A stretch of 59,618 nt of DNA from a virus, in IMG/VR virus record IMGVR_UViG_3300017963_000302, positions 1 through 59,618 of that record; one strand, given 5' to 3'. Position 1 is the stretch's first letter; each line of letters begins with the position of its first letter. The notes under the pieces are model-generated. The model searched no databases. It was not told the DNA's origin and saw only the letters and a list, made by a program, of their open reading frames with translations. Positions 1-59,618 of the stretch are shown here, piece by piece. Position numbers and translations under genes: made by a program.

Positions 1-192
1 TCCATAATAAATATTTTCATTTTTTTGACTTACCATGTAAGAAGTGTATTCGGTATAAAAATAAGTTTCATTAGATAGTACTTTTACAAAGTTAGCACAT
101 GCTTCATGTATAAGGTCTTTTGTTTTTATAAACGGTTCAGAGTTTAAAAACTCATTTACGTTTTCACTGTCTATGTAGAATTTGAAGTTCAT
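1..192 (-). CDS. Hypothetical protein, cut by the window edge
   Basis: A leftward gene whose first 64 codons are inside the window. It starts MNFKFYIDSENVNEFLNSEP and is still open at base 1. The start ATG (190-192) overlaps the stop of the upstream leftward gene as ATGA, and a GGAAG-like ribosome site lies about 10 bases upstream. I recognise no domain: the visible part is acidic and aromatic-rich with no membrane segment. It is the third gene of a small operon running away from the terminase genes. The overlap and the unbroken frame to the edge make it a real gene, but no function can be given. Confidence 0.55.
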   Translation of the reverse strand, partial: MNFKFYIDSENVNEFLNSEPFIKTKDLIHEACANFVKVLSNETYFYTEYTSYMVSQKNENIYYG

Positions 193-344
193 TCTTCTAT
201 TCTTCCTAAAGCATATGACCAAAAAATAGGAAAACCTAGTTTAGGTTCTGGAACACCCCAAATCATTGGTATGTTGTAAATGCAAATTGGTCTAGCGTTG
301 TTGTAACAAATATCCGTAAGCCAAGCTTGATAATGCCAATACAT
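189..344 (-). CDS. Small hypothetical protein (51 aa)
   Basis: This short leftward frame reads from ATG at 342-344 to TGA at 189-191. The product begins MYWHYQAWLTDICYNNARPI and is rich in Trp, Tyr and Ile. The stop overlaps the ATG of the next leftward gene by four bases, and the start lies two bases beyond the stop of the gene behind it, so it fills the space between two genes exactly. That packing is the main reason to accept it. No strong Shine-Dalgarno is visible (only AAAGAAAA), so it may be translationally coupled to the upstream gene. No function is recognised. Confidence 0.5.
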   Translation of the reverse strand: MYWHYQAWLTDICYNNARPICIYNIPMIWGVPEPKLGFPIFWSYALGRIEE

Positions 345-346
345 TG

Positions 347-706
347 TTAAATTTTCTTTAAGAGCTTCAAGATACCGTTTCGGATCTCTTCTTCATTTTT
401 TGCTCTTATATTGAATTTTTTTCTATTATTCAAAGAGAGGCAAATGTAAGCAAAGTCATTCGCTGATTTTGCACTTATACTTATCGTGAAATAATCATTG
501 TGAAATGCTTTATCATGAAAAATCACCCTCCATATTGGGACTTTGATAGTACCATATATTTTTGAGAGAGTAAAAATAGACTCATCAGCGTTGTTCACAA
601 CCCAATTGAGAGAATCTTCAATTGGATGCTTCCATTTATTCGCTTTGAAAGGAGGATTGTTCTCGAGTCTATCGATCGTTGACTTTATTTTGTTTTTTAA
701 TGTCAT
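347..706 (-). CDS. Hypothetical protein (119 aa)
   Basis: First gene of the leftward operon, with a good ribosome site (GGAGA about 5 bases before the ATG at 704-706). The product has an N-terminal basic helical part (MTLKNKIKSTIDRLENN), a central aromatic beta-rich stretch (residues about 45-80) and a Lys-rich C-terminal helix ending LLKKI. No signal peptide or membrane segment is seen and I do not recognise a family. It faces away from the terminase operon, so the roughly 100 bases to its right should hold divergent promoters. Small leftward genes like this are often early host-takeover genes, but that is only inference. Confidence 0.6.
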   Translation of the reverse strand: MTLKNKIKSTIDRLENNPPFKANKWKHPIEDSLNWVVNNADESIFTLSKIYGTIKVPIWRVIFHDKAFHNDYFTISISAKSANDFAYICLSLNNRKKFNIRAKNEEEIRNGILKLLKKI

Positions 707-810
707 AGTGTCTCCAAATTCTTCTTAAATTGTCTCATTACGGGCCATCCTGTTTCCATAAATTCACCTTTTTGATTTTTTATTTTCTATTTATTTTGAT
801 AGGAATATTT
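707..810. promoter_or_regulatory. Divergent intergenic region before the terminase operon
   Basis: This short gap separates the leftward operon from the rightward packaging operon and is very T-rich on the + strand. A weak rightward sigma70-like candidate is a TTGATT hexamer near 772-777 followed 17 bases later by TTTGAT. No strong hairpin is seen. Promoters for both directions must lie here or inside the flanking genes, but neither is convincing by eye. Confidence 0.3.
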
Positions 811-933
811 ATGTCATTAAATAAGCAGTATGTCAACACAAAAATAGATATTCACAAAAACAAAAATTGTATTTTTGATTTTAATGAAATACCTTTAAAG
901 ATAAGTATTAATTTTGAGGTAATAAATGAATGA
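811..933 (+). CDS. Small hypothetical protein before the terminase (40 aa)
   Basis: The frame is open from 730, but the ATG at 811 is preferred because it has AGGAA about 6 bases upstream and because the upstream extension would be an unlikely hydrophobic Phe-rich segment. The product begins MSLNKQYVNTKIDIHKNKNC. Its stop overlaps the terminase start (926) by 8 bases, so translation is probably coupled. In many phages the small terminase subunit sits here, but this protein is far too short and shows no helix-turn-helix, so I do not call it that. Confidence 0.5.
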   Translation: MSLNKQYVNTKIDIHKNKNCIFDFNEIPLKISINFEVINE

Positions 934-2761
934 CTTATTTGACAAAGATAAAGAAATCGAAAAAGGTGGTGTTAGTGGAAGCATTGCAAATGAATTAAGT
1001 GAAAGTCTTATTAATTTCGATGATTTATGCGATAGAGAATTAACAGACAAAGAAATTGAGCGTTTGAGTGATGTTGTGATGGAATATTGCCAGCGTCAAA
1101 GTGGCGTAGACCTTTATTCGTATCAATACGAATTTGGTTGGCGAATTGTATATTCAATTTTGGTTGAAGATGCAGAAGAGATAACGTCACTATTTTCGAG
1201 ACAATCTGGTAAAACGGAAACAACAGCTCTCGTTGTATGTGGTTGTTTAGTTATATTACCAATTCTTGGAAACATTTTTAAAGGCGATGAACGAATAAGT
1301 AAATTTGCAAAAGGTTTATGGGTCGGGATTTATGCACCAAATTACGAACAGAGTGGAATCATGTGGCAACGTATGAGGACACGAATGTACTGTGATTCAG
1401 CTAAAAAAATGCTTTTAGATAGTGATATCAATATTGACCTTAATGAATTAAGTAAAGACCTTTCGTTGCCAAATGGTAGTTTTGTATTTTGTGGAACTGC
1501 ATCACCACAAGCTAAGATAGAAGGTCGAACATTTCATGTTATTATAATCGAAGAATGTCAGGATGTTTTAGCTCATGTTATTAGAAGTTCAATTCATCCA
1601 ATGGGTAGTGCTACAGCTGCTACTATTATTAAAATTGGTACACCTTCTCGTGATAAAAATGAATTCTATTTAGCTTGTCAGCGTAATAAAAGACATGATG
1701 TAAGTAAAGGAATGGTTCGTGATAAAAAGCGTTTACATTTTGAATTCGATTACACGGTAGCTCAAAGATACAATAAACGTTATAGAAAATATGTTGAAAA
1801 AGAAATGCGTCGTTTAGGTGAAGACTCTGATGATTTCAAAATGAAATATCGTCTTCATTGGTTACTCGAGCGCGGTCTTTTTATTACTGAAGATTTATTC
1901 AAAGAGTGTGGAATTGATAATTCAAAACAACCATTGATTAAAGTTATTGGTAAGGGTAACAGAAAACAAAAGTTCAAATTTATCAGACCGTGCAGTGTTG
2001 TAACTCATGATTCTCACAATGAACACGTTGCTTCTATTGACGTTGGTCGATCAAATTCAACTGTTGTAACCGTCGGACGTGCATTTTGGGATGGTCCAAT
2101 TGAATATGCTGGTGAAGATAGATTTCCTATTCACATATCAAATTGGTTGGAGCTTTATGGTGATGATCATGAAGCTCAACACCCACAGATAATTAATTTC
2201 TTAAAGAACTATAATTTATCTTCAGTCATTGTTGATGCTACTGGTAAAGGAGATCCTATTTTTTCACGTTTAGCATCAGAACTTTATAAGTTTGATATAC
2301 ATGTAGTTTCATTCGTTTTCAACGAATACAATAAGGACATTGGTTATAAAATTTTACTGCAAGAATTACAAAATAAACGAATTACATATCCCGCGAGTGC
2401 ACATGCTACTAGAATGAGGAAATGGCAACGTTTCTATCAACAAATGACTGATTTAAGTAAAACATGGCGTGGTCAAAGAATGGTTGTATCGAAACCAAAA
2501 GGTGATGATGATGCAAAAGATGATTATCCAGATTCATTAATGTTATTGTGTTATTTGGTTAATGTTGCTGGTGATCAAGAGATTCAAGAGAGTATAAATC
2601 CTTTTGTTGGTCGTGCTGCTAGACAATTAGAAGCGGATAAGATGAGAGATTTCAGAGCTTGGTATAACAAAGGTATAAATAACCAAACAATTGTAACTAA
2701 TCCAAGAAGATATAACTATCTTAAAGGTTTAAGAAAAAGTAAAAGAGGTAAATGGGAATGA
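926..2761 (+). CDS. terL: Large terminase subunit (TerL)
   Basis: The DNA packaging motor: an N-terminal ATPase that pumps DNA through the portal and a C-terminal RNase H-fold nuclease that cuts concatemers. At 611 residues it is of normal length. The Walker A-like segment SRQSGKTETT is at residues 91-100, and a Walker B strand ending IIIEE is at about 206-210, followed by the coupling segment around IKIGTPS (about 236-242). The nuclease part has the expected acidic residues: ASIDVGRSN (about 376), SVIVDATGKGDP (about 434) and the late DDYPDSLML motif. It is followed at once by a small gene, a methylase and the portal gene. No small terminase subunit was identified nearby. The identification is firm from motifs and from position before the portal. 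Confidence 0.93.
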   Translation: MNDLFDKDKEIEKGGVSGSIANELSESLINFDDLCDRELTDKEIERLSDVVMEYCQRQSGVDLYSYQYEFGWRIVYSILVEDAEEITSLFSRQSGKTETTALVVCGCLVILPILGNIFKGDERISKFAKGLWVGIYAPNYEQSGIMWQRMRTRMYCDSAKKMLLDSDINIDLNELSKDLSLPNGSFVFCGTASPQAKIEGRTFHVIIIEECQDVLAHVIRSSIHPMGSATAATIIKIGTPSRDKNEFYLACQRNKRHDVSKGMVRDKKRLHFEFDYTVAQRYNKRYRKYVEKEMRRLGEDSDDFKMKYRLHWLLERGLFITEDLFKECGIDNSKQPLIKVIGKGNRKQKFKFIRPCSVVTHDSHNEHVASIDVGRSNSTVVTVGRAFWDGPIEYAGEDRFPIHISNWLELYGDDHEAQHPQIINFLKNYNLSSVIVDATGKGDPIFSRLASELYKFDIHVVSFVFNEYNKDIGYKILLQELQNKRITYPASAHATRMRKWQRFYQQMTDLSKTWRGQRMVVSKPKGDDDAKDDYPDSLMLLCYLVNVAGDQEIQESINPFVGRAARQLEADKMRDFRAWYNKGINNQTIVTNPRRYNYLKGLRKSKRGKWE

Positions 2762-3018
2762 AAAAAACTTTTCCAGTAAAAAAGGATCATTCAATTTTAT
2801 ATTGTATACATGTTAAGGAAAATGATATTGGTCATTTAATTGGATTTGATCCATCTATTGAAGTTTCTAATGGTGGTGAAATAATTCTTGCTGATGGCAT
2901 TATTATATGTACTAGTTGTTTACTAGAATATGAAAATAAAATGAAAGAAATACCAATAGGTGATTTAATTGTATACGAAGAAGATAGCTATCTCGCTATA
3001 TCTACAACACAGAATTGA
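2758..3018 (+). CDS. Hypothetical protein (86 aa)
   Basis: A small gene between terminase and methylase. Two ATG codons lie in frame at 2752 and 2758. I prefer 2758 because it overlaps the terminase stop as ATGA and has GAGG at a normal distance, while 2752 would leave only 3 bases. The product is a beta-rich, mildly acidic protein with one ICTSCLLEY segment (CxxC) near residue 60 that could hold half of a metal site. The downstream methylase start overlaps its end region. No family is recognised. A role linked to packaging or to the methylase is possible from position only. Confidence 0.6.
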   Translation: MKKTFPVKKDHSILYCIHVKENDIGHLIGFDPSIEVSNGGEIILADGIIICTSCLLEYENKMKEIPIGDLIVYEEDSYLAISTTQN

Positions 3019-3026
3019 GGTATTCC

Positions 3027-4016
3027 ATGTTATATTATGGAAACTGCTTAGATATACTTCGTGAAGTACCTAATAATTACTTTTCTACAGTAATAACTGA
3101 TCCTCCATATGGTATATCGATTTTTAGTAAAGATTGGGATAAAGATTTTCCTAATGAAACTATATGGAAAGAGATATTAAGAGTATCAAAACCTGGTGCA
3201 TTACTATTATGCTTTGGTTCTCCAAGGATTTATCATCGAGTTGCTTGTTCCATTGAAAATTCTGGCTTTAATATTAAAGATTGTCTGATGTGGTATTATA
3301 AATCGGGTATGCCAAAAGGAACTAACATTTCAAGAATGATAGATAAAAAATTGGGTTGTAAACGTCCAATTATTGGTTACCAAAAACTTACAGGTAATGC
3401 ATGCACTTCGTTTAAGGAAAAAGGTGGTAATTACGGAATAAGAGTCAAAAACACTCCACCACAAATAACACCTATAACAGGTCCATCTTCGGATGAAGCT
3501 AAAGTATGGGGTGAACAATTTACAGGATTAAAACCAGCATATGAACCAATAGTAGTTGGAATGAAACCAGTTGATGATAATTATGCAAAAAATGCACTTA
3601 AGTGGGATGTAGCTGGATATAATATAGAAGAATGCAGAACTGAAGGTCGTCACCCAGCTAATATCATTCTGAGTGAAGATGGAACTGATGAAAAAGTTGA
3701 TAACGATATTGGTGATATTGTAACAGAGATAGATGGCGTTGTTTATAAAACGAAAGCTTCTAGATTGTTCTATTGTGTCAAAGCTAATAGAAAAGAGCGT
3801 GGTATTGATAATATACATCCTACTGTGAAACCGATAAAATTAATGCGATATCTTTGCAGATTAACAAGACAACGTGGAAAGGATATTGTGCTTGATCCAT
3901 TTATGGGTTCTGGTACTACTGGAATTGCTGCTAAAATGGAAGGTAGGAAGTTTTTTGGAATTGAAATTGATCGTGATTACTTTGAGATTGCAAAAAAACG
4001 AATTGAACAGACATAA
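3027..4016 (+). CDS. DNA methyltransferase, beta-class (N6-adenine or N4-cytosine)
   Basis: A SAM-dependent enzyme that methylates an exocyclic amino group in DNA. The catalytic motif IV TDPPYG is near residue 25 and the SAM-binding motif LDPFMGSGTTG is near residue 290, followed by GIEIDRDY. This order (catalytic motif first) defines the beta class, and DPPY favours N6-adenine. HPTVKP before motif I is also typical. An in-frame TTG at 3015 is rejected because the ribosome site TTGAGG (3015-3020) sits 6 bases before the ATG at 3027. At 329 residues it is of normal size with a central variable region that would recognise the target. Sitting between terminase and portal, it may protect phage DNA from host restriction or mark DNA for packaging. 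No partner restriction enzyme is present. Confidence 0.88.
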   Translation: MLYYGNCLDILREVPNNYFSTVITDPPYGISIFSKDWDKDFPNETIWKEILRVSKPGALLLCFGSPRIYHRVACSIENSGFNIKDCLMWYYKSGMPKGTNISRMIDKKLGCKRPIIGYQKLTGNACTSFKEKGGNYGIRVKNTPPQITPITGPSSDEAKVWGEQFTGLKPAYEPIVVGMKPVDDNYAKNALKWDVAGYNIEECRTEGRHPANIILSEDGTDEKVDNDIGDIVTEIDGVVYKTKASRLFYCVKANRKERGIDNIHPTVKPIKLMRYLCRLTRQRGKDIVLDPFMGSGTTGIAAKMEGRKFFGIEIDRDYFEIAKKRIEQT

Positions 4017-4032
4017 GTTGTGGAGGTGAATT

Positions 4033-5607
4033 ATGTCATATTGGGGTACTCAAATGAGATCGATTGTCACAAGTACCTTTCATGACAGTATGTCAATTGA
4101 TCATTACACGCGTTTAGCAAAATATAGAGAGTATTGGCTTTATTATTTAAGTAAGCATTGGAGCTATTCACGGGATCCTGGCGATCCTACCATTACGATA
4201 AACTATTCTAGACGTGTTGTTGATATCGCGAACAATTTTACCTTTAAAAAAGGTTTCATTGTTAAAATACCGGATGATCCATCTACACCTGCGAATGAAG
4301 CTGAGGATCGAGAATTTGTTCGTGTCATGCTTGAGGAAACGTGGGAGAAAAACTCTAGATTGTTGTGGTTAATTGAAGCATCTCAACAGGGTGCAGTAAC
4401 AGGCGATCTTTTCGCTCGAGTATCATGGGAAAATAATGATCTTTTAGAAGAACCTTATGCAAAAATTGACATAATCCCTTCACATCTATGTTTTCCTGAA
4501 TTTGGTGGACCAAGTGGTGTTGAAAGAAAAAAACTCAAAAGAATTATGATTTTGACACCAATTTATGAAAGATGTCATCTTCCTCAAAAACCATCATTTA
4601 CATTTCCGCATTATGGAACCAATTTTGATACAGCAATAATGCAAGAAATATGGACAGCTCCTGATTACCATCCTGATGGATCGATTAAGAATTATGCAAC
4701 TGTTCAGTACTTTAGAAATAATGAACCACTTGGACCACCATTAATTAATCCAATTGGAGAAATACCAGTGGTTCATATTCCTAATTATCCTTTATCAGGT
4801 GAGTCTTATGGGATTTCAGATATGGTTGATATTATTGAGCTCAATAGAGAATTAAATGAAAAAGCTACAGATATTTCGGATGTAATCAGCTATCATGGAT
4901 CCCCGGTAACTATTTTAAAAGGTGCGAAACTAAAAGACCTTGAACGTGGAGCTAATAAAGTTTGGGCAATTCCAGGTGATGGCGATGTGAAAAATCTTGA
5001 ATTATCCGGCGATCTATCAGCATCAGTTAATCATTGGAAAATGATTAAAGAATCACTTCTAGAGTTGGCTGGAATACCTGAAGAGGTATTAGGAAAAGTT
5101 CAAGCTGCAAGTAATGCATCTGGAGTAGCATTAGCTATCAGATATATGCCTTTAATGGAAAAATATCATATCAAAACTCTTATTTACGGTCTTGGTTTAC
5201 GATTAATTAATCGATTGATAATGAAAATAACAGCAATTGGTGATCCTGCTTTTGGAGAAAAATTTAATAGTTTATATCAAGGCAATAAATATAGAAACAA
5301 TGTTGTTTTTCCTGATCCAATGCCGATGGATGAAGCTGTTGAACTTGAAAAAGCTCGAGCAAGATTGGATTTACTACTTTCGACCAGAAGAGAAGAGCTT
5401 GAAAAGATGGGTAAATCTCAGGGTGAGATTGAAAAAATTATGCAGGATATCAGAAATGAAGCGGAAGAAATGAATGAGATGATGTTTGATATGCCTAAAA
5501 TTGAACGTGGGAAAACTCAAAATATGCGTGGTGGAGTTCCAGAAGTTAGAGCACAAAAAGTTAGCAATACAGCTGCTAAAAAGACACTTTCATTTTCTGA
5601 CGAATAA
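4033..5607 (+). CDS. Portal protein
   Basis: Forms the twelve-fold ring at one head vertex through which DNA enters and leaves. At 524 residues, its position directly after the terminase region and before a minor head protein, plus SPP1 gp6-type features, support the call. It has an acidic N-terminal clip/wing region, a central IIELNRELNEKATDISDVI segment (about residues 275-295), the conserved region around LSGDLSASVNHWKMIK with the following PEEVLGKVQAASNASG, and a Lys/Glu-rich helical C-terminus (about 440-500). The ribosome site GGAGGTG is 5-6 bases before the ATG. No second portal-like gene is present. The exact subfamily is not certain. Confidence 0.85.
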   Translation: MSYWGTQMRSIVTSTFHDSMSIDHYTRLAKYREYWLYYLSKHWSYSRDPGDPTITINYSRRVVDIANNFTFKKGFIVKIPDDPSTPANEAEDREFVRVMLEETWEKNSRLLWLIEASQQGAVTGDLFARVSWENNDLLEEPYAKIDIIPSHLCFPEFGGPSGVERKKLKRIMILTPIYERCHLPQKPSFTFPHYGTNFDTAIMQEIWTAPDYHPDGSIKNYATVQYFRNNEPLGPPLINPIGEIPVVHIPNYPLSGESYGISDMVDIIELNRELNEKATDISDVISYHGSPVTILKGAKLKDLERGANKVWAIPGDGDVKNLELSGDLSASVNHWKMIKESLLELAGIPEEVLGKVQAASNASGVALAIRYMPLMEKYHIKTLIYGLGLRLINRLIMKITAIGDPAFGEKFNSLYQGNKYRNNVVFPDPMPMDEAVELEKARARLDLLLSTRREELEKMGKSQGEIEKIMQDIRNEAEEMNEMMFDMPKIERGKTQNMRGGVPEVRAQKVSNTAAKKTLSFSDE

Positions 5608-5620
5608 ATGGTGATTCATA

Positions 5621-6670
5621 ATGGCAGAAGAGCCACGTCTTTCAGGTACTATTTTAGAATGGGCAAAAAGAGCTCCTAGATCTGCTGTTTCTTGGGGTGA
5701 CATAGAATTAGCTCAATCAAGAGAAGTATTGTTTCGTTCATGGATATCTGATTCTAGAAATTTGAGACGAATATTGAATGATACATCTCAAAAACTCACC
5801 GGTTTTATAACAGAGGATTCTTTTAGCTCGAATGATGGAAGACTACTTAATGCGGATAAAAATAGGATACAAAGAAATTCATCTCGAGCTATTTCACATG
5901 CAAGAAAACAAATCGAATCAGAAATTGAAGATGGTGTTGAGTCAGCAATAAGAAGAGCACAACTATCTCAAGAACGTCATTTACAGCGTCTTGGTTTGAG
6001 ACGACTTGATCAAAAAACACGAATGGCAATTCGCGAAATGTCTTTAAAAGCATTGGATGAAGAATTCCCAAGGGGCTCGGGTAAGAGTTTTAGAATGAGG
6101 TTAGAAGCATTAGAAAAAAGACATATTGTTCAAGTTAATGGAATTTCTGAAAGAACATTTACTCGGGGTGGTGCATCAGAAATTATTCCGAGAGATATTG
6201 ATCGTGGATTAACTTTTAGGGGACCTGGCAATACAACTGTTAGAGGTGGATCAATGTATCGTCAATCTCAAAGATTGATGGTTGCAGAAGAAACTCGTCT
6301 AGCAAATATGGTTGAAGTTAAAACAGTCCAAGCAATGGGTGTTATGTTTGCATATTGGCGACTGAATCCTTCACATAAATGGTATGGAGGAAAAGAAATT
6401 TGTGAACACTATGCATATAAAACCAATCCTGATGTTGTTGCAGAATTCCACCGCCTAGGGATTTCGACTTCGGGTATTTCTTTTAATGGTTTATATAAAG
6501 TAATGGATTGGCCACAATATCCACATCCTTATTGTAAGTGTTATCCAGAAGCATTGTACCTTCCAAGTTATCGTCAATCGGAGACATATGTTCAATCCTC
6601 AAATGAACAAGCGAGTATTATTCTCGGTGAGCTAATAGCTTTAGGTCTCTTGACATTTAATGAAATCTGA
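5621..6670 (+). CDS. Minor head (head morphogenesis) protein, SPP1 gp7/Mu F-like
   Basis: A 349-residue protein directly downstream of the portal, in the position of SPP1 gp7 or Mu gpF. The N-terminal two thirds is charged and helical. The C-terminal part carries the hallmark of the family: a Cys/His group around GKEICEHYAY (about residue 260) and the end motif PHPYCKCYPE (about residue 303), matching the HPxCxC signature of the F domain. It is thought to sit inside the procapsid with the portal and to help genome ejection. The last coding bases overlap a possible 37-codon gene. Confidence 0.8.
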   Translation: MAEEPRLSGTILEWAKRAPRSAVSWGDIELAQSREVLFRSWISDSRNLRRILNDTSQKLTGFITEDSFSSNDGRLLNADKNRIQRNSSRAISHARKQIESEIEDGVESAIRRAQLSQERHLQRLGLRRLDQKTRMAIREMSLKALDEEFPRGSGKSFRMRLEALEKRHIVQVNGISERTFTRGGASEIIPRDIDRGLTFRGPGNTTVRGGSMYRQSQRLMVAEETRLANMVEVKTVQAMGVMFAYWRLNPSHKWYGGKEICEHYAYKTNPDVVAEFHRLGISTSGISFNGLYKVMDWPQYPHPYCKCYPEALYLPSYRQSETYVQSSNEQASIILGELIALGLLTFNEI

Positions 6671-6773
6671 ACACAAAGTTAAAAGTCAAGTTGTTTATAT
6701 GTTGAATAAAGTTATTCGGCATAGAATAAAAGGAATTGCATCTAAAATAGAAAGGAAAGTGACATGGCTTTAA
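6660..6773 (+). CDS. Possible very small basic protein (37 aa)
   Basis: A frame from ATG at 6660 to TAA at 6771 fills the gap between the minor head gene and the next small gene, overlapping both. The product begins MKSEHKVKSQVVYMLNKVIR and is strongly basic. The overlap with both neighbours argues for a real coupled gene. There is no clear Shine-Dalgarno, and the length is near what chance gives, so this is tentative. If not translated, the gap of about 90 bases holds only a ribosome site (AAAGGAAAG) for the next gene. Confidence 0.35.
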   Translation: MKSEHKVKSQVVYMLNKVIRHRIKGIASKIERKVTWL

Positions 6774-6949
6774 ATGCAGGAAAAGTAGGACCATCTAACC
6801 AAGGTAAAACCGAAAATGGTCGTGGTTCCAAACCTATTTTTAACGCGAATAAAGGAATGCGTAAAACTGGCCGTGTTCAAATGAATCCTGTTCGCGTTTC
6901 AAATACTGGTTTTGATTATAGAAAGATTAACGATCCTAGATTTGTTTAA
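6764..6949 (+). CDS. Small hypothetical head-region protein (61 aa)
   Basis: A basic, Gly/Asn/Arg-rich 61-residue protein beginning MALNAGKVGPSNQGKTENGR, with a good ribosome site (AAAGGAAAG) before the ATG. Its composition, with almost no hydrophobic core, suggests a disordered or nucleic-acid/capsid-binding peptide. It sits between the minor head gene and the scaffold gene, so an internal head or scaffold-associated role is likely but unproven. No family is recognised. Confidence 0.65.
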   Translation: MALNAGKVGPSNQGKTENGRGSKPIFNANKGMRKTGRVQMNPVRVSNTGFDYRKINDPRFV

Positions 6950-6976
6950 TTTTTAATTTAAGGAGTTTAAGAGGAA

Positions 6977-7708
6977 ATGGAAGAAGAACCAAAAAAAGAA
7001 GATGTTCAAAACGTCGATAATGACGAAACGCAAAAAACACCGCAACAAAAAGATACGCCACCCTCTGAAGATTTAATTAGTAAAGAGGATTTAGAAAAAC
7101 TACTCAATAAAGCACGAAGCGATGAAAAAGGTAAGCTTTATAGCAATATTGAGGATCTTAAAAAGAAATTTTCTGCTCAAAGTGAATCAATGGGAAAATT
7201 GAATAAAGAAATTGAGCAGAAAAATAAAGAGATTGAAGATTTAAGAGCAGGCAAAACAAAAGTTACTGATTCACTTAATAGGGAGTTGAGAGAACTAAAA
7301 GCATCACATGAGAAGATGAAAAAAGCTATGGAGATAGTTGCAACAGAAGCAGCATCACGATTAAGTCAATACAAACTAGACATTTATCGCGAAAAAGAGA
7401 TTGGTAAATCTGGTTTGGTTCATTTGAAAGATTTTGTTACTGGAAATAATGAACAAGAAATAGCTGCATCAATTGCTTCGCTTACTAAGAAGGAAAAACT
7501 TATAGAAGAAGAAGCAGCTAAAAAAGCACAAAGTAGTCTTGTTGCAAATCTTCCATCACCACTTTCTCCGAATGGTGCACCTAGTGTAACCACCGATGCC
7601 ATTGTGAATCCACAAGATAAACAGAAACTCTCTAAGCTTCGCGGTGAAGAATGGGAAAACACATACAAAGATCTGCTCTTAAAAGCGAAACAAAAAGCGG
7701 GCGTATAA
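6977..7708 (+). CDS. Capsid scaffolding protein
   Basis: Scaffolds guide assembly of the major capsid protein and then leave the head. This 243-residue protein is highly charged with an acidic Pro/Gln-rich N-terminus (residues 1-35), a long coiled-coil stretch (about residues 45-130, heptad-like LKKKF...LNKEIEQKNKEIEDL) and a basic C-terminal helix (LLLKAKQKAGV) of the kind that docks on coat protein. The position immediately before the major capsid gene is decisive. No protease motif is seen here or nearby, so maturation cleavage is not indicated. The ribosome site is AAGGAGT. Confidence 0.8.
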   Translation: MEEEPKKEDVQNVDNDETQKTPQQKDTPPSEDLISKEDLEKLLNKARSDEKGKLYSNIEDLKKKFSAQSESMGKLNKEIEQKNKEIEDLRAGKTKVTDSLNRELRELKASHEKMKKAMEIVATEAASRLSQYKLDIYREKEIGKSGLVHLKDFVTGNNEQEIAASIASLTKKEKLIEEEAAKKAQSSLVANLPSPLSPNGAPSVTTDAIVNPQDKQKLSKLRGEEWENTYKDLLLKAKQKAGV

Positions 7709-7744
7709 TCTAATAGATATTACTCCCGTTTTAGGGAGATAAAA

Positions 7745-8707
7745 ATGACTAATTATTCTGGTGTCCATACCGCTGGTAGTGTGGTTTCAATTCCACAATC
7801 TATCAGAGATGTATATTCGTTGTACATCATGCACGAAGCGCAAGCTGTTATGCGATTTGAAGATTTTGCTGTTCAAAAAACTGAACTTCTTGCTCAACCA
7901 GGACAAAATATCTTCTTCACTCGTTATAATAATTTGAATCTTGGTGGACAACTTCAGGAACATGTTGCTATTGTAACTCAAAATATGACAGCCGCTCAAC
8001 AATCCGTTACCGTTACTGAATGGGGTAATGGTATTGGCGTTACCGAAAAAATGCTTCAAATGTCTTTTGATGATTTGATGGCAGAAGCATCAGTTCTTCT
8101 TGGACGAGACTACGCAGTTGTAAATGATCTTATGCTGAGAAATACAATTGTTAATGCGGCACAAATTGTTTATGCTGGTAATAAAGCAAGTCGCGCTGCA
8201 CTTGATGGTGGTAATGATTATTTTGACGTTGAAGTTATTCGTCAAGCTGTAGAAATTCTTCAAACAAAAAATGCACCAAAATTTAATGGAGAATTCTATG
8301 TTTGCTTCCTTCACCCTCATCAAGCCGCATATCTAAAACGTAATCCTGATTGGGTTGCTGCAAACAATTATCATCAAACACGCCGTTTGTTCAATGGTGA
8401 ACTTGGAATGTGGGAAGACGTTGTATTTATTGCTACAACCCACATGAGAAATGGTGCAGCTGCATCTACAGATCCTGGATATGAAGCTACTATGGTTAAT
8501 GCCGCCACAGGTGGTGCTGTAGCTGCTAATGTTTATGAATCATTCATTTTCTCAGATATGGCATATGCAAAAGCCATTGGACTGCCGGTTGAACTTAGAG
8601 ATGATGGTGTAAATGATTTTGGTCGTTTACATAAATTAGCCTGGTATTCGATTATGGGTGCTGGGATCCTTGAAGACGATTTTATCGTAAAAATCGAAAC
8701 CGTTTAA
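7745..8707 (+). CDS. Major capsid protein, N4-gp56-like HK97 fold
   Basis: A 320-residue protein placed right after the scaffold. The N-terminal pattern (IPQSIRDVYSLYIMHEAQAV), the beta segment around FFTRYNNLNLGGQL, the ITQN-like VTVTEWGNGIGVTEKML region (about residues 95-112) and the later FYVCFLHPHQAAYLKRNPDW segment (about 185-205) match the N4-gp56 family of HK97-fold coat proteins as I know it. There is no N-terminal delta domain, consistent with a separate scaffold. The ribosome site GGGAG stands before the ATG. It should be the most abundant virion protein. Confidence 0.85.
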   Translation: MTNYSGVHTAGSVVSIPQSIRDVYSLYIMHEAQAVMRFEDFAVQKTELLAQPGQNIFFTRYNNLNLGGQLQEHVAIVTQNMTAAQQSVTVTEWGNGIGVTEKMLQMSFDDLMAEASVLLGRDYAVVNDLMLRNTIVNAAQIVYAGNKASRAALDGGNDYFDVEVIRQAVEILQTKNAPKFNGEFYVCFLHPHQAAYLKRNPDWVAANNYHQTRRLFNGELGMWEDVVFIATTHMRNGAAASTDPGYEATMVNAATGGAVAANVYESFIFSDMAYAKAIGLPVELRDDGVNDFGRLHKLAWYSIMGAGILEDDFIVKIETV

Positions 8708-8753
8708 TTTTAATGTTATAAATCAATAATAACTTTCAAATAGAGGGATAGAC

Positions 8754-9065
8754 ATGCCTAGGGGTCGACCGAGAAAAAAGAAAATCAGAGACGATATCTT
8801 GGCAGATATTGATGAATCAAAACCAATTTCTGAACAAGAAGATGTTTTTGAATCAGAAAAGATCTCTGAATCAAAGAAAGAAGAAAAATATAAAGAGAAC
8901 AGTATTGTTAAAAATAACACTAAACAAAAGACAGAAATAGCTAGAGCAAAAGTCACGACATCAAAATATATTGCGGGTAAATGGTGGCAATTAAAACGCG
9001 GTAAAAAGATAAATGCACCTGATATTGTAATTGAAAGCTTAAGAAATGCTGGCTTTGTCGAGTAG
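8754..9065 (+). CDS. Hypothetical protein after the major capsid gene (103 aa)
   Basis: A small charged protein whose first two thirds is low-complexity Lys/Glu/Ser (MPRGRPRKKKIRDDILADID onward). A compact C-terminal part (about residues 68-103, SKYIAGKWWQLKRGKKINAP and then a short helix) looks folded. Small genes in this position often encode N-terminally disordered head-completion or lid proteins. I do not recognise a family. GAGGGA before the ATG is a good ribosome site. The first residues read like an AT-hook (RGRP), which could bind DNA, but this is only suggestive. Confidence 0.65.
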   Translation: MPRGRPRKKKIRDDILADIDESKPISEQEDVFESEKISESKKEEKYKENSIVKNNTKQKTEIARAKVTTSKYIAGKWWQLKRGKKINAPDIVIESLRNAGFVE

Positions 9066-9097
9066 CACACCCTTCATTTAATTGATATCTTTAATCT

Positions 9098-9871
9098 ATG
9101 GCAACTGAAGAACAAGTCATAGATTCGACACGAAGAACAGTAGCTGATTTTGAGTCACCACGTAAATATGATGATGATTATTATAAGGATGCTATTGAAA
9201 GAGGTTTGCAGAAATTAAACTTCGATTTTGGTGAGTCTTATGCAATAGTTCCCGATGTTCCATTTGATCGTGTTTTCCTTCTTATAAAATTAGCTTCGAT
9301 AAACATGTGCTGGTTTCGTGCGTCAGAAGGTGCAACTGGTGATAGCGAAATAGAACATGTTGAAACAAAATACACAACAATAGCAGTGCCTAATCTTTCG
9401 GTTACTGACGGAAATACAGGAGATAGTCGCGGTCCAACATACTGGATGAAACTAGCTGATAAAATTCAAGAAGAATATGACAACGAAGTTGGAAGTTCAG
9501 CTGGTCAAAACCAAGGTTCAGAAGTTGAAATTGGAACTGTTAGAAGGATATCTCTTACTAACGGTGGTTATAGAAAACGTGTTTTGGATCCTGGATTAGA
9601 TGCTGTTACCATTACAACTTTAGTTTCGGGTAACGATGTTACAATTTCTTGGTCAAAACTTCAAGTTGAAGATTTTTTCTCTTACGAAGTTGTTCGCTCT
9701 GAAGATGGAACCTTTGATGATGAAATTGTTATAAGAACAGAAACTGATATCCATGTCACAGAATATACCGATGAATCTGTTGTGTCTGGTACATGGTATT
9801 ACAGAGTAAAATCTGTAAATAGGAATTTTCTAAAAACAGATAGTTCAACATCAATAGCGGTGGTTCCATAA
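9098..9871 (+). CDS. Head-tail connector (head completion adaptor) with C-terminal Ig/FN3-like domain
   Basis: The 257-residue product has two parts. Residues about 1-130 look like a gp6/gp15-type adaptor that docks under the portal (helical, KYDDDYYKDAIERGLQKLNF, then a second helix). Residues about 165-257 form a fibronectin type III-like domain (DAVTITTLVSGNDVTISWSK ... YTDESVVSGTWYYRVKSVNR), a fold often added to surface-exposed virion proteins to touch carbohydrates or cells. No clear ribosome site stands before ATG 9098, although no other start fits. The end overlaps the next gene as TAATG. Family assignment of the first part is by position and is moderate. Confidence 0.6.
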   Translation: MATEEQVIDSTRRTVADFESPRKYDDDYYKDAIERGLQKLNFDFGESYAIVPDVPFDRVFLLIKLASINMCWFRASEGATGDSEIEHVETKYTTIAVPNLSVTDGNTGDSRGPTYWMKLADKIQEEYDNEVGSSAGQNQGSEVEIGTVRRISLTNGGYRKRVLDPGLDAVTITTLVSGNDVTISWSKLQVEDFFSYEVVRSEDGTFDDEIVIRTETDIHVTEYTDESVVSGTWYYRVKSVNRNFLKTDSSTSIAVVP

Positions 9872-10293
9872 TGGCAACTCGAGAAGAAATAATTCAGGAT
9901 AGAGTCGAACAAGTCATTACTGATTTTCAAAATGGATCCATTCGATATTATCCATATATATCTGGTTCGACAGACGTCTATAAACAAAGAACAAAAACAT
10001 TTGGTACTCCTATTTCGCTTACTGGAAGAGCTATTTTAGATCCTACATCTGAACAAATTACATTTATCGGAAATGGTGAATTATTCGATATTGCTTTTTT
10101 ATTTAGTAGGGTTGAATTGGTTGCAAAATTTCCATCTGCAAATGAAGGTGAATGGCTTGATGTTGATGCTCAAATTGAATGGTTCAATGGTCGAAGATAT
10201 AAAATAGAAAGAGTTCATCCTTCAGGGCAAATTGCTGAAAAGTTTCTTTTGACTATTGTACTCGCAAACTCAATTGAAGGGCAAAGAGATTAA
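9871..10293 (+). CDS. Head closure/neck protein (hypothetical, 140 aa)
   Basis: A 140-residue beta-rich protein between the adaptor and the HK97 gp10-like protein, coupled on both sides by TAATG overlaps. The central part (PISLTGRAILDPTSEQITFI ... DVDAQIEWFNGRRYKIERVH) fits the head-closure position, where a small beta-barrel protein stops the DNA after packaging. No sequence signature is strong enough to name a family. The order adaptor, closure, tail completion, terminator, sheath is the normal one, which is the main evidence. Confidence 0.6.
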   Translation: MATREEIIQDRVEQVITDFQNGSIRYYPYISGSTDVYKQRTKTFGTPISLTGRAILDPTSEQITFIGNGELFDIAFLFSRVELVAKFPSANEGEWLDVDAQIEWFNGRRYKIERVHPSGQIAEKFLLTIVLANSIEGQRD

Positions 10294-10772
10294 TGGCAAA
10301 AGTAAAAAAATATGGCGATTGGGATAAATTAAGTGATTGGAAAAAGTATATAAAGTCTGACAAGCCATTGAAAAAAATTGTCAATAAAATGGATAATCTT
10401 GGCAAAACTGTCAGGGATGCACTTAAAAATCATATAAAATCAAATGATCTTCCTTGGAAAAAATTATCTCCTATAACAGTGAGAATAAAAGGTAATAATA
10501 AAATTTATATTGATCATGGTACTTACATGAATAAAATAATTCATTCTGTTAGACCAACTAAAGATAATGGTCTTATTGTTGTTATTACCACAAGAGGAAA
10601 TCATTATTCTGGTTTGAGTGCTAATGAGTTGGCCAAAATACTCGAGTATGGAACAAGTAAAACACCTGCTAGACCTTTATGGAGACCGACTTTTGAAGAA
10701 ATGAAAAAGATGAAAGAATTTGAAGATTTTATTGATATAGGAGCAATTTTTTCATTCAAAGGTACGGATTAA
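10293..10772 (+). CDS. Tail completion/neck protein, HK97 gp10-like
   Basis: A 159-residue basic protein. The C-terminal motif LAKILEYGTSKTPARPLWRP (about residues 113-132) is the hallmark of the HK97 gp10/tail completion family (EFGT...PARPF). The N-terminal part is Lys-rich and helical (LKKIVNKMDNLGKTVRDAL). These proteins act in the neck that joins head and tail. Start and stop overlap the neighbours as TAATG, so translation is coupled. Confidence 0.75.
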   Translation: MAKVKKYGDWDKLSDWKKYIKSDKPLKKIVNKMDNLGKTVRDALKNHIKSNDLPWKKLSPITVRIKGNNKIYIDHGTYMNKIIHSVRPTKDNGLIVVITTRGNHYSGLSANELAKILEYGTSKTPARPLWRPTFEEMKKMKEFEDFIDIGAIFSFKGTD

Positions 10773-11434
10773 TGACAGCTGTTTCTATAAAAAATATTGA
10801 TGAAGCATTAGCTTTAAAATATAGTGGTTTATCAATTGATATAGGTGATCCACCGGTTTCGACACCAGTAACAGTTTTCGTGGAAGAACCATCAAGCGAA
10901 GAATACAAGGAAAGAGTATATCCATCTATTGCAATTAAATTTTTATCATTAAGTGAAAATTCTCCTTCTAGACATTCAGATGATGAACAAGAAGAAGAAT
11001 ATGATTATGATGATACGGTTACTCCACCAATTAGAACAATGAGAAAACGTGGTGATAGATATGAGATATCTTACACAATAGATACATGGCACAAAATTAG
11101 AGCTGGTGAGAGTCGTGATTTATTGAGATATGCGATTATAGAAACAACTCCTACACGTGGATATATAACTGTTACTGATATTGATGGTGGTTCACAAGAT
11201 TTATGGGTGTTTTGGAATGGTACTTTAACAACTTTAGATGAACAACTTAATGACGTTGTTATTTATCACAAAACATTAACTGTTAGAATTTTGGCCAAAT
11301 TATTACCAGACAAAACACTTAGAGAATACAAAACTGCTACTAAGTTGACATGGAAATTTTCAAACAACGATGATCCACCAGTGGATCATTCCATCATGGA
11401 CATTACGGATAGTGGAGTTGAAGCAGGCTCTTAA
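10772..11434 (+). CDS. Probable tail terminator protein
   Basis: A 220-residue protein directly upstream of the sheath, where tail terminators lie. It starts with a helix and strand (MTAVSIKNIDEALALKYSGL), has a conserved-looking YPSIAIKFLSL strand (about residue 48), a negatively charged loop (DDEQEEEYDYDDTV) and a later mixed alpha/beta part with WYKI-like DTWHKIRAGESRDLLRYAI, compatible with the fold of T4 gp15 or lambda gpU-type terminators. Position is the main evidence; sequence similarity to a named family is not obvious. Confidence 0.55.
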   Translation: MTAVSIKNIDEALALKYSGLSIDIGDPPVSTPVTVFVEEPSSEEYKERVYPSIAIKFLSLSENSPSRHSDDEQEEEYDYDDTVTPPIRTMRKRGDRYEISYTIDTWHKIRAGESRDLLRYAIIETTPTRGYITVTDIDGGSQDLWVFWNGTLTTLDEQLNDVVIYHKTLTVRILAKLLPDKTLREYKTATKLTWKFSNNDDPPVDHSIMDITDSGVEAGS

Positions 11435-11526
11435 TTCTGTAATGATTTAATAGATGTGTGGCATAGAGATTACAACCCTTTGCAATAAACAAAACGCCAC
11501 ATTAAACAAAACTGTATGGAGGGAAA

Positions 11527-14007
11527 ATGACAGTTTATATTAGACCTGATGTCTATACCGAGATCAAGAAACAATTAAATCCTCCTATACAACCCGTTGC
11601 ATTGGGTTTTGGTGCCTTGATTGGTATAACTGAAAAAGGACCTTTACGGGTTGTAATAAGGACACGAACTTTCGAGGAATGGACTAGAATTTATGGTCGA
11701 AGAGAAACTCGATCCGATATGGCTTATGAAGCTGAAGCATTTTTCAAAGAAGGTGGTGTTGAGCTTCTTACTTCTCGTGTTGGAAATTATTCTGACATTG
11801 ATGACAACACAACTTATACCGGGGTTGCTGCATCAAGAACAATTACTACGCAGGGTGTAGCAGCTACTTCAGCAGAAAAAACTGGCCTTGTAGGACCATA
11901 TGTTTTAAATGCAGGAGATAGTTTTACTGTTGATGTTGATAACGCTGGTGCGACACCAGTAACATTTGATGCTGCTCGAGCAACCAAAGCTGGATCTGGT
12001 CTTTCTATCACTGATATTAATGGCGAAACTTTAGTTCTTTCATTCGATTCTGGAGCACCTTTAGGAAATCAAACCGTTACTTTTACAGCTACTCACGCCG
12101 GTGATCCTGATGGTGCAGCTGCTGAAATTAATTCGCAAATCGTTGGTGGTTTTGCTGTTGTTAATGCAGGTGAAATCGATATTAGTTCTGACACTCAGGG
12201 GACTAATTCGCTTGTTACGATTGTCAGCGGAACGGCATTAACAGAACTTGGTCATACAGCTGGTGCATCTTCGCCAGGAACAGGTGATGTTGCAAATATT
12301 AAAAACGTCACAACTGCAGAAGTTAAAACAGTTGTTGAAGCTGATGCTTCACCTGCGACTGTAACTGAAAATGCAAATGGAAGTTTCAAAATTTCATCAC
12401 CAACAACAGGTGTAACTTCTGAACTCGATTTCACAGTTGGTCTTGCTGCATTAGGAATCATTGTTGAAACAATTGTTGGAACTGCTGCTGGTGGAACACA
12501 AAATACATTAAAACTTGAAGCTGGTTACAAAAGTTATATCAGTCCTGGTGAAAGAGGTAATGATTTAGAAACATTAATTACCCAAAATCCAAGACATCCT
12601 AGTGCTGGTGCTGGGAATGATCTTGCTGCTAATATCACAGCATTAGATACATCTTTACAAGTTACAAGTCTTTCTGGTATCCAAGAAAGATCAGTTATTC
12701 GTGTTTGGGATGGAACAAATGAAGAATTCCATCAAGTTCTTGATGTTCGCAACGTTGTAACAGCTGGTGTTGTTGCATTTTATGTTGACATTGTTGGCAG
12801 TTTTACAAATGCATTTACTACCGCAACAACTCAAATTGAAACGCGTGAATTTGACCTTCAAATTTTTGAAGATAATGTCGAAGTTGAAGCCGGTAGATGG
12901 ACGCAAATGTCTATGCTTGATGTAGCTGACAATTATGTTGAAACATTGATGAATGATGATGCTACTGGATCAGAATATCTCTTTGCAACAGACCTTGATG
13001 CTGCAATTGGAATTGGTGCTGATTTACCTGCAACAGATTCAGCTCGAGTAGCTTTAACTGGTGGTACTGATGAAACTACTGGCATAACGAATGTTGATTG
13101 GATTGGAACCGAACTAGGTAAAACTGGTATATATGCACTTAATTCAGATATCGAATTTATGCCAGTTGCATATGTTGGGAATAACGATTCTGCTGTTGTA
13201 AATCAAGCACTTCAATATTGTGAATCAAAATTATTCCTCGAATACATTGGTCATGTGACTTTGGGATCAAGTGCATCAATTGCGATTGGTTATAGACAAT
13301 CTACTCTTGGTGCTAATTCATATTATGGTTGTATTTATGCTGGCGGAATAAAGGTTTATGATCCAGAAGGAAGTGGATCAAATCCAAAGCGTTCTATCGC
13401 AGGTGTGGGTGCTTTCGCTGGAAAGAGAGCTAAAGTTGACAATATTCCATCACCAAACGGTGGACCTTGGCAAGCACCAGCAGGAGAAGGTGATTATGGT
13501 GAATTAATTTCCGCTCTAGATGTTGTTGATATTTATGATGATACTGATCATGGTAATATGAATGATGCTCATATTAATGTTTTGAGAAAAAAAGGCAAGA
13601 CTGCACCAGTTACAATCAGTGGTTCGCGTACTCTTGATGATAGTGTTTCTCAAGAATGGAGATATATTAATACAATCCGTTCACTTCAATTTATGCAAAA
13701 ATCAGTTGCTGATGGAACAAGTTGGGCTGTTCAAAGAAATAATGAAGAGAGAACTTGGGAGACATTAAAAGATAGAGTTGATACTTTCTTATCTAATTTA
13801 ATTCCTCAACGTGCATTCCCAACAAACAGAAAAGAATTAGCATTTTTTGTAAAAATGGGAATCAATGATGGAACAATGACGCAAGACGATATTGACATCA
13901 GAGGTCAAATGATCGGGGAAGTCGGTGTTGCTTTGCAAAAACCTGGTGAATTCGTAGTTTGGAGATTCGCACAATTCCAAGGCGGAACTGACATCACCAA
14001 TGTATAG
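11527..14007 (+). CDS. Tail sheath protein
   Basis: The contractile sheath subunit, 826 residues, longer than P2 or T4 sheaths because of an inserted Ala/Thr/Gly/Val-rich region (about residues 95-330) that is probably a surface domain. The N-terminus (YIRPDVYTEIKKQLNPPIQP with FGALIGITEKGPL) and the C-terminal third (SGSRTLDDSVSQEWRYINTI, then VDTFLSNLIPQRAFPTNRKE, ending near PGEFVVWRFAQFQGG) match the conserved sheath core. The strong ribosome site GGAGGG is 4 bases before the ATG. It is followed by the tube gene as usual. The 92-base gap before it contains a weak stem (TGTGGC and GCCACA about 30 bases apart). Confidence 0.9.
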   Translation: MTVYIRPDVYTEIKKQLNPPIQPVALGFGALIGITEKGPLRVVIRTRTFEEWTRIYGRRETRSDMAYEAEAFFKEGGVELLTSRVGNYSDIDDNTTYTGVAASRTITTQGVAATSAEKTGLVGPYVLNAGDSFTVDVDNAGATPVTFDAARATKAGSGLSITDINGETLVLSFDSGAPLGNQTVTFTATHAGDPDGAAAEINSQIVGGFAVVNAGEIDISSDTQGTNSLVTIVSGTALTELGHTAGASSPGTGDVANIKNVTTAEVKTVVEADASPATVTENANGSFKISSPTTGVTSELDFTVGLAALGIIVETIVGTAAGGTQNTLKLEAGYKSYISPGERGNDLETLITQNPRHPSAGAGNDLAANITALDTSLQVTSLSGIQERSVIRVWDGTNEEFHQVLDVRNVVTAGVVAFYVDIVGSFTNAFTTATTQIETREFDLQIFEDNVEVEAGRWTQMSMLDVADNYVETLMNDDATGSEYLFATDLDAAIGIGADLPATDSARVALTGGTDETTGITNVDWIGTELGKTGIYALNSDIEFMPVAYVGNNDSAVVNQALQYCESKLFLEYIGHVTLGSSASIAIGYRQSTLGANSYYGCIYAGGIKVYDPEGSGSNPKRSIAGVGAFAGKRAKVDNIPSPNGGPWQAPAGEGDYGELISALDVVDIYDDTDHGNMNDAHINVLRKKGKTAPVTISGSRTLDDSVSQEWRYINTIRSLQFMQKSVADGTSWAVQRNNEERTWETLKDRVDTFLSNLIPQRAFPTNRKELAFFVKMGINDGTMTQDDIDIRGQMIGEVGVALQKPGEFVVWRFAQFQGGTDITNV

Positions 14008-14017
14008 GAGGTAAAAA

Positions 14018-14485
14018 ATGGATGATCCTTATAGGGATTTTAAATTTGAGGTAGAAATCGCAGGATTTCTTCGCGCCGGTTTTTCCAAAGTTTCTGGACT
14101 GAAACAGACAACTGAAGTGGTTGAATACAGAGAAGGCGCCGATAACGAAACACCGAGGAAATTGCCAGGTCAAACATCGTTTGAGAACGTTACTCTAGAA
14201 AGGGGTCATTCAAACGATGAAGACTTTATCAATTGGTCACAAACTATATTCAATCTTGATAGAGATAATGGTGAACAAGGAATTGGAATAGGTGATGATG
14301 ATAACTTTAGAAAGGATGTTGTCGTTTACCTCAAAAATAAATCAGGTCAAAGGAAAGTAAAGTGGAAGGTCAAAAAGGCTTGGCCTATGGATCATTCTAC
14401 TACTGATTTGGATGCAACAGCAAACAATGTTTCGATAGAATCCCTCATTTTGGCCAATGAGGGAATTAAGATGACCAAACTTTAA
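14018..14485 (+). CDS. Tail tube protein, T4 gp19/CIS-type
   Basis: Subunit of the rigid inner tube through which DNA passes. The 155-residue length and the N-terminal pattern (DPYRDFKFEVEIAGFLRAGF then SKVSGLKQTTEVVEYREGAD) are the signature of the T4 gp19-like tube family shared by contractile phages and injection systems. The end (SIESLILANEGIKMTKL) is also typical. GGAGG before the ATG is a strong ribosome site, in line with high expression. Confidence 0.92.
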   Translation: MDDPYRDFKFEVEIAGFLRAGFSKVSGLKQTTEVVEYREGADNETPRKLPGQTSFENVTLERGHSNDEDFINWSQTIFNLDRDNGEQGIGIGDDDNFRKDVVVYLKNKSGQRKVKWKVKKAWPMDHSTTDLDATANNVSIESLILANEGIKMTKL

Positions 14486-14495
14486 TCAATTAAAA

Positions 14496-14522
14496 TTGAC
14501 AAATCTAAAAAGTTGATAAAAT
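14496..14522 (+). promoter_or_regulatory. Possible promoter before the tail chaperone gene
   Basis: In the 60-base gap after the tube gene, TTGACA (14496-14501) is followed after 15 bases by TAAAAT (14517-14522). Both boxes match the sigma70 consensus well but the spacing is shorter than ideal. If used, it would restart transcription for the chaperone and tape measure genes. A strong ribosome site (AAAAGGAGA) follows. Confidence 0.3.
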
Positions 14523-14545
14523 AGAAAAAATAAAAGGAGACATTT

Positions 14546-15370
14546 ATGTCTGAAGTTAGTCTTGATCCTAGTGAAATTAAACTTGATGATGAAAACAAAT
14601 ATACTGTATTGGAAGATATTTCTGATAATATAGTTCTTCCAATCGGCATAGAAAAAAATGGTGTTCGTTATCGCAATATTGTTATTGATGAATTATCAGG
14701 TATTGATGAATCACTTGCCGCAAATAAAAAGAAAACTGGCGGCAATCCTGCAAAAGCACTTACCAAAGTACTAGCTAGATGCATTCAAGAAATTGAAGAT
14801 CTTGTTCCTAGAAAGAAAAATCCAGATAAGTTAATTGACGAATCGATAACCAGAAACATGTATCAATGTGATCGTGATTTTGTTCTTTCTAGAATACAAA
14901 TTTTGTCTGAGCAAGATGATGCTGTTCTTCGTGGTAAATGTCCGAAGTGTCAGACTGTTGTTGAACAAGATGTGAAAATATCGAATAGAAAAATAATTTC
15001 TTGGCCAAAAGATAAACCTGCACAAATAGATTTTGAATTGAAAAGAGGATATTTTAAAGATGGTGTTCATCATAGAAAAGGAACTATGCGTTTTACAAAA
15101 GGTGCAGATCAAGAACATGTAGCAATGCTTGCAATGGATGATTACGCAAAAGCTTTAACTGCTATGTTTGCTGCAACTATAATAAAACTAGGTGATATGG
15201 ATGGCATCGATCAAGACATAGCATCTAAATTAAAATCAAGAGATAGACGATTGTTATTCAATCTTGTTCGCGAACAAACTCCTGGAATTTTAATGTGGGA
15301 GTTTTTACAATGCTATAATTGTTATTATGATGAGGTGGAAGCTGTTCTTAGTATGTCTTCTTTTTTCTAA
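14546..15370 (+). CDS. Tail assembly chaperone, short (unshifted) form
   Basis: A 274-residue protein between the tube and tape measure genes, the place of lambda G/GT-type or P2 E/E'-type chaperones that coat the tape measure during tail assembly. It has two CxxC pairs, CPKC at about residue 133 and CYNC near the C-terminus (about residue 256), that could hold a zinc. The unshifted protein ends SMSSFF at a TAA that directly follows the slippery heptamer TTTTTTC (15361-15367). A fraction of ribosomes should slip back by one base and continue to 15564. It is larger than most G proteins because of an N-terminal domain of about 100 residues. Confidence 0.8.
   Translation: MSEVSLDPSEIKLDDENKYTVLEDISDNIVLPIGIEKNGVRYRNIVIDELSGIDESLAANKKKTGGNPAKALTKVLARCIQEIEDLVPRKKNPDKLIDESITRNMYQCDRDFVLSRIQILSEQDDAVLRGKCPKCQTVVEQDVKISNRKIISWPKDKPAQIDFELKRGYFKDGVHHRKGTMRFTKGADQEHVAMLAMDDYAKALTAMFAATIIKLGDMDGIDQDIASKLKSRDRRLLFNLVREQTPGILMWEFLQCYNCYYDEVEAVLSMSSFF
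15361..15367 (+). other. Programmed -1 ribosomal frameshift site (T TTT TTC)
   Basis: In the zero frame the chaperone gene reads TCT TTT TTC TAA. The seven bases T TTT TTC fit the X XXY YYZ rule for simultaneous -1 slippage, and after the slip the ribosome reads CTA ATA AGC GAC GGG GAT and so on for 65 codons. The stop codon directly after the heptamer would promote slippage. No strong stem is obvious within the next 10 bases. Position between tube and tape measure is exactly where such sites occur in tailed phages. Confidence 0.85.
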
Positions 15371-15564
15371 TAAGCGACGGGGATGCAGAGCGTCTTCGTC
15401 AAAGTTTATTAGATCAGGTACATCATATTGCACATCGTTATGGATGGACAGAATCAGAAATATTATCCCTTCCAAGTTGGAAACGCAAAGAATATTGCGA
15501 TCGAATTTCAGAATTAATCAAACAAGAAGACAAAAGATTGAAAGCAATGATGGGAGCTAGATAA
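15367..15564 (+). CDS. Tail assembly chaperone, frameshift-encoded C-terminal extension
   Basis: Read in the -1 frame from the slippery site, these bases encode 65 residues beginning LISDGDAERLRQ and containing HRYGWTESEILSLPSWKRKE, a typical chaperone extension (the T part) that contacts the tape measure. The fused protein would be 339 residues. The stop TAA at 15562-15564 overlaps the tape measure ATG at 15564 as TAATG. No start codon with a ribosome site stands at its beginning, which supports expression only by frameshift. Confidence 0.82.
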   Translation, partial: LISDGDAERLRQSLLDQVHHIAHRYGWTESEILSLPSWKRKEYCDRISELIKQEDKRLKAMMGAR

Positions 15565-18443
15565 TGGCTGGTGCTGGTGAAACACTTATGCTTGGAATAG
15601 CCGTTGAATTAGACGCTTCAGGTGTTGTTCGCGGTGTATCTTTGGCAGAAGAACAACTAGAAAGATTGGAAAGAAGATCGCGTAACAGTGGAAGAAATGC
15701 GATGCAAGATCTTCAAAACCAATTAAGTGCTGGATCACAAGCTGCTGGTTCAGCGATGATGGTTGGTTTAGGTGCTGTTGGTGCTGGTGAAGCAATGAGG
15801 CGAATGGTTCTTAATCCCATGCTTCAAAATGCAGAAGAATTTGAAGTTGAATTTTCTAGACTTGGATTTGTTAGTGGCGCTATGGGTGATGAACTTGAAG
15901 CGATGAGAGCACTTGCTTTAAGAACAGGTGTTGAAACTCAGTTTTCTCCAACACAAGCAATGAGTGGTCTAAGAAGATTGAGAGCAGCTGGTTTAGAAAC
16001 TCAAGAATCAATTCATGCTCTTAGATCATCTTTGGATTTAGCAACTGCTTCGGCTGGAATGCTTGGTTTAGATAGGGCAACTTTATCAACAGCCGCTGCT
16101 ATAGCACAATTTAGACATCAGTTTGATACAGCAAATGAAAGAATGAATGCTAGTAAAACCATTATGGATAATTGGGCACAAACCACAAGAGAAACTGCAT
16201 TATCAATGGAGGATTTACCTGTAATAATGCGTTCTCTTCGTGGTATGCCTAATGTTTGGGAAGCTAATGCCAATGAAGTTTTTGGTTTGGCTGGTATGCT
16301 TCGTTCTGCTGGTCTATCTGCCGCTGATTCTGCACAAGCTGTTTCTGGATTAGGAAGAAGATTTGCTATTTTATCAAGATCTATGGCGAGATGGCAACGT
16401 ATGCAAGAACGTGGATCCCGTCGAATGATGCCCGAAGCTGTTAGGGCATTTAAACGATTCGGTGTTGAAATTTTCGACTCTGAAGGAAAAATCAGAGGAA
16501 TGACTACAGTTGTCGGTGAATTGATTGACGCATATAGACGATTCGGATCAGATGAAGATAGAATTAGAGACCTTAACACACTTTTAGGAATGCAAGCCGC
16601 CCAGGTTGTTTCAGCTGGAGCAAGCTTTAGACGTTTCGGTATGGAAGGTAGTGGAGCTATGGCCGAAATGATTAGGCGTATTGGTGATAGCGAAGGTGCA
16701 ATGAGAGCTGGCGCAGCTGCTTTTGAAAATACATTACAAGGAATGAAAATTTTTGTTGTTGGTTCAATGCAGACAATTGCTGTTGTTCTTGGTGAATTAT
16801 TAGCTCCAGTAATTAAAACAGTTGTAACACTTGCTAAAGAAATGGCTAATGGATTTCTTGCTTTTATAAATGCCTATCCTAATGTGGCTCGAGGAATAGC
16901 AATATTTATTCTTGGCTTTACGGTTTTAACGATAGCTGGAGGAACACTTATTGTTGTCGTTAGTGGTTTAGCTATTGGATTATTAACTCTTGTATCTGCT
17001 TTTGCGGCATTATCTGTAGCTGGTGTGACTTTGACTGGCGTTATAGCTGCATTAGAGATGGTAATGTGGCCGTTATTGGTTGTCACTGCTTTGTTAGCTG
17101 CTCAATTCATTGCATTTATTATTGTTATTTCTGCGTTTACTTATGCTTATCAAACTAATTTAGGTGGATTGAAGGACTTTATTGATGATTGGGTTGGCGA
17201 TATCAAATTAATTTGGAATTCATTGGTTGATTGGTTTAAAAATGATCAAAATTCAATTTCTGCAACGTTAAAGGAAAAACTTGAAGAACGTGGACTTGAT
17301 CAGACTTTTTTGAGAATAGCCGGTTTTGTTGTGAGATTACAACTTGCATTTAAGAGAGCAAAAGAAATTATCGTTCCTGTTGGTGAAGTAATTTTTTCTG
17401 TATTTGATATGGTTTTGAAAGGAATTATTTGGGTTGTCGATGGAATAGAAGATCTTCTTGCTGGTTTAGGTGTTAAATTTGATGAAAATACTAGTAAATG
17501 GGAAACAGCAGGACAAATTATAGGAATCGTTTTCGCTGGTCTTCTTGTTGTTGCTTCTATTGCTGTACTTGGATTAACAATTGCTCTTAGTACACTTGCA
17601 GCTGTACTTCTTCTTTTGACGTTACCGTTGATTATTGGGATAGCATTATTGGGATTATTTATTTATGGAATTATTTCTTTTGCCACAGAAGTATCTAATA
17701 AATTAGCACCGATAAAAACAGCATTTTATGATGTTCAAGTTGCAATATATCAAGCATTTCTTCCATTGATTATATTTTTTGAACGAATACAGCAATACAT
17801 CTTTTCGTTTCAAGAATATCTTTCTGAATTAGCTGATAATATTATTATGGCAATGTTGCCAGTTATAATCTTTTTTGAAAGAGTAGGAATAACCATTTAT
17901 GAATTTTTCGCAAATCTTATTTCAAGAGTAGGAGAAGCTGGTTCAGCTTTGGTCGAGTCATTTAAAGCAGGTATTGAATCACAATGGAGTAATTTTGTTG
18001 GGTGGTTTTCTAGTAAATTAAGTGCAATAAGTAGCTTTTTACCGCAAAGCGATGCTGAAGCCGGTCCTTTATCTGCATTAACTGATAGTGGTAGATCATT
18101 GGTCACAACTTTTCAAACTGGTATGGATTCAGCATTCCCTCAGCTTCTTACTGGATTTCAGGAAGGACTTGGTGGGATTGCCTCAATGCTAGGCATAGGA
18201 GAAGAAGGTGAAACCGGCAGAATTGGTGGTATGTCTCCAGCTGGTGTTGTTGAAACAGCTGTTGGTGGAACAACACCAGCAACAGCATCACCTATAGGTG
18301 GAAGGAATATTTCTGTCAGAATTGGTGATATTAATATTTCAGTTCAACAAGCTTCACCAGAGGAGGCAGAAAGACTCGCATCAATGATTATTGATAGGAT
18401 CAACAATGCAGTAAACGAAGAAACTGAGGTAACTTTCTCATGA
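15564..18443 (+). CDS. Tail tape measure protein
   Basis: At 959 residues it sets tail length and is ejected with the DNA. The N-terminal third has the TMP_2 pattern (LGLDRATLSTAAAIAQFR, SMEDLPVIMRSLRGMPNVWE, and repeated GLSAADSAQAVSGLGRR-like segments). The middle holds several long hydrophobic segments (about residues 430-540 and 645-700) expected to enter the host membrane. The C-terminal part is helical and ends with a small domain (ISVRIGDINISVQQASPEEA). It follows the chaperone gene with a TAATG overlap. No lytic transglycosylase or peptidase motif was seen in it. Confidence 0.92.
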   Translation: MAGAGETLMLGIAVELDASGVVRGVSLAEEQLERLERRSRNSGRNAMQDLQNQLSAGSQAAGSAMMVGLGAVGAGEAMRRMVLNPMLQNAEEFEVEFSRLGFVSGAMGDELEAMRALALRTGVETQFSPTQAMSGLRRLRAAGLETQESIHALRSSLDLATASAGMLGLDRATLSTAAAIAQFRHQFDTANERMNASKTIMDNWAQTTRETALSMEDLPVIMRSLRGMPNVWEANANEVFGLAGMLRSAGLSAADSAQAVSGLGRRFAILSRSMARWQRMQERGSRRMMPEAVRAFKRFGVEIFDSEGKIRGMTTVVGELIDAYRRFGSDEDRIRDLNTLLGMQAAQVVSAGASFRRFGMEGSGAMAEMIRRIGDSEGAMRAGAAAFENTLQGMKIFVVGSMQTIAVVLGELLAPVIKTVVTLAKEMANGFLAFINAYPNVARGIAIFILGFTVLTIAGGTLIVVVSGLAIGLLTLVSAFAALSVAGVTLTGVIAALEMVMWPLLVVTALLAAQFIAFIIVISAFTYAYQTNLGGLKDFIDDWVGDIKLIWNSLVDWFKNDQNSISATLKEKLEERGLDQTFLRIAGFVVRLQLAFKRAKEIIVPVGEVIFSVFDMVLKGIIWVVDGIEDLLAGLGVKFDENTSKWETAGQIIGIVFAGLLVVASIAVLGLTIALSTLAAVLLLLTLPLIIGIALLGLFIYGIISFATEVSNKLAPIKTAFYDVQVAIYQAFLPLIIFFERIQQYIFSFQEYLSELADNIIMAMLPVIIFFERVGITIYEFFANLISRVGEAGSALVESFKAGIESQWSNFVGWFSSKLSAISSFLPQSDAEAGPLSALTDSGRSLVTTFQTGMDSAFPQLLTGFQEGLGGIASMLGIGEEGETGRIGGMSPAGVVETAVGGTTPATASPIGGRNISVRIGDINISVQQASPEEAERLASMIIDRINNAVNEETEVTFS

Positions 18444-19015
18444 GTGTAACTGATCGACCATTAACAAAAGGATATATTGCTAGAATTTATAGAGGTAATA
18501 TTATAGCAATTCACAATTTTCAATACAATCCTACAACTGTCAGTCGTGTAATGAGTGTTCAGTATAACTATGATTCGCCACCTGGATCAGCTTCGCCAAA
18601 TGCATTTTTCAAAAGTATTGATGGGAACAAAATAACATTAGAACTTTTATTAGATGCTGTAGAATCTTATTCTACAGACAAAGAAGGTGTTGGAGCTCAA
18701 AAAGCTTTTTTTGAATCATTTATGCAGCCAGATATTGATTCATATTCTGAAGATTTAGGACAATTCATTCCTCCACCACAGGCAAGATATGGTTCTGGAA
18801 ACGAAAGTTTTGATGTTACTGTTGATAATGTTAGATTCAATGATGTTCGTTGGAATAGGCAACATATTTGTACACGATCAAGGGTTCAATTACAAATGAC
18901 GACTTACTGGACGGATCGTTATAAGCTATTAGCTTGGTTACATCATTTAGAAACTCTTCGTTCATTAGTTTCTGTTTATCCTGGTGAACGAGAAAGAACG
19001 CTGGACGGTATATAA
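18440..19015 (+). CDS. Baseplate tube-initiator-like protein (CIS tube/T4 gp48-gp54-like)
   Basis: A 191-residue protein after the tape measure. The pattern IHNFQYNPTTVSRVMSVQYN (about residues 21-40), then KITLELLLDAVESY and a C-terminal region with NVRFNDVRWNRQH and RVQLQMTTYW, resembles the tube-cap/LysM-carrier proteins of contractile injection systems (Pvc7/Afp7 N-terminal domain) and related phage proteins that start the tube on the hub. ATGA overlap with the tape measure and TAATG overlap with the next gene. The partner LysM domain is encoded as a separate gene just downstream, which supports the assignment. Confidence 0.6.
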   Translation: MSVTDRPLTKGYIARIYRGNIIAIHNFQYNPTTVSRVMSVQYNYDSPPGSASPNAFFKSIDGNKITLELLLDAVESYSTDKEGVGAQKAFFESFMQPDIDSYSEDLGQFIPPPQARYGSGNESFDVTVDNVRFNDVRWNRQHICTRSRVQLQMTTYWTDRYKLLAWLHHLETLRSLVSVYPGERERTLDGI

Positions 19016-19314
19016 TGACTATTTTTAATGGTTCAAGATATAGGCTTTCTGATGTTATTCAGTCTGAAGATGCAGATAATATCATTGAGTCAACGTATAT
19101 TATTCGCGATACAACTATCTTACCTCCTGAAGGATCAACACCCTATCTAACAAAACCAGGAGATACATTTGAAAAAATTGCTAAAAATAAATATGGTGAT
19201 GGGAATAAATGGTATGTATTGGCTGATATTAATTCACATATATTTTTCCCATTGGATTTAGAAGTTAATACTTTGATCTATCTTCCACCAGAAACATTTG
19301 TGGTTTCGTCATGA
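19015..19314 (+). CDS. LysM-domain baseplate protein (gp53/gpX-like)
   Basis: A 99-residue protein whose second half (about residues 43-95: YLTKPGDTFEKIAKNKYGDG, then a WYVLADINSH segment and PLDLEVNTLIYLPP) is a LysM-like fold, which in baseplates links tube, hub and wedge, and in other proteins binds peptidoglycan. T4 gp53 and P2 gpX play this role. It is coupled by overlaps to the tube-initiator-like gene and the gpD-like gene. Confidence 0.78.
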   Translation: MTIFNGSRYRLSDVIQSEDADNIIESTYIIRDTTILPPEGSTPYLTKPGDTFEKIAKNKYGDGNKWYVLADINSHIFFPLDLEVNTLIYLPPETFVVSS

Positions 19315-20768
19315 CAGTTAGAGCACCAATAGCAGTTATAAGGATAAATGATCAAGAATTCTCATCTGATCAAATAAGAAAATTAAAAAAAGTAACCTAT
19401 ACTCAAAGAGATAGAAAAGCTGACACCGGTGAACTTACATTTGAAGATAATGATAACTTTTTCATTGATTCGAGGATTCTAAAAAAAAATAAAGAATTCA
19501 CATTGCTCCTCGGTTGGGTTAATGAGATGGAACCACGTGGTCCATTTATTGTTAAATCCTACAAAAAAACATATCCTGAAAATGGTAACTCTGAATTCAA
19601 TGTTACTTTTCAAGACAGATCACAAAGATTGAATAGACAACAGAGACGATCTAGACGTGTTAATGTTTATCCACATCAGATAGTTCAAGAGATAGCTGAA
19701 ACATATGGTCTTTCTGCTGAAATAGAATCGATTGATGATGTAAGATTTACGGAAGAAAATCCACATATTCAATCAAATCAAACCGATGGTAGAATGCTTC
19801 AACAATTAGCAGAAAGATATGGATATATTTGGGGAATAGAAGGGAACACTTTATACTTTAGAAGACCGGTTGATAGAGAACAAATTGGAGAACAAGTTGA
19901 AGTACCGGTTCTTTCTTATAAATGTAATGATTATTCCATTAAATCGTTTACACCTGATATTAAATCATCAAGTGGAAGAAGACGACGTGCATCACGTCAA
20001 ACTGGATCAAATATTGATTTATTGAATGGTAATAATGATAATTTAGGAATTTTTAATTTCAATCAAGCGAGGGAAACTGTTGCTGGTTCTTTACCTAGAT
20101 TGGGTGAAGCAATCGGAATATCTCGGGGTGAACAGTCAGATGATACTGAACCACCAGCTAATGAGCAAAGAGTAACCGATACTCAATCTAATACACAAAA
20201 TCAAAGACAAGAAAGATCTGGAAGATTTTCGGTTGATAACATAACACAAGCATTTGGTCGATTGACCTCTGAAATTGAGAATGATGAAAATAACAGAAAC
20301 GAAGAGTCTGAGCCTGGAAATGAAAGTGCAACCGCAACACCAGATAATGAAAACGAAGCAAATAGACAAGCCGCAGGTAGAGTGGTTCGTGCATCAGAAA
20401 TAGTTGAAGGAACAGTCAGACTTTCAGTTGCATCAATGAGATGGAGACCATCCATGTCTGTTATTTTGGCTGGTTTGGGAACAGAACTTTCAGGACGGTA
20501 TATTGTAAAAGAAGTTAATCAAACTGTTTCCGTTTCAGATACTTTCAAGACAGAATTGAAAGTTAGAAGACAAACATTCAGAGCATCAAGTCAAGCCACA
20601 CAACAAATTGCTGATGCTACTGATACATCATCAAGCTCGAATAGTGGAAGTAATAATTCTTCTGAAGGTCAACCGCAAAGAACAACCCAACAAGAAGCAA
20701 GAGTACAGGTTGATGCTATAAGGCAAAGATTTTCTCGAACTATTCGGGTTAATGGACAGGAACAATAA
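19311..20768 (+). CDS. Baseplate hub protein, late control gpD/gp27-like
   Basis: Forms the central hub (VgrG N-terminal/gp27-type) at the tail tip. The 485-residue protein begins like gpD (APIAVIRINDQEFSSDQIRK), has VTFQDRSQRLNRQQRRSRRV (about residues 99-118) and the segment GRMLQQLAERYGYIWGIEGN (about 159-178) matching the family's conserved LLxRLAxxxGY motif. A Ser/Asn/Glu/Arg-rich, probably disordered region occupies about residues 225-365. It is an unusual insertion before the last hub domain (SMRWRPSMSVILAGLGTELS). ATGA overlap with the LysM gene. Confidence 0.85.
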   Translation: MTVRAPIAVIRINDQEFSSDQIRKLKKVTYTQRDRKADTGELTFEDNDNFFIDSRILKKNKEFTLLLGWVNEMEPRGPFIVKSYKKTYPENGNSEFNVTFQDRSQRLNRQQRRSRRVNVYPHQIVQEIAETYGLSAEIESIDDVRFTEENPHIQSNQTDGRMLQQLAERYGYIWGIEGNTLYFRRPVDREQIGEQVEVPVLSYKCNDYSIKSFTPDIKSSSGRRRRASRQTGSNIDLLNGNNDNLGIFNFNQARETVAGSLPRLGEAIGISRGEQSDDTEPPANEQRVTDTQSNTQNQRQERSGRFSVDNITQAFGRLTSEIENDENNRNEESEPGNESATATPDNENEANRQAAGRVVRASEIVEGTVRLSVASMRWRPSMSVILAGLGTELSGRYIVKEVNQTVSVSDTFKTELKVRRQTFRASSQATQQIADATDTSSSSNSGSNNSSEGQPQRTTQQEARVQVDAIRQRFSRTIRVNGQEQ

Positions 20769-20770
20769 TA

Positions 20771-21679
20771 ATGTTAACACCTGGTATAGATGAATTTAGA
20801 CAAAGATATTCAGGGAGATATTTCGGAAAATATAGAGGTGTTGTTGTTAAGGTTGGTGAAGATGATAGGAAATTGATTAGGATAACAACTCGAGTACCAG
20901 TCATTTTGGGTGATCAGGAGTTAGGGTGGGCATTACCTTCAGATGGTGGTGGATTAAGAAACGGTCGTGTATGGGCACCAAGCCCAAATGATTTTGTATG
21001 GATTGAATTTGAAGAGGGGGATCCAAGTAGACCAATATGGAGTCATGGCCCATGGGGTAATAGAGATAATGAATCTATGCTTCCCAAGCATGCTCGAGGT
21101 GAAACCGAAGAGATAGATGAGAAGATCAGAAATGTTGGGATAATAAATCCATCTACATTTGCCGGTGAATATCCAAATGTGAAGATAATGCGATCCGTAT
21201 CTGGACACCTTTTAGAATTTGATGACACAGAAAATGAACAACGTGTGCAACTTGCACATAATAATGGTTCTAGAATTGAAATGTTAGCTGATGAATCAGT
21301 TGAATTTGTGACAAAAGGTGAATTGAGACAATTTATTTCTGAAGCAATGAAAATAGAGGTAATAAAGGCACTCGAGGTTTTATCTCACGAAGCATCAACT
21401 TTTGAATCAGAAGATACAACAACGATAAAATCTGCTGGTGGTGAAATACTTATGAATTCATCATCATCACCAGCAGTTCAAGTCGGTGGTTCTGGAGCAA
21501 CTGAACCATTTGTAAAAGGAAACAAGTGGAGTTCATTGATGAATGATTTATTAACTCTTCTAGCAAGACATACTCATGTAGCCACACCACCAACTGGTGT
21601 TCCGGTTGAAGCAAGTGAATTTTTAGCTCTTATTTTACAGCTTGCTGATTCATTAAGTGATTATCTTAAATCAAAATAA
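20771..21679 (+). CDS. Central spike protein, gpV/gp5-like (OB-fold plus beta-helix)
   Basis: The membrane-piercing tip of the tail. Residues about 15-110 form the OB-fold seen in gp5/VgrG/gpV (GKYRGVVVKVGEDDRKLIRI, then WALPSDGGGLRNGRVWAPSP and FVWIEFEEGDPSRPIWSHGP). After a linker, a repetitive part with GHLLEFDDTENEQRVQLAHN leads into a short beta-helix and a C-terminal helix. No lysozyme domain as in T4 gp5 is visible. A PAAR tip protein was not found next to it. It ends its transcription unit: a hairpin follows at 21705-21748. Confidence 0.85.
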   Translation: MLTPGIDEFRQRYSGRYFGKYRGVVVKVGEDDRKLIRITTRVPVILGDQELGWALPSDGGGLRNGRVWAPSPNDFVWIEFEEGDPSRPIWSHGPWGNRDNESMLPKHARGETEEIDEKIRNVGIINPSTFAGEYPNVKIMRSVSGHLLEFDDTENEQRVQLAHNNGSRIEMLADESVEFVTKGELRQFISEAMKIEVIKALEVLSHEASTFESEDTTTIKSAGGEILMNSSSSPAVQVGGSGATEPFVKGNKWSSLMNDLLTLLARHTHVATPPTGVPVEASEFLALILQLADSLSDYLKSK

Positions 21680-21704
21680 ATCAATTCAAAAAAAAATGGA
21701 AGGA

Positions 21705-21748
21705 CCCTATACATTGTATGGTTTGAGTAGGATGGCTAATGTATAGGG
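21705..21748 (+). terminator. Stem-loop after the spike gene
   Basis: CCCTATACATT (21705-21715) and AATGTATAGGG (21738-21748) form a perfect 11-bp stem with a 22-base loop. Only CTTT follows, so this is a poor intrinsic terminator by the U-tract rule. It may instead be a processing or protein-binding hairpin. The loop consists almost entirely of TATGGTTTGAGTAG (21717-21730), a 14-mer that recurs at 34922-34935 in another non-coding transcript. Confidence 0.55.
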
Positions 21749-21765
21749 CTTTGTGAAGTGATTTT

Positions 21766-21794
21766 TTGAATATTAAACGTAAGAAATTTATACA
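21766..21794 (+). promoter_or_regulatory. Probable promoter for the baseplate wedge operon
   Basis: TTGAAT (21766-21771) and TATACA (21789-21794) are 17 bases apart, with four of six matches in each box. It lies just after the 21705-21748 hairpin and about 70 bases before the gp25-like gene, a sensible place to restart transcription for the wedge and fibre genes. The leader between 21800 and 21867 is AT-rich with no further element seen. Confidence 0.45.
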
Positions 21795-21867
21795 ACAATA
21801 AATTAAATGAGTCAATAAAATATTTTGTGTTTATGTGAACGTCTTTATTAAGATGATATAGTTATGT

Positions 21868-22251
21868 ATGGCAAGTTCAACACCAAAAGGTATTTCTTTT
21901 CCTTTTAGATTCACAAATTCTGGTGGTGTGAAGAAATCAGAAGGTGTCAATAAAGTTGTCGATAATATGATAGCACTTGCTTTAGCAAATAAAGGCGAAC
22001 GTGTTGTTAGAGGTGACGTTGGCACAATAGGTTATTCTTTGGTTTTAAGAAATTTCACCGATGATGAATCATTGGGTATTATCAGAGATGTAATTCGCGA
22101 AGCTTTAACTAAATATGAACGTCGTGCATTTATAAGGTCTATTAGGATTTTTACTGAAGATACCAAAGATGGTAGAGGAACTTTTTTGGATATTGGTTTT
22201 ATTTACAAAGAAACTGGTGAAGTTTCATCATTTAAAAAACAAATAGCTTAG
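21868..22251 (+). CDS. Baseplate wedge protein, gp25/gpW-like
   Basis: A 127-residue protein of the T4 gp25/P2 gpW family that joins wedge to sheath and starts sheath assembly. The family pattern is clear: SFPFRFTNSGGVKKSEGVNK at the start (the FPF...G segment), then NMIALALANKGERVVRGDVG (about residues 33-52; family motif LL.T..GER....FG) and the C-terminal IRSIRIFTEDTKDGRGTFLD. An overlapping ATG at 21864 is in a different frame and is ignored. The ribosome site is weak (AAGATGA). Confidence 0.85.
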   Translation: MASSTPKGISFPFRFTNSGGVKKSEGVNKVVDNMIALALANKGERVVRGDVGTIGYSLVLRNFTDDESLGIIRDVIREALTKYERRAFIRSIRIFTEDTKDGRGTFLDIGFIYKETGEVSSFKKQIA

Positions 22252-22260
22252 GGGTTTAAA

Positions 22261-22428
22261 ATGCCTAGAAAGAATAAAGCAACTCGAGAAGATTTACAAA
22301 AAGCACTTGAGCTTGGAATTGAGTCATCAAATCCTTTTAAAAAGCCAATCGAAAAACTTAGTGATCTTCTTCATGAAAACAGAGATTCTGGATCAATGTT
22401 TACACCTGCACATCGCACTAAGAGGTAA
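22261..22428 (+). CDS. Small hypothetical baseplate-operon protein (55 aa)
   Basis: A short gene with a good ribosome site (AGGGG 6 bases before the ATG) between the gp25-like and gpJ-like genes. It begins MPRKNKATREDLQKALELGI and ends PAHRTKR. The first half predicts a charged helix. Its last codons supply the AGAGG ribosome site of the next gene, so the spacing is purposeful. No family is recognised. A small helper of wedge assembly is possible from position. Confidence 0.7.
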   Translation: MPRKNKATREDLQKALELGIESSNPFKKPIEKLSDLLHENRDSGSMFTPAHRTKR

Positions 22429-22430
22429 AA

Positions 22431-24182
22431 ATGCCAACAGTAACCACATTATCAGGGTTTACTGTTTCAATAGACCTTGGGACAAGAGACTTCGAGGGAT
22501 TTCGTTTTGACGCTTTGGAATTAGCTGATTCCATTGCTGTAGACTGGAACGATCGATCCGAAGCTGATCCTGGTGTTACTCTTACAGAACTTATGGCTTT
22601 TATGATGGACAACTTATCTTATTATCAAGATAGGTGTGCAAATGAAGCCTTTTTTCCAAGTGCTGTACAAAGAAGATCTATCATTAAACATACGCAACAC
22701 ATCGGATACACATTAAGTCCAAACACAAGTGCAAGCGTAGAATTAACTTTCGTAACAAATGCCTCTGGAACAATTCCAGCAAATGAACGTATAACCGTTG
22801 ATACATCAGATGGTTCTGATCCAAATACGTTTGAACTTGAAAGCGATTTTGTTTCAACTGGTGCTGGAACTTATACTGGTGTGATTGCTCTCAATGGCAT
22901 AACGACAAGTGAAACGATTGGTTCTAGTAATGGAACAGCAGATCAAAAATTCCCATTAACAGATTCACCATTGACAAGAAATCCAGATGGAAGTTGGAGT
23001 TTAAAAGTATATGTAGCTGAAGGTGGACCAGCTGTTTTATGGGAAAGGGTTGATAATTTTAATCTCAGTGAACCACTTGATAAACATTACAGAGTTGATA
23101 TTGATGAAAATGATTATGCAGACGTTGTTTTCGGCGACGGTGTTAATGGAAAAATTCCTGCTTCAGGGACGAATAATATAACCTCTACGTACAGAACTGG
23201 CGGAGGTCTTTCGGGTAACTCTGTTGGTGTTGATAAATTAACACAATTAAATGGTAGCTATCCATTTATTGATTCTGTGACAAATCCTGAGCAACCAACC
23301 GGTGGACAAGATAAAGAATCCAATGAAGAAGCGAAAGAGAATGCGCCTCTTTCTATTGCGGCAAATGATCGTGGTGTATCACATCCTGATTATGTCGCTC
23401 TAGCAAAAGAAGTACCAGGTGTTTCTCAGGCTGTTGCTCAGAATGGAGATGGCGTATATATAGAAGAAGTTATTATCTCGAGTACTGGAAGTAATCCTGT
23501 TCCTACTGGTGATTGGGATCCATATTTGGAAACAGGATCTGGAATAATTGGTAATGTCGGTTTGTATATCAATGAACGAAAAAGTACTCCTGTTATACTT
23601 TATGTATTACCATGTCAGGTTTTTGAAATAATAATCGATTTTACTGTTTATCTTTTCAATAATTATAGCAGAAGTGATGTTCAGCGTGCTATAGAAGATG
23701 CAGTAACAGAAGCATTTGATGTTAATAATTTAAGGTTAGGTCAACAAGTTCCTGTTTCGCTACTATGTGATACAGTTGAAGATGTTGCTGGTGTTGATTA
23801 TTTAACAGTTAATAGATTCCAGAGACAACCATATTCAAGATTGAAGAAATCATTATCTGATATTACTTTTGATCCTATTACCGTTAACCAAAATACACTT
23901 AGAGATAGATGGACTGTAAGATTTACTTCTTCAACTAATTTCACTGTTGAGGGTTATAGCACTGGTCAACAAATCGGAACTGGAACAATTGGTACAACAT
24001 ATACAACAGATAATGGTGGATTGAGTTTTCTTGTGAATGCAGGAACAATATCACCCAGTGCTGGAGATAGATGGGAAATATTGACTAGTCCATATGTTGG
24101 AAACATGGATCCTGATTTTGATGAATTAGGCAAATTACTTGCTGACACGTTTACGTTTACGATTATTGGAGGACAAGGTTAA
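22431..24182 (+). CDS. Baseplate wedge protein, gpJ/gp6-like
   Basis: A 583-residue protein of the baseplate J family that forms the wedge ring. The N-terminus (FRFDALELADSIAVDWNDRS, DPGVTLTELMAFMMDNLSYY about residues 45-65) is typical, as are the central VVFGDGVNGKIPASG (about 238-252), the SHPDYVALAKEVPGVSQAVA segment (about 320-339) and the C-terminal VQRAIEDAVTEAF...LGQQVPVS region. Additional Ig-like or adhesin-like sequence is placed near the C-terminus (about 470-560, RWTVRFTSSTNFTVEGYSTG). AGAGG precedes the ATG. The next gene overlaps as TAATG. Confidence 0.9.
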   Translation: MPTVTTLSGFTVSIDLGTRDFEGFRFDALELADSIAVDWNDRSEADPGVTLTELMAFMMDNLSYYQDRCANEAFFPSAVQRRSIIKHTQHIGYTLSPNTSASVELTFVTNASGTIPANERITVDTSDGSDPNTFELESDFVSTGAGTYTGVIALNGITTSETIGSSNGTADQKFPLTDSPLTRNPDGSWSLKVYVAEGGPAVLWERVDNFNLSEPLDKHYRVDIDENDYADVVFGDGVNGKIPASGTNNITSTYRTGGGLSGNSVGVDKLTQLNGSYPFIDSVTNPEQPTGGQDKESNEEAKENAPLSIAANDRGVSHPDYVALAKEVPGVSQAVAQNGDGVYIEEVIISSTGSNPVPTGDWDPYLETGSGIIGNVGLYINERKSTPVILYVLPCQVFEIIIDFTVYLFNNYSRSDVQRAIEDAVTEAFDVNNLRLGQQVPVSLLCDTVEDVAGVDYLTVNRFQRQPYSRLKKSLSDITFDPITVNQNTLRDRWTVRFTSSTNFTVEGYSTGQQIGTGTIGTTYTTDNGGLSFLVNAGTISPSAGDRWEILTSPYVGNMDPDFDELGKLLADTFTFTIIGGQG

Positions 24183-24778
24183 TGAGTAGCGATAGACGTA
24201 AAGAATCTATAACCAACAAAATAACGCCTATACCAACTAGCGACATTGATGTTATCAGTAAAAATTTGCAAAAAACAGCTAGTGCAGTAACCATTATGGG
24301 TGCAAACATAGATGTTATAAAAAATGACATATTACCACCTATGGCAAAAACGACTCAAGAGACAAAAGAAGGTCTACTCAGATTAGAAGGAAGAGTTAAT
24401 TCTATCGAGAATAAAGGTCATTATTGTCTTGAGTCTGAAAAACATAACAAACATGAAAATAAATTATCATCTATCTCAACTCAACAAAAAAACACCAGTA
24501 AACTCCTATGGTCATTTATAGGTGTTTTTTCAATAATATGTAGCGCAGTATTCAGTTTTGCTTTCATGACGCAAAGTGTTTCAGCAAAAAATTCTACAGA
24601 AATAAACAATAATTACAAAAATATAAAAAGAAATGAATTGGATATAAAAAGTCTAGAAAAATCACAAAATCGCAATAATAAGATATGGAATAATAACGGT
24701 GATTCTACTTTAACAAAAGGCGAAAGAGAAATGATATTGATGATTTTGAACAGTGAAAAAAAAAGATCATCAGAGTGA
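24182..24778 (+). CDS. Membrane-anchored coiled-coil protein of unknown function (198 aa)
   Basis: Cytoplasmic-type charged N-terminus (residues 1-105) with helical TMGANIDVIKNDI- and RLEGRVNSIENK-like segments, one strong membrane segment at about 108-132 (LLWSFIGVFSIICSAVFSFA), then a charged coiled coil (about 140-170) and a basic tail. It is placed between two virion genes, gpJ-like and a fibre-type gene, where a membrane protein is unexpected. It could be a lysis or superinfection-exclusion protein, or a virion component inserted on ejection. None of these is shown by sequence. Confidence 0.65.
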   Translation: MSSDRRKESITNKITPIPTSDIDVISKNLQKTASAVTIMGANIDVIKNDILPPMAKTTQETKEGLLRLEGRVNSIENKGHYCLESEKHNKHENKLSSISTQQKNTSKLLWSFIGVFSIICSAVFSFAFMTQSVSAKNSTEINNNYKNIKRNELDIKSLEKSQNRNNKIWNNNGDSTLTKGEREMILMILNSEKKRSSE

Positions 24779-24790
24779 ATGGAGCTTTAA

Positions 24791-24949
24791 ATGGCTTATG
24801 GAATAGACGAATATGGTACTAGCTATTATGGTGGTACTCCAGTTATAGAGCCAATTATCATTCGAGACTTGGTTGATGCAGATATAGAAATCAATGACGG
24901 TATTTATAGGGTTGAAGTAGAAGAAAATTACAATGTCACAATCGGATAA
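24791..24949 (+). CDS. Small hypothetical tail protein (52 aa)
   Basis: A 52-residue protein beginning MAYGIDEYGTSYYGGTPVIE with GGAG 7 bases before its ATG. The Tyr/Gly start is like that of the gpI-like protein at 27908 (MSYGSGAYGLIPFGSTPI), suggesting a shared docking peptide for the baseplate. The second half is an acidic strand-rich segment. I do not recognise a family. Both the position at the head of the fibre genes and the shared N-terminus support a tail role. Confidence 0.65.
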   Translation: MAYGIDEYGTSYYGGTPVIEPIIIRDLVDADIEINDGIYRVEVEENYNVTIG

Positions 24950-24972
24950 ATTATTTTTTGTAGAGGTAAATT

Positions 24973-25302
24973 ATGGCGAGATTTAACATAAAAAGAAACG
25001 ATACTTTACCTTCTATAACTGCGACAGTAAAAGACTCTAGTGGTAATGCCGTTGATTTAACCGGTGCAACTGTAAAATTCTTAATGTATAGAGAAGGAAC
25101 AGAAAAAGTTAATGATTCTGCAATAATAAAATCTCCTCCAACTGATGGTATTGTTAGATATGATTGGAAAACTGGTGATACAGACACAGAAGGTGAATAC
25201 AAGGCAGAATTTGAAATTGATTTTGGTGCTAGTGGAAAATTCACAGCACCGAATAACACGTATATTTTCGTAAAAGTTTACGAAGATTTAGATAATGCAT
25301 AG
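24973..25302 (+). CDS. Baseplate/fibre protein with BppU-type N-terminal domain
   Basis: A 109-residue beta-sandwich protein. RFNIKRNDTLPSITATVKDS, DLTGATVKFLMYREGTEKVN and the C-terminal DGIVRYDWKTGDTDTEGEYK pattern match the small Ig-like domain found at the N-terminus of upper baseplate proteins (BppU) and related fibre-docking proteins in many phages. Alone, it probably forms a collar or adaptor for the next fibre proteins. GAGGT before the ATG is a good ribosome site. Confidence 0.65.
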   Translation: MARFNIKRNDTLPSITATVKDSSGNAVDLTGATVKFLMYREGTEKVNDSAIIKSPPTDGIVRYDWKTGDTDTEGEYKAEFEIDFGASGKFTAPNNTYIFVKVYEDLDNA

Positions 25303-25310
25303 GGTTTGAC

Positions 25311-26168
25311 ATGGCTTTAACAATACAAATAGCTATAGATGTGACAGGAGAAACAGCTGGAACACCAGGTGTTGCCAGAGATTTTACTTATGCAAAATTG
25401 GGTACAGCACCAACAGTTACATTTCGTTTAGGTGATGTAACAGGTGTCAATTCATATTCGTGGCAGTTTGTTGATATTCCATCTGGTTCATCAGCTGTAT
25501 TATCATCATCAACAGCTGCACAACCAACTTTTACTCCTGATCTTGATGGAACCTATCTTGTACAATGTACGGTCAATGAAGGCGAAACCTATGCACGAAA
25601 TGCAATTGCATTTAGAACACAATTTAAAAATTTCAGAAAACCAGCTGCTGGTGAAACTGTCGAATTTGATACTGTAAAAGGATGGCAAATAGCGTTAAAT
25701 GAATTATTCGACTTAATTGATGTAGCAATAGATTTTGATGCTGATGCAGTACATGTAAACCTACCAAGCGAAATAAATGCTATTACTGAAAAAATAAATC
25801 CATCCGATGCTGATGTTGTTGTAATAGAAGATTCTGCTGATAGTTATAATAAAAAAAGGATGAGACTTGATAATATAAGAAGGTCGCCTTCAAAAATTAG
25901 AACAATAAATTCAAATGATAGTATTCTTATTACTAATGAAACTATTTTACTTGATGGTAGTTCAAATTCTGTAACTGCAACATTACCAACAGCCGTTGGA
26001 TATAGTGGTTATAGTCTTGAAATAAAAGCTATATCAATTGGTACAACATACACCGTTGAACTTGATACAACTGGTGCAGAAACAATAGATAGTGAATCAT
26101 CATATACTTTTATAGAGAATGAGTCTGTAAAAGTTAAATCAGATGGTTCAAATTGGTTTATTTTCTAA
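25311..26168 (+). CDS. Tail fibre protein with PKD/Ig-like domain
   Basis: A 285-residue protein. Residues about 25-105 look like a PKD/Ig-like domain (VTFRLGDVTGVNSYSWQFVD ... FTPDLDGTYLVQCTVNEGE). A helical segment follows (about 120-165) and the C-terminal part (about 190-285, RTINSNDSILITNETILLDG ... FIENESVKVKSDGSNWFIF) is the short-fibre shaft/tip pattern common in marine and enteric phage fibres. It probably contributes to receptor binding. Confidence 0.65.
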   Translation: MALTIQIAIDVTGETAGTPGVARDFTYAKLGTAPTVTFRLGDVTGVNSYSWQFVDIPSGSSAVLSSSTAAQPTFTPDLDGTYLVQCTVNEGETYARNAIAFRTQFKNFRKPAAGETVEFDTVKGWQIALNELFDLIDVAIDFDADAVHVNLPSEINAITEKINPSDADVVVIEDSADSYNKKRMRLDNIRRSPSKIRTINSNDSILITNETILLDGSSNSVTATLPTAVGYSGYSLEIKAISIGTTYTVELDTTGAETIDSESSYTFIENESVKVKSDGSNWFIF

Positions 26169-26177
26169 GGTGGTAAA

Positions 26178-27890
26178 ATGTCACACAACAAAAAAGTAAT
26201 AAGATATTATGATAAAATAGCAGATTTAGAAAGACCAAATAATTTCGATTCTAACATATGTCAAGTTGGCGGATATGCTTCAATAAATGATGGTGGTGGA
26301 GGTACCTTTATATGGGATAAAGATGCTTTGCTTGCTGAAGATGATGGTGGAACAATTATATCTCCTGATAGTGGTGCAACTGGATTGTGGAAACGTGTCT
26401 ATAGTGGACATATGAATGTGAAATGGTTTGGCGCTAAAGGAGATGATTTAAATGATGATACTACAGCCATTCAAGCTGCGTTAAATGGTGATGCTAGATC
26501 TGTATTCTTCCCACAAGGAACATATAGGATAAGTACTGATATTACCTTGGGTAGTTATATTGATATCATAGCTGATAAAGATGCAAAAATTTACAGAAAT
26601 GTAGATGGATCTGGTGATATTTTTTCTGCTGATAATGAAAATGATATTCGCATAAATGGATTAATTATAGAGGGTTCAGTTTCAATTGTAACTGATACTG
26701 ATACTGTAAAAGGTATCGATTTTGATAATTGTTCCAATATATGGATCGAAGATTGTAAGATTCTACATTGCTCTGAATGTATAGAAATAAATTTTAGTGA
26801 TAAAATATGGATTAAAAATTGTGATATTTATGAATTTAGTAATATAGGAATAACGTGTTCTAGATCAGCTTCATGGCATATTCTTGGTAATGTTGTTAGA
26901 GATTGTTTTGGTCAAAGTCAAAATTATTGTATTACATGCACAGGTCAAAGTGGAGATCAAAAAGAATGTGTTATTTCTAATAATACACTTTTAGACAATC
27001 CATCTTGGTCTGCGATTATGATACATGATACCTATGATGTTCGGGTCATAGGTAATATTATGAAAAATGTAAGGAATGGAATTGATTTTGGTCATCTAAC
27101 TAGTGGGAACGATGTAGAGTGTATTATTATTGCTAACAACTATATTGAAGGTGCAACAGTTGATTTTTCTACTGGAAAAAATTGTGGTATTTATGTATAT
27201 GGTGTGCCAGGTAAAAACTGTAAAAATGTAACGATAACAGGAAACGTTGTTCGTGCATTTAATAAATTTGGTGGACCGTCAACACCAGCAGGTGGCATAG
27301 GTTTAGGTTTTATTGACAGATTAACTGTTGTTGGAAATTCAATTTATGATGTTGATTCAGCAGGCAATTCGAGAGCCGCTGGTATATGTATATTTTTTGA
27401 TTTGAATAGTGCAACAATAAGTAATAATGCAATGGAAGATTGTGTTAATGGTGTACATTGTTTTAACTCACAATTGAATGATGTTGTATTTTCTGGCAAT
27501 ACTATTCGCAATTCAACCAGAGGATTTTGGCTAGATGGGGTAATTTCGAGTAGAAGTAAAATATTTGGTAATGAAATAAATGCTACAAATAAAATAATTC
27601 ATGCTGCCGTTGGAGGTTTGCAACCTATTCATGATATCAGATATCAGTCTGGAACAATAACAACAGCCATCGCTCCTGGTACAACATATTCAAATAATGC
27701 GCCTATGTTTGGTGTTAGAGCTGGTGATCCTATTGGAGTTACTATTAATACATCTATTGTTGGTTTAATAATAACGGCTCATGTTAATGCTAATGATTCA
27801 ATTGTATATCAAGCATATAATTCAACAGGAGGAACTATAAATTTAACCAATGAAGTATTTAGTGTTGTTCCAATAATTAGATCTACTTAA
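26178..27890 (+). CDS. Tailspike with right-handed beta-helix (pectate lyase-like fold)
   Basis: A 570-residue protein. The N-terminal docking region (KIADLERPNNFDSNICQVGG, DGGGGTFIWDKDALLAEDDG) and the NVKWFGAKGDDLNDDTTAIQ motif (about residues 78-97) are the classic start of pectate-lyase-superfamily tailspikes. The body has repeated short strands with Asn/Cys-rich turns (ISNNTLLDNPSW, IIANNYIEGATV, VTITGNVVRAFN), the parallel beta-helix pattern. Such spikes bind and often cleave surface polysaccharide. Catalytic residues cannot be assigned from sequence alone. Confidence 0.85.
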   Translation: MSHNKKVIRYYDKIADLERPNNFDSNICQVGGYASINDGGGGTFIWDKDALLAEDDGGTIISPDSGATGLWKRVYSGHMNVKWFGAKGDDLNDDTTAIQAALNGDARSVFFPQGTYRISTDITLGSYIDIIADKDAKIYRNVDGSGDIFSADNENDIRINGLIIEGSVSIVTDTDTVKGIDFDNCSNIWIEDCKILHCSECIEINFSDKIWIKNCDIYEFSNIGITCSRSASWHILGNVVRDCFGQSQNYCITCTGQSGDQKECVISNNTLLDNPSWSAIMIHDTYDVRVIGNIMKNVRNGIDFGHLTSGNDVECIIIANNYIEGATVDFSTGKNCGIYVYGVPGKNCKNVTITGNVVRAFNKFGGPSTPAGGIGLGFIDRLTVVGNSIYDVDSAGNSRAAGICIFFDLNSATISNNAMEDCVNGVHCFNSQLNDVVFSGNTIRNSTRGFWLDGVISSRSKIFGNEINATNKIIHAAVGGLQPIHDIRYQSGTITTAIAPGTTYSNNAPMFGVRAGDPIGVTINTSIVGLIITAHVNANDSIVYQAYNSTGGTINLTNEVFSVVPIIRST

Positions 27891-27907
27891 AGAAACACAG
27901 GTGATTT

Positions 27908-29137
27908 ATGAGTTATGGTTCTGGTGCATATGGATTAATACCTTTTGGATCGACTCCGATACTTGGTCCTTCTGCAGTAAGGGAGATAGGTGATTTTCAA
28001 TTTAATGTAAAAGCAAAAAGTGAAGGTTACACTATCCGTATTGAATGGAGTGTGCCATTGGTATCTGATGCACCAACATGGACAAGACGTATAAAAATTC
28101 TACGTAAAAAAGGCGAATGGCCACAATCGTATGATGATTCTGGAGCTTCTATTGTTATTGATGATGTCTATCCAGCTATAGCTGAGGATTATTTTATTGA
28201 TCAAACAGGTTTAGAAGCAGGTGTTATATATTACTATGCTCTTTTTGCAGAACGAAATGATGGAAATTGGATTAGTGATAAAATAGCAAATCGTGATTCT
28301 GCATATCCTTATGATAGATGGGGATTTGTGGAATATATGTATGATAGCTTACCTCGAGGTTATCGATCGGAAGATGTAGACGTTCAGCACTTGTACCAAT
28401 TCCTTTCTGTAATAGGAGCTATTTTTGATAATTCAAAAACAGATATTGAGAATTTGTTGACATTGTTTTCCATTGATGAAGTTCACGATGATCTGATTTA
28501 TTTGATGGATCGCAAAGTAGGCTGGCCAACATGGCATGATGCAAATGGACTAAAACGTCGAGAAGATGCAGCTGAAGCAGTTGATTTTTACAAAATAAAA
28601 GGTCGTGCAGCTGCATATGATCAATTGTTATCTGGTATTAGCAGTTGGGATCTTACTGTTGTTGAGGGTTGGAAATATGTTTTATTTACGAATGGACTTT
28701 ATAACTCAACTATTGTTGATACAACAAATCCAGATACGATAAGATTAATGGGCCGTATTGATGACATCAACAAATATATAAATGATTCTAATGGATGGCA
28801 TAGTGTTTCTGGACTGGGATTTTTCCTAGAAGAGATTCCAGGTGTATCAGGTCCTATAACTTCTTCAATGATCGAAAGGTCATTTGAATTAATCGAATGG
28901 AGCAAAGCTTCATATGTAACATATGGCTTAATATTTACACCTGTATCTGAAGAAGAAATAGCGGCAACAGATATCACGGATGAATATGAAGACATTTATG
29001 GTTATTTATACGGTTCAACGATTGAAGAATTAAGTTATGAAACTAGCGATTTAGGTCTTTTTGTTACAAACGATTTAACCAAAACAACAAATACATTAAC
29101 CGACAGGATTTTCCATCCTGACATTAACTATATATAG
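27908..29137 (+). CDS. Baseplate protein, P2 gpI-like, with N-terminal FN3-like domain
   Basis: A 409-residue protein. The core (YPYDRWGFVEYMYDSLPRGY, then LYQFLSVIGAIFDNSKTDIE and VGWPTWHDANGLKRREDAAE, about residues 135-235) matches the P2 gpI family, which sits at the wedge periphery and carries fibres. Residues about 25-130 add an Ig/FN3-like domain (YTIRIEWSVPLVSDAPTWTR). Usually gpI lies beside gpJ; here five genes separate them. The C-terminal part (about 340-409) is an acidic extension that could hold a fibre. Confidence 0.75.
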   Translation: MSYGSGAYGLIPFGSTPILGPSAVREIGDFQFNVKAKSEGYTIRIEWSVPLVSDAPTWTRRIKILRKKGEWPQSYDDSGASIVIDDVYPAIAEDYFIDQTGLEAGVIYYYALFAERNDGNWISDKIANRDSAYPYDRWGFVEYMYDSLPRGYRSEDVDVQHLYQFLSVIGAIFDNSKTDIENLLTLFSIDEVHDDLIYLMDRKVGWPTWHDANGLKRREDAAEAVDFYKIKGRAAAYDQLLSGISSWDLTVVEGWKYVLFTNGLYNSTIVDTTNPDTIRLMGRIDDINKYINDSNGWHSVSGLGFFLEEIPGVSGPITSSMIERSFELIEWSKASYVTYGLIFTPVSEEEIAATDITDEYEDIYGYLYGSTIEELSYETSDLGLFVTNDLTKTTNTLTDRIFHPDINYI

Positions 29138-29148
29138 AGAGATAGAAT

Positions 29149-29769
29149 ATGATAACAGAAAAAATCAAAATGGCTACCGATAGTTATAAAGATAAAATCA
29201 TAAAGAAAGAGTTTAATGTATCTGATGATGACAATCACTGTTCGTTGCCAATAAAAATAAGTGGTGAATGGGAAGATACTTATTTTTACAAAGATGGATC
29301 CAAGAAAACAAAAAAAGGTATAATTAAACCTAATCAGATTCAAAATACTTTCGCTGATTTATTGACTGCTTTGTGCAAAAGAGAAACAGGTTATGACGGT
29401 ATTACTTATCTCGCAGTTGGTCGTGGTAATGTCACATGGGATTCATCAGCACCGAGTCAGCCATATTCTCAAACGACATTGGAAGATGAATTTTTTAGAA
29501 AAGCAATTCCTACAACAGATATTGTATGGGTCGATCCAGTAACAAATGTTCCAACTGGTGGAACACCGAGTTCTAAAATAGAAATAACAGCAACTTTGGC
29601 ATATTCTGAAGCTAATGATACATTGAGAGAATTTGGTCTTTTCGGTGGAACAGCAACATCAACACTTGATTCAGGAGAAATGGTAAACTGGATCATACAT
29701 AGTAGAATTGATAAAGACTCAAGTTTTGAGATTCAACGAAAAGTTAGAATCAAATTTGAGACTCGATAG
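29149..29769 (+). CDS. Tail fibre/baseplate protein (206 aa)
   Basis: A beta-rich protein with a conserved-looking middle (NTFADLLTALCKRETGYDGI and TYLAVGRGNVTWD, about residues 64-93) and the C-terminal motif REFGLFGGTATSTLDSGEMV with NWIIHSRIDKD, seen in baseplate-associated proteins placed between gpI-like and spike genes of several phages. I cannot name the family. The ribosome site is GAGAGA before ATG 29149, with a second in-frame ATG at 29170 possible. Confidence 0.6.
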   Translation: MITEKIKMATDSYKDKIIKKEFNVSDDDNHCSLPIKISGEWEDTYFYKDGSKKTKKGIIKPNQIQNTFADLLTALCKRETGYDGITYLAVGRGNVTWDSSAPSQPYSQTTLEDEFFRKAIPTTDIVWVDPVTNVPTGGTPSSKIEITATLAYSEANDTLREFGLFGGTATSTLDSGEMVNWIIHSRIDKDSSFEIQRKVRIKFETR

Positions 29770-29780
29770 GAGGAATAGGA

Positions 29781-32753
29781 ATGCCAGGTAATGAACCCAA
29801 TGTAAGTCGTGATAGTTTTGACACAACTAAATTTTATGACAAAGTCTCAATTCAAGATGGTGTTCCTGTTGTTGATTCTGATTGGAACGAAATGCTCGAT
29901 GTTCTTCGCATGTCAATATTACTCCATATTGATTCTTTAATGGGTGGAGGTTATCGAGTTGGAACAACATCTTTTCAACCCAAAAATGCAACATCAACAA
30001 CGAATAATTTTGCTATCGATGATGGTTGGGCATTAGTCGATGGTGTTATAATCCCATCAACAAATGATGATCCTCCACAAGAATTTGATTATGATAGCGA
30101 AGATAATTATTTAGTTGCTGGAACTGTTACCGCTATCAATGGCGGTGCTGGAACCATTGAAGATACAGAACAATTTTTTCAAAGCTTTCATGATTTAATA
30201 GCAACGGGAAATCACGGTGCATGCCGTGTAAAAATGTTAACAGGAACAGAAGCAGGGAATTTTTTCTCAATAACTGCATTCACCTCAACAACCTTAACTT
30301 TATCTGGTGGAATAGGGACAATAGGTGTTGGTGATACATTCAAAGTTGTTTTGCCTTCATTAACAACTCCAGTAGCACCAAGAATTGATTCTGTTTATAT
30401 TATGGCTTGGTGGGAAGATATTGCTTCTGAAGAAGATTCTAATATTGTCAATCCAGGTTTAGGAGTTGAAGCATCTCACAGATCTCAAAGAAGATGGTGT
30501 GTTCGTGTTAATGAAAACACCTCGAGTGTTCCATCAACTTCAGTTATACAATCTTTTACGGCTAGATATCTTAAAATAGCTGAAATGCAAAGAACAGCTT
30601 CAGCAACAATAGATTTTAGTTCAACTGTAACTTTGACAGATTCAAATATTGGCGATTCTTTTTATAGTTTTTACAATAGCGCATTTGGTGGAACTGGTAC
30701 ATCTATTGGTGTAAATACTGATTACACAAATGGACCATTAACAGATATTAATGGTGGTGGATTAGGTGATCTTGATCCTGGAACACTATCTGATGCTTTA
30801 GCTAAAATTAATACCACTCTTGTTAATAGGAGAGCATATACAGGTGTTGTAACAGATGGGACAAGTTCAACTGGTGGAGATTATAATGGTGCTAATGGAA
30901 TTGATGATATTGATGGATTGACTGGTGGAAAATTTCTTATAAGAAGAGGGACTCACACCTTTAGTTCTGTAACAAGTTTGGGAACAACGAAAGAATTTCA
31001 TCTTGATGGTGAAGGTGCAATACTTTCAAAAATTCATGCACCATCAGGATTGAGTTCTGATTTTATTATTACAGGATCCATAAACGATGTGTATCTTGAA
31101 TCTGAAGACACGACATATTCTTTCGGGTCATCTGATGATGATGTAGGTTTATCTTTAAGAAATGTACAATTTGAATCTGGAGCATTGAGGATAAGTGGTG
31201 GTAAAATTGATTGGAGAGGTGGATATAATACAGGAAATACCGCTTCAAAAGATCATGCATCAACTTTGGAAATAAACGATGATATTAGTAATCCTTATGG
31301 CATTATAGATAATGTATATTTTGGGAATCCAAATACAGGCGGTACTCCAATTGCAAGTGTTTATCTTAATGCGATATCTTCAGGTGTTTTAATTGATCGT
31401 TCTGGTAGAGGTCTTGTATTTAGAAATTGCAAATTTTTCTCATCTGAAACGGGTGTAGATGCTTTAAGAATTAATTCATGCGATATATCTATTAAATTTC
31501 AAAATTGTACATTTGAGTCAGATGTTGGTGCTGGTTGGTGTGTCCAATTAATAGATTCAGATAACGTAAGTTTTGAGGATTGTTCATTTAATCATGAAGA
31601 TGGAAAGCTGTTAAGGATTGGATCAGGATCTGGTGGTAATAAATTTAAGAACTGTTCATTTACTGCAAAAGATGGAACTACCGTAGCAGATCATCAATTT
31701 ATTGTTGTTCATAGTGCTCTTTCTAGAGGGACATATTTTACAAATTGTTCATTGAAAATAGAGGATAGTATTGAGGACCAACCTACTGGTGAACCACTTG
31801 TTGAATTTGGTGGTGAAAATGGAACAAGAGTTTCTGGCAATCAAGCAATTGTTATAGATGGATTTCATATCGATCTTTTAGATGCTGGTAACATCCAAGC
31901 AGACACACTATTTTTGTTTTGGGGTTCAAGTGATGAGAATGAACCTTCTCGTTATAGTAACATAACTCTATTTATGAATGGAAAATCCAGATCAATTGCA
32001 GCTAGTAGTGGTAAAGCAAATTTAGGAACTTCTGATGCAGCATTAATGGAATTTATTGGTGATGCTGATGTAAAAGTACATGTTGAAAATGTAAAAATAA
32101 TTGATATTGGTGGTTCGTCATCTTCAATAGATCAAGGAAGTGTAATTAATATTGAAGATTGCATAATGAAAGGATTATTTATTGACGGAAATAGTATTAA
32201 TAACGTTGGTATATATGATAGCGTTATAGCTATTTATGATAATTCAGAACTGTATGATGTTATAATTGGTGAAAGTGATTATATTCCTAGTGATTACTTA
32301 ATTGACATTGGAAATGGTAATAATTCAAAAGTTATAGGTGGAAGAATTGAAAATGTTGATAATAATAATGTTAGTAGTCTACCATATATTGCTGTTAGTG
32401 GAGAAAATGAAATTAGTAATATAAGATGGACTGCTGAACCAAGGATAACGAGAAACATTATAACAACATCTGCTAGTCAGTATTTTATTAGAATAACTGG
32501 ATGGTTTGTTAAACATACTGTAAGTGGTACAGTGCAATTTGTAAAATCACCTGCAACGAGCAAAACTATCTCTGTTGTCAATAATACAGTTTATTGTAAT
32601 TTAAGTGGTGCAACAGATGTTATTGACTTAGACGGCCAAAGTTCGCTTGTTGATGGAAATATTCTTGCATCATCTTCTGCAACAGCACCAACGATTGATA
32701 ATGTTGGTGTTGGATCAACAACAGGTGATAATGTTCTTGCAGCAAGTGTTTAA
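29781..32753 (+). CDS. Large tailspike/fibre, DUF6519-like N-terminus plus beta-helix
   Basis: At 990 residues the largest adhesin. The N-terminus (SRDSFDTTKFYDKVSIQDGV, PVVDSDWNEMLDVLRMSILL) resembles the DUF6519 docking domain of virion and injection-system spikes. A domain with bound-ligand-like loops follows (about 110-290), then a long right-handed beta-helix (about 370-900) with Asn/Cys/Phe repeats (RNCKFFSSETGVDA, FQNCTFESDVGAGW, FEDCSFNHEDGKL). The C-terminus is a Val/Asn/Asp-rich repeat. The strong ribosome site AGGAGGA precedes the ATG. It likely binds or degrades a host glycan different from that of the 26178 spike. Confidence 0.8.
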   Translation: MPGNEPNVSRDSFDTTKFYDKVSIQDGVPVVDSDWNEMLDVLRMSILLHIDSLMGGGYRVGTTSFQPKNATSTTNNFAIDDGWALVDGVIIPSTNDDPPQEFDYDSEDNYLVAGTVTAINGGAGTIEDTEQFFQSFHDLIATGNHGACRVKMLTGTEAGNFFSITAFTSTTLTLSGGIGTIGVGDTFKVVLPSLTTPVAPRIDSVYIMAWWEDIASEEDSNIVNPGLGVEASHRSQRRWCVRVNENTSSVPSTSVIQSFTARYLKIAEMQRTASATIDFSSTVTLTDSNIGDSFYSFYNSAFGGTGTSIGVNTDYTNGPLTDINGGGLGDLDPGTLSDALAKINTTLVNRRAYTGVVTDGTSSTGGDYNGANGIDDIDGLTGGKFLIRRGTHTFSSVTSLGTTKEFHLDGEGAILSKIHAPSGLSSDFIITGSINDVYLESEDTTYSFGSSDDDVGLSLRNVQFESGALRISGGKIDWRGGYNTGNTASKDHASTLEINDDISNPYGIIDNVYFGNPNTGGTPIASVYLNAISSGVLIDRSGRGLVFRNCKFFSSETGVDALRINSCDISIKFQNCTFESDVGAGWCVQLIDSDNVSFEDCSFNHEDGKLLRIGSGSGGNKFKNCSFTAKDGTTVADHQFIVVHSALSRGTYFTNCSLKIEDSIEDQPTGEPLVEFGGENGTRVSGNQAIVIDGFHIDLLDAGNIQADTLFLFWGSSDENEPSRYSNITLFMNGKSRSIAASSGKANLGTSDAALMEFIGDADVKVHVENVKIIDIGGSSSSIDQGSVINIEDCIMKGLFIDGNSINNVGIYDSVIAIYDNSELYDVIIGESDYIPSDYLIDIGNGNNSKVIGGRIENVDNNNVSSLPYIAVSGENEISNIRWTAEPRITRNIITTSASQYFIRITGWFVKHTVSGTVQFVKSPATSKTISVVNNTVYCNLSGATDVIDLDGQSSLVDGNILASSSATAPTIDNVGVGSTTGDNVLAASV

Positions 32754-32830
32754 GAAATCCTAAAATATAAATGATAGATTCTGTATCTATACGTTGTACC
32801 GGGGACGAAACTCGGTGAAGGGAGGCGAAG

Positions 32831-33361
32831 TTGGGTCAAGATTTACGTAAGCTCGACTTAATCGCTTTGACAGCAAGTCAAACAGCAACAGAAAAACTTT
32901 TTGCTTTCTTGGTTGGATTGAGAGAAGATGCAGCTTTAGGTGTTGCAGGAGGTGACACAACAATTTTTCATAAAGCGCAAGACGTTTTAGAAACAAATGC
33001 TAATGCAACAGATTTACCCACGGTTATTACATTAGCAAACGCGTTGAAAGTTAAAATAAATAATCATTTTGCTTCAACTGGAACAACAGGTGTTCATGCT
33101 ACTGCATCGGCCGAAACAATTGCAGCTGCTGATGCAACGGATCAAGGAACCGCAAACACATTGTGTAATGAGCTAAAAGCTGATTATAATACTCACCTTA
33201 GTGAGGCAAGTGTTCATCTTAACAATGATGGAACAAACACAGTTACTTCAGCTGATGCTACAGATCTTGCGAGTTCTATAACATTGGTGAATGAGATTAA
33301 AGCAGATTACAATCTTCACGTTGTTTCTGTGATCAACACGCCTCCTATTGAGGCACCATAA
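32831..33361 (+). CDS. Virion structural protein with tandem helical repeats (176 aa)
   Basis: It starts at TTG (32831) with GGGAGG 6 bases upstream; no ATG fits. Residues about 55-165 hold three copies of a repeat built as ADATD, a TLxNELKADYNxHL helix and then a VHxxxDxxNTVT turn. The copies begin near NATDLPTVITLANALK, ADATDQGTANTLCNELKADY and ADATDLASSITLVNEIKADY. This repeat is known from unannotated phage virion proteins. The protein follows the spike genes and precedes another small structural gene, so a tail or capsid surface role is likely. Confidence 0.65.
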   Translation: MGQDLRKLDLIALTASQTATEKLFAFLVGLREDAALGVAGGDTTIFHKAQDVLETNANATDLPTVITLANALKVKINNHFASTGTTGVHATASAETIAAADATDQGTANTLCNELKADYNTHLSEASVHLNNDGTNTVTSADATDLASSITLVNEIKADYNLHVVSVINTPPIEAP

Positions 33362-33393
33362 ACCGGTAAAAACCGAGTGAGAGGTATTAAGTA

Positions 33394-33768
33394 ATGGCTA
33401 TATTAAAAATCGGTTGGGATCTTTTCGCTGGTTCAACGCAAGCAGGAACTGATTCTGGAATTCCTGCGGTTTTAACATGTGAAACTGCACAAAAAGGGAA
33501 ACATTACGTTCAAGTGCAACGTCTTTCGGATAATCAATATTGGGATTGGGTTGCTGCAGGTTGGCAAGCTGGTGCTCCTACTGATGCCGAAAATGGTGTC
33601 TTTTTTGGAAGTGTTTCACAACGAAATATCCACCCTTCTATTCGCAGACTTTCAATGAGATTGCCGAAAGAATTACTTGATGGTGTTACTGCCGCAGGTC
33701 TTAAAATTTGGGTTTATCCTGATGGTGGAAGCGCCACAACATATATTCAAATGAATTATCTTCCATAA
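33394..33768 (+). CDS. Putative virion structural protein (124 aa)
   Basis: A beta-rich protein with a Trp/Tyr-rich middle (QRLSDNQYWDWVAAGWQAGA) and regular short strands (KIWVYPDGGSATTYIQMNYL at the end). The pattern suggests a small beta-sandwich such as a fibre tip or capsid-bound Ig-like protein. GAGAGGT lies upstream of the ATG. The gene ends the structural block: an intergenic region with its own promoter follows. I do not recognise the family. Confidence 0.6.
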   Translation: MAILKIGWDLFAGSTQAGTDSGIPAVLTCETAQKGKHYVQVQRLSDNQYWDWVAAGWQAGAPTDAENGVFFGSVSQRNIHPSIRRLSMRLPKELLDGVTAAGLKIWVYPDGGSATTYIQMNYLP

Positions 33769-33830
33769 GCTTTTCTATCTTCGTTATTTTTTCTACATTA
33801 ATATATCGAAACAAAATAAGATAAGTCTGT

Positions 33831-33836
33831 TATAAT
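33831..33836 (+). promoter_or_regulatory. Extended -10 promoter before the putative holin
   Basis: TGTTATAAT (33828-33836) is a perfect extended -10 element (TGnTATAAT); the upstream -35 (GAAACA, 33808-33813) is poor, as is common with extended -10 promoters. Transcription would start near 33843, leaving only about 11 bases before the ATG at 33854, just enough to include the GGAGG site. This could give a separately timed start for the holin gene. Confidence 0.45.
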
Positions 33837-33853
33837 TTTGTTTGGAGGTATTT

Positions 33854-34273
33854 ATGAACGAAGTTGTTTCTATTGTTTTCAGTTATCAATTTATAATGAT
33901 AGGTCTTACCGTTGCATTTATGATTTTTCTTTTCTTTAGAATTGGTTCAATGCTTTGGTCTATTAATAATACAGCAATACGTGGTTTTTTAAGATTTACA
34001 TATGCGATATCACCATGGGTACCACCAATGATAGGTGCAATTGTTGGTGCTGTTCCTTACTGGCCAGCACCTGAAGCATTATCTTTTTTACCAGAGGATC
34101 GACAATACTATGCGATGATCATACTCGGATTGTTTGCTGGTATTTTTTACGAACGTATTTGGAAGGGATTTAGACAAGTTATAAAAGCTCGAGGTGTCGA
34201 TCTTAATATTGACTTGATTCCCAAAAAACAAATTGAGGGGGATACAAATGAACCGGGAGATTCGTCCACTTGA
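33854..34273 (+). CDS. Small membrane protein, putative holin
   Basis: The ATG at 33854 is chosen over an in-frame TTG at 33842 because TTTGGAGG sits between them. The 139-residue product has a first membrane segment at about residues 8-28 (FSYQFIMIGLTVAFMIFLFF), a second hydrophobic stretch at about 51-69 (SPWVPPMIGAIVGAVPYWPA) and a third at about 85-100 (MIILGLFAGIFYERI), ending in a charged cytoplasmic-type tail. This topology and the position after the tail genes suit a class I holin, which would release the endolysin at the end of infection. No sequence family is recognised and the endolysin is not adjacent, so the call is tentative. Confidence 0.45.
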   Translation: MNEVVSIVFSYQFIMIGLTVAFMIFLFFRIGSMLWSINNTAIRGFLRFTYAISPWVPPMIGAIVGAVPYWPAPEALSFLPEDRQYYAMIILGLFAGIFYERIWKGFRQVIKARGVDLNIDLIPKKQIEGDTNEPGDSST

Positions 34274-34730
34274 CATAACTTTTTCGACAGCATCTTCAAA
34301 GGCAGCAAAACAGCTATACGATCGGTTATGTCTAATCACGCACATAGGGGGAATTTGTACAAAGCTCATAAACAATACAGGTGTTCCGTCTGTTAGAGGG
34401 ACATTAGTAAAAGCATGTTTAGCGAAAGATAGATGTTTTATATTAACTCCTCCGATATCGGATGAAGTTTTAGGTGTAGTTTATGATGATGGTGTTCAGC
34501 CAGGTGATGAGTGTAGAATAGTAATTGCAGGTGTAGCAGAACTTTTATTAAAAGATGGAACTGGCTCAATTAGAGGAAATAGAGCTGAAGTTTCTGATAT
34601 TCCAGGTAGGGCTTTAGCAATAGGATTACACCCAAATCCTAATAATTCGTTAATAGAAGTGGGCCATATTTTAGAAAACAAAGCACCAGGTATTAATGTT
34701 TTGGCGCTTTGCTTCATGCAGTATTGTTAA
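34248..34730 (+). CDS. Beta-domain protein, possible capsid decoration (paralogue 1)
   Basis: A GAGGGGG ribosome site stands before the ATG at 34248, which overlaps the putative holin gene by 26 bases. The 160-residue product contains a beta domain (about residues 40-160) clearly related to that of the gene at 37063: VLGVVYDDGVQPGDECRIVI, then ELLLKDGTGSIRGN, AEVSDIPGRA and EVGHILENK. This pattern resembles small capsid cement/decoration proteins of the DUF2190 kind. This copy lacks the coiled-coil N-terminus of its paralogue and has several Cys residues. A stem-loop follows at 34736-34768. Confidence 0.55.
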   Translation: MNREIRPLDITFSTASSKAAKQLYDRLCLITHIGGICTKLINNTGVPSVRGTLVKACLAKDRCFILTPPISDEVLGVVYDDGVQPGDECRIVIAGVAELLLKDGTGSIRGNRAEVSDIPGRALAIGLHPNPNNSLIEVGHILENKAPGINVLALCFMQYC

Positions 34731-34735
34731 AACAT

Positions 34736-34768
34736 AATGGTATGATTTTATCATTAAATCATACCATT
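34736..34768 (+). terminator. Perfect 13-bp hairpin after paralogue 1
   Basis: AATGGTATGATTT (34736-34748) and AAATCATACCATT (34756-34768) form a perfect 13-bp stem with a 7-base loop. No run of T follows on the + strand, so termination may be weak or need a factor. On the opposite strand a short T run (TGTTTT) follows, so it could act there. It separates the lysis/structural genes from the non-coding region. Confidence 0.5.
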
Positions 34769-34850
34769 GTTGTGGAACGGGGTTGTTAGTATAAGATACT
34801 GTATCATGTTCAATGAATATGTCAATATTTATTTTTATTTTATTTTTTTG

Positions 34851-34879
34851 TTGACAAACTGTTTTTTATTTGACATGAT
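34851..34879 (+). promoter_or_regulatory. Promoter of small RNA cassette A
   Basis: A perfect TTGACA (34851-34856) is followed 17 bases later by CATGAT (34874-34879, four of six matches). A second TTGACA (34870-34875) lies inside the spacer and might pair with TTATTA further down. Upstream is a T-rich stretch and a perfect palindrome GATACTGTATC (34793-34803) that could be an operator. Transcription would begin near 34886. Confidence 0.5.
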
Positions 34880-34885
34880 GATATT

Positions 34886-34982
34886 AGTTTTTCTTATTAA
34901 TATTTTTCTCATTTTTAGTTTTATGGTTTGAGTAGTAATATTCATGTTTTAGGGCTAAGTAGAAATGCTTAGCCCTTTTTTT
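34886..34982 (+). ncRNA. Candidate small RNA A (about 97 nt) or leader of the DUF5662 gene
   Basis: It runs from the promoter at 34851-34879 to a strong intrinsic terminator: GGGCTAAG (34952-34959) and CTTAGCCC (34968-34975), followed by seven T. Between them lies TATGGTTTGAGTAG (34922-34935), the same 14-mer that forms the loop of the hairpin at 21705-21748. There is no coding frame of note. Either it is a free small RNA, or it is a 5' leader that controls by attenuation the gene starting at 35004. Ends are estimated from the promoter and terminator only. Confidence 0.4.
34951..34982 (+). terminator. Intrinsic terminator of cassette A
   Basis: An 8-bp GC-containing stem (GGGCTAAG/CTTAGCCC, extendable by an A-T pair) with an 8-base loop and a seven-T tail is a textbook rho-independent terminator. 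It ends 22 bases before the start of the DUF5662 gene, so read-through would be needed for transcription of that gene from the upstream promoter. Confidence 0.8.
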
Positions 34983-35003
34983 AGGTTAAACGAAAGGATT
35001 TGT

Positions 35004-35513
35004 ATGATACACGTAAAACATGTTATTAAGTATATCAATTACATTTTAAAACATAAATGGTATGTTTTTTTGGAATGTTGTAAACTTGGCATTCTATGGC
35101 AGGGGATTACTCACGATCTTTCTAAATTTTCAAGAAAAGAATTTATTCCTTACATGAAAAAATATACCATAGGTTTAAAAGACGAAAAGACAGATTCCGA
35201 TTTTTGTGAGGCTTGGCATCATCATATTGCTAAAAATCCACATCATTGGGAGCATTGGACTTACCTAGAAGTAAGTGAAACACCCAATGGTGAACAGGAT
35301 AAAGAAAATATTGCAATAAAAATGCCAAAGAGGTATGTAAAAGAAATGCTTGCTGATTGGAGGGCAATGTCAAAAACTTTTGGACAAAAAACAATAATAG
35401 AATGGTATGAAAAAAATATTACAAAAATGGTTTTACATAATGAAACGCTTCAAGAGTTATATAAGTTATTTACGATAGAAGAAGTTTCTGAAATAATGAA
35501 AAACAAGTGTTGA
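35004..35513 (+). CDS. DUF5662-family protein
   Basis: The start is ATG 35004, with AAAGGA about 7 bases upstream; an earlier in-frame ATG at 34965 lies inside the terminator hairpin and is rejected. The 169-residue protein has the family pattern: KHKWYVFLECCKLGILWQGI at the N-terminus, then THDLSKFSRKEFIPY (about residues 37-51), and AWHHHIAKNPHHWEHW (about 73-88). The many His and Asp residues suggest a metal site like that of HD hydrolases. The molecular role of the family is not known to me. It is scattered in phages and bacteria, and here it stands alone between non-coding cassettes. Confidence 0.75.
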   Translation: MIHVKHVIKYINYILKHKWYVFLECCKLGILWQGITHDLSKFSRKEFIPYMKKYTIGLKDEKTDSDFCEAWHHHIAKNPHHWEHWTYLEVSETPNGEQDKENIAIKMPKRYVKEMLADWRAMSKTFGQKTIIEWYEKNITKMVLHNETLQELYKLFTIEEVSEIMKNKC

Positions 35514-35637
35514 TATAACATAAAGAGTATGTCATATTATATATATAACAAGCAAGGAAATATCATGAAACAAGTTATTATTAAATTAAAATAAAATTTT
35601 ATATAGTAGTTTTTCATGTAAGACCACCAAAAATAAT
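35514..35637 (+). other. AT-rich intergenic stretch, no gene seen
   Basis: First part of the 415-base gap between 35513 and 35929. It is extremely AT-rich. The only coding-like item is an 8-codon frame at 35565-35594 (MKQVIIKLK) preceded by AAGGAAA, which could be a leader peptide but is too short to call. No hairpin of note. The rest of the gap holds three promoter-like boxes and hairpins described separately. Confidence 0.5.
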
Positions 35638-35735
35638 TTGACAAAAAGCTTAAATATTGATACACATAATTAATGTAGTATTTCATAGCATTCTCCAACA
35701 AAAGCCTGGTTTAGATAAAATCAGGCTTTTGCATT
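35638..35735 (+). ncRNA. Candidate small RNA cassette B
   Basis: TTGACA at 35638-35643 is a perfect -35 box; the best -10 at 17 bases is TACACA (weak, three of six). An intrinsic terminator follows: AAAAGCCTG (35700-35708) and CAGGCTTTT (35722-35730) with a 13-base loop and a T-rich tail. The transcript would be about 65 nt from near 35673. No coding frame is inside. The weak -10 makes this the least certain of the three cassettes. Confidence 0.3.
35700..35735 (+). terminator. Intrinsic terminator of cassette B
   Basis: A 9-bp stem AAAAGCCTG/CAGGCTTTT with its U-tract built into the 3' arm and then GCATTTT. It lies 8 bases before the -35 box of the next cassette. It is a good rho-independent terminator in the + direction and, because of its A-rich 5' arm, may work on both strands. 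Confidence 0.75.
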
Positions 35736-35742
35736 TTAAAGG

Positions 35743-35771
35743 TTGACATTTTTGTCATAAACTGATAAAAA
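35743..35771 (+). promoter_or_regulatory. Promoter of small RNA cassette C
   Basis: A perfect TTGACA (35743-35748), a 17-base spacer and TAAAAA (35766-35771, four of six matches). Transcription should begin near 35778, only 25 bases before a strong terminator stem. Confidence 0.55.
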
Positions 35772-35777
35772 TTTAGT

Positions 35778-35841
35778 ATGTGTTAAATTGAGTTTGGCTT
35801 CAGAAAGCCGTTGGCACGGAATCCAACGGCTTTCGCTTTTT
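35778..35841 (+). ncRNA. Candidate small RNA C (about 64 nt) with alternative hairpins
   Basis: Between a good promoter and a strong terminator there are only about 64 bases and no coding frame. The terminator stem is GAAAGCCGTTGG (35803-35814) with CCAACGGCTTTC (35823-35834), 12 perfect pairs, then a T run. A second hairpin, GGCTT (35796-35800) with AAGCC (35805-35809), uses part of the same 5' arm, so the two structures exclude each other, as in attenuators. It could be a free small RNA or a self-terminating switch ahead of downstream genes. Confidence 0.45.
35803..35840 (+). terminator. Intrinsic terminator of cassette C
   Basis: A 12-bp perfect stem with an 8-base loop (CACGGAAT) followed by GCTTTTT. 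It is one of the strongest hairpins in the window. It is followed 13 bases later by another -35 box, so transcription is stopped and restarted within about 20 bases. Confidence 0.85.
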
Positions 35842-35846
35842 AAAGA

Positions 35847-35876
35847 TTGACATTATTTCATTTTTAGGTTTATTAT
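35847..35876 (+). promoter_or_regulatory. Promoter before the GC-rich segment (unit D)
   Basis: TTGACA (35847-35852), an 18-base spacer and TATTAT (35871-35876, five of six matches). Transcription would begin near 35883, at the foot of a small hairpin (CACAC 35888-35892 with GTGTG 35897-35901) followed by four T, then the strong ribosome site AGGAGG (35915-35920). It should drive 35929 onward. Confidence 0.55.
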
Positions 35877-35928
35877 ATTTTTTGACGCACACCGTGGTGT
35901 GTCGGTTTTCCTTTAGGAGGAAAGAGTT

Positions 35929-36234
35929 TTGAAGCTAAACTTAAAAACAACGACACGGAATTTTTTTTCGATAGATTATGGTAGATCTATCAATATGCTT
36001 CGCCCTACCATTCTGGTATTATCAATCACTAAATTCTCGAATAAAAGAAAAACTTTTATACAGGCCTGCGCCGAATATTTTTCGGTGTGTCCTCTGATAA
36101 AGGACGGGACACCGTTTGTTGGACCCCATCAAAATCCAACCATCCCCCCCCAACGGTGTGAGATTTATATTGATGATGACAGAAATAGATGCCCACAGTT
36201 TAAGATTCCTACCCAAATGGTCAGGGAATTTTAA
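35929..36234 (+). CDS. Doubtful hypothetical protein in a GC-rich structured segment
   Basis: The frame begins at TTG 35929, 8 bases after a perfect AGGAGG, and has 101 codons. The product has no recognisable domain. It includes a C8 run (36144-36151) read as Ile-Pro-Pro, and the C-terminus (RCEIYIDDDRNRCPQF) looks more protein-like than the rest. The base composition is clearly richer in G and C than the neighbours and the region folds strongly (CGGTGT with ACACCG around 36082-36115). It may instead be an RNA, or a recently acquired segment. The ribosome site is the main argument for translation. Confidence 0.35.
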   Translation: MKLNLKTTTRNFFSIDYGRSINMLRPTILVLSITKFSNKRKTFIQACAEYFSVCPLIKDGTPFVGPHQNPTIPPQRCEIYIDDDRNRCPQFKIPTQMVREF

Positions 36235-36278
36235 AGCAAAGCATCGTTCCTTCTTTCCTAGCCTGGATGGCCTTGCAG

Positions 36279-36311
36279 ATAGACCAGACCAGGGTTAAGG
36301 GGGGGGTCTAT
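36279..36311 (+). other. G8-containing hairpin before the 36347 gene
   Basis: ATAGACC (36279-36285) and GGTCTAT (36305-36311) form a 7-bp stem enclosing AGACC and the 5' part of a run of eight G (36299-36306). The G8 run could also pair with the C8 run at 36144-36151. Homopolymer runs of this kind are otherwise absent from this AT-rich genome. A ribosome site (AAAGGAGAG) for the next gene follows at about 36336. Confidence 0.4.
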
Positions 36312-36346
36312 GTAGAGATGGAAAAATCTGCAAAAAAAGGAGAGAA

Positions 36347-36811
36347 ATGAGTAAAAAAAACAAGATAACTTTTGAGCCAAATTATGAGAAACTAAAAGTA
36401 GCGAAAAGTGCTCTTAGAAAAAAAAGAGTTAATCGATGTGATGCTTTAAGAAAAATGACAGAACCACGTTATGATAAAATATATAAGGATGGAGTTAAGT
36501 GGCTCAATGATTTAGGTGGTGAAGTGAATTTGGATAAAGATAAAATAACAAGAGACCTTGAAAAAGCAAAATGTGAATCAGAGAAAAAGGTTAATGCAAT
36601 TGAACAAGAAAGATATGATAAAATGATGCATGATGTTTTTCATCGTATCGATTTGGCGGTAAAAAAATTAATGGATGATATTTCTGGACTCATATATGGA
36701 GGTGATGATCGTGAAGGTGTTCTTAATTTTGAAGGTTACAAAGATGGTTATGAAGAAGCGATTGAAGATGTCTTAGATATTTTGGAGGAGATAAAAATTG
36801 ACAACAGTTAA
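36347..36811 (+). CDS. Hypothetical charged helical protein (154 aa)
   Basis: The ribosome site AAAGGAGAG stands before the ATG. The product is highly charged and probably all-helical: a basic N-terminal third (MSKKNKITFEPNYEKLKVAK), a central coiled coil (DLEKAKCESEKKVNAIEQER, about residues 79-98) and an acidic C-terminus ending EDVLDILEEIKID. No membrane segment or motif is seen. Its end overlaps the next gene. The function is unknown, and position among lysis/host-interaction genes gives no clear hint. Confidence 0.65.
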   Translation: MSKKNKITFEPNYEKLKVAKSALRKKRVNRCDALRKMTEPRYDKIYKDGVKWLNDLGGEVNLDKDKITRDLEKAKCESEKKVNAIEQERYDKMMHDVFHRIDLAVKKLMDDISGLIYGGDDREGVLNFEGYKDGYEEAIEDVLDILEEIKIDNS

Positions 36812-36998
36812 AAATATGTTTGAGTTAATTAAATCATTAATTTGCAGGACAGTACCCAGCGAGAAGGAACAAACACGTTGTCGTGAAGCTAGTCATAGAC
36901 GGATTGTGGCAATGTTATCTCATGGAAATTTTGATTCATATTATACTAAAAGTGATATTGATTGTCTTAGGAGTAAAATTGACATGATGGAATTTTAA
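36798..36998 (+). CDS. Small hypothetical protein (66 aa)
   Basis: It starts at TTG 36798 with GGAGGAG about 7 bases upstream and overlaps the previous gene by 14 bases. The product begins MTTVKNMFELIKSLICRTVP and is basic in the middle with two Cys residues, ending in a helix (SDIDCLRSKIDMMEF). No family is recognised. The good ribosome site and the overlap support translation. Confidence 0.6.
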   Translation: MTTVKNMFELIKSLICRTVPSEKEQTRCREASHRRIVAMLSHGNFDSYYTKSDIDCLRSKIDMMEF

Positions 36999-37062
36999 AT
37001 AAATTATTGTTATTAGATTTCTTTTTTTATTGATTGTATATTTTATAAGTGGAGGTTATCTG

Positions 37063-37593
37063 ATGACCATTAGAGAATTAGATGTAATGGAAGCAGCTGC
37101 TTCAGGTGTTGCAGCAAAAAGAGTAAAAGATGAACTTGATGGTTATGATAGCCGGATCACTGTTCTTGAAGGTAATCAAACAGATATCCAATCTCAATTA
37201 ACTCCAGAAGGTGGGATTGCTATTTATCTTACAAATAAAACTGGTTCTGCTTCCATTAAGGGAACAGTTATTGAAGCATCAGCAGGAACAGATAATTCAT
37301 TTGGTGTTGCACCAAGTAATGCTGTCGATCCTATTGGCGTTGTTTATGATGATGGAATTGCTGATGGAGAGCTTTGCAGGATTGTCGTCGCTGGTAGGGC
37401 ACAGGTTTTGTTGAAGGATACAACGGGATCAACTCGAGGAAATTGGGTTGAGGTATCTGATGTAGCCGGAAGAGCAAATGCAACCTTGGCTAGTCCAAAT
37501 CAAGTAACACATTTTGCGGAAGTGGGACATTCTCTAGAAACCAAGACTGGTGGAACTAATGTTTTATTATTTTGTATGATACATTTTAATTAA
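37063..37593 (+). CDS. Beta-domain protein with coiled-coil N-terminus, possible capsid decoration (paralogue 2)
   Basis: ATG 37063 is preferred over an upstream in-frame start because GGAGG sits 7 bases before it. Residues about 1-45 are helical (VAAKRVKDELDGYDSRITVL), and residues about 60-176 are a beta domain closely similar to the C-terminal domain of the gene at 34248 (PIGVVYDDGIADGELCRIVV, VLLKDTTGSTRGNWVEVSDV, FAEVGHSLETK). Related domains occur in DUF2190-type capsid cement proteins. The helical start could trimerise it. It is preceded by an AT-rich leader without a clear promoter. Confidence 0.6.
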   Translation: MTIRELDVMEAAASGVAAKRVKDELDGYDSRITVLEGNQTDIQSQLTPEGGIAIYLTNKTGSASIKGTVIEASAGTDNSFGVAPSNAVDPIGVVYDDGIADGELCRIVVAGRAQVLLKDTTGSTRGNWVEVSDVAGRANATLASPNQVTHFAEVGHSLETKTGGTNVLLFCMIHFN

Positions 37594-37602
37594 GGTGAGA
37601 AT

Positions 37603-37941
37603 ATGTTAAAAGTTTTATGTTGGATAAAGAATAATATTTGGAAAGCACTGAGTGCTTTTTTTGGTGGAATAGCTGTTATTTTTGGTTTAGGATTTTTAAT
37701 TAGAGGTAAGGTTATCAATTCTGTTCGCAATGAAAGTGCTATTTTAGAGCTGAAAAAAAATATCTCATCATGGAAAATTCGCAGTGATGAATTGAGGAAA
37801 AATGTTGAGATAGACGATTTGAGGTTAATTGAAATAGAGAAAGAAAAGGAACATCTCAAAAATGAGATTGAACGTGCGAGGGATGTTTTTGGTTTTACAA
37901 ATGAAGAGATAGTGGAGGCATTTCGTGAATTGGGTTATTAG
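37603..37941 (+). CDS. Membrane protein with coiled coil, possible inner-membrane spanin
   Basis: A 112-residue protein with a short cytoplasmic start, one membrane segment at about residues 15-33 (ALSAFFGGIAVIFGLGFLI) and a long charged coiled coil (about 40-100, LRLIEIEKEKEHLKNEIERA). This is the shape of an i-spanin, which spans the periplasm at lysis. The next gene overlaps its end in another frame and has a signal peptide, which is also spanin-like, but that protein has no lipobox. The call rests on architecture and synteny only. Confidence 0.45.
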   Translation: MLKVLCWIKNNIWKALSAFFGGIAVIFGLGFLIRGKVINSVRNESAILELKKNISSWKIRSDELRKNVEIDDLRLIEIEKEKEHLKNEIERARDVFGFTNEEIVEAFRELGY

Positions 37942-38434
37942 AAATCAATTTATGATTTTGAGTTTTATTTTCGTCATTATATATCCGACCAATTCATTCG
38001 CAGAATTAATACAAAATGAATCGGAACGAATAAGTCAGGTAGAAGAAGACCATCAGTCAAGAGTAAATTCTATTCGTGAATTGCAGTATAGCGGTGTATC
38101 TGGGATTTGGTTTCCAAGGCGGAGCGCGTTGTCATTGTTGGCAGATTCTAGAGAGCTTCGTATTCAAAGAAGGTTCGTTCTTTTGCAAGGCGAAGAACTT
38201 CAGCTGATCAGAATACAGATGAATCGTCTCCGTGAAATTGCAGACATGGAAAGGAACATGTTTGAATCGGCTAATGCGCTTGCAGAGTCAGCCGAGAGGA
38301 GAGCTTTGGAGGCAGAAACCAGTAGAGATGCATGGTGGAGACATCCAGCTTTGTGGGTTGCTGTAGGTGTTGTCATTACAATTTTGCTAGAAGTTGCAGC
38401 GGTAGCAGTTTTCGCCTATATTGATCCTGGATGA
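37925..38434 (+). CDS. Exported coiled-coil protein with C-terminal membrane anchor
   Basis: It begins at GTG 37925 with GGAGG 7 bases upstream and overlaps the previous gene by 17 bases. Residues 1-25 form a signal peptide (hydrophobic LSFIFVIIYPTNSFA, cleavage likely after SFA). Residues about 26-135 are a long charged helix, and about 143-165 a C-terminal membrane segment (HPALWVAVGVVITILLEVAA). No lipobox Cys is present. Both ends could be fixed in the envelope with the helix between. With the preceding gene it may form a two-part lysis device, or act at the envelope against superinfection. Confidence 0.5.
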   Translation: MNWVIRNQFMILSFIFVIIYPTNSFAELIQNESERISQVEEDHQSRVNSIRELQYSGVSGIWFPRRSALSLLADSRELRIQRRFVLLQGEELQLIRIQMNRLREIADMERNMFESANALAESAERRALEAETSRDAWWRHPALWVAVGVVITILLEVAAVAVFAYIDPG

Positions 38435-38606
38435 TTAAATATGACAAGCTTTTTCGTTATATCAAAAACATTTTTAACTTTCTTTCTTTACAACCTTCAA
38501 ATTTTATATTATTCTTAAAGTATGTGATATAAGTGCTAAAAAACATTGGCGAATACCGATAGAGGATTTGTGTGTATTGGTACACATTTATCTACAGGAG
38601 GATAGC
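38435..38606 (+). promoter_or_regulatory. Intergenic region before the replication genes
   Basis: 172 bases without a gene. A plausible promoter is TTTACA followed after 17 bases by TATTCT (around 38490-38518). Near the end a perfect palindrome TGTGTATTGGTACACA (38570-38585; 6-bp arms, 4-base centre) stands just before the AGGAGG ribosome site of the 38607 gene, where it could act as an operator or translation-control hairpin. Confidence 0.4.
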
Positions 38607-39128
38607 ATGGTTGTTAGTGGTCCTAGAGGTGCATTCAAGAGTCAAATCGAATTGGCTTTACAGAATTCAAAAAAGAAAAGAAAAGTAAAAATGAAAAAAT
38701 CTCCTCGTGATAGATACGAGGAAAAGCGGGAAGATCAATATAATGTGATTGATTTTGAGTTTCTGTTCAATGATTTATGGGAAACTTCAAGAATAAGAGG
38801 AAATCCTTATCGTTGGACGATGAAGGAAAAGGGTCAGATGAAGAGATTTATAAATGAATTTTCATCTGAAGAAATTGTCAAATTATTCAAATATGTTTTT
38901 AAAAATTGGCGAGATATCGCTATAAGATATCGCCTAAATTCAAAGCCAAGTGTTTCGTTGATTTATGGATTTAGGCGTTCATTTTTTAATGAACTAGAGA
39001 ACGATGGACCAATACATCGTTCGATGCACGTTCAGTATAGAGAGCTAAAAAGAGAACGATCGTCTAACGCTCGTTATGATTCCAGTGTAGATGATTTTTC
39101 ATCTGCCTATGACATGCTTAATCAATGA
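38607..39128 (+). CDS. Hypothetical protein, possible replication initiation factor
   Basis: The ATG at 38607 follows AGGAGG by 6 bases; earlier in-frame codons are ignored. The 173-residue product is very basic at the N-terminus (KKKRKVKMKKSPRDR, about residues 23-37), then has a helical domain (about 48-125: DFEFLFNDLWETSRIRG ... FKYVFKNWRDIAIRY) and an acidic tail. The helical part and position three genes before a DnaC-like loader recall primosomal or DnaD/lambda P-like helper proteins, but no signature confirms this. Confidence 0.55.
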   Translation: MVVSGPRGAFKSQIELALQNSKKKRKVKMKKSPRDRYEEKREDQYNVIDFEFLFNDLWETSRIRGNPYRWTMKEKGQMKRFINEFSSEEIVKLFKYVFKNWRDIAIRYRLNSKPSVSLIYGFRRSFFNELENDGPIHRSMHVQYRELKRERSSNARYDSSVDDFSSAYDMLNQ

Positions 39129-39139
39129 TGAGGTAATTG

Positions 39140-39385
39140 ATGAAATTAAAAAAAGAAAAGATAAGTGAGAGAGCATTAAAGAGCATGCGACGTATCGAAA
39201 TAGTCAGGGAAGGAGATTATGATTCTGGTGTTGCTCGAATAAATGTTTATGAAGCTGGAAGACAAAATCCTGTCGAATCTTACAGAACGAGAACAGAGCA
39301 GGATTTGAGCAGAACTTTGAGAGCGTTTAGAGCAAAGTTTCGTGTTCCAATTCAGAATGTAAAAGACATGTTTCATGGATTGTGA
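39140..39385 (+). CDS. Small basic hypothetical protein (81 aa)
   Basis: ATG 39140 is preferred to the TTG directly before it, with GAGG 8 bases upstream. The product is basic and mixed alpha/beta (MKLKKEKISERALKSMRRIE, then a VARINVYEAGRQNPVE strand region and an Arg-rich helix RTLRAFRAKFRVP). It could bind nucleic acid. It overlaps the next gene by 11 bases. No family is recognised. Confidence 0.6.
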   Translation: MKLKKEKISERALKSMRRIEIVREGDYDSGVARINVYEAGRQNPVESYRTRTEQDLSRTLRAFRAKFRVPIQNVKDMFHGL

Positions 39386-39677
39386 AAGTAATAAGACTAC
39401 TAGAATGCTTGATAAAGCTTATCGTTTTGCTATGGATGGATGTTCTGTTCTCGTAATGATACGTGATATGTCTTTTGCTTATTATTGTTTGGGAATAATT
39501 GAAAAAATGGATAACATCGAATGTTTCGAGAAATTTATCACAGGTAATTCACCTTCGATAAAGTTTCAAAAAGGATCCATATCTTTTTTATCTGATGAAA
39601 GAATGAAAAGTATTTGGCTCCTTGGAAGAAAAAATACGAAGGTCTTATATGATCATCATTATCTTGATATTAAATAG
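39375..39677 (+). CDS. Hypothetical protein (100 aa)
   Basis: A mixed alpha/beta protein beginning MDCESNKTTRMLDKAYRFAM. The pattern helix, VLVMIRDMSFAYYCLGIIEK, then SIKFQKGSISFLSDE and KVLYDHHYLDI suggests a small compact fold, like part of a P-loop NTPase without its P-loop, but I cannot name it. It lies between the basic small gene and the helicase loader in a run of overlapping replication genes. No strong ribosome site precedes ATG 39375; translation is probably coupled. Confidence 0.6.
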   Translation: MDCESNKTTRMLDKAYRFAMDGCSVLVMIRDMSFAYYCLGIIEKMDNIECFEKFITGNSPSIKFQKGSISFLSDERMKSIWLLGRKNTKVLYDHHYLDIK

Positions 39678-39689
39678 AATGGTTTGATT

Positions 39690-40292
39690 ATGAAACTGAG
39701 CAAAGCTCACTATGAATACATGAATATTGGTAGGCGTTTTTGGGATGCCAATGTTTTTAATTTGAGACCTTCACAAAAAGAGGCTGTTAAGGATTATGTT
39801 AAGAGATTTAAATTTTTCATTTCTAAAGGCGTTGGTCTCTTTTTGTGGGGTCCAAATAGTTCAGGAAAAACATATGTTTCTGCAAGTCTATTAATACTCG
39901 CATGGGAAAGATGGCTTGTTTCGGGATATTGTGTTACAGCTGCTTCGTTAAAAGAAAATTTTGTCAAAGATATGCCTGTTGATTTTGGTAGCGAAGAAAC
40001 CGTTATAACTAGAGCTATTAGGTCGCAAATTTTGGTTATCGATGACTTAGGTAGAGAGCATCGATCGACCAGTGGTTTTGCAGAGAACAGGTTCGATATG
40101 TTGCTTAGAGATAGATCTCGTGATTTAAACACAACAATTATTACCTCAAATTTAAATCCTGATGATTTTAGAGATATTTATGGAGTATCTTCATTTGAAT
40201 TGGTCAGAGAAAATATGCACTTTGTTAAATTGAATGGAGAAAATATCCGTGCAATAAAAGAGTGTGGTCTCAATAGATTCCTAAACCAATGA
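39690..40292 (+). CDS. Helicase loader, DnaC/IstB-like ATPase
   Basis: An AAA+ ATPase that would load the DnaB-like helicase (41923) onto DNA. Walker A is LFLWGPNSSGKTY (about residues 50-62) and Walker B ILVIDDLGRE (about 112-121), followed by the sensor region TTIITSNLNPDDF (about 148-160, the DnaC/IstB ITSN motif). The 200-residue length is normal. ATG 39690 is chosen; an in-frame TTG at 39684 is also possible. Its stop overlaps the next ATG as ATGA. Confidence 0.85.
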   Translation: MKLSKAHYEYMNIGRRFWDANVFNLRPSQKEAVKDYVKRFKFFISKGVGLFLWGPNSSGKTYVSASLLILAWERWLVSGYCVTAASLKENFVKDMPVDFGSEETVITRAIRSQILVIDDLGREHRSTSGFAENRFDMLLRDRSRDLNTTIITSNLNPDDFRDIYGVSSFELVRENMHFVKLNGENIRAIKECGLNRFLNQ

Positions 40293-41302
40293 AAAGAGTT
40301 AAAATGAGAGTAAAAAAATTCAAAAACTATAGTGGTTTTGTGGTTTATGGCAGGGAAGATATTATGGATCATTTGTATATTGTTCCTGATTATGAGGAAA
40401 ATCATTTAGAAAGAGCTTTTTTAGTTACTTTTTTGGTGGAATGTGGCGGTCTTTTTGGAACTGTGATGAATTATGATGGGACTGGAATGACAGCTGGTCC
40501 ATGTCAAAATATTTTAGTTTATCCAAGACATTTAAGAGATTCATCCGTAAAAAACGATCAAGGTCCTTTGTGTAAATTGCTTAGGGAAATTGAATTAATT
40601 GGTGGTATTGACGGGTTGAAATCTCTTTTTGATTTATTTAGAGAACACAGAATTTATCTTGCACAAGATGGTAAATTTAGATGGTCGTGTGATATTGATG
40701 AAGTTCACGGCGGCGAAGCGTATGATTTTTTTGCTGGTGATTTAGTACCAGGAAATATTCTTCGCGCTGTTGTTATGCAGGAAAAAACTGGTAATGTTCC
40801 ATCTGATTCTAAAAGGAGAAATATTGCAGAAAAGTTTGTTTTGTTGTTCCATAGAATTTTTTCTGATCGGAAAACATTTAGTTTACAAAAAAGTTTTGAG
40901 ATTCAGAAATTTATTGATTATTCCAGGAGACAAACAATAAGAACTAAAAAAGGTAAGACTATTGAAGGTGTTTTATATAGTGATATAAACAGAACTACTA
41001 TTCATGATTTAGGTCAAGAACTTGATCTTGCTATGAATCTTTTTTGGTGTTTTCTATTCAATGCCCCATCTAAAGCTAAAGTTGTTTTATCAAAGGCAAT
41101 AAATAAAAGTGATGGTTTAGACAAAAAAGATTTGGCAAAAAATATTATTATTGATTTTGCCACAAATAATTTTGCTCATTGGAATTGGAGGGTTAAAAAT
41201 GGAAGGTACGAAAGATTTCGTACGGCAGCAAAGACACTTGATTTATGGGAAGATTCTTTGTTTGCTGATGATGGGATTTGTCCAAGGAGGTTTTTATCAT
41301 GA
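40289..41302 (+). CDS. Possible lysozyme-like protein (candidate endolysin), otherwise unknown
   Basis: A 337-residue protein. The N-terminal half has AFLVTFLVECGGLFGTVMNY then DGTGMTAGPCQNI and QGPLCKLLREIELIGGIDGL (about residues 43-115). A Glu followed by two Gly in a helix, then YDxxGxTAGP, recalls lysozyme-like or transglycosylase folds in which that Glu is catalytic. The rest is helical and unlike any domain I know. No other endolysin is seen in the window, which makes this a candidate. Against it: it lies in the replication operon and has no signal peptide. Treat as weak. Confidence 0.35.
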   Translation: MKRVKMRVKKFKNYSGFVVYGREDIMDHLYIVPDYEENHLERAFLVTFLVECGGLFGTVMNYDGTGMTAGPCQNILVYPRHLRDSSVKNDQGPLCKLLREIELIGGIDGLKSLFDLFREHRIYLAQDGKFRWSCDIDEVHGGEAYDFFAGDLVPGNILRAVVMQEKTGNVPSDSKRRNIAEKFVLLFHRIFSDRKTFSLQKSFEIQKFIDYSRRQTIRTKKGKTIEGVLYSDINRTTIHDLGQELDLAMNLFWCFLFNAPSKAKVVLSKAINKSDGLDKKDLAKNIIIDFATNNFAHWNWRVKNGRYERFRTAAKTLDLWEDSLFADDGICPRRFLS

Positions 41303-41559
41303 AAGATGAAGGTTTAATGTGCAAATATGATTTATTTAAGAATGGCAATCCTGTGGATAAAAATGGTATTTATTTTGTTTTGAAATTAAATTCTTCAGAT
41401 CCAGTGCATGCTAATGCATGTCAATTTGCAGCGTTAGCGTATGCAATGAAAATGAAAGATCATTTACCAATACTTTCTTCTGATTTAGAGATTCTTGTTA
41501 AACATATACGTGAATTTGGAGATTCAAAGCTTTTTCGTGATATTCAAGATAATAGTTGA
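41299..41559 (+). CDS. Hypothetical protein (86 aa)
   Basis: AAGGAGG stands 6-7 bases before the ATG at 41299, which overlaps the previous stop as ATGA; an earlier in-frame TTG is ignored. The product has a strand-rich first half (KNGIYFVLKLNSSDPVHANA) and a helical second half (CQFAALAYAMKMKDHLPILS). The motif FVLKLNSSDPVH resembles small phage proteins found next to replication genes, but their role is unknown. Confidence 0.6.
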   Translation: MKDEGLMCKYDLFKNGNPVDKNGIYFVLKLNSSDPVHANACQFAALAYAMKMKDHLPILSSDLEILVKHIREFGDSKLFRDIQDNS

Positions 41560-41566
41560 GGTTTTT

Positions 41567-41923
41567 ATGTTAAGAGGTGAAATATCAAATAAACCTTCGC
41601 CAATAATTGCTATTGACTATAAGATTCTTGCTAAGGAAGAAAAAGGGAAAATCATATTAAAAGAAGGTGCCATTGGATGGTTAGAAAGAAATTGGGGATT
41701 TCGTTTTATTGTTATGATTGTGGAATGTTTTGATGCTGATAAGTATGAATTTTTGTTATCTGATTATGTTGCAGAAGTTAAGAAATTTGATATAGGTTTC
41801 GATTTATGGCTTTGGTTAAAGCAAAATCCTCAGATATATAAATTTTTTACTAATGATACAATGTTATACCGTCCAATGTCATCAATCTGTTTTAAACATA
41901 GTGGGTGGAATCAGAGGATTTGA
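41567..41923 (+). CDS. Hypothetical protein (118 aa)
   Basis: The start ATG at 41567 has TGAGG about 6 bases upstream. A longer in-frame extension to 41495 would overlap the previous gene and is rejected. The product is a mixed alpha/beta protein with many aromatics (GWLERNWGFRFIVMIVECFD, DLWLWLKQNPQIYKFF). Its stop overlaps the helicase start as TGATG, so it is translated with the helicase. No family is recognised. Confidence 0.6.
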   Translation: MLRGEISNKPSPIIAIDYKILAKEEKGKIILKEGAIGWLERNWGFRFIVMIVECFDADKYEFLLSDYVAEVKKFDIGFDLWLWLKQNPQIYKFFTNDTMLYRPMSSICFKHSGWNQRI

Positions 41924-43182
41924 TGGATATTGAAGCAGCGTTTATCTCAAATATTATTAGAAAAAATACAATAAAAGATGTTATTGATGAAAACTTACCT
42001 GAAGAATTGTTTTTGCATAGATTGGATGAATGGCTTTTTCTTAAGGCATTTTATAGTGATCATGGTAATGTTCCGCCATTAGATTATTTTAAAAGTAAAT
42101 TTCCTGATTTTGAGATTGATCCTATTGATTCAGAGACAAGTTTTTTCATAGGAGAATTAAGGAAAAAATATGCTCATAACTTAATGACCGAAGCTATGAA
42201 ATGTGCTGCACCGTTGTTGAAGTCTAAGGATCCATTTGCTGCTTTAGATGTTTTTAAGAAAGTTGTTCTCGATATAGAAAGAGAAACTATTGAATCTGAA
42301 GATGTTAATTTAACTGAAACGGTATCAGAGAGATTGGATGATTATCATAAGACAAAAGACAAAGGTGGTATCACAGGCCTTCCTTCATTATGGTATATTT
42401 TAGACAAAGCAACTCTTGGGTTTGGTCCAGGTGAATTATGGATGATTGCAGCTCGAGGATCTGTCGGTAAGACGTGGTTTGAAACAATTCTTGCAAGATA
42501 TCATTGGGGAATTGGATATGTTCCACTTTTAATTTCTGAAGAGATGGAATGCAAACAAATCGCTAGAAGGTTTGACGCTGTAAATGCCAAGGTATCACAT
42601 ATGCGATTGAGATCAGGTGATTTAAAAAAGGAAGAGTATAATAGGTTCGTTGATTCTTTGAAAGACATGTCTGGTAGGCATCCTTTTTGGATATCTGGTG
42701 GGAGCGATCATGATGATATTTCGGTTATAAAATCGAAAGTCGAAAAATACAAACCTGATGCAGTCTATATTGATGGTGCGTATTTTTTAAATGATGAAAA
42801 TGGCGCAAAGACGAGACATGAACGTTTAGATAATATCTTTAAGGATCTAAAGAAAAAGATTGCTAAACCATATGGTATACCTGTAATAGTCACTCATCAA
42901 TTTAACCTTGAAGGTACTGAGCTTGATGGTAATGAGAACACATTGGCTTATGGTGATTTTCAAAAATGGATGGACGGTATTATCGGTATGTATCAAACGG
43001 ATGACTTAAGACTAAATAAAGAGATGTTGATTAAGTTATTGAGGATTAGAGAAGGTACAAAAGTTGATTTTGTTGCCACATGGGATTTGGAAAATATGGT
43101 ATTCGATCACAAAGTCAAAGGTAGTGATGATGTTGATTATGATAATTGTGAGGATAACTTATTAGATATAGTTGATTTATAA
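41923..43182 (+). CDS. Replicative DNA helicase, DnaB-like
   Basis: A hexameric RecA-fold helicase that unwinds the fork and works with the loader at 39690 and the primase at 45348. The 419-residue length is normal. The N-terminal domain (residues 1-120) is helical. A linker leads to GGITGLPSLWYILDKATLGF (about 148-167), Walker A AARGSVGKTWF (about 180-190), DAVYIDGAYFL (Walker B, about 281-291) and VTHQFN (motif H3-like, about 324-329). The ribosome site is GAGGA before ATG 41923. Confidence 0.9.
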   Translation: MDIEAAFISNIIRKNTIKDVIDENLPEELFLHRLDEWLFLKAFYSDHGNVPPLDYFKSKFPDFEIDPIDSETSFFIGELRKKYAHNLMTEAMKCAAPLLKSKDPFAALDVFKKVVLDIERETIESEDVNLTETVSERLDDYHKTKDKGGITGLPSLWYILDKATLGFGPGELWMIAARGSVGKTWFETILARYHWGIGYVPLLISEEMECKQIARRFDAVNAKVSHMRLRSGDLKKEEYNRFVDSLKDMSGRHPFWISGGSDHDDISVIKSKVEKYKPDAVYIDGAYFLNDENGAKTRHERLDNIFKDLKKKIAKPYGIPVIVTHQFNLEGTELDGNENTLAYGDFQKWMDGIIGMYQTDDLRLNKEMLIKLLRIREGTKVDFVATWDLENMVFDHKVKGSDDVDYDNCEDNLLDIVDL

Positions 43183-43400
43183 TGAAAAAGGTTGATATTG
43201 ATTATAAATTACTTTGTGAATTGCTTATTTTATGTCATGAATTAATTAATGAAATAGGTTCAAGTAAAAGTTTTTCGGAAGTATTTCATTATAACAATCG
43301 ATTGAATAGGATAAAAAGCAAAATAGAAAATGAGATGTATGGTTGTGATGAAGCAGCAGAAATTCAATTAATATTAGATTTTATTGGAGGAATCGAATGA
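43182..43400 (+). CDS. Small helical hypothetical protein (72 aa)
   Basis: It starts at ATG 43182, overlapping the helicase stop as TAATG. The product is an all-helical, slightly acidic protein (YKLLCELLILCHELINEIGS ... FHYNNRLNRIKSKIENEMYG). The heptad-like Leu/Ile pattern suggests an oligomer or a partner of a replication protein. No family is recognised. The stop overlaps the next ATG. Confidence 0.6.
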   Translation: MKKVDIDYKLLCELLILCHELINEIGSSKSFSEVFHYNNRLNRIKSKIENEMYGCDEAAEIQLILDFIGGIE

Positions 43401-43663
43401 TGTTTTATATTGGAGAAAAGAGGGTTTACGTTTGGGAATGTAGATGTGGAAATATGAATAAAAATGAATTGCATGTAGATGTGTTTTTAGGCAATAAACA
43501 TATAAAGAGTGTTATTTGTCCGATATGTTATAGAGAGAAACCATCTTTAATTGGTCGTGTTTTACGAAAAAAGGTGGACAGTATAAAGTCTGGTTATTCT
43601 TTTTTGCGTTCAATGATTAATGGTGATTTTTTTGGTGATATAAAAATACAGGAGATAAAGTGA
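43397..43663 (+). CDS. Zinc-ribbon-like hypothetical protein (88 aa)
   Basis: The first half carries CRCG (about residues 15-18) and CPIC (about 41-44), a CxC...CxxC spacing that can bind zinc. The second half is a basic helix (SLIGRVLRKKVDSIKSGYSF). The start overlaps the previous stop as ATGA. It could bind DNA or RNA, but no family is recognised. Its stop overlaps the GTG start of ThyX. Confidence 0.6.
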   Translation: MMFYIGEKRVYVWECRCGNMNKNELHVDVFLGNKHIKSVICPICYREKPSLIGRVLRKKVDSIKSGYSFLRSMINGDFFGDIKIQEIK

Positions 43664-45345
43664 CTAAATTAATTGAATCAAGTTATGAGATTTTAGAATA
43701 TCCAAGGAATATTCTAAAGCGCATCGAAATAGCAGCCAGGACTTGTTATAAAAGCGAGGATAAAATAACAGATACTAGTGCTGAAAAACTTGTTAGAAGT
43801 TTGATAAAACGCGGTCATATGGCTATGATCGAATTTGGCGGTGATGTTTCTGTAAAGTTTATATCGAACCGTGGTTTTTGTTACGATGATCAAACAGAAG
43901 TTTTAACTTATGATGGATGGAAAAAGTTTAAAGATATAAATGGGAATGACTTATTTTTAACCTTAAATATGGATACTAAAGAAGCAGAGTACCAAGAAAA
44001 AATTGGAATAACAATAGAAGACTGGGATGATGATCTTATTTGCGGTAAATCTACAATGGTAGATTTTGCTGTCACCCCAAATCATAGGATGGTTTGGTTC
44101 CATTATGATTCTAGAATTGATAAAAAATGGAAGGTTGATCAAGCAAAAGAAATATATGGAAGAAGAGTGAAGTTTAAAAGAGGTTTATTCAAAGAAATGC
44201 CTGATAGAACCTTATGTGAAGATTCTAAGTATCTCAATCTTCATCCGCAAATATCAACAATTCCGTTTGCTAAATTCATGGGTTTGTTTATAACAGATGG
44301 CACTTTATGGAAAGGTAAAGATTCTGGAGGAAGGGTTACTATTTGTCAGATAAAAGAATCTGGCAGAATTTATATTAAAACTGTGTTGGAAGAGCTTGGT
44401 TGGAAATATTCAGAGAAAAAAGATGGGTTAAGAATAAACGATACTAAACTATATAAGTTTATGAGAATATTTTTCCCATTAGATGAGAAGAAAACGTATA
44501 CTGGTAGAATCCCACATTTTATAAGGCATGCATCAAGAAAATACATTCAAGCATTTCTAGATGGTGCAATTGTTGGTGATGGAAATATTCATAAGACTAA
44601 TGGTCATAGAATAATATATACCGCCAGTCAGAAAATGGCTGGTGATTACCAAGAGTTATTTATGAAAGCTGGTTTTTGTGCATCGGTAAGAATTGATAAT
44701 AGAGTCGGGCGAAAAAGAGAAATCAAACCTGGTATAGTAATAGAGAATAAAGTGAGTCAATATGTTGTTTCTGTTACAGATAGAACTGATGAACACTTAT
44801 TCAATAAACAACATTGGAGCAAAGCTTATTATAAAGGCAAAGTCTATTGTGTAACAGTTCCGAATGGAACATTGTACGTCAGAAGAAATGGTAAAGCTTT
44901 TTGGTCAGGTAATACACACGAGATGGTTCGCCATAGATTATGTTCTTTTGCGCAGGAAAGTACTCGTTATTGTAACTATGGCAAAGGTAAATTTGGTAAA
45001 GAGATAACAGTTTGTTATCCACATGATATTATTGATATGAGGATACCAGATATATCAAATGGTCTTAGATGGGATATAATTTATAAAATACTTGGTTCGT
45101 GGAAAAAATCTGAAGAAGAATATCTTAGCTTGATTGAAATGGGTTGCCCTGCTGAGATTGCTCGTGAGGTTTTACCCATTGGTTTAAAAGCTGAAATAGT
45201 TGTATCTGCTAATGTTAGAGAATGGCGTCATATATTCAAGCTTCGTACATCTAAAAAAGCACATCCAAGAATGAGAGAATTAATGATTCCTCTTTTGTCA
45301 GACTTTAAATCTCTTATGCCAGTTGTCTTTGAAGATATTGAATAA
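43660..45345 (+). CDS. thyX: Flavin-dependent thymidylate synthase ThyX, interrupted by an intein
   Basis: ThyX makes dTMP from dUMP with FAD, NADPH and methylene-folate. GTG 43660 follows CAGGAGATAAA. After removal of the intein (residues 74-418) the mature enzyme is 216 residues. The N-terminal part has IEIAARTCYKSEDKITDTSA, and the C-terminal part opens THEMVRHRLCSFAQESTRYC, which contains the signature RHRxxSxxxxSxR, followed by the AKxEIVVSANVREWRHIFKL-type motif. The intein sits directly between NRGF and THE, in the conserved active-site segment, the kind of site inteins favour. With the dUTPase at 51929 it supplies dTTP for this AT-rich genome. Confidence 0.92.
   Translation: MTKLIESSYEILEYPRNILKRIEIAARTCYKSEDKITDTSAEKLVRSLIKRGHMAMIEFGGDVSVKFISNRGFCYDDQTEVLTYDGWKKFKDINGNDLFLTLNMDTKEAEYQEKIGITIEDWDDDLICGKSTMVDFAVTPNHRMVWFHYDSRIDKKWKVDQAKEIYGRRVKFKRGLFKEMPDRTLCEDSKYLNLHPQISTIPFAKFMGLFITDGTLWKGKDSGGRVTICQIKESGRIYIKTVLEELGWKYSEKKDGLRINDTKLYKFMRIFFPLDEKKTYTGRIPHFIRHASRKYIQAFLDGAIVGDGNIHKTNGHRIIYTASQKMAGDYQELFMKAGFCASVRIDNRVGRKREIKPGIVIENKVSQYVVSVTDRTDEHLFNKQHWSKAYYKGKVYCVTVPNGTLYVRRNGKAFWSGNTHEMVRHRLCSFAQESTRYCNYGKGKFGKEITVCYPHDIIDMRIPDISNGLRWDIIYKILGSWKKSEEEYLSLIEMGCPAEIAREVLPIGLKAEIVVSANVREWRHIFKLRTSKKAHPRMRELMIPLLSDFKSLMPVVFEDIE
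43879..44913 (+). mobile_element. Intein with LAGLIDADG homing endonuclease inside ThyX
   Basis: Residues 74-418 of the reading frame. It begins with Cys (CYDDQTEVLTYDGW, block A) and ends FWSGN before Thr of the extein. Block B is seen as DFAVTPNHRMV (about 135-145), and two LAGLIDADG motifs are FAKFMGLFITDG (203-214) and YIQAFLDGAIVGDG (295-308). The penultimate residue is Gly rather than His, and the +1 residue is Thr; both are known variants. The homing endonuclease could drive copying of the intein into uninterrupted thyX genes. Confidence 0.9.
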
Positions 45346-45347
45346 CG

Positions 45348-46334
45348 ATGGATAGAGAAGGTGTTTTTTGGGTATTGGATCAATTAGGTATTGATCGAAT
45401 AAGGAATCGAAATGGTAAGAACGTTTCAGTGTCTTGTCCTTTGGCTAAATATGGTAGAAGAGGTCATAATTCAGAAGTAGATTATAGACCTTCGCTTAGT
45501 ATTTTAATTAATCCTAATATGCCTTCTAAAGTCAAATGTCATGCATGTAAATTTCGTGGTGAATTAAGTTCATTAATTAGAACTATAAATAGATATTCAA
45601 AAGACAATCTAAATCCATTATTGAAAAAAGTTATAGAGATGGAAGATATTGATCCTGAATGGCTTGCAAATTCTATCACTGATTATGAACATGTTGAAGA
45701 GAGATATGTTGAACGGATAATTGATGAATCGGAGATATTAAATTATACAAATAAGACACATGGTTATTTTGTAAATGAACGTGGATTAAGTATTGACACA
45801 TTAAAATCATGGGGAACCGGATATGATCATGATAATCGCCGCGGTTTTTTTCCGGTCAGAAATATTGATAGTAAATTGGTTGGTGCGGTAGGTCGTTCGA
45901 TTAATGATTATATAAAACCTAAGTACTATAACTATTTTGAATTTAATAAAGGTAGATATTTATATGGTGAGGATAAATGCACTAGTGGTTCGATTGGTAT
46001 TATAGTTGAGGGAATTATTGACACCTTAAAGCTTTGGCAATTATTGTATGATCGTGATGTATTGAATGAGTATTCTGTGGTGTCCATTCTAGGATCAGAT
46101 CCAACTGAACATCAGCTTAATAAAATAGTAAAATTGTTTGATGTTGTTATTTTATTTTTTGATAATGATGGTCCTGGTTGGAGTGGGACTATGAAGGCGG
46201 TTAAGTTTTTGGGTAAAATAATTCAGGTAAGGGCTGTCTCTTATCCATATCCGGTTGGGGGCGATCCGGATGAATTGATAAGACGTGGTTATAATGTTTT
46301 TGAATTGATTCAGAATTCTAGTTTAGTTTTTTGA
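45348..46334 (+). CDS. DNA primase (CHC2 zinc finger plus TOPRIM)
   Basis: Makes RNA primers at the fork. The 328-residue protein has an N-terminal zinc site (CPLAKYGRRGH at about residue 30 and CHAC at about 64-67), the RNA-polymerase-like domain with GYFVNERGLSIDTLKSWGTG (about 137-156), and TOPRIM elements GIIVEGIIDTL (about 220-230) and VVILFFDNDGPGWSGTMKAV (about 265-284). It lacks a helicase-binding or helicase domain, matching the separate DnaB-like gene. It ends before a promoter, so it closes this transcription unit. Confidence 0.88.
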   Translation: MDREGVFWVLDQLGIDRIRNRNGKNVSVSCPLAKYGRRGHNSEVDYRPSLSILINPNMPSKVKCHACKFRGELSSLIRTINRYSKDNLNPLLKKVIEMEDIDPEWLANSITDYEHVEERYVERIIDESEILNYTNKTHGYFVNERGLSIDTLKSWGTGYDHDNRRGFFPVRNIDSKLVGAVGRSINDYIKPKYYNYFEFNKGRYLYGEDKCTSGSIGIIVEGIIDTLKLWQLLYDRDVLNEYSVVSILGSDPTEHQLNKIVKLFDVVILFFDNDGPGWSGTMKAVKFLGKIIQVRAVSYPYPVGGDPDELIRRGYNVFELIQNSSLVF

Positions 46335-46358
46335 AATCATTTTCATGCCAAAAAGATG

Positions 46359-46387
46359 TTGACATATTATTTTTTATACACTATGAT
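46359..46387 (+). promoter_or_regulatory. Strong promoter before the SSB gene
   Basis: TTGACA (46359-46364), a 17-base spacer and TATGAT (46382-46387, five of six matches), the best promoter in the window. Transcription would begin near 46394 and give a leader of about 43 bases containing GCCCATAGTGGGG, a weak small hairpin. The first 16 bases (TTGACATATTATTTTT) recur exactly at 54540, another phage promoter candidate, so both may belong to one regulatory class. Confidence 0.7.
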
Positions 46388-46436
46388 ATTAACCAATCAA
46401 AAAAACGCCCATAGTGGGGTATGAAAGAGAGAGAAA

Positions 46437-47285
46437 ATGTCTTGGTATCGAACTGGTAGAGAAGCAAAAGAAAGAATCAAGAGAGAGAAAGAGAAAAAAG
46501 AAAAGCGTAAAGAGGATCGCGAAAAATGGTACCTTCATCCATATGTTAGAATATGGATGCGTCCAGGACAAAAATTGACATGTACTTTTGTTGATGATAA
46601 TCATCATCCAGAAGGATATGATTGGCCGTATGAAGTGTGCGAACATCAGGTGAAAATAAATAATAATTGGGAAAATATTACATGCACAAAAGGTATGAAA
46701 GTTAAGGATTATTATCAAATACTTGGAACCAAAGATCCTTATGTGTTGAAAAGTGAAGGTATCATTGATGATATCAATAATTTTTCTGATAATGATAGTG
46801 TTGGTTGTGTTCTATGTGAACGCAGTTTTTATTCGTTTAGTATTGTTCCGAACACCGTGATAGATCATGAAGGTTGGGTAGATAAAGAAGGAATTCAGCA
46901 TTCCGATGTTCTTAAACTTTTGGTTGTAAAAAATTTAGGATATAGTCATCTTGAATCTCAAAGAGAAAAACGCGGTGGATTACGTGGATGCCGATTCGAG
47001 ATTGAAAGAATGACACCTGATTCTCCTAATACGGGAGACAAGTTTGATTTCGAGGGAAAAATAGAGTTGCCTGATGATATCCAACCAGCACCGTACAACG
47101 AAGTATTCAAACCTAAAACACCACGTGAATTAATTGAATTAATTGGTAATAGAAGAGGTGTTTCTAAATTTAATAAAAAGAACAAGAATGAAAATCAAAA
47201 AAATAATCAAGGCAATTATAGTAATACTAGTAATACTAATTATTCTAGTATTAGTAATAATGATAAAGATATTATTCCTTTTTAA
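46437..47285 (+). CDS. Single-stranded DNA-binding protein, gp32-like with SSB-type tip
   Basis: A 282-residue protein. A basic N-terminal arm (REAKERIKREKEKKEKRKED) is followed by a middle domain with Cys/His groups (YEVCEHQVK, ITCTKG, VGCVLCERS at about residues 60-127) that probably bind zinc as in T4 gp32, and by TPDSPNTGDKFDFEGKIELP. A low-complexity linker (about 245-275, Asn/Ser/Tyr) leads to the acidic end NNDKDIIPF, like the DDDIPF tip by which bacterial SSB recruits partners. It sits under the strongest promoter, fitting the need for many copies. Confidence 0.8.
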   Translation: MSWYRTGREAKERIKREKEKKEKRKEDREKWYLHPYVRIWMRPGQKLTCTFVDDNHHPEGYDWPYEVCEHQVKINNNWENITCTKGMKVKDYYQILGTKDPYVLKSEGIIDDINNFSDNDSVGCVLCERSFYSFSIVPNTVIDHEGWVDKEGIQHSDVLKLLVVKNLGYSHLESQREKRGGLRGCRFEIERMTPDSPNTGDKFDFEGKIELPDDIQPAPYNEVFKPKTPRELIELIGNRRGVSKFNKKNKNENQKNNQGNYSNTSNTNYSSISNNDKDIIPF

Positions 47286-47345
47286 TTAATATAAATAACT
47301 TTAGGGAATCGTCGTAAATAAAGTCGGCTTTTTTCTGGGTGTCAA

Positions 47346-49187
47346 ATGAATACATTGATAACAAACAGCGAAGAATTAATAGCTTTGACAAACAAAGTTT
47401 CTAATTTTGATAAAATTGGCATAGATTATCAAACAACCAGTTATTATACAGATAATAGATCTTGTAGTTGTATTGACAAAATGAAATTTGTTGGTTTTGG
47501 TTTAGGATTACCTGATGGTAGTAAATTTTATTGCCCATTAGGTCATAATAAAGGTTATAATATTTATGATTCTGTTGATTTGTTGAAGAAAATTTTCAAT
47601 GATAAGAATAAAATTGTTTGGTCTCATGATGTTAAGTTTAGTTCTATTGTAACAAAAAATATTGGAATTGAGTCGAATGTAACATGGAGGGATTCTAAAA
47701 TTGCGTGCTGGTTACTCGGTTATGGTGTTGGTAGGAATTTAAAACTGAGAGAGTTATTAAGATCAATATTCGATATTGGTGTTGTTGAATATAGTGAAAT
47801 TATACCGATGAAACAAAGGGCTCATGAGGTTAATCCTCAAGTTATGGCTAGTTATAGTTCTAATATGGCTTTGTGGAGTTTGATGCTTGGTGAACGTATG
47901 ATTCCTGAGTTGATTAAATTTGAAATAAATAAGGTATTTACTGACATTGAATGTCCGATTGCTTCAGAGGTTTTACCTCATATAAATGAAGTTGGTATTG
48001 GTATTGATAAAAATCTCTTAGTAAAATTGAGAGAATATTTAATTAATGAAAATAACAGGATAACAGAAGTTTTTGAATCGATTGTGGGGGTTGATATATC
48101 GTGCAATCAGTCTGTTAGTAGTAAATTGATTGATGAATTGAAGTGGTGGAAATTACCATCGAATATTAGGCGTGGTAGAAGTGGTTATTACAGTATTAAC
48201 CGTGATAATCGTAAATTGATATCAAGGGAATTGGACAAAAAGTCCCTTCCTTATAGGGTAATGCATTATAAAAATACGTTTGAAAAATATAAAAAGATAA
48301 TAAATACCTTTACAACAGGTTTGGTGAAAAAGGCAGAATTTAACGATGATGGTAGGATTAGAGCAGATTGTAGTCAGACTGATGTGGTTACTGGTAGGCT
48401 GGCATTTTCAAATCCAGCATTACAACAGATTCCTATTCGTTCAAAAGTAGGAAGTAAAATAAGAAAAGCTTTTATTCCTGATGAAGGATGGACTTTTTTT
48501 GATGCCGATTATTCTTGTGCTGATTTAAGGATGATTGCTTATCTTTCAAAAGATCCTGCTATGATTGATGTTTTATCTTATGTTGATAATGATTTACATT
48601 TAAAGACATCACAGGAGTGTGATTGTTCTAGGGATGAAGGGAAAAAAGCTAATTTAAGTTTAATCTATGAAGCAACACCCAAAACTCTTTCAAGATTATT
48701 GAATATTCCCATTGGAAGAAGTTGTGATATTTATGGTAAATGGCATAAAACTTATCCAGGTGTAAAGGAATATCATAAAAGGGTTCATAAATTTGCTAAA
48801 GAATATGGTTATATAAGAACCATAACAGGAAGAATTATATATATAAATGGTTTTGATTCATCAAATATTCAGGAACGGTTAAAAGCTGAAAGATGTGCAT
48901 CGAATTATCCTGGTCAAGGAAGTGTTGCTGATGTCATGAAAATAGCAATGCGAAATTTGATCAGAGATTGGAAAGATCGTGGTGTCCTTTATGATTATTA
49001 TAAAAAGACTGGTAAAGCGAAACTCAATTTAAATGTGCATGATGAGTTACTGGTTGAGCTCCGCAATGATTTTATAGATGAGGGATCCAATGATGTCGTT
49101 AGGCATATGAGTGATGCATTGAATCTTTGTGTACCGTTAGAGGTTAGTGGTGGTTTTGGTAAAAATTGGCTTGAGGCCCATTCATGA
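47346..49187 (+). CDS. DNA polymerase, family A, with degenerate proofreading domain
   Basis: The phage replicative polymerase, 613 residues, with an exonuclease-like N-terminal domain and a full polymerase domain. Motif A FDADYSCADLRMIAYLS (about residues 384-400; consensus DYSQIELR), motif B RDEGKKANLSLIYE (about 420-433) and motif C NVHDELLVEL (about 558-567) hold the two metal aspartates and the O-helix Arg/Lys/Tyr. The O-helix residue equivalent to E. coli Phe762 is Leu, and motif A Glu is Asp. In the exonuclease domain the DxE motif reads DYQ, NxxxD reads DVKFS and YxxxD reads YSSNM, so proofreading is probably lost. No strong ribosome site is seen (GGGTG). Confidence 0.92.
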   Translation: MNTLITNSEELIALTNKVSNFDKIGIDYQTTSYYTDNRSCSCIDKMKFVGFGLGLPDGSKFYCPLGHNKGYNIYDSVDLLKKIFNDKNKIVWSHDVKFSSIVTKNIGIESNVTWRDSKIACWLLGYGVGRNLKLRELLRSIFDIGVVEYSEIIPMKQRAHEVNPQVMASYSSNMALWSLMLGERMIPELIKFEINKVFTDIECPIASEVLPHINEVGIGIDKNLLVKLREYLINENNRITEVFESIVGVDISCNQSVSSKLIDELKWWKLPSNIRRGRSGYYSINRDNRKLISRELDKKSLPYRVMHYKNTFEKYKKIINTFTTGLVKKAEFNDDGRIRADCSQTDVVTGRLAFSNPALQQIPIRSKVGSKIRKAFIPDEGWTFFDADYSCADLRMIAYLSKDPAMIDVLSYVDNDLHLKTSQECDCSRDEGKKANLSLIYEATPKTLSRLLNIPIGRSCDIYGKWHKTYPGVKEYHKRVHKFAKEYGYIRTITGRIIYINGFDSSNIQERLKAERCASNYPGQGSVADVMKIAMRNLIRDWKDRGVLYDYYKKTGKAKLNLNVHDELLVELRNDFIDEGSNDVVRHMSDALNLCVPLEVSGGFGKNWLEAHS

Positions 49188-49201
49188 TAAAGGAGGTAAT
49201 G

Positions 49202-49402
49202 ATGGATTGTCAAAAATGTCCTTGGGTTCGTAGGGATCCAAACCAATTAGGTAACAGAATGAAAAATCAGGATAACAAAATTCAAGAATTAGAAAATAGA
49301 TTACATAAAATGGAGCGATTTTTATGTAATTCAAATGTAAAAGAATCAAAAGAGGATAATTCTGTAGAAGATGAATTTAATGATGATGATATTCCTTTTT
49401 AG
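49202..49402 (+). CDS. Small coiled-coil protein with SSB-like C-terminal tip (66 aa)
   Basis: ATG 49202 has AAGGAGG 5 bases upstream; an ATG at 49184 overlapping the polymerase stop is less likely. The product begins MDCQKCPWVRRDPNQLGNRM, followed by a coiled coil (QDNKIQELENRLHKMERFLC), then an acidic stretch ending DEFNDDDIPF, which is nearly identical to the tip of bacterial SSB. There is no OB-fold. The tip normally docks onto RecO, PriA, exonuclease I, RecQ and others. It may recruit or block host SSB partners or hold the replication proteins near the phage polymerase. Confidence 0.7.
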   Translation: MDCQKCPWVRRDPNQLGNRMKNQDNKIQELENRLHKMERFLCNSNVKESKEDNSVEDEFNDDDIPF

Positions 49403-49468
49403 TATTTATTATATTTTGTGTTCAAAATGTGATTTATTATTTGGGTTATATTATTAGGGTGAAAAAAA

Positions 49469-49981
49469 ATGAATAGGAAAGAATATCACGCAGATTATTG
49501 GAAAAAACACGGGAAAGAAATAACAGAAAAACGTAAAGAGAGATACCGCAAAGATCCGGAGTATCGCGAAAAAGCAAAGCAACGATCAAGAGAATTTAGA
49601 AATAAGATTGCTAAGAATAATTCTAAGAGTAAGATAGAAAAAATCAAAAAGGATTATATAATTTTTGATGTTATTTTATCGAATAATGAATCAAGGCAAA
49701 TTAAATGTTATCGGTTGAATTATATCGCTAAAATTCTCGAAAGATTGCCCAGGACTATATTAAGATGGGAGGAGAATAAAAAATGCTCTTTTCCTCGAGC
49801 GATGTATGGAAATAAAAGGCATCCTAGATTGTATACACAATTACAAGTTAATGAATTGGAAAGAATCTATGAAGAAACAAAATGTTTATATGGTTCTTTG
49901 ATTGTTAAAAATCAATTGAGTAATACTAATTTTTTTGATCGAGTAAATAAACTCTGGAAAGATCATCCAGAAGGGATTTGA
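49469..49981 (+). CDS. MerR-like DNA-binding protein
   Basis: A 170-residue basic protein. The N-terminal third is a very basic helix (MNRKEYHADYWKKHGKEITE, EYREKAKQRSREFRNK). Residues about 88-135 read RLNYIAKILERLPRTILRWE, then FPRAMYGNKRHPRLYTQLQV, a MerR-type winged helix-turn-helix. It lacks the C-terminal sensor helix with Cys of metal-responsive MerR proteins. It may regulate phage transcription or bind DNA structurally. The gap before it (49403-49468) is AT-rich with no clear promoter. Confidence 0.65.
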   Translation: MNRKEYHADYWKKHGKEITEKRKERYRKDPEYREKAKQRSREFRNKIAKNNSKSKIEKIKKDYIIFDVILSNNESRQIKCYRLNYIAKILERLPRTILRWEENKKCSFPRAMYGNKRHPRLYTQLQVNELERIYEETKCLYGSLIVKNQLSNTNFFDRVNKLWKDHPEGI

Positions 49982-49989
49982 GGGTTATT

Positions 49990-50349
49990 TTGGATAAAAA
50001 ATGTATGCCAGTGAAGAAGATTGTAAGTCGTCAGTTCAAAGAAGGTCGGCGCATCACTAAGTCTGATGACAATTGTGATGTTCTTGAGATTTTAGATTTT
50101 GAAACTGAACATGTTGCTCATACTACTGTTAAACTAGGATTAACAGTGTGTCCTAGGCAGTTTGAAAGTGTGAGACTTGACATTTCAGTTTCAGTTCCGC
50201 ATTATTTGGAAGAATCTGATAACGCTTTTTTATTCGCTTTGGATAAGTGTGAACAATACGTTTATAGTGCGCTTGGTGATGATAGAAAAGAGACGGCTCG
50301 CATTTTGGGTGAAAAAGCAAAACGGATTTTGAATGACGAAGAAAAGTAA
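49990..50349 (+). CDS. Hypothetical protein (119 aa)
   Basis: Two TTG starts are in frame. 49990 is preferred because GAGGG lies 5 bases before it, while 49978 would sit almost on its ribosome site. The product has a basic start (KKIVSRQFKEGRRI) and a beta-rich domain with HVAHTTVKLGLTVCPRQFES and VRLDISVSVPHYLEES, then helices. It overlaps the recombinase gene at its end. Small proteins of this kind occur beside recA-like genes of phages, without known role. Confidence 0.55.
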   Translation: MDKKCMPVKKIVSRQFKEGRRITKSDDNCDVLEILDFETEHVAHTTVKLGLTVCPRQFESVRLDISVSVPHYLEESDNAFLFALDKCEQYVYSALGDDRKETARILGEKAKRILNDEEK

Positions 50350-51547
50350 AAGAGATATATTGATACCATCTGATATAGATGGTGTTGCTGCAATAATCAA
50401 TAAAAATTTTGGCAAGGGCACTATACTTAGAGCTTCTGATGCTAAAAGTCTTAGAATCAAAAGAGTAAGTTTTGGTGTTTTTGCTCTAGATATTGCTTCA
50501 GGAGGTGGTGTCCCTAGGGGTAGAATCACCATGCTTCATGGTGATAAATCTACTGGAAAATCTTGTATTGCGATGAAAATAGCTGCTGAGTTTCAGCGTT
50601 GTGATAGGTTAACAGGTAAACCGTATTTGAGAATAGATAGTGGTGGTGAAATTGAAGAGCTTGATTTTGGTAGGAGTGGTGAACCTCAACCAATGAATGT
50701 TGTTTGGGTTGATTTGGAACACACCTTTGAAATTGATTGGGCTAGAAAATGGGGTATTGATACAGATTATCTTTATGTGGTTCAACCAGCTTCTTCGGAA
50801 GAAGCTATTGATATTTGTGATGGTCTGATTAGATCTAATAAATGTGACTTAGTAATTGTTGATTCTATAGCTGCACTATCACCAAGTGCAGAAATAGAAG
50901 GTGCATCTGGCGAAGTTCATATGGGTCTTAATGCTAGATTGTTTAATCAGGCACTAAGAAAATGGACTTCAGGATTGAATGCTTGTGGTTTACTTTCAGA
51001 AACTCAATGTTCAATTGTGTTGATAAATCAATTTAGATTAAAAATAGGTGGTGGTGTTGTTTATAAAACAACACCTTGTGGCGAAGGACATAAATATTTT
51101 GCATCTATAGAGATAGTATTTACAAAAAAGGATTTTATCAATGATCCAATAACTAATCGTCCTATTGGTATACTGGTTGAATTTATGTTCAAAAAAAACA
51201 AAACAGCACCTCCTATGAGAGGTGGTCAATATGAAATTTATTTTGTCAATTCAGATACGAATGATGGCATAGGTAGCACTGGTGAAATTGGACAGATTTT
51301 TGATTTTGCGAAGTATTGGGGGTTAATTAAGAGTAGTGGTAAATGGGTTAGTTTTAATCCTCCAATTGTCAAAGAATCTATAAAAATAGATGGTAAGAAA
51401 AAGACTATTGAATTTTTATATAATCATCCAGAAATAGTCTCTAAATTAAAAGAGCAAGTGTTAGATTTGGAATATAAATGGCGCGAAGAAGGAGTAACAC
51501 CTGTTTCAATTGGTTATGAAGAAGATATATCTAATGAAAAAGCGTAG
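50333..51547 (+). CDS. RecA-like recombinase (UvsX-type)
   Basis: Binds single-stranded DNA and promotes strand exchange. The 404-residue protein has the RecA core: FALDIASGGGVPRGRITMLH before Walker A GDKSTGKS (about residues 69-76), NVVWVDLEHTF (about 122-132), Walker B DLVIVDSIAAL (about 165-175), and the loop and final strand SIVLINQFRLKIGGG (about 226-240). The N-terminal helix domain is short and a Lys-rich C-terminal tail follows. An insertion after Walker A (LTGKPYLRIDSGGEIEELDF) is unusual. It overlaps the upstream gene and the nuclease gene downstream. Confidence 0.92.
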   Translation: MTKKSKRDILIPSDIDGVAAIINKNFGKGTILRASDAKSLRIKRVSFGVFALDIASGGGVPRGRITMLHGDKSTGKSCIAMKIAAEFQRCDRLTGKPYLRIDSGGEIEELDFGRSGEPQPMNVVWVDLEHTFEIDWARKWGIDTDYLYVVQPASSEEAIDICDGLIRSNKCDLVIVDSIAALSPSAEIEGASGEVHMGLNARLFNQALRKWTSGLNACGLLSETQCSIVLINQFRLKIGGGVVYKTTPCGEGHKYFASIEIVFTKKDFINDPITNRPIGILVEFMFKKNKTAPPMRGGQYEIYFVNSDTNDGIGSTGEIGQIFDFAKYWGLIKSSGKWVSFNPPIVKESIKIDGKKKTIEFLYNHPEIVSKLKEQVLDLEYKWREEGVTPVSIGYEEDISNEKA

Positions 51548-51926
51548 CAAACCAGTTCCTAAATTATTTAGAAACGATAATAAAAGCGTAAAAAGTATTT
51601 CGTTAAAGAATGAAAAAAGATTATCCAAGGAAATTGGTTTCAATTTAACAGTAGGATCGGGTAATAGACCGTGGATATCACAAAAAGGTGATGGTAATAA
51701 AGGTCATTTTATTTTTGAGTGTAAAGAAACAGATAAGGCATCGATTTCTATTAATAAAGTAGATGTTTTAAAAATTGTTGCACAAGCTAGGGATATTGGA
51801 AAAGATCCTGCTATTGTTATGTCAGCTTATGGTTTACCTGATGGTATTCCAAAAGATTGGGTTGCTGTTCCATCAGATGTTTTTTCATACATAATTGATT
51901 TAATAGATCTTGTTGATAGTGATTGA
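51534..51926 (+). CDS. PD-(D/E)XK nuclease, possible Holliday junction resolvase
   Basis: ATG 51534 overlaps the recombinase end. The 130-residue protein has the pattern GNRPWISQKGDGNKGHFIFE (about residues 43-62) followed by CKETDKASI and KVDVLKIVAQARDIGKDPAI, with the Asp of GDG, the Glu-x-Lys of FECK and a conserved helix, as in Hjc-type resolvases and phage PD-(D/E)XK nucleases. Basic N-terminus. Position next to the recombinase supports a role in recombination intermediates. Starts at 51516 or 51510 would add only a few residues. Confidence 0.7.
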   Translation: MKKRSKPVPKLFRNDNKSVKSISLKNEKRLSKEIGFNLTVGSGNRPWISQKGDGNKGHFIFECKETDKASISINKVDVLKIVAQARDIGKDPAIVMSAYGLPDGIPKDWVAVPSDVFSYIIDLIDLVDSD

Positions 51927-51928
51927 TT

Positions 51929-52936
51929 ATGTTTGTGAAGATCTTATTTTATTTCGGCATAGGTGTTGTTTGTGAATTGTGTGGTTTGAATTGGGCTATA
52001 CATATAACCGATGGTGGTCTTTACCTATGTGACGATTGTTTCGTGATTTATAGGAAAGAGACGAAGAGTTTTATTGAGGGAAAAATGATTTGTGTAAAAA
52101 TTAATACTTCAAAAAATACGTCTATTGTTTGTCCAGTGTTAAGGGTAGCAAATCGTAGGTTGATGGTTTGGCAGGACGAACAGATTAGACATTATAGTCT
52201 AATACATGGTTGGGCATTATGTAGAGATTCTGATGTCTACGATTGTATAGATGTTTCTGATCTTAAGAAAGTTCAAAAAGATTTTAAATTATTCATGAAA
52301 ACTGCACCTAGAAAGGTGCAGGTAAGTATATGTGATAGGTTTCATGAGTTGGAGACAGGTAAAGCAGTTGATCATAAATGCAAAAAGGTTTCATTTGAAT
52401 ATATGATGGCTAATATATTTGGATTTAGTAAAATTATTGAAAAGATGAATTTGAAAATAGCAAGTGCTAAAAAAGAAAAAACCGAGAGAAAAAAATTCAA
52501 TAACAGAATAAATTGTAAGTTGTTAAATAAAAACGCAGTACTACCTAAGAAGATGACAAAAGGATCGGCTGGTTTTGATCTGTACACCCCAGAGACTTTT
52601 GTAGTTGAGCCACGCAAGAGAAAAGTGATCAATTTAGGGATTGCTATTGAGATACCTGATGGGTATGAAGGTCAAGTGAGAAGCAGGAGCGGATTGGCGA
52701 CAAAAAAGAAATTGATTATTCTTAACGCTCCAGGTACGATTGATTCGGATTATCGTGGTGAGCTTAAGATTGGATTTTTTAATCTATCTGATGTTGACAT
52801 TGAATTATTGGCTGGTTCAAGGGTTGCTCAATTATTAATAACCAAAGTACCTTCGTTTACTGGATTTAATGTAGTTGATGAATTCAGTGAGACAACAGAA
52901 AGAGGAGAAGGTGGTTTTGGATCTACGGGAGATTGA
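51929..52936 (+). CDS. dut: dUTPase fused to an N-terminal zinc-finger domain
   Basis: The C-terminal half (about residues 195-335) is a complete trimeric dUTPase that hydrolyses dUTP to dUMP: KGSAGFDLYT (motif 1), RSRSGLATKK (2), NAPGTIDSDYRGELKI (3), GSRVAQLLI (4) and RGEGGFGSTG (5). The first 195 residues are foreign to the family: CELC (15-18) and CDDC (34-37) form a zinc site, followed by CVKINTSKNTSIVC and VFLFMKTAPRK-like segments. A good internal start (GAGGG before ATG 52085) could also make a shorter form without the finger. Start 51929 has no clear ribosome site, so the longer form may be minor. Confidence 0.82.
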   Translation: MFVKILFYFGIGVVCELCGLNWAIHITDGGLYLCDDCFVIYRKETKSFIEGKMICVKINTSKNTSIVCPVLRVANRRLMVWQDEQIRHYSLIHGWALCRDSDVYDCIDVSDLKKVQKDFKLFMKTAPRKVQVSICDRFHELETGKAVDHKCKKVSFEYMMANIFGFSKIIEKMNLKIASAKKEKTERKKFNNRINCKLLNKNAVLPKKMTKGSAGFDLYTPETFVVEPRKRKVINLGIAIEIPDGYEGQVRSRSGLATKKKLIILNAPGTIDSDYRGELKIGFFNLSDVDIELLAGSRVAQLLITKVPSFTGFNVVDEFSETTERGEGGFGSTGD

Positions 52937-52937
52937 T

Positions 52938-53237
52938 ATGGGTGATAGGGAATTAAGAAGGCCTATGTTTTTGGATTATGATTCGGATAAAATGCCTAAT
53001 AATTTTATTCTTAATACATTAAGTACTCATGGTGCACGTATTTTTAGAGCAGATTGTGATCATAAGAAAACATTTATTGTGAATGAAAATAATTGTGCAT
53101 GTGTAGATTGTCTTAAGAAAAAGTATGATAATTTGATTATTGGTGATCCTATTGAAATCAATAGGTCTTTTTCATATAAATTGTTAAAAGAACTGGGTTA
53201 TGTTGGTATATATCGAAAAGATCAAAGGAAAGAGTAA
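52938..53237 (+). CDS. Hypothetical protein, possible metal-binding (99 aa)
   Basis: ATG 52938 has GGGAG 6-7 bases upstream; a longer in-frame reading overlapping the dUTPase is rejected. The product begins MGDRELRRPMFLDYDSDKMP and carries CDHKKTFIVNENNCACVDCL (about residues 40-59), with three Cys and one His that could bind zinc or iron. The C-terminal helix ends YVGIYRKDQRKE. No family is recognised. It precedes the ParB-like gene. Confidence 0.6.
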   Translation: MGDRELRRPMFLDYDSDKMPNNFILNTLSTHGARIFRADCDHKKTFIVNENNCACVDCLKKKYDNLIIGDPIEINRSFSYKLLKELGYVGIYRKDQRKE

Positions 53238-53242
53238 GAGAA

Positions 53243-54325
53243 ATGAATAATTATCAGATTGTTAAAGTAGAAAAAGTTAAATGGAATGAGTTATTTAATG
53301 CCAGATCTGATTTGGGGGATTTGGATAATTTAAAAGAGAGTATTTTAACTCATGGTGTAAAGCAACCTATTTTGGTTATGGATGATGGGAATGGGGGATA
53401 CACTGGTTTTGCAGGTCAAAGGAGGTTTGAAGCAGCAAAACTTGCAAATCTTACAGTTATTCCTGCGATGGTTTATGATCATAATGTTATTGATGAAAAA
53501 AATATGTTTGAGATTTGTATTATTGAAAATATTGAACGTGAAAATATGAATCCAATTGATATTGCTAAATCAATCAGAAAATTAATGAGTAACTATCGTT
53601 CTAGTGTGCCAAATGTTAGTAAGAAATTGAATATGAGCGAGCAATCAATCAAAAGGTATTTATCCCTTTTAGATATGGAAGAACTTATACAAGTTAATAT
53701 TATTGATGGGAATATATCAATGAGTGCTGCTTTTGAAGTCAATAGGCTTCCAAAAGAAGCTCAAAAAAAATATGTAAAAGTGGCAAAGGATCTCAAAGGG
53801 GAACGGTTACGGAAATTAGTCGATAAAGAACTTGACAAGATTGCCAAAAAAGCTGTTTCACAAGATGTGAAAGCAGAAGAACCATCACCAGAAGAAAATG
53901 AAAAGCTTGCATTTAAGGAATTGACTCGGCTGGCTAGAAGATCAAGTCAAGTCCTTTGTGGTGGTCTTAAATACGATGAAAAGATGGCGACATCTGTTTC
54001 TGACATCAACTGGAATATTTTCGTTGATACCCCAGAGGATTTAAAAGCTCTTTCGGTTTTGCTTGATGACATGATTGATTTGATTGAGCCTGATATTGAG
54101 TATAACGAAAAGGCTGAAAAAGAAGTTGTTGCTATTGTTGAAGCTAAGAAACTTCTTTTGGACATTGACAAACCAGCTGTTCGTCAGGGTTTGATTAATT
54201 TAATTCGCGATCGTGCTGCTGAAATTGCTATTGAGAGAGCTAATGGTTCAAGGCCTAAAGTTACTTATGCGATTATGAAAGAAGCTATTTCAGAGTATTA
54301 TACAAATAGAAAATTCGAGTTATAG
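53243..54325 (+). CDS. ParB-like DNA-binding protein
   Basis: A 360-residue ParB/Spo0J/KorB-type protein. The N-terminal domain has DLDNLKESILTHGVKQPILV, GYTGFAGQRRFEAAKLANLT (about residues 51-70, the GxRR box) and FEICIIENIERENMNPIDIA (about 89-108), the CTP/DNA-binding switch region of ParB. A helix-turn-helix follows (VPNVSKKLNMSEQSIKRYLS, about 122-141), and the rest is a charged helical part. There is no ParA and no recognised parS site in the window, so it may act in DNA organisation, transcription or nuclease control. ATG 53243 lies after AAGAGAA. Confidence 0.8.
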   Translation: MNNYQIVKVEKVKWNELFNARSDLGDLDNLKESILTHGVKQPILVMDDGNGGYTGFAGQRRFEAAKLANLTVIPAMVYDHNVIDEKNMFEICIIENIERENMNPIDIAKSIRKLMSNYRSSVPNVSKKLNMSEQSIKRYLSLLDMEELIQVNIIDGNISMSAAFEVNRLPKEAQKKYVKVAKDLKGERLRKLVDKELDKIAKKAVSQDVKAEEPSPEENEKLAFKELTRLARRSSQVLCGGLKYDEKMATSVSDINWNIFVDTPEDLKALSVLLDDMIDLIEPDIEYNEKAEKEVVAIVEAKKLLLDIDKPAVRQGLINLIRDRAAEIAIERANGSRPKVTYAIMKEAISEYYTNRKFEL

Positions 54326-54327
54326 GA

Positions 54328-54543
54328 ATGAGATTTTATTCTGTTCATGGAAGGTATGAATTTATTGTTGCAGAGAATAATGAGTACACAATAGGAGTAG
54401 AATTGATTAAAGTAGGTAAAAATAAAAAGAGTCATCAATCAATATTATCTTTTTTGATTCATAAAAAATCAGCCGATAAGGTGGCAAAAGCTTTTGCTAA
54501 TGTCAGTAAAGATATATTTTATATAATCAGAAAAAAGTCTTGA
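54328..54543 (+). CDS. Small hypothetical protein after ParB (71 aa)
   Basis: ATG 54328 follows the ParB stop by two bases and has TAGGA as a weak ribosome site. The product has an RFYSVHGRYEFIVAENNEYT start, beta-rich, and a helix near the C-terminus (KKSADKVAKAFANVSKDIFY). It looks like a compact small domain and is probably translated with ParB. No family is recognised. Directly after it a promoter-like TTGACA begins the intergenic RNA locus. Confidence 0.6.
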   Translation: MRFYSVHGRYEFIVAENNEYTIGVELIKVGKNKKSHQSILSFLIHKKSADKVAKAFANVSKDIFYIIRKKS

Positions 54544-54567
54544 CATATTATTTTTATGTGTCATTGT
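54540..54567 (+). promoter_or_regulatory. Promoter-like element before the tRNA-like locus
   Basis: TTGACA (54540-54545) starts a 16-base match (TTGACATATTATTTTT) to the strong promoter at 46359. The -10 region is worse: CATTGT at 16 bases (54562-54567). The shared first part suggests the same regulatory class. If active, it would transcribe the inverted repeat, the tRNA-like segment and the small gene at 54759. Confidence 0.45.
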
Positions 54568-54573
54568 TTTTCT

Positions 54574-54660
54574 ATGAGTAGATAATTGTGAGTTTAAAGG
54601 ATGCCCCAACAAATCCTTGACTAAAATAAATTCTCCTATGTTTGTTTATTATCTACTCAT
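54574..54660 (+). repeat. 13-bp inverted repeat enclosing a second hairpin
   Basis: ATGAGTAGATAAT (54574-54586) and ATTATCTACTCAT (54648-54660) are perfect reverse complements 61 bases apart. Inside, AAGGAT (54597-54602) and ATCCTT (54613-54618) make a smaller hairpin with the loop GCCCCAACAA. The outer stem ends two bases before the acceptor stem of the tRNA-like structure, so both could stack in one transcript. No coding frame is inside. Confidence 0.6.
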
Positions 54661-54662
54661 TT

Positions 54663-54747
54663 GATCCCTTTTCCCAGCGGTGGGCTGTAAACCTACTGAC
54701 ATATATATGCTGGGTGGCGTCAGGTTGTTCGATTCAACAAGGGATCA
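54663..54747 (+). tRNA. tRNA-Tyr(GTA)-like gene with truncated D-arm
   Basis: A 7-bp acceptor stem GATCCCT (54663-54669) pairs with AGGGATC (54740-54746), discriminator A (54747). The anticodon arm GTGGG-CTGTAAA-CCTAC (54680-54696) has a canonical loop with T33 and anticodon GTA. The T-arm GGTTG-TTCGATT-CAACA (54723-54739) has the exact TTCGATT loop and joins the acceptor with no gap. The variable region is long (26 bases, TGAC and GTCA ends), as in class II tRNA-Tyr. The D-arm has room for only 10 bases; CCCAGCGGTGGG could form it but then shares GGG with the anticodon stem. CCA is not encoded. It is a real tRNA relative, perhaps degenerate. Confidence 0.5.
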
Positions 54748-54758
54748 CTGGAGGGAAA

Positions 54759-54887
54759 ATGATTGTAAAAATTAAAGGTGGATGGGTTATAAAGGATAAA
54801 GAGGGGAAAAATATAAGTAGAACATATAAAACCAAAAAACAAGCTGAAAAAAGACTCAGACAAATAGAATACTTTAGTAAAAAGTAA
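54759..54887 (+). CDS. Small basic protein (42 aa)
   Basis: ATG 54759 with GGAGGG 4-5 bases upstream, a strong site. A longer in-frame start at 54642 would run through the tRNA-like segment and is rejected. The product MIVKIKGGWVIKDKEGKNIS, ending KQAEKRLRQIEYFSKK, has the common phage pattern KGGYxVxxKxGKxLGxYKTKxxAExRLRQ(V/I)EYF, a small basic protein of unknown role seen widely beside replication or structural genes. It could bind nucleic acids. Confidence 0.75.
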   Translation: MIVKIKGGWVIKDKEGKNISRTYKTKKQAEKRLRQIEYFSKK

Positions 54888-54891
54888 TAGT

Positions 54892-55881
54892 ATGGGAATA
54901 AAAAATTTACTTCGCAGAACGAAAAAACATGTATGTTTATCAGATGAAATTGATAAGTTTTTAATTAAATCTGAATCACTACCTAATAATAGAGATAAAA
55001 ATTTTCATGTTTCTGAATTTGCTGGTTATTGTGTAAGAGAACTTGTTATTAATAAGTTGATTCCAACCAAACCTAGAAAAAATTCACCGGATTTGATTAG
55101 AACTTTTAATTTTGGTACTGCTTTACATGATTGGTATCAAAATAAATATTTAGGACCAATGGGGATTTTGTGGGGAAAATGGGAGTGTTCGAGGTGTGGT
55201 TTCATCCATTGGGGTTTTATGCCCAAAGATCGACATGAATGTGATTCAGCTTTAAAGCAAAATAGTTGTATCCATTGTTTAGAAAAAGGTAGGATTGAAT
55301 TACGTGGTGGTTGTATCCATTGTGGTTTATGGGGGCAATGGATTTATCGAGAGATTCCAGTTGTGAAGCGTTTTGATGAGTATAACATTTCTTTTGTTGG
55401 TCATTGTGATGGATTAATTAAGTTATACAATCAGTGGTTTGTTGTGGAATTGAAAAGTATGAGGGATCCTATATTTCTTCAACTTGATGGTGCTAGATAT
55501 AATCATTCTTGTCAGGGCAAAACGTATGGTTATTTGATACGCAGTGGATGTGTGGAAGGGTTACCTTGTGATATTGCGATTCCTAAACCGTCAAAGGTTA
55601 TTGTTTTTTATATTGGAAAAAATTGTTCAAAAGAAAAAGAATATTCTTTGAATTTAGATGATTTTGAAAGTGAATTTTTTACTAATGTTCCTCTTATTTT
55701 TTATTTATCATTGCAAAGAAAAATTTTACCTCCAAAATGGGAGGAGTGCACGAAAAGAAGCGATTCCATTCCACAAAAATGCAAAAAAGCGAGTCATTGT
55801 TTTGCTGATAGATCATGGGATCATATGGTTGATATTGGTAATAAAAGGCGAAAAAAATGGGGAATGACAGTCATAGTTTGA
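54892..55881 (+). CDS. PD-(D/E)XK exonuclease, Cas4/RecB-like
   Basis: A 329-residue nuclease. FNFGTALHDWYQNKYL (about residues 71-86) is the usual HxxxQ region, SFVGHCDGLI (about 166-175) holds the catalytic Asp, VVELKSM (about 184-190) the Glu-x-Lys, and LDGARYNHSCQGKTYGYLI (about 196-214) the following Q/Y motif. An inserted zinc-like stretch (CSRCGFIHWGFMPKDRHECD, then CIHC and CIHCG, about 99-143) adds eight Cys. Late Cys (CKKASHC) may match the 4Fe-4S of Cas4-type enzymes. It could process ends in recombination. The ribosome site is weak. Confidence 0.75.
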   Translation: MGIKNLLRRTKKHVCLSDEIDKFLIKSESLPNNRDKNFHVSEFAGYCVRELVINKLIPTKPRKNSPDLIRTFNFGTALHDWYQNKYLGPMGILWGKWECSRCGFIHWGFMPKDRHECDSALKQNSCIHCLEKGRIELRGGCIHCGLWGQWIYREIPVVKRFDEYNISFVGHCDGLIKLYNQWFVVELKSMRDPIFLQLDGARYNHSCQGKTYGYLIRSGCVEGLPCDIAIPKPSKVIVFYIGKNCSKEKEYSLNLDDFESEFFTNVPLIFYLSLQRKILPPKWEECTKRSDSIPQKCKKASHCFADRSWDHMVDIGNKRRKKWGMTVIV

Positions 55882-56321
55882 TAAATGCACTAGACGTTAT
55901 TTCGTCATTAGGATTGCCTTTGCCATCTAAACCTATTGATTATCATTTAGATTGGCCTAAAAATGTTGCTGATCTTGATATGGATAAATTAAGCGAACAC
56001 ATGACATATTGGACTGGTTTAGCATCGTATGCGAGGCATTTTCTCTCAAAAGCTGAGGTAAATCTTAGTGCTTATAAAGTTAAATTAGATGTTGAAATGG
56101 TCAATGGTATTTATAAATCAAATGGGGATTATAAAACGATGACCGAAACGAAAGCCGCTATTGCTCAATCGAGAGATATTGTTGATTTAAAGTTAAGAAT
56201 TGAAAGACAAAAAGCTCTAGTTGTTACTTTAGGTGCTTTATTAAAAGGTTATGAGGAAAAATTTGCGACTATTAGTAGAGAGATAAGTCGTCGTGGAATA
56301 GATTATGATGGTAGTAGATAA
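55857..56321 (+). CDS. Hypothetical helical protein (154 aa)
   Basis: It starts at ATG 55857, overlapping the nuclease by 25 bases, with AAAAGGCG upstream. The product has a short folded start (SLINALDVISSLGLPLPSKP) and then long helices (WTGLASYARHFLSKAEVNLS, IVDLKLRIERQKALVVTLGA, about residues 52-140). The layout between a RecB-like nuclease and a RuvC-like resolvase suggests a role in recombination complexes. No family is recognised. Confidence 0.65.
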   Translation: MGNDSHSLINALDVISSLGLPLPSKPIDYHLDWPKNVADLDMDKLSEHMTYWTGLASYARHFLSKAEVNLSAYKVKLDVEMVNGIYKSNGDYKTMTETKAAIAQSRDIVDLKLRIERQKALVVTLGALLKGYEEKFATISREISRRGIDYDGSR

Positions 56322-56880
56322 AAGATCTATTATGGGCATCGATCCTTCTTTAAGTGGTTTTGCTGTCGCTATTTATATACCAGATAATGGTGTACTTATT
56401 CACGAGACAAAAACTATAGCAAAAGAACATTCTAAAAGCGTTCGTGGAAGGAGACATCGTTATCGTGTTGTTATTGATACTGCTTTTGAATGGGCAAAAA
56501 AATACAATCCTAAATTAATATTGGTTGAGGGATATTCATATGGTTCACGTGGTAAAGCTATTTTAGATATGGCAGAATTGGGTTTTTATCTTAGAGATCA
56601 TATGATTGATTTTTGTGATTTTATGATTGAAATACCACCACCTATGTTAAAAAAGTTTGCTTGTGGACATGGTCGTGCTGGTAAGGGAGTGATCAAAGCA
56701 ACATTAGAGTATGAGCATGGAATCGCATTTAAAACTCATAATGAAGCTGATGCTTTCGCGCTTTTAAGACTGGGGTGTTGTTGTGTTGGATATTATGAAA
56801 TTAAAGAGAAATACGAAAATGAAATTGTTAAGAAAGTAAAGGATATGATTTTGGTGATTGAAAATGAAAACTATATATGA
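56305..56880 (+). CDS. RuvC-like Holliday junction resolvase
   Basis: An RNase H-fold nuclease of 191 residues. The acidic residues are in SIMGIDPSLSGFAVA (about residues 8-22, first Asp in GIDPS), KLILVEGYSYGSRGKAILDM (about 70-89, Glu after LV) and KTHNEADAFALLRLG (about 143-157, Asp in ADA). This matches RuvC-type resolvases of phages and the D-E-D active site. It probably cuts junctions from recombination or replication before packaging. ATG 56305 is followed by a second ATG at 56308. Confidence 0.8.
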   Translation: MMVVDKRSIMGIDPSLSGFAVAIYIPDNGVLIHETKTIAKEHSKSVRGRRHRYRVVIDTAFEWAKKYNPKLILVEGYSYGSRGKAILDMAELGFYLRDHMIDFCDFMIEIPPPMLKKFACGHGRAGKGVIKATLEYEHGIAFKTHNEADAFALLRLGCCCVGYYEIKEKYENEIVKKVKDMILVIENENYI

Positions 56881-57169
56881 AGCAGAAAAGTACAATGAAG
56901 CTGATAATGAGACAATCATTAGAGTAGCTAATGGATCAAATCCAAATAAAGTTGCTACTACTATATACATAAATATTACCGATGGTAAAAATGTTACTAT
57001 TAATGCCATTGGTGCTGGTGCTGTTAATCAGAGTGTAAAAGCAATCATTATTGCAAGAGGAATGGTGGCGCGTACAGGTAATGATTTGTATTGTGTTCCT
57101 GGTTTTGATAAATGTGATGATGATAACACCAGGACAATTGTTAAATTTGTTTTACACGTTAGGAGATAA
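56864..57169 (+). CDS. SpoVS-like protein
   Basis: A 101-residue protein. IRVANGSNPNKVATTIYINI, then DGKNVTINAIGAGAVNQSVK, AIIIARGMVARTGNDLYCVP and KFVLHVRR follow the bacterial SpoVS family almost motif for motif (SNPNSVA, IGAGALNQAVKA, IARG, IKL). SpoVS is a small Alba-fold-like, probably nucleic-acid-binding regulator of sporulation and division in Bacillus and a protein of unknown role elsewhere. ATG 56864 is preferred over TTG 56858. A phage copy is unusual and might remodel host cell-cycle or RNA regulation. Confidence 0.85.
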   Translation: MKTIYEAEKYNEADNETIIRVANGSNPNKVATTIYINITDGKNVTINAIGAGAVNQSVKAIIIARGMVARTGNDLYCVPGFDKCDDDNTRTIVKFVLHVRR

Positions 57170-57170
57170 A

Positions 57171-57512
57171 ATGGTTGATTATAGAGAAGGTGATGATCCT
57201 CATCCCAAAGAGGAATCTGAGATTGAAGAAGAAATTCCCACAACAGCTTTTCTTGTTTTTTTGAGGGATGGAAACATTGACGTTGCTACTCGTTTTCCTG
57301 GCATGAGAATGAAAAGAGAGGCAACATTGAGTGATTTGCGTGACATGGCACATGTTTTATATTCGGATTGTCAGGCAAAAATTATAGCTAAAAAAACATC
57401 TAGTGTTTTTTCTGAAACATTAAATAGTGCATTGAAGATGATATTTAGTAGAAAACAGCGTTTACCTGATCCTAGTAAGGTTGTTAATAGGACAGTTAAG
57501 TGTAAAAAATAA
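57171..57512 (+). CDS. Hypothetical protein after SpoVS (113 aa)
   Basis: AGGAGAT stands 4-5 bases before ATG 57171; a longer in-frame reading over the SpoVS-like gene is rejected. An acidic N-terminus (REGDDPHPKEESEIEEE) leads to a compact middle (TAFLVFLRDGNIDVATRFPG) and a helix (TLSDLRDMAHVLYSDCQAKI), with a basic end. TTAFLVFLRDG...MKREATLSDLRDM recalls small phage proteins of unknown role. It is coupled to the SpoVS-like gene, one base apart. Confidence 0.65.
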   Translation: MVDYREGDDPHPKEESEIEEEIPTTAFLVFLRDGNIDVATRFPGMRMKREATLSDLRDMAHVLYSDCQAKIIAKKTSSVFSETLNSALKMIFSRKQRLPDPSKVVNRTVKCKK

Positions 57513-57556
57513 GTCATAAGTTGAGTTGATTCTATAAAAAGATAAAAGGGTTAATT

Positions 57557-58273
57557 ATGAATGGTTTAATATTTCTTCCTGATAGAAATACTAAAAGGGA
57601 TAAAAAAACTGGTAAGTTGAAACCTGATTATACGGGTGCGTTTTTGCCTGAAGCAATAGCTTTTTCTAAACATCATTCTATCGAGTCATCTAATATTGTG
57701 GAAGTGGATGTTTCTTTGCGAAGAAGAGACATGCGTAATTTTATTTGCGATAAAATAAAAGAACACGAATCACCTTTAGATGTTGTTGCATTTTTTTGTC
57801 ATGGTTTGAAAAATTCCATACAGCTTGGATTTAGTGTTCATAATTTAAGTATGTTAATTGATGCTATGGAAAGCAGAGTAATGCCAGATGTTGTGATTGC
57901 ATTATTTTGTTGTAGTGCTGCGAGGGATTTAGACAGCGAAATTCAAGACGATAAAAGTGTCAATGTTATATCTGGCGATGGTGGATTTGCAGATACATTT
58001 CGTGATTTACTTTGTAAAAAAACCAATGCTATTGATTGTAGAGTGGTTGCACATGTTACGGCTGGTCATACTACCATTAATCCATGGGTTAAATATTTTG
58101 ATGGGAATGGATCCAAAACCGGTGGTTATGGTGGAAAATGGTTGGTAGAGCCAAAAAGTAGGTTGTGGAAAAAATGGATACGTGTTCTAAAAAATAAGAA
58201 CTCTTTATTAAGATATAGATACCTATTTTATTCCATTGCTCGTGTAAGAATGGAATTAGAAGGTAAAAAATGA
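57557..58273 (+). CDS. Candidate caspase-fold (clan CD) cysteine protease
   Basis: A 238-residue protein with a His-Cys pair in caspase order: DVVAFFCHGLKNSIQLGF (His82 followed by Gly) and, 36-37 residues on, DVVIALFCCSAARDLDSE (Cys118 or Cys119, then Ser). The hydrophobic strands before both residues match the hHG...CxSA layout of CHAT and other clan CD peptidases. The later GDGGFADTFRDLL with VVAHVTAGHTTINPWVKYFD fits further strands and a substrate loop. No partner is obvious. It could cut a phage or host protein late in infection. This is a motif-based call without database support. Confidence 0.5.
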   Translation: MNGLIFLPDRNTKRDKKTGKLKPDYTGAFLPEAIAFSKHHSIESSNIVEVDVSLRRRDMRNFICDKIKEHESPLDVVAFFCHGLKNSIQLGFSVHNLSMLIDAMESRVMPDVVIALFCCSAARDLDSEIQDDKSVNVISGDGGFADTFRDLLCKKTNAIDCRVVAHVTAGHTTINPWVKYFDGNGSKTGGYGGKWLVEPKSRLWKKWIRVLKNKNSLLRYRYLFYSIARVRMELEGKK

Positions 58274-58914
58274 ATGCTTTTAAATTTAAGCACATTATGT
58301 CTAGAGATGCATTTCCTTCTCATCAAGAATGGAAAAGTTTGAAAGATTATGAATATGAGTTAGAAAATTATCTCGTTGAACGGGATTGGTTTTATTATTT
58401 TTTACCTATGGCTTTGTGTAAATGGCCAGGTATGTTTCTTTTGTTTGAAGGTGGTTTTAGGAGTATTATGGTTCCTGCTTTAACTGCAGTGAGGAAATTT
58501 GGGATACATACGATTGTTTTTATAAATGTTTCTCATGTTGGTAGCGTTAATCCTTTAGTTCCTTTGCCTGTTATGGATATTGATGAAATAACTTATTTGA
58601 ATCGACATGGTGTTGAAATAGGTGTTTTGGGATATGATAATTCAAATCTTGATTCGTCAAATAGTGAATGGAATCATAGTAAGTTCTCATTAATAAGAGA
58701 CTTCTTTTTTCGTTTTAATTTAAAAGAACCAAAGAGTTTTCTTATTAATGAGAATCATATGTCATTTGGATTAATTGATTCTGTTACGAAAGCTCAATAT
58801 GAAGAAATATTTGTTTATGGTAAACATAGTGATTCTTTGGTTAAGGGTTATTCAACAGCTTGCATGGATTATTATATTGATGGTGATGGAGAAAAAAATA
58901 ATTGGCCTTGGTGA
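58270..58914 (+). CDS. NodB-like polysaccharide deacetylase fold, probably inactive
   Basis: A 214-residue protein overlapping the previous stop as ATGA. MFLLFEGGFRSIMVPALTAV (about residues 55-74) lies where NodB enzymes have a TFDDG strand, with the kFGIHTIVFINVSHV helix-strand following. DIDEITYLNRHGVEIGVLGY (about 103-122) is where the enzymes have the GHEIGSHTxxH metal motif. Both metal motifs are lost (FDDG to FEGG; SHT to VLG). The fold may be kept for carbohydrate binding. With the caspase-like gene it may form an accessory pair. Confidence 0.5.
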   Translation: MNAFKFKHIMSRDAFPSHQEWKSLKDYEYELENYLVERDWFYYFLPMALCKWPGMFLLFEGGFRSIMVPALTAVRKFGIHTIVFINVSHVGSVNPLVPLPVMDIDEITYLNRHGVEIGVLGYDNSNLDSSNSEWNHSKFSLIRDFFFRFNLKEPKSFLINENHMSFGLIDSVTKAQYEEIFVYGKHSDSLVKGYSTACMDYYIDGDGEKNNWPW

Positions 58915-58918
58915 TAAT

Positions 58919-59618
58919 ATGGAAAGTCAAATAGAAGTAGTAGATGGTTATTCGCAGAGAGAAGATATCAGGACATTTCTTAAACGATGGAATCAAAATT
59001 TATCAGAAGATAGACGTACTTATGGTACGAAATTATGTTTTGCTGGTGTTGAGAATAAAAAAATAAGAGATGGATTGTATCGCATTGGTGCGAGAAATAT
59101 TGTTTTGTCGTATTACTATTTGAAATCATGGCTTTCTAGGTCTACTGTTCAAGAGATCGGTGAAGATCTAGGTAGGTTTGACTATGTTGTTCTTGAATCA
59201 GGTGTTTCGGCATTAAAAAAGAAAAATAAAAGTATTGAAGAAATCGAAAAATATTGTAATGACTATTATTCAGATTTGGTAAAAATACATCATATGTTTG
59301 CTTTGTGCATTGAAGCTGATGCTTTTGAGGAAAAAAAATTAGCTTCAATACGTAAAAAATGTTTTGAGAATGGTATAAAAAATATTGTACCTATTTATAC
59401 TGGTGGTGATGTAAGCCATTTATTGAGAAATAGATGGTTTGAGTGTTATCCATGCATTGCGTTGGATGTTGAGTCTAAAAATTTTATAGATATTGATTTG
59501 CGCAATAATATTGATACGTTTTTTAGTTTTGCGCGGTCTCATGGTGTGTTGGTTCATGGTAGGACAATTTCTGAACAGAATAATATTTTAGGGTACCCAT
59601 TTTTCTCGATTGATTCGA
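58919..59618 (+). CDS. TIM-barrel protein resembling DpdA/TGT-like enzymes, cut by the window edge
   Basis: ATG 58919 opens a frame of at least 233 codons that continues past the end of the window. YVVLESGVSALKKKNKSIEE (about residues 82-101), later NIVPIYTGGDVSHLLRNRWF (about 151-170) and GVLVHGRTISEQNNILGYPF (about 204-223) resemble the strand and loop pattern of phage TGT-fold proteins related to DpdA, which exchange guanine for 7-deazaguanine bases (family motifs DSGAFSA and a late YPWYSVDS). The first motif Asp is Glu here. No queuosine-pathway genes (QueC, D, E, FolE) are in the window. Moderate to low confidence. Confidence 0.4.
   Translation, partial: MESQIEVVDGYSQREDIRTFLKRWNQNLSEDRRTYGTKLCFAGVENKKIRDGLYRIGARNIVLSYYYLKSWLSRSTVQEIGEDLGRFDYVVLESGVSALKKKNKSIEEIEKYCNDYYSDLVKIHHMFALCIEADAFEEKKLASIRKKCFENGIKNIVPIYTGGDVSHLLRNRWFECYPCIALDVESKNFIDIDLRNNIDTFFSFARSHGVLVHGRTISEQNNILGYPFFSIDS

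Follow-up and report, generated by a model that had tools for sequence, protein, structure and literature searches.

The C-terminal tip of SSB is the main hub signal in bacterial genome maintenance. In a 59,618-nt stretch of viral DNA (IMG/VR record IMGVR_UViG_3300017963_000302, here called the window), this tip ends a 66-aa protein encoded directly behind a DNA polymerase gene. What would a phage do with an SSB tip on a small protein that is not an SSB?

The 66-aa gene and its product

The 66-aa gene is located among replication genes on the plus strand, in a block that also encodes SSB, PolA and UvsX. It starts 14 nt past the polymerase stop codon. The features of the block are as follows.

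46437-47285, plus strand: phage SSB with a predicted gp32-type fold, ending DKDIIPF (alignments, predicted fold)
47256-47282, plus strand: tip extension NNDKDIIPF, beyond the point where members of the SSB family usually end (alignment of 16 SSBs)
47346-49187, plus strand: family A DNA polymerase with a 3'-5' exonuclease domain (Pfam PF00476, 1.7e-74; PF01612, 1.8e-06)
49191-49196, plus strand: Shine-Dalgarno AGGAGG, spaced 5 nt from the ATG at 49202 (read from the sequence)
49202-49402, plus strand: 66-aa protein with a CxxC N-terminus, helix, acidic linker and DDDIPF end (ORF and sequence; AF2 helix 13-43)
49208-49219, plus strand: CxxC, residues 3-6 (sequence)
49238-49330, plus strand: predicted helix or coiled coil, residues 13-43 (AF2; heptad test)
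49382-49399, plus strand: SSB-type tip DDDIPF, residues 61-66 (sequence; chance estimate)
49469-49981, plus strand: putative transcriptional regulator, the next gene downstream of the 66-aa gene (phrog_19880, 2.9e-08)
50333-51547, plus strand: UvsX/RecA-like recombinase (Pfam PF00154, 1.5e-56)

The ORF encodes MDCQKCPWVRRDPNQLGNRMKNQDNKIQELENRLHKMERFLCNSNVKESKEDNSVEDEFNDDDIPF; a start at one of the in-frame ATGs further upstream (49199 and 49184) would lengthen the product to 67 or 72 aa. Its putative coiled-coil core (L16, M20, Q23, I27, L30, L34, M37 and L41) has 4-3 spacing, with hydrophobic a/d positions and a heptad score of p = 0.00085 against shuffles. Single-sequence AlphaFold2, which is informative for the helix only and silent on oligomeric state, predicted one helix at residues 13-43 (mean pLDDT 91-92 for residues 21-40). 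The net charge changes from +3 (residues 1-43) to -7 in the acidic tail (residues 44-66). The original prediction, a short coiled coil with an acidic linker and an SSB tip, encoded after the polymerase, was thus borne out on each point. The N-terminal CxxC had been absent from that reading.

The last six residues match those of the E. coli SSB C-terminus (SSB-Ct, MDFDDDIPF) exactly; E. coli serves as a reference here and may not be the host. The protein has the DDDIPF of a bacterial-type SSB at its stop codon and lacks the OB-fold domain, since the model is a single helix with no strands. At E<=1, neither PHROGs nor Pfam gave a match to an SSB family. The 66-aa protein is therefore not an SSB, in agreement with the original reading.

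Relatives and chance expectation

Searches of phages, plasmids, PHROGs, Pfam, viral contigs and genome contigs returned a single relative, encoded on the twin contig IMGVR_UViG_3300017971_000307, which was identical across the 13,477 bases compared. Scanning for the start MDCxxCPW added nothing beyond this twin. The 66-aa protein thus appears to be an orphan in the collections searched. A Clostridioides difficile phage match (E 3) was a chance match, and the sole PHROG match was phrog_21949 at E 0.25, which does not place the protein in PHROG 1811. Small genes also occur close to this position in syntenic relatives, namely Delepquintavirus DLP5, Rhodobacter RcZahn, Rhizobium RHph_TM16 and Y1_11; none of these genes encodes a tip or a product resembling the 66-aa protein by eye.

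Three other observations concern gene content. Between the SSB and regulator/UvsX genes (46437-51547), the family A polymerase gene takes the position held by an SF2 helicase gene in Delepquintavirus. A ThyX-like thymidylate synthase gene at 43660-45345 is apparently interrupted by an intein; it matches phrog_85 in two stretches (the best covering residues 419-560). The 238-aa protein encoded at 57557-58273 contains the motifs FFCHG and FCCSA, which on visual inspection are reminiscent of a caspase-like or CHAT-type protease.

Given the amino-acid composition of the window, the chance that a gene ends in exactly DDDIPF is 3.7e-8, which comes to about 3e-6 over the ~75 window genes. For a relaxed SSB tip the figure is 1.8e-5 per gene, and for a pair of such genes in the window about 9e-7. 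Among all window ORFs, only the SSB at 46437 also ends in such a tip. The two tips have nearly the same codons, but codon bias can account for this (p about 0.15; codon-shuffle test, 0.30), so that nothing beyond it supports a tail copied from one gene to the other.

The phage's own SSB

The SSB at 46437 was aligned with four isolates and, separately, with fifteen viral-contig relatives (16 sequences including the window SSB); identities were 23-30%. Residues H70, C83, C124 and C127, compared with the zinc site of gp32, were invariant in 16/16 aligned sequences. A PDB sequence search with the alignment profile gave no match. Foldseek with the model from the second alignment returned RB69/T4 gp32 as the top five PDB matches (best E 4.6e-04, prob 0.99), with low TM-scores of 0.29-0.41 that speak for the fold type only. 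By predicted structure, the SSB has a T4 gp32-type fold, and its DKDIIPF end is as originally described.

Nearly all relatives finish in a family motif (DYSKEL, DYSNEL, SLKSQL or similar). At this position the window SSB reads NYSSIS, followed by NNDKDIIPF. One further relative ends in an SSB-like tip, TEDDDPLF (L162, 9598-10455), apparently acquired independently. Judged from these alignments, an SSB-type tip is unusual within this gp32-type family. No small tip-bearing protein was seen in the loci of the SSB relatives.

Two unrelated proteins of one phage, the 66-aa protein and the gp32-type SSB, bear an SSB-type tip. A shared partner would be the simplest reading of this pair.

SSB tips on other viral proteins

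Viral contigs were scanned for DDDIPF followed by a stop codon, with at least 120 matches. The permuted control, DDDPIF-stop, gave 2 in the whole collection, and hence the tip-bearing genes are not chance matches. Canonical SSBs, recognised with a profile built up from the E. coli protein, made up 32 of the 120 matches listed (21/80 and 11/40), and many of the remaining ones resembled other phage SSB families. Family searches also picked out evident non-SSBs among the matches listed: an Erf annealase (L034; PF04404, 4.2e-27), three SF2 helicases (L052, L086 and L094; phrog_16), a polymerase processivity factor (L083; phrog_947, 2e-45), a primase-helicase C-terminus (L120; phrog_239, 1.8e-48) and Pam3 gp34-like proteins (L030 and L048). 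The identified non-SSB carriers among them were mostly DNA replication or recombination proteins. SSB tips on non-SSB phage proteins thus occur far above chance. In L030 (3791-6162), as in L048, a primase ending MNDDIPF adjoins the gp34-like protein ending DDDIPF, giving two tips in one phage.

Two kinds of small carrier come closest to the window protein. Marine phage proteins of PHROG 1811 are small and have no OB match, and at least six of them end in DDDIPF (L025, L039, L050, L082, L131 and Pelagibacter phage HTVC033P). They differ from the window protein in their unrelated sequence and in having many members without the tip. Within PHROG 1811, related proteins of different phages have or lack the tip, so in this family it is not essential to the function of the rest of the protein. 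The second carrier, encoded on L139 (1087-1284, minus strand), is likewise 66 aa long, has no family match and ends in DDDIPF, but shows no similarity to the window protein by eye and lacks the CxxC start. Its gene comes immediately after one for a Sak4-like annealase (phrog_124, 8.8e-16), which in turn follows an exonuclease gene. The whole row (452-3356: exonuclease, Sak4-like annealase, 66-aa tip protein, 61-aa gene, 147-aa gene) looks like a compact recombination module with its tip on a separate small protein.

Known uses of the tip

In E. coli, binding pockets read the terminal Phe, penultimate Pro and Asp residues of the tip: a hydrophobic pocket recognises the Phe, a basic lip the carboxylate and a basic ridge the Asp residues; removal of the Phe abolishes binding (PMC10164576, PMC10018359, PMC10238739). 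Tip peptides alone bind RecG (3.1 uM; PMC10164576) and RecO (K about 1.2e7 per M; PMC10018359) and stimulate the RadD ATPase (PMC10238739). A tip without an OB fold therefore suffices for docking. As in bacterial SSB, the window tip sits on an acidic, presumably disordered tail, but its carrier is a helical protein of 66 aa with no OB fold or detectable ssDNA-binding domain.

Phages exploit such tails too. Sak4 of HK620 requires the tip of its cognate SSB (NDYPPF), a case of a phage tip recruiting a phage recombination protein, although the tip in that case belongs to an SSB (PMC5928155). The host range of phage annealases depends on whether they recognise the SSB C-terminus (PMC10711431). The T7 gene 4 primase-helicase resembles the window protein in having an acidic C-terminal tail with a terminal Phe on a non-SSB replication protein; its tail, in which the Phe is essential, contacts T7's own DNA polymerase, whereas the window carrier is tiny and has the exact bacterial tip (PMC12230644). 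Hna was considered as a defence reached via the SSB tip and was set aside, as the passages found on it do not mention the SSB C-terminus (PMC13381803).

Among open-access papers, none was found that describes an SSB tip on a phage protein other than an SSB. The earlier statement that no phage example had been described thus agrees with this literature. It does not extend to the databases, where unannotated examples exist, and the window protein is not unique.

A proposed tip-presenting adaptor

We favour the view, with a probability of about 0.5, that the 66-aa protein is an oligomeric adaptor, one that offers SSB tips to DNA enzymes of the host (or phage) that bind them. We infer that its helix oligomerises, probably into a parallel dimer or trimer, which would display several acidic DDDIPF tails at once. 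These tips would dock into the SSB-Ct pockets of genome-maintenance proteins, the most likely partners being host RecO, RecQ, PriA, RecG, RadD, ExoI or DnaG. The protein may bring its partners to the phage replication/recombination complex or regulate them there, and the gp32-type SSB, with the same kind of tip, may use the same partners. Since tip pockets bind peptides alone, an oligomerising helix with a tail should dock to them, and a docking role is plausible because tips on non-SSB phage proteins are so much more frequent than expected. The exact match to the E. coli tip, the tip of the phage SSB, the permuted control, the parallel in L139 (together with the need of HK620 Sak4 for an SSB tip) and the position in the replication block all count in favour of the adaptor. 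Orphan status and the variable tip of PHROG 1811 count against it.

Alternatively, the 66-aa protein could be made in excess to fill host SSB-Ct pockets and keep host enzymes off phage ssDNA. We consider such a decoy, whose targets might be repair helicases, nucleases or defence nucleases acting through SSB, unlikely. The sufficiency of a free peptide for RecG, RecO and RadD (PMC10164576, PMC10018359, PMC10238739) fits a decoy, and the strong Shine-Dalgarno and small gene would permit high expression. However, at the micromolar affinity reported for RecG, a decoy would need to outnumber host SSB tails, and blocked pockets would disconnect the phage SSB as well. Two points favour recruitment over sequestration: a decoy would also cut off the phage SSB, whose tip is of this type, and the non-SSB carriers identified elsewhere are for the most part functional proteins of replication or recombination.

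It is similarly doubtful that the tip serves inside the phage replisome, binding the phage polymerase, primase, helicase or recombinase at a site that SSB and the 66-aa protein compete for or share. The T7 tail sets a precedent (PMC12230644), and both the position behind the family A polymerase gene and the related tip of the phage SSB agree with it. A purely internal contact, however, needs no exact bacterial tip, and relatives with a similar replication block have a different SSB tail, DYSxEL. No known SSB-Ct-binding family was detected in the subset of window proteins run against Pfam and PHROGs, which also speaks against a partner within the phage.

Least probable is a functionless tip, arisen by accident at the end of an orphan ORF or as a relic of recombination from an SSB gene. 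The missing homologues are in its favour, and the similar codons, being within codon bias, are neutral; the low chance expectation, the well-placed Shine-Dalgarno, the heptad regularity, the SSB's own tip and the permuted control weigh against it.

Implications

Although the SSB tip itself is known, no description of it on a free small phage protein lacking an OB fold, or on phage non-SSBs generally, was found in open-access papers. At even odds, we propose that it is a portable docking tag, added many times to unrelated replication and recombination proteins of phages (annealases, helicases, primases, processivity factors, tiny helical proteins and phage-type SSBs). The window protein would then be this tag at its simplest, an oligomer that does little more than present tips in trans. 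Screening unannotated small phage genes for a tip at the stop codon offers a cheap sequence rule for detecting such proteins, and natural tip presenters of small size could be used to probe or block SSB partners. If phages do graft the SSB tip onto non-SSBs, they would have a simple means to capture or block the repair, restart and defence enzymes of their hosts.
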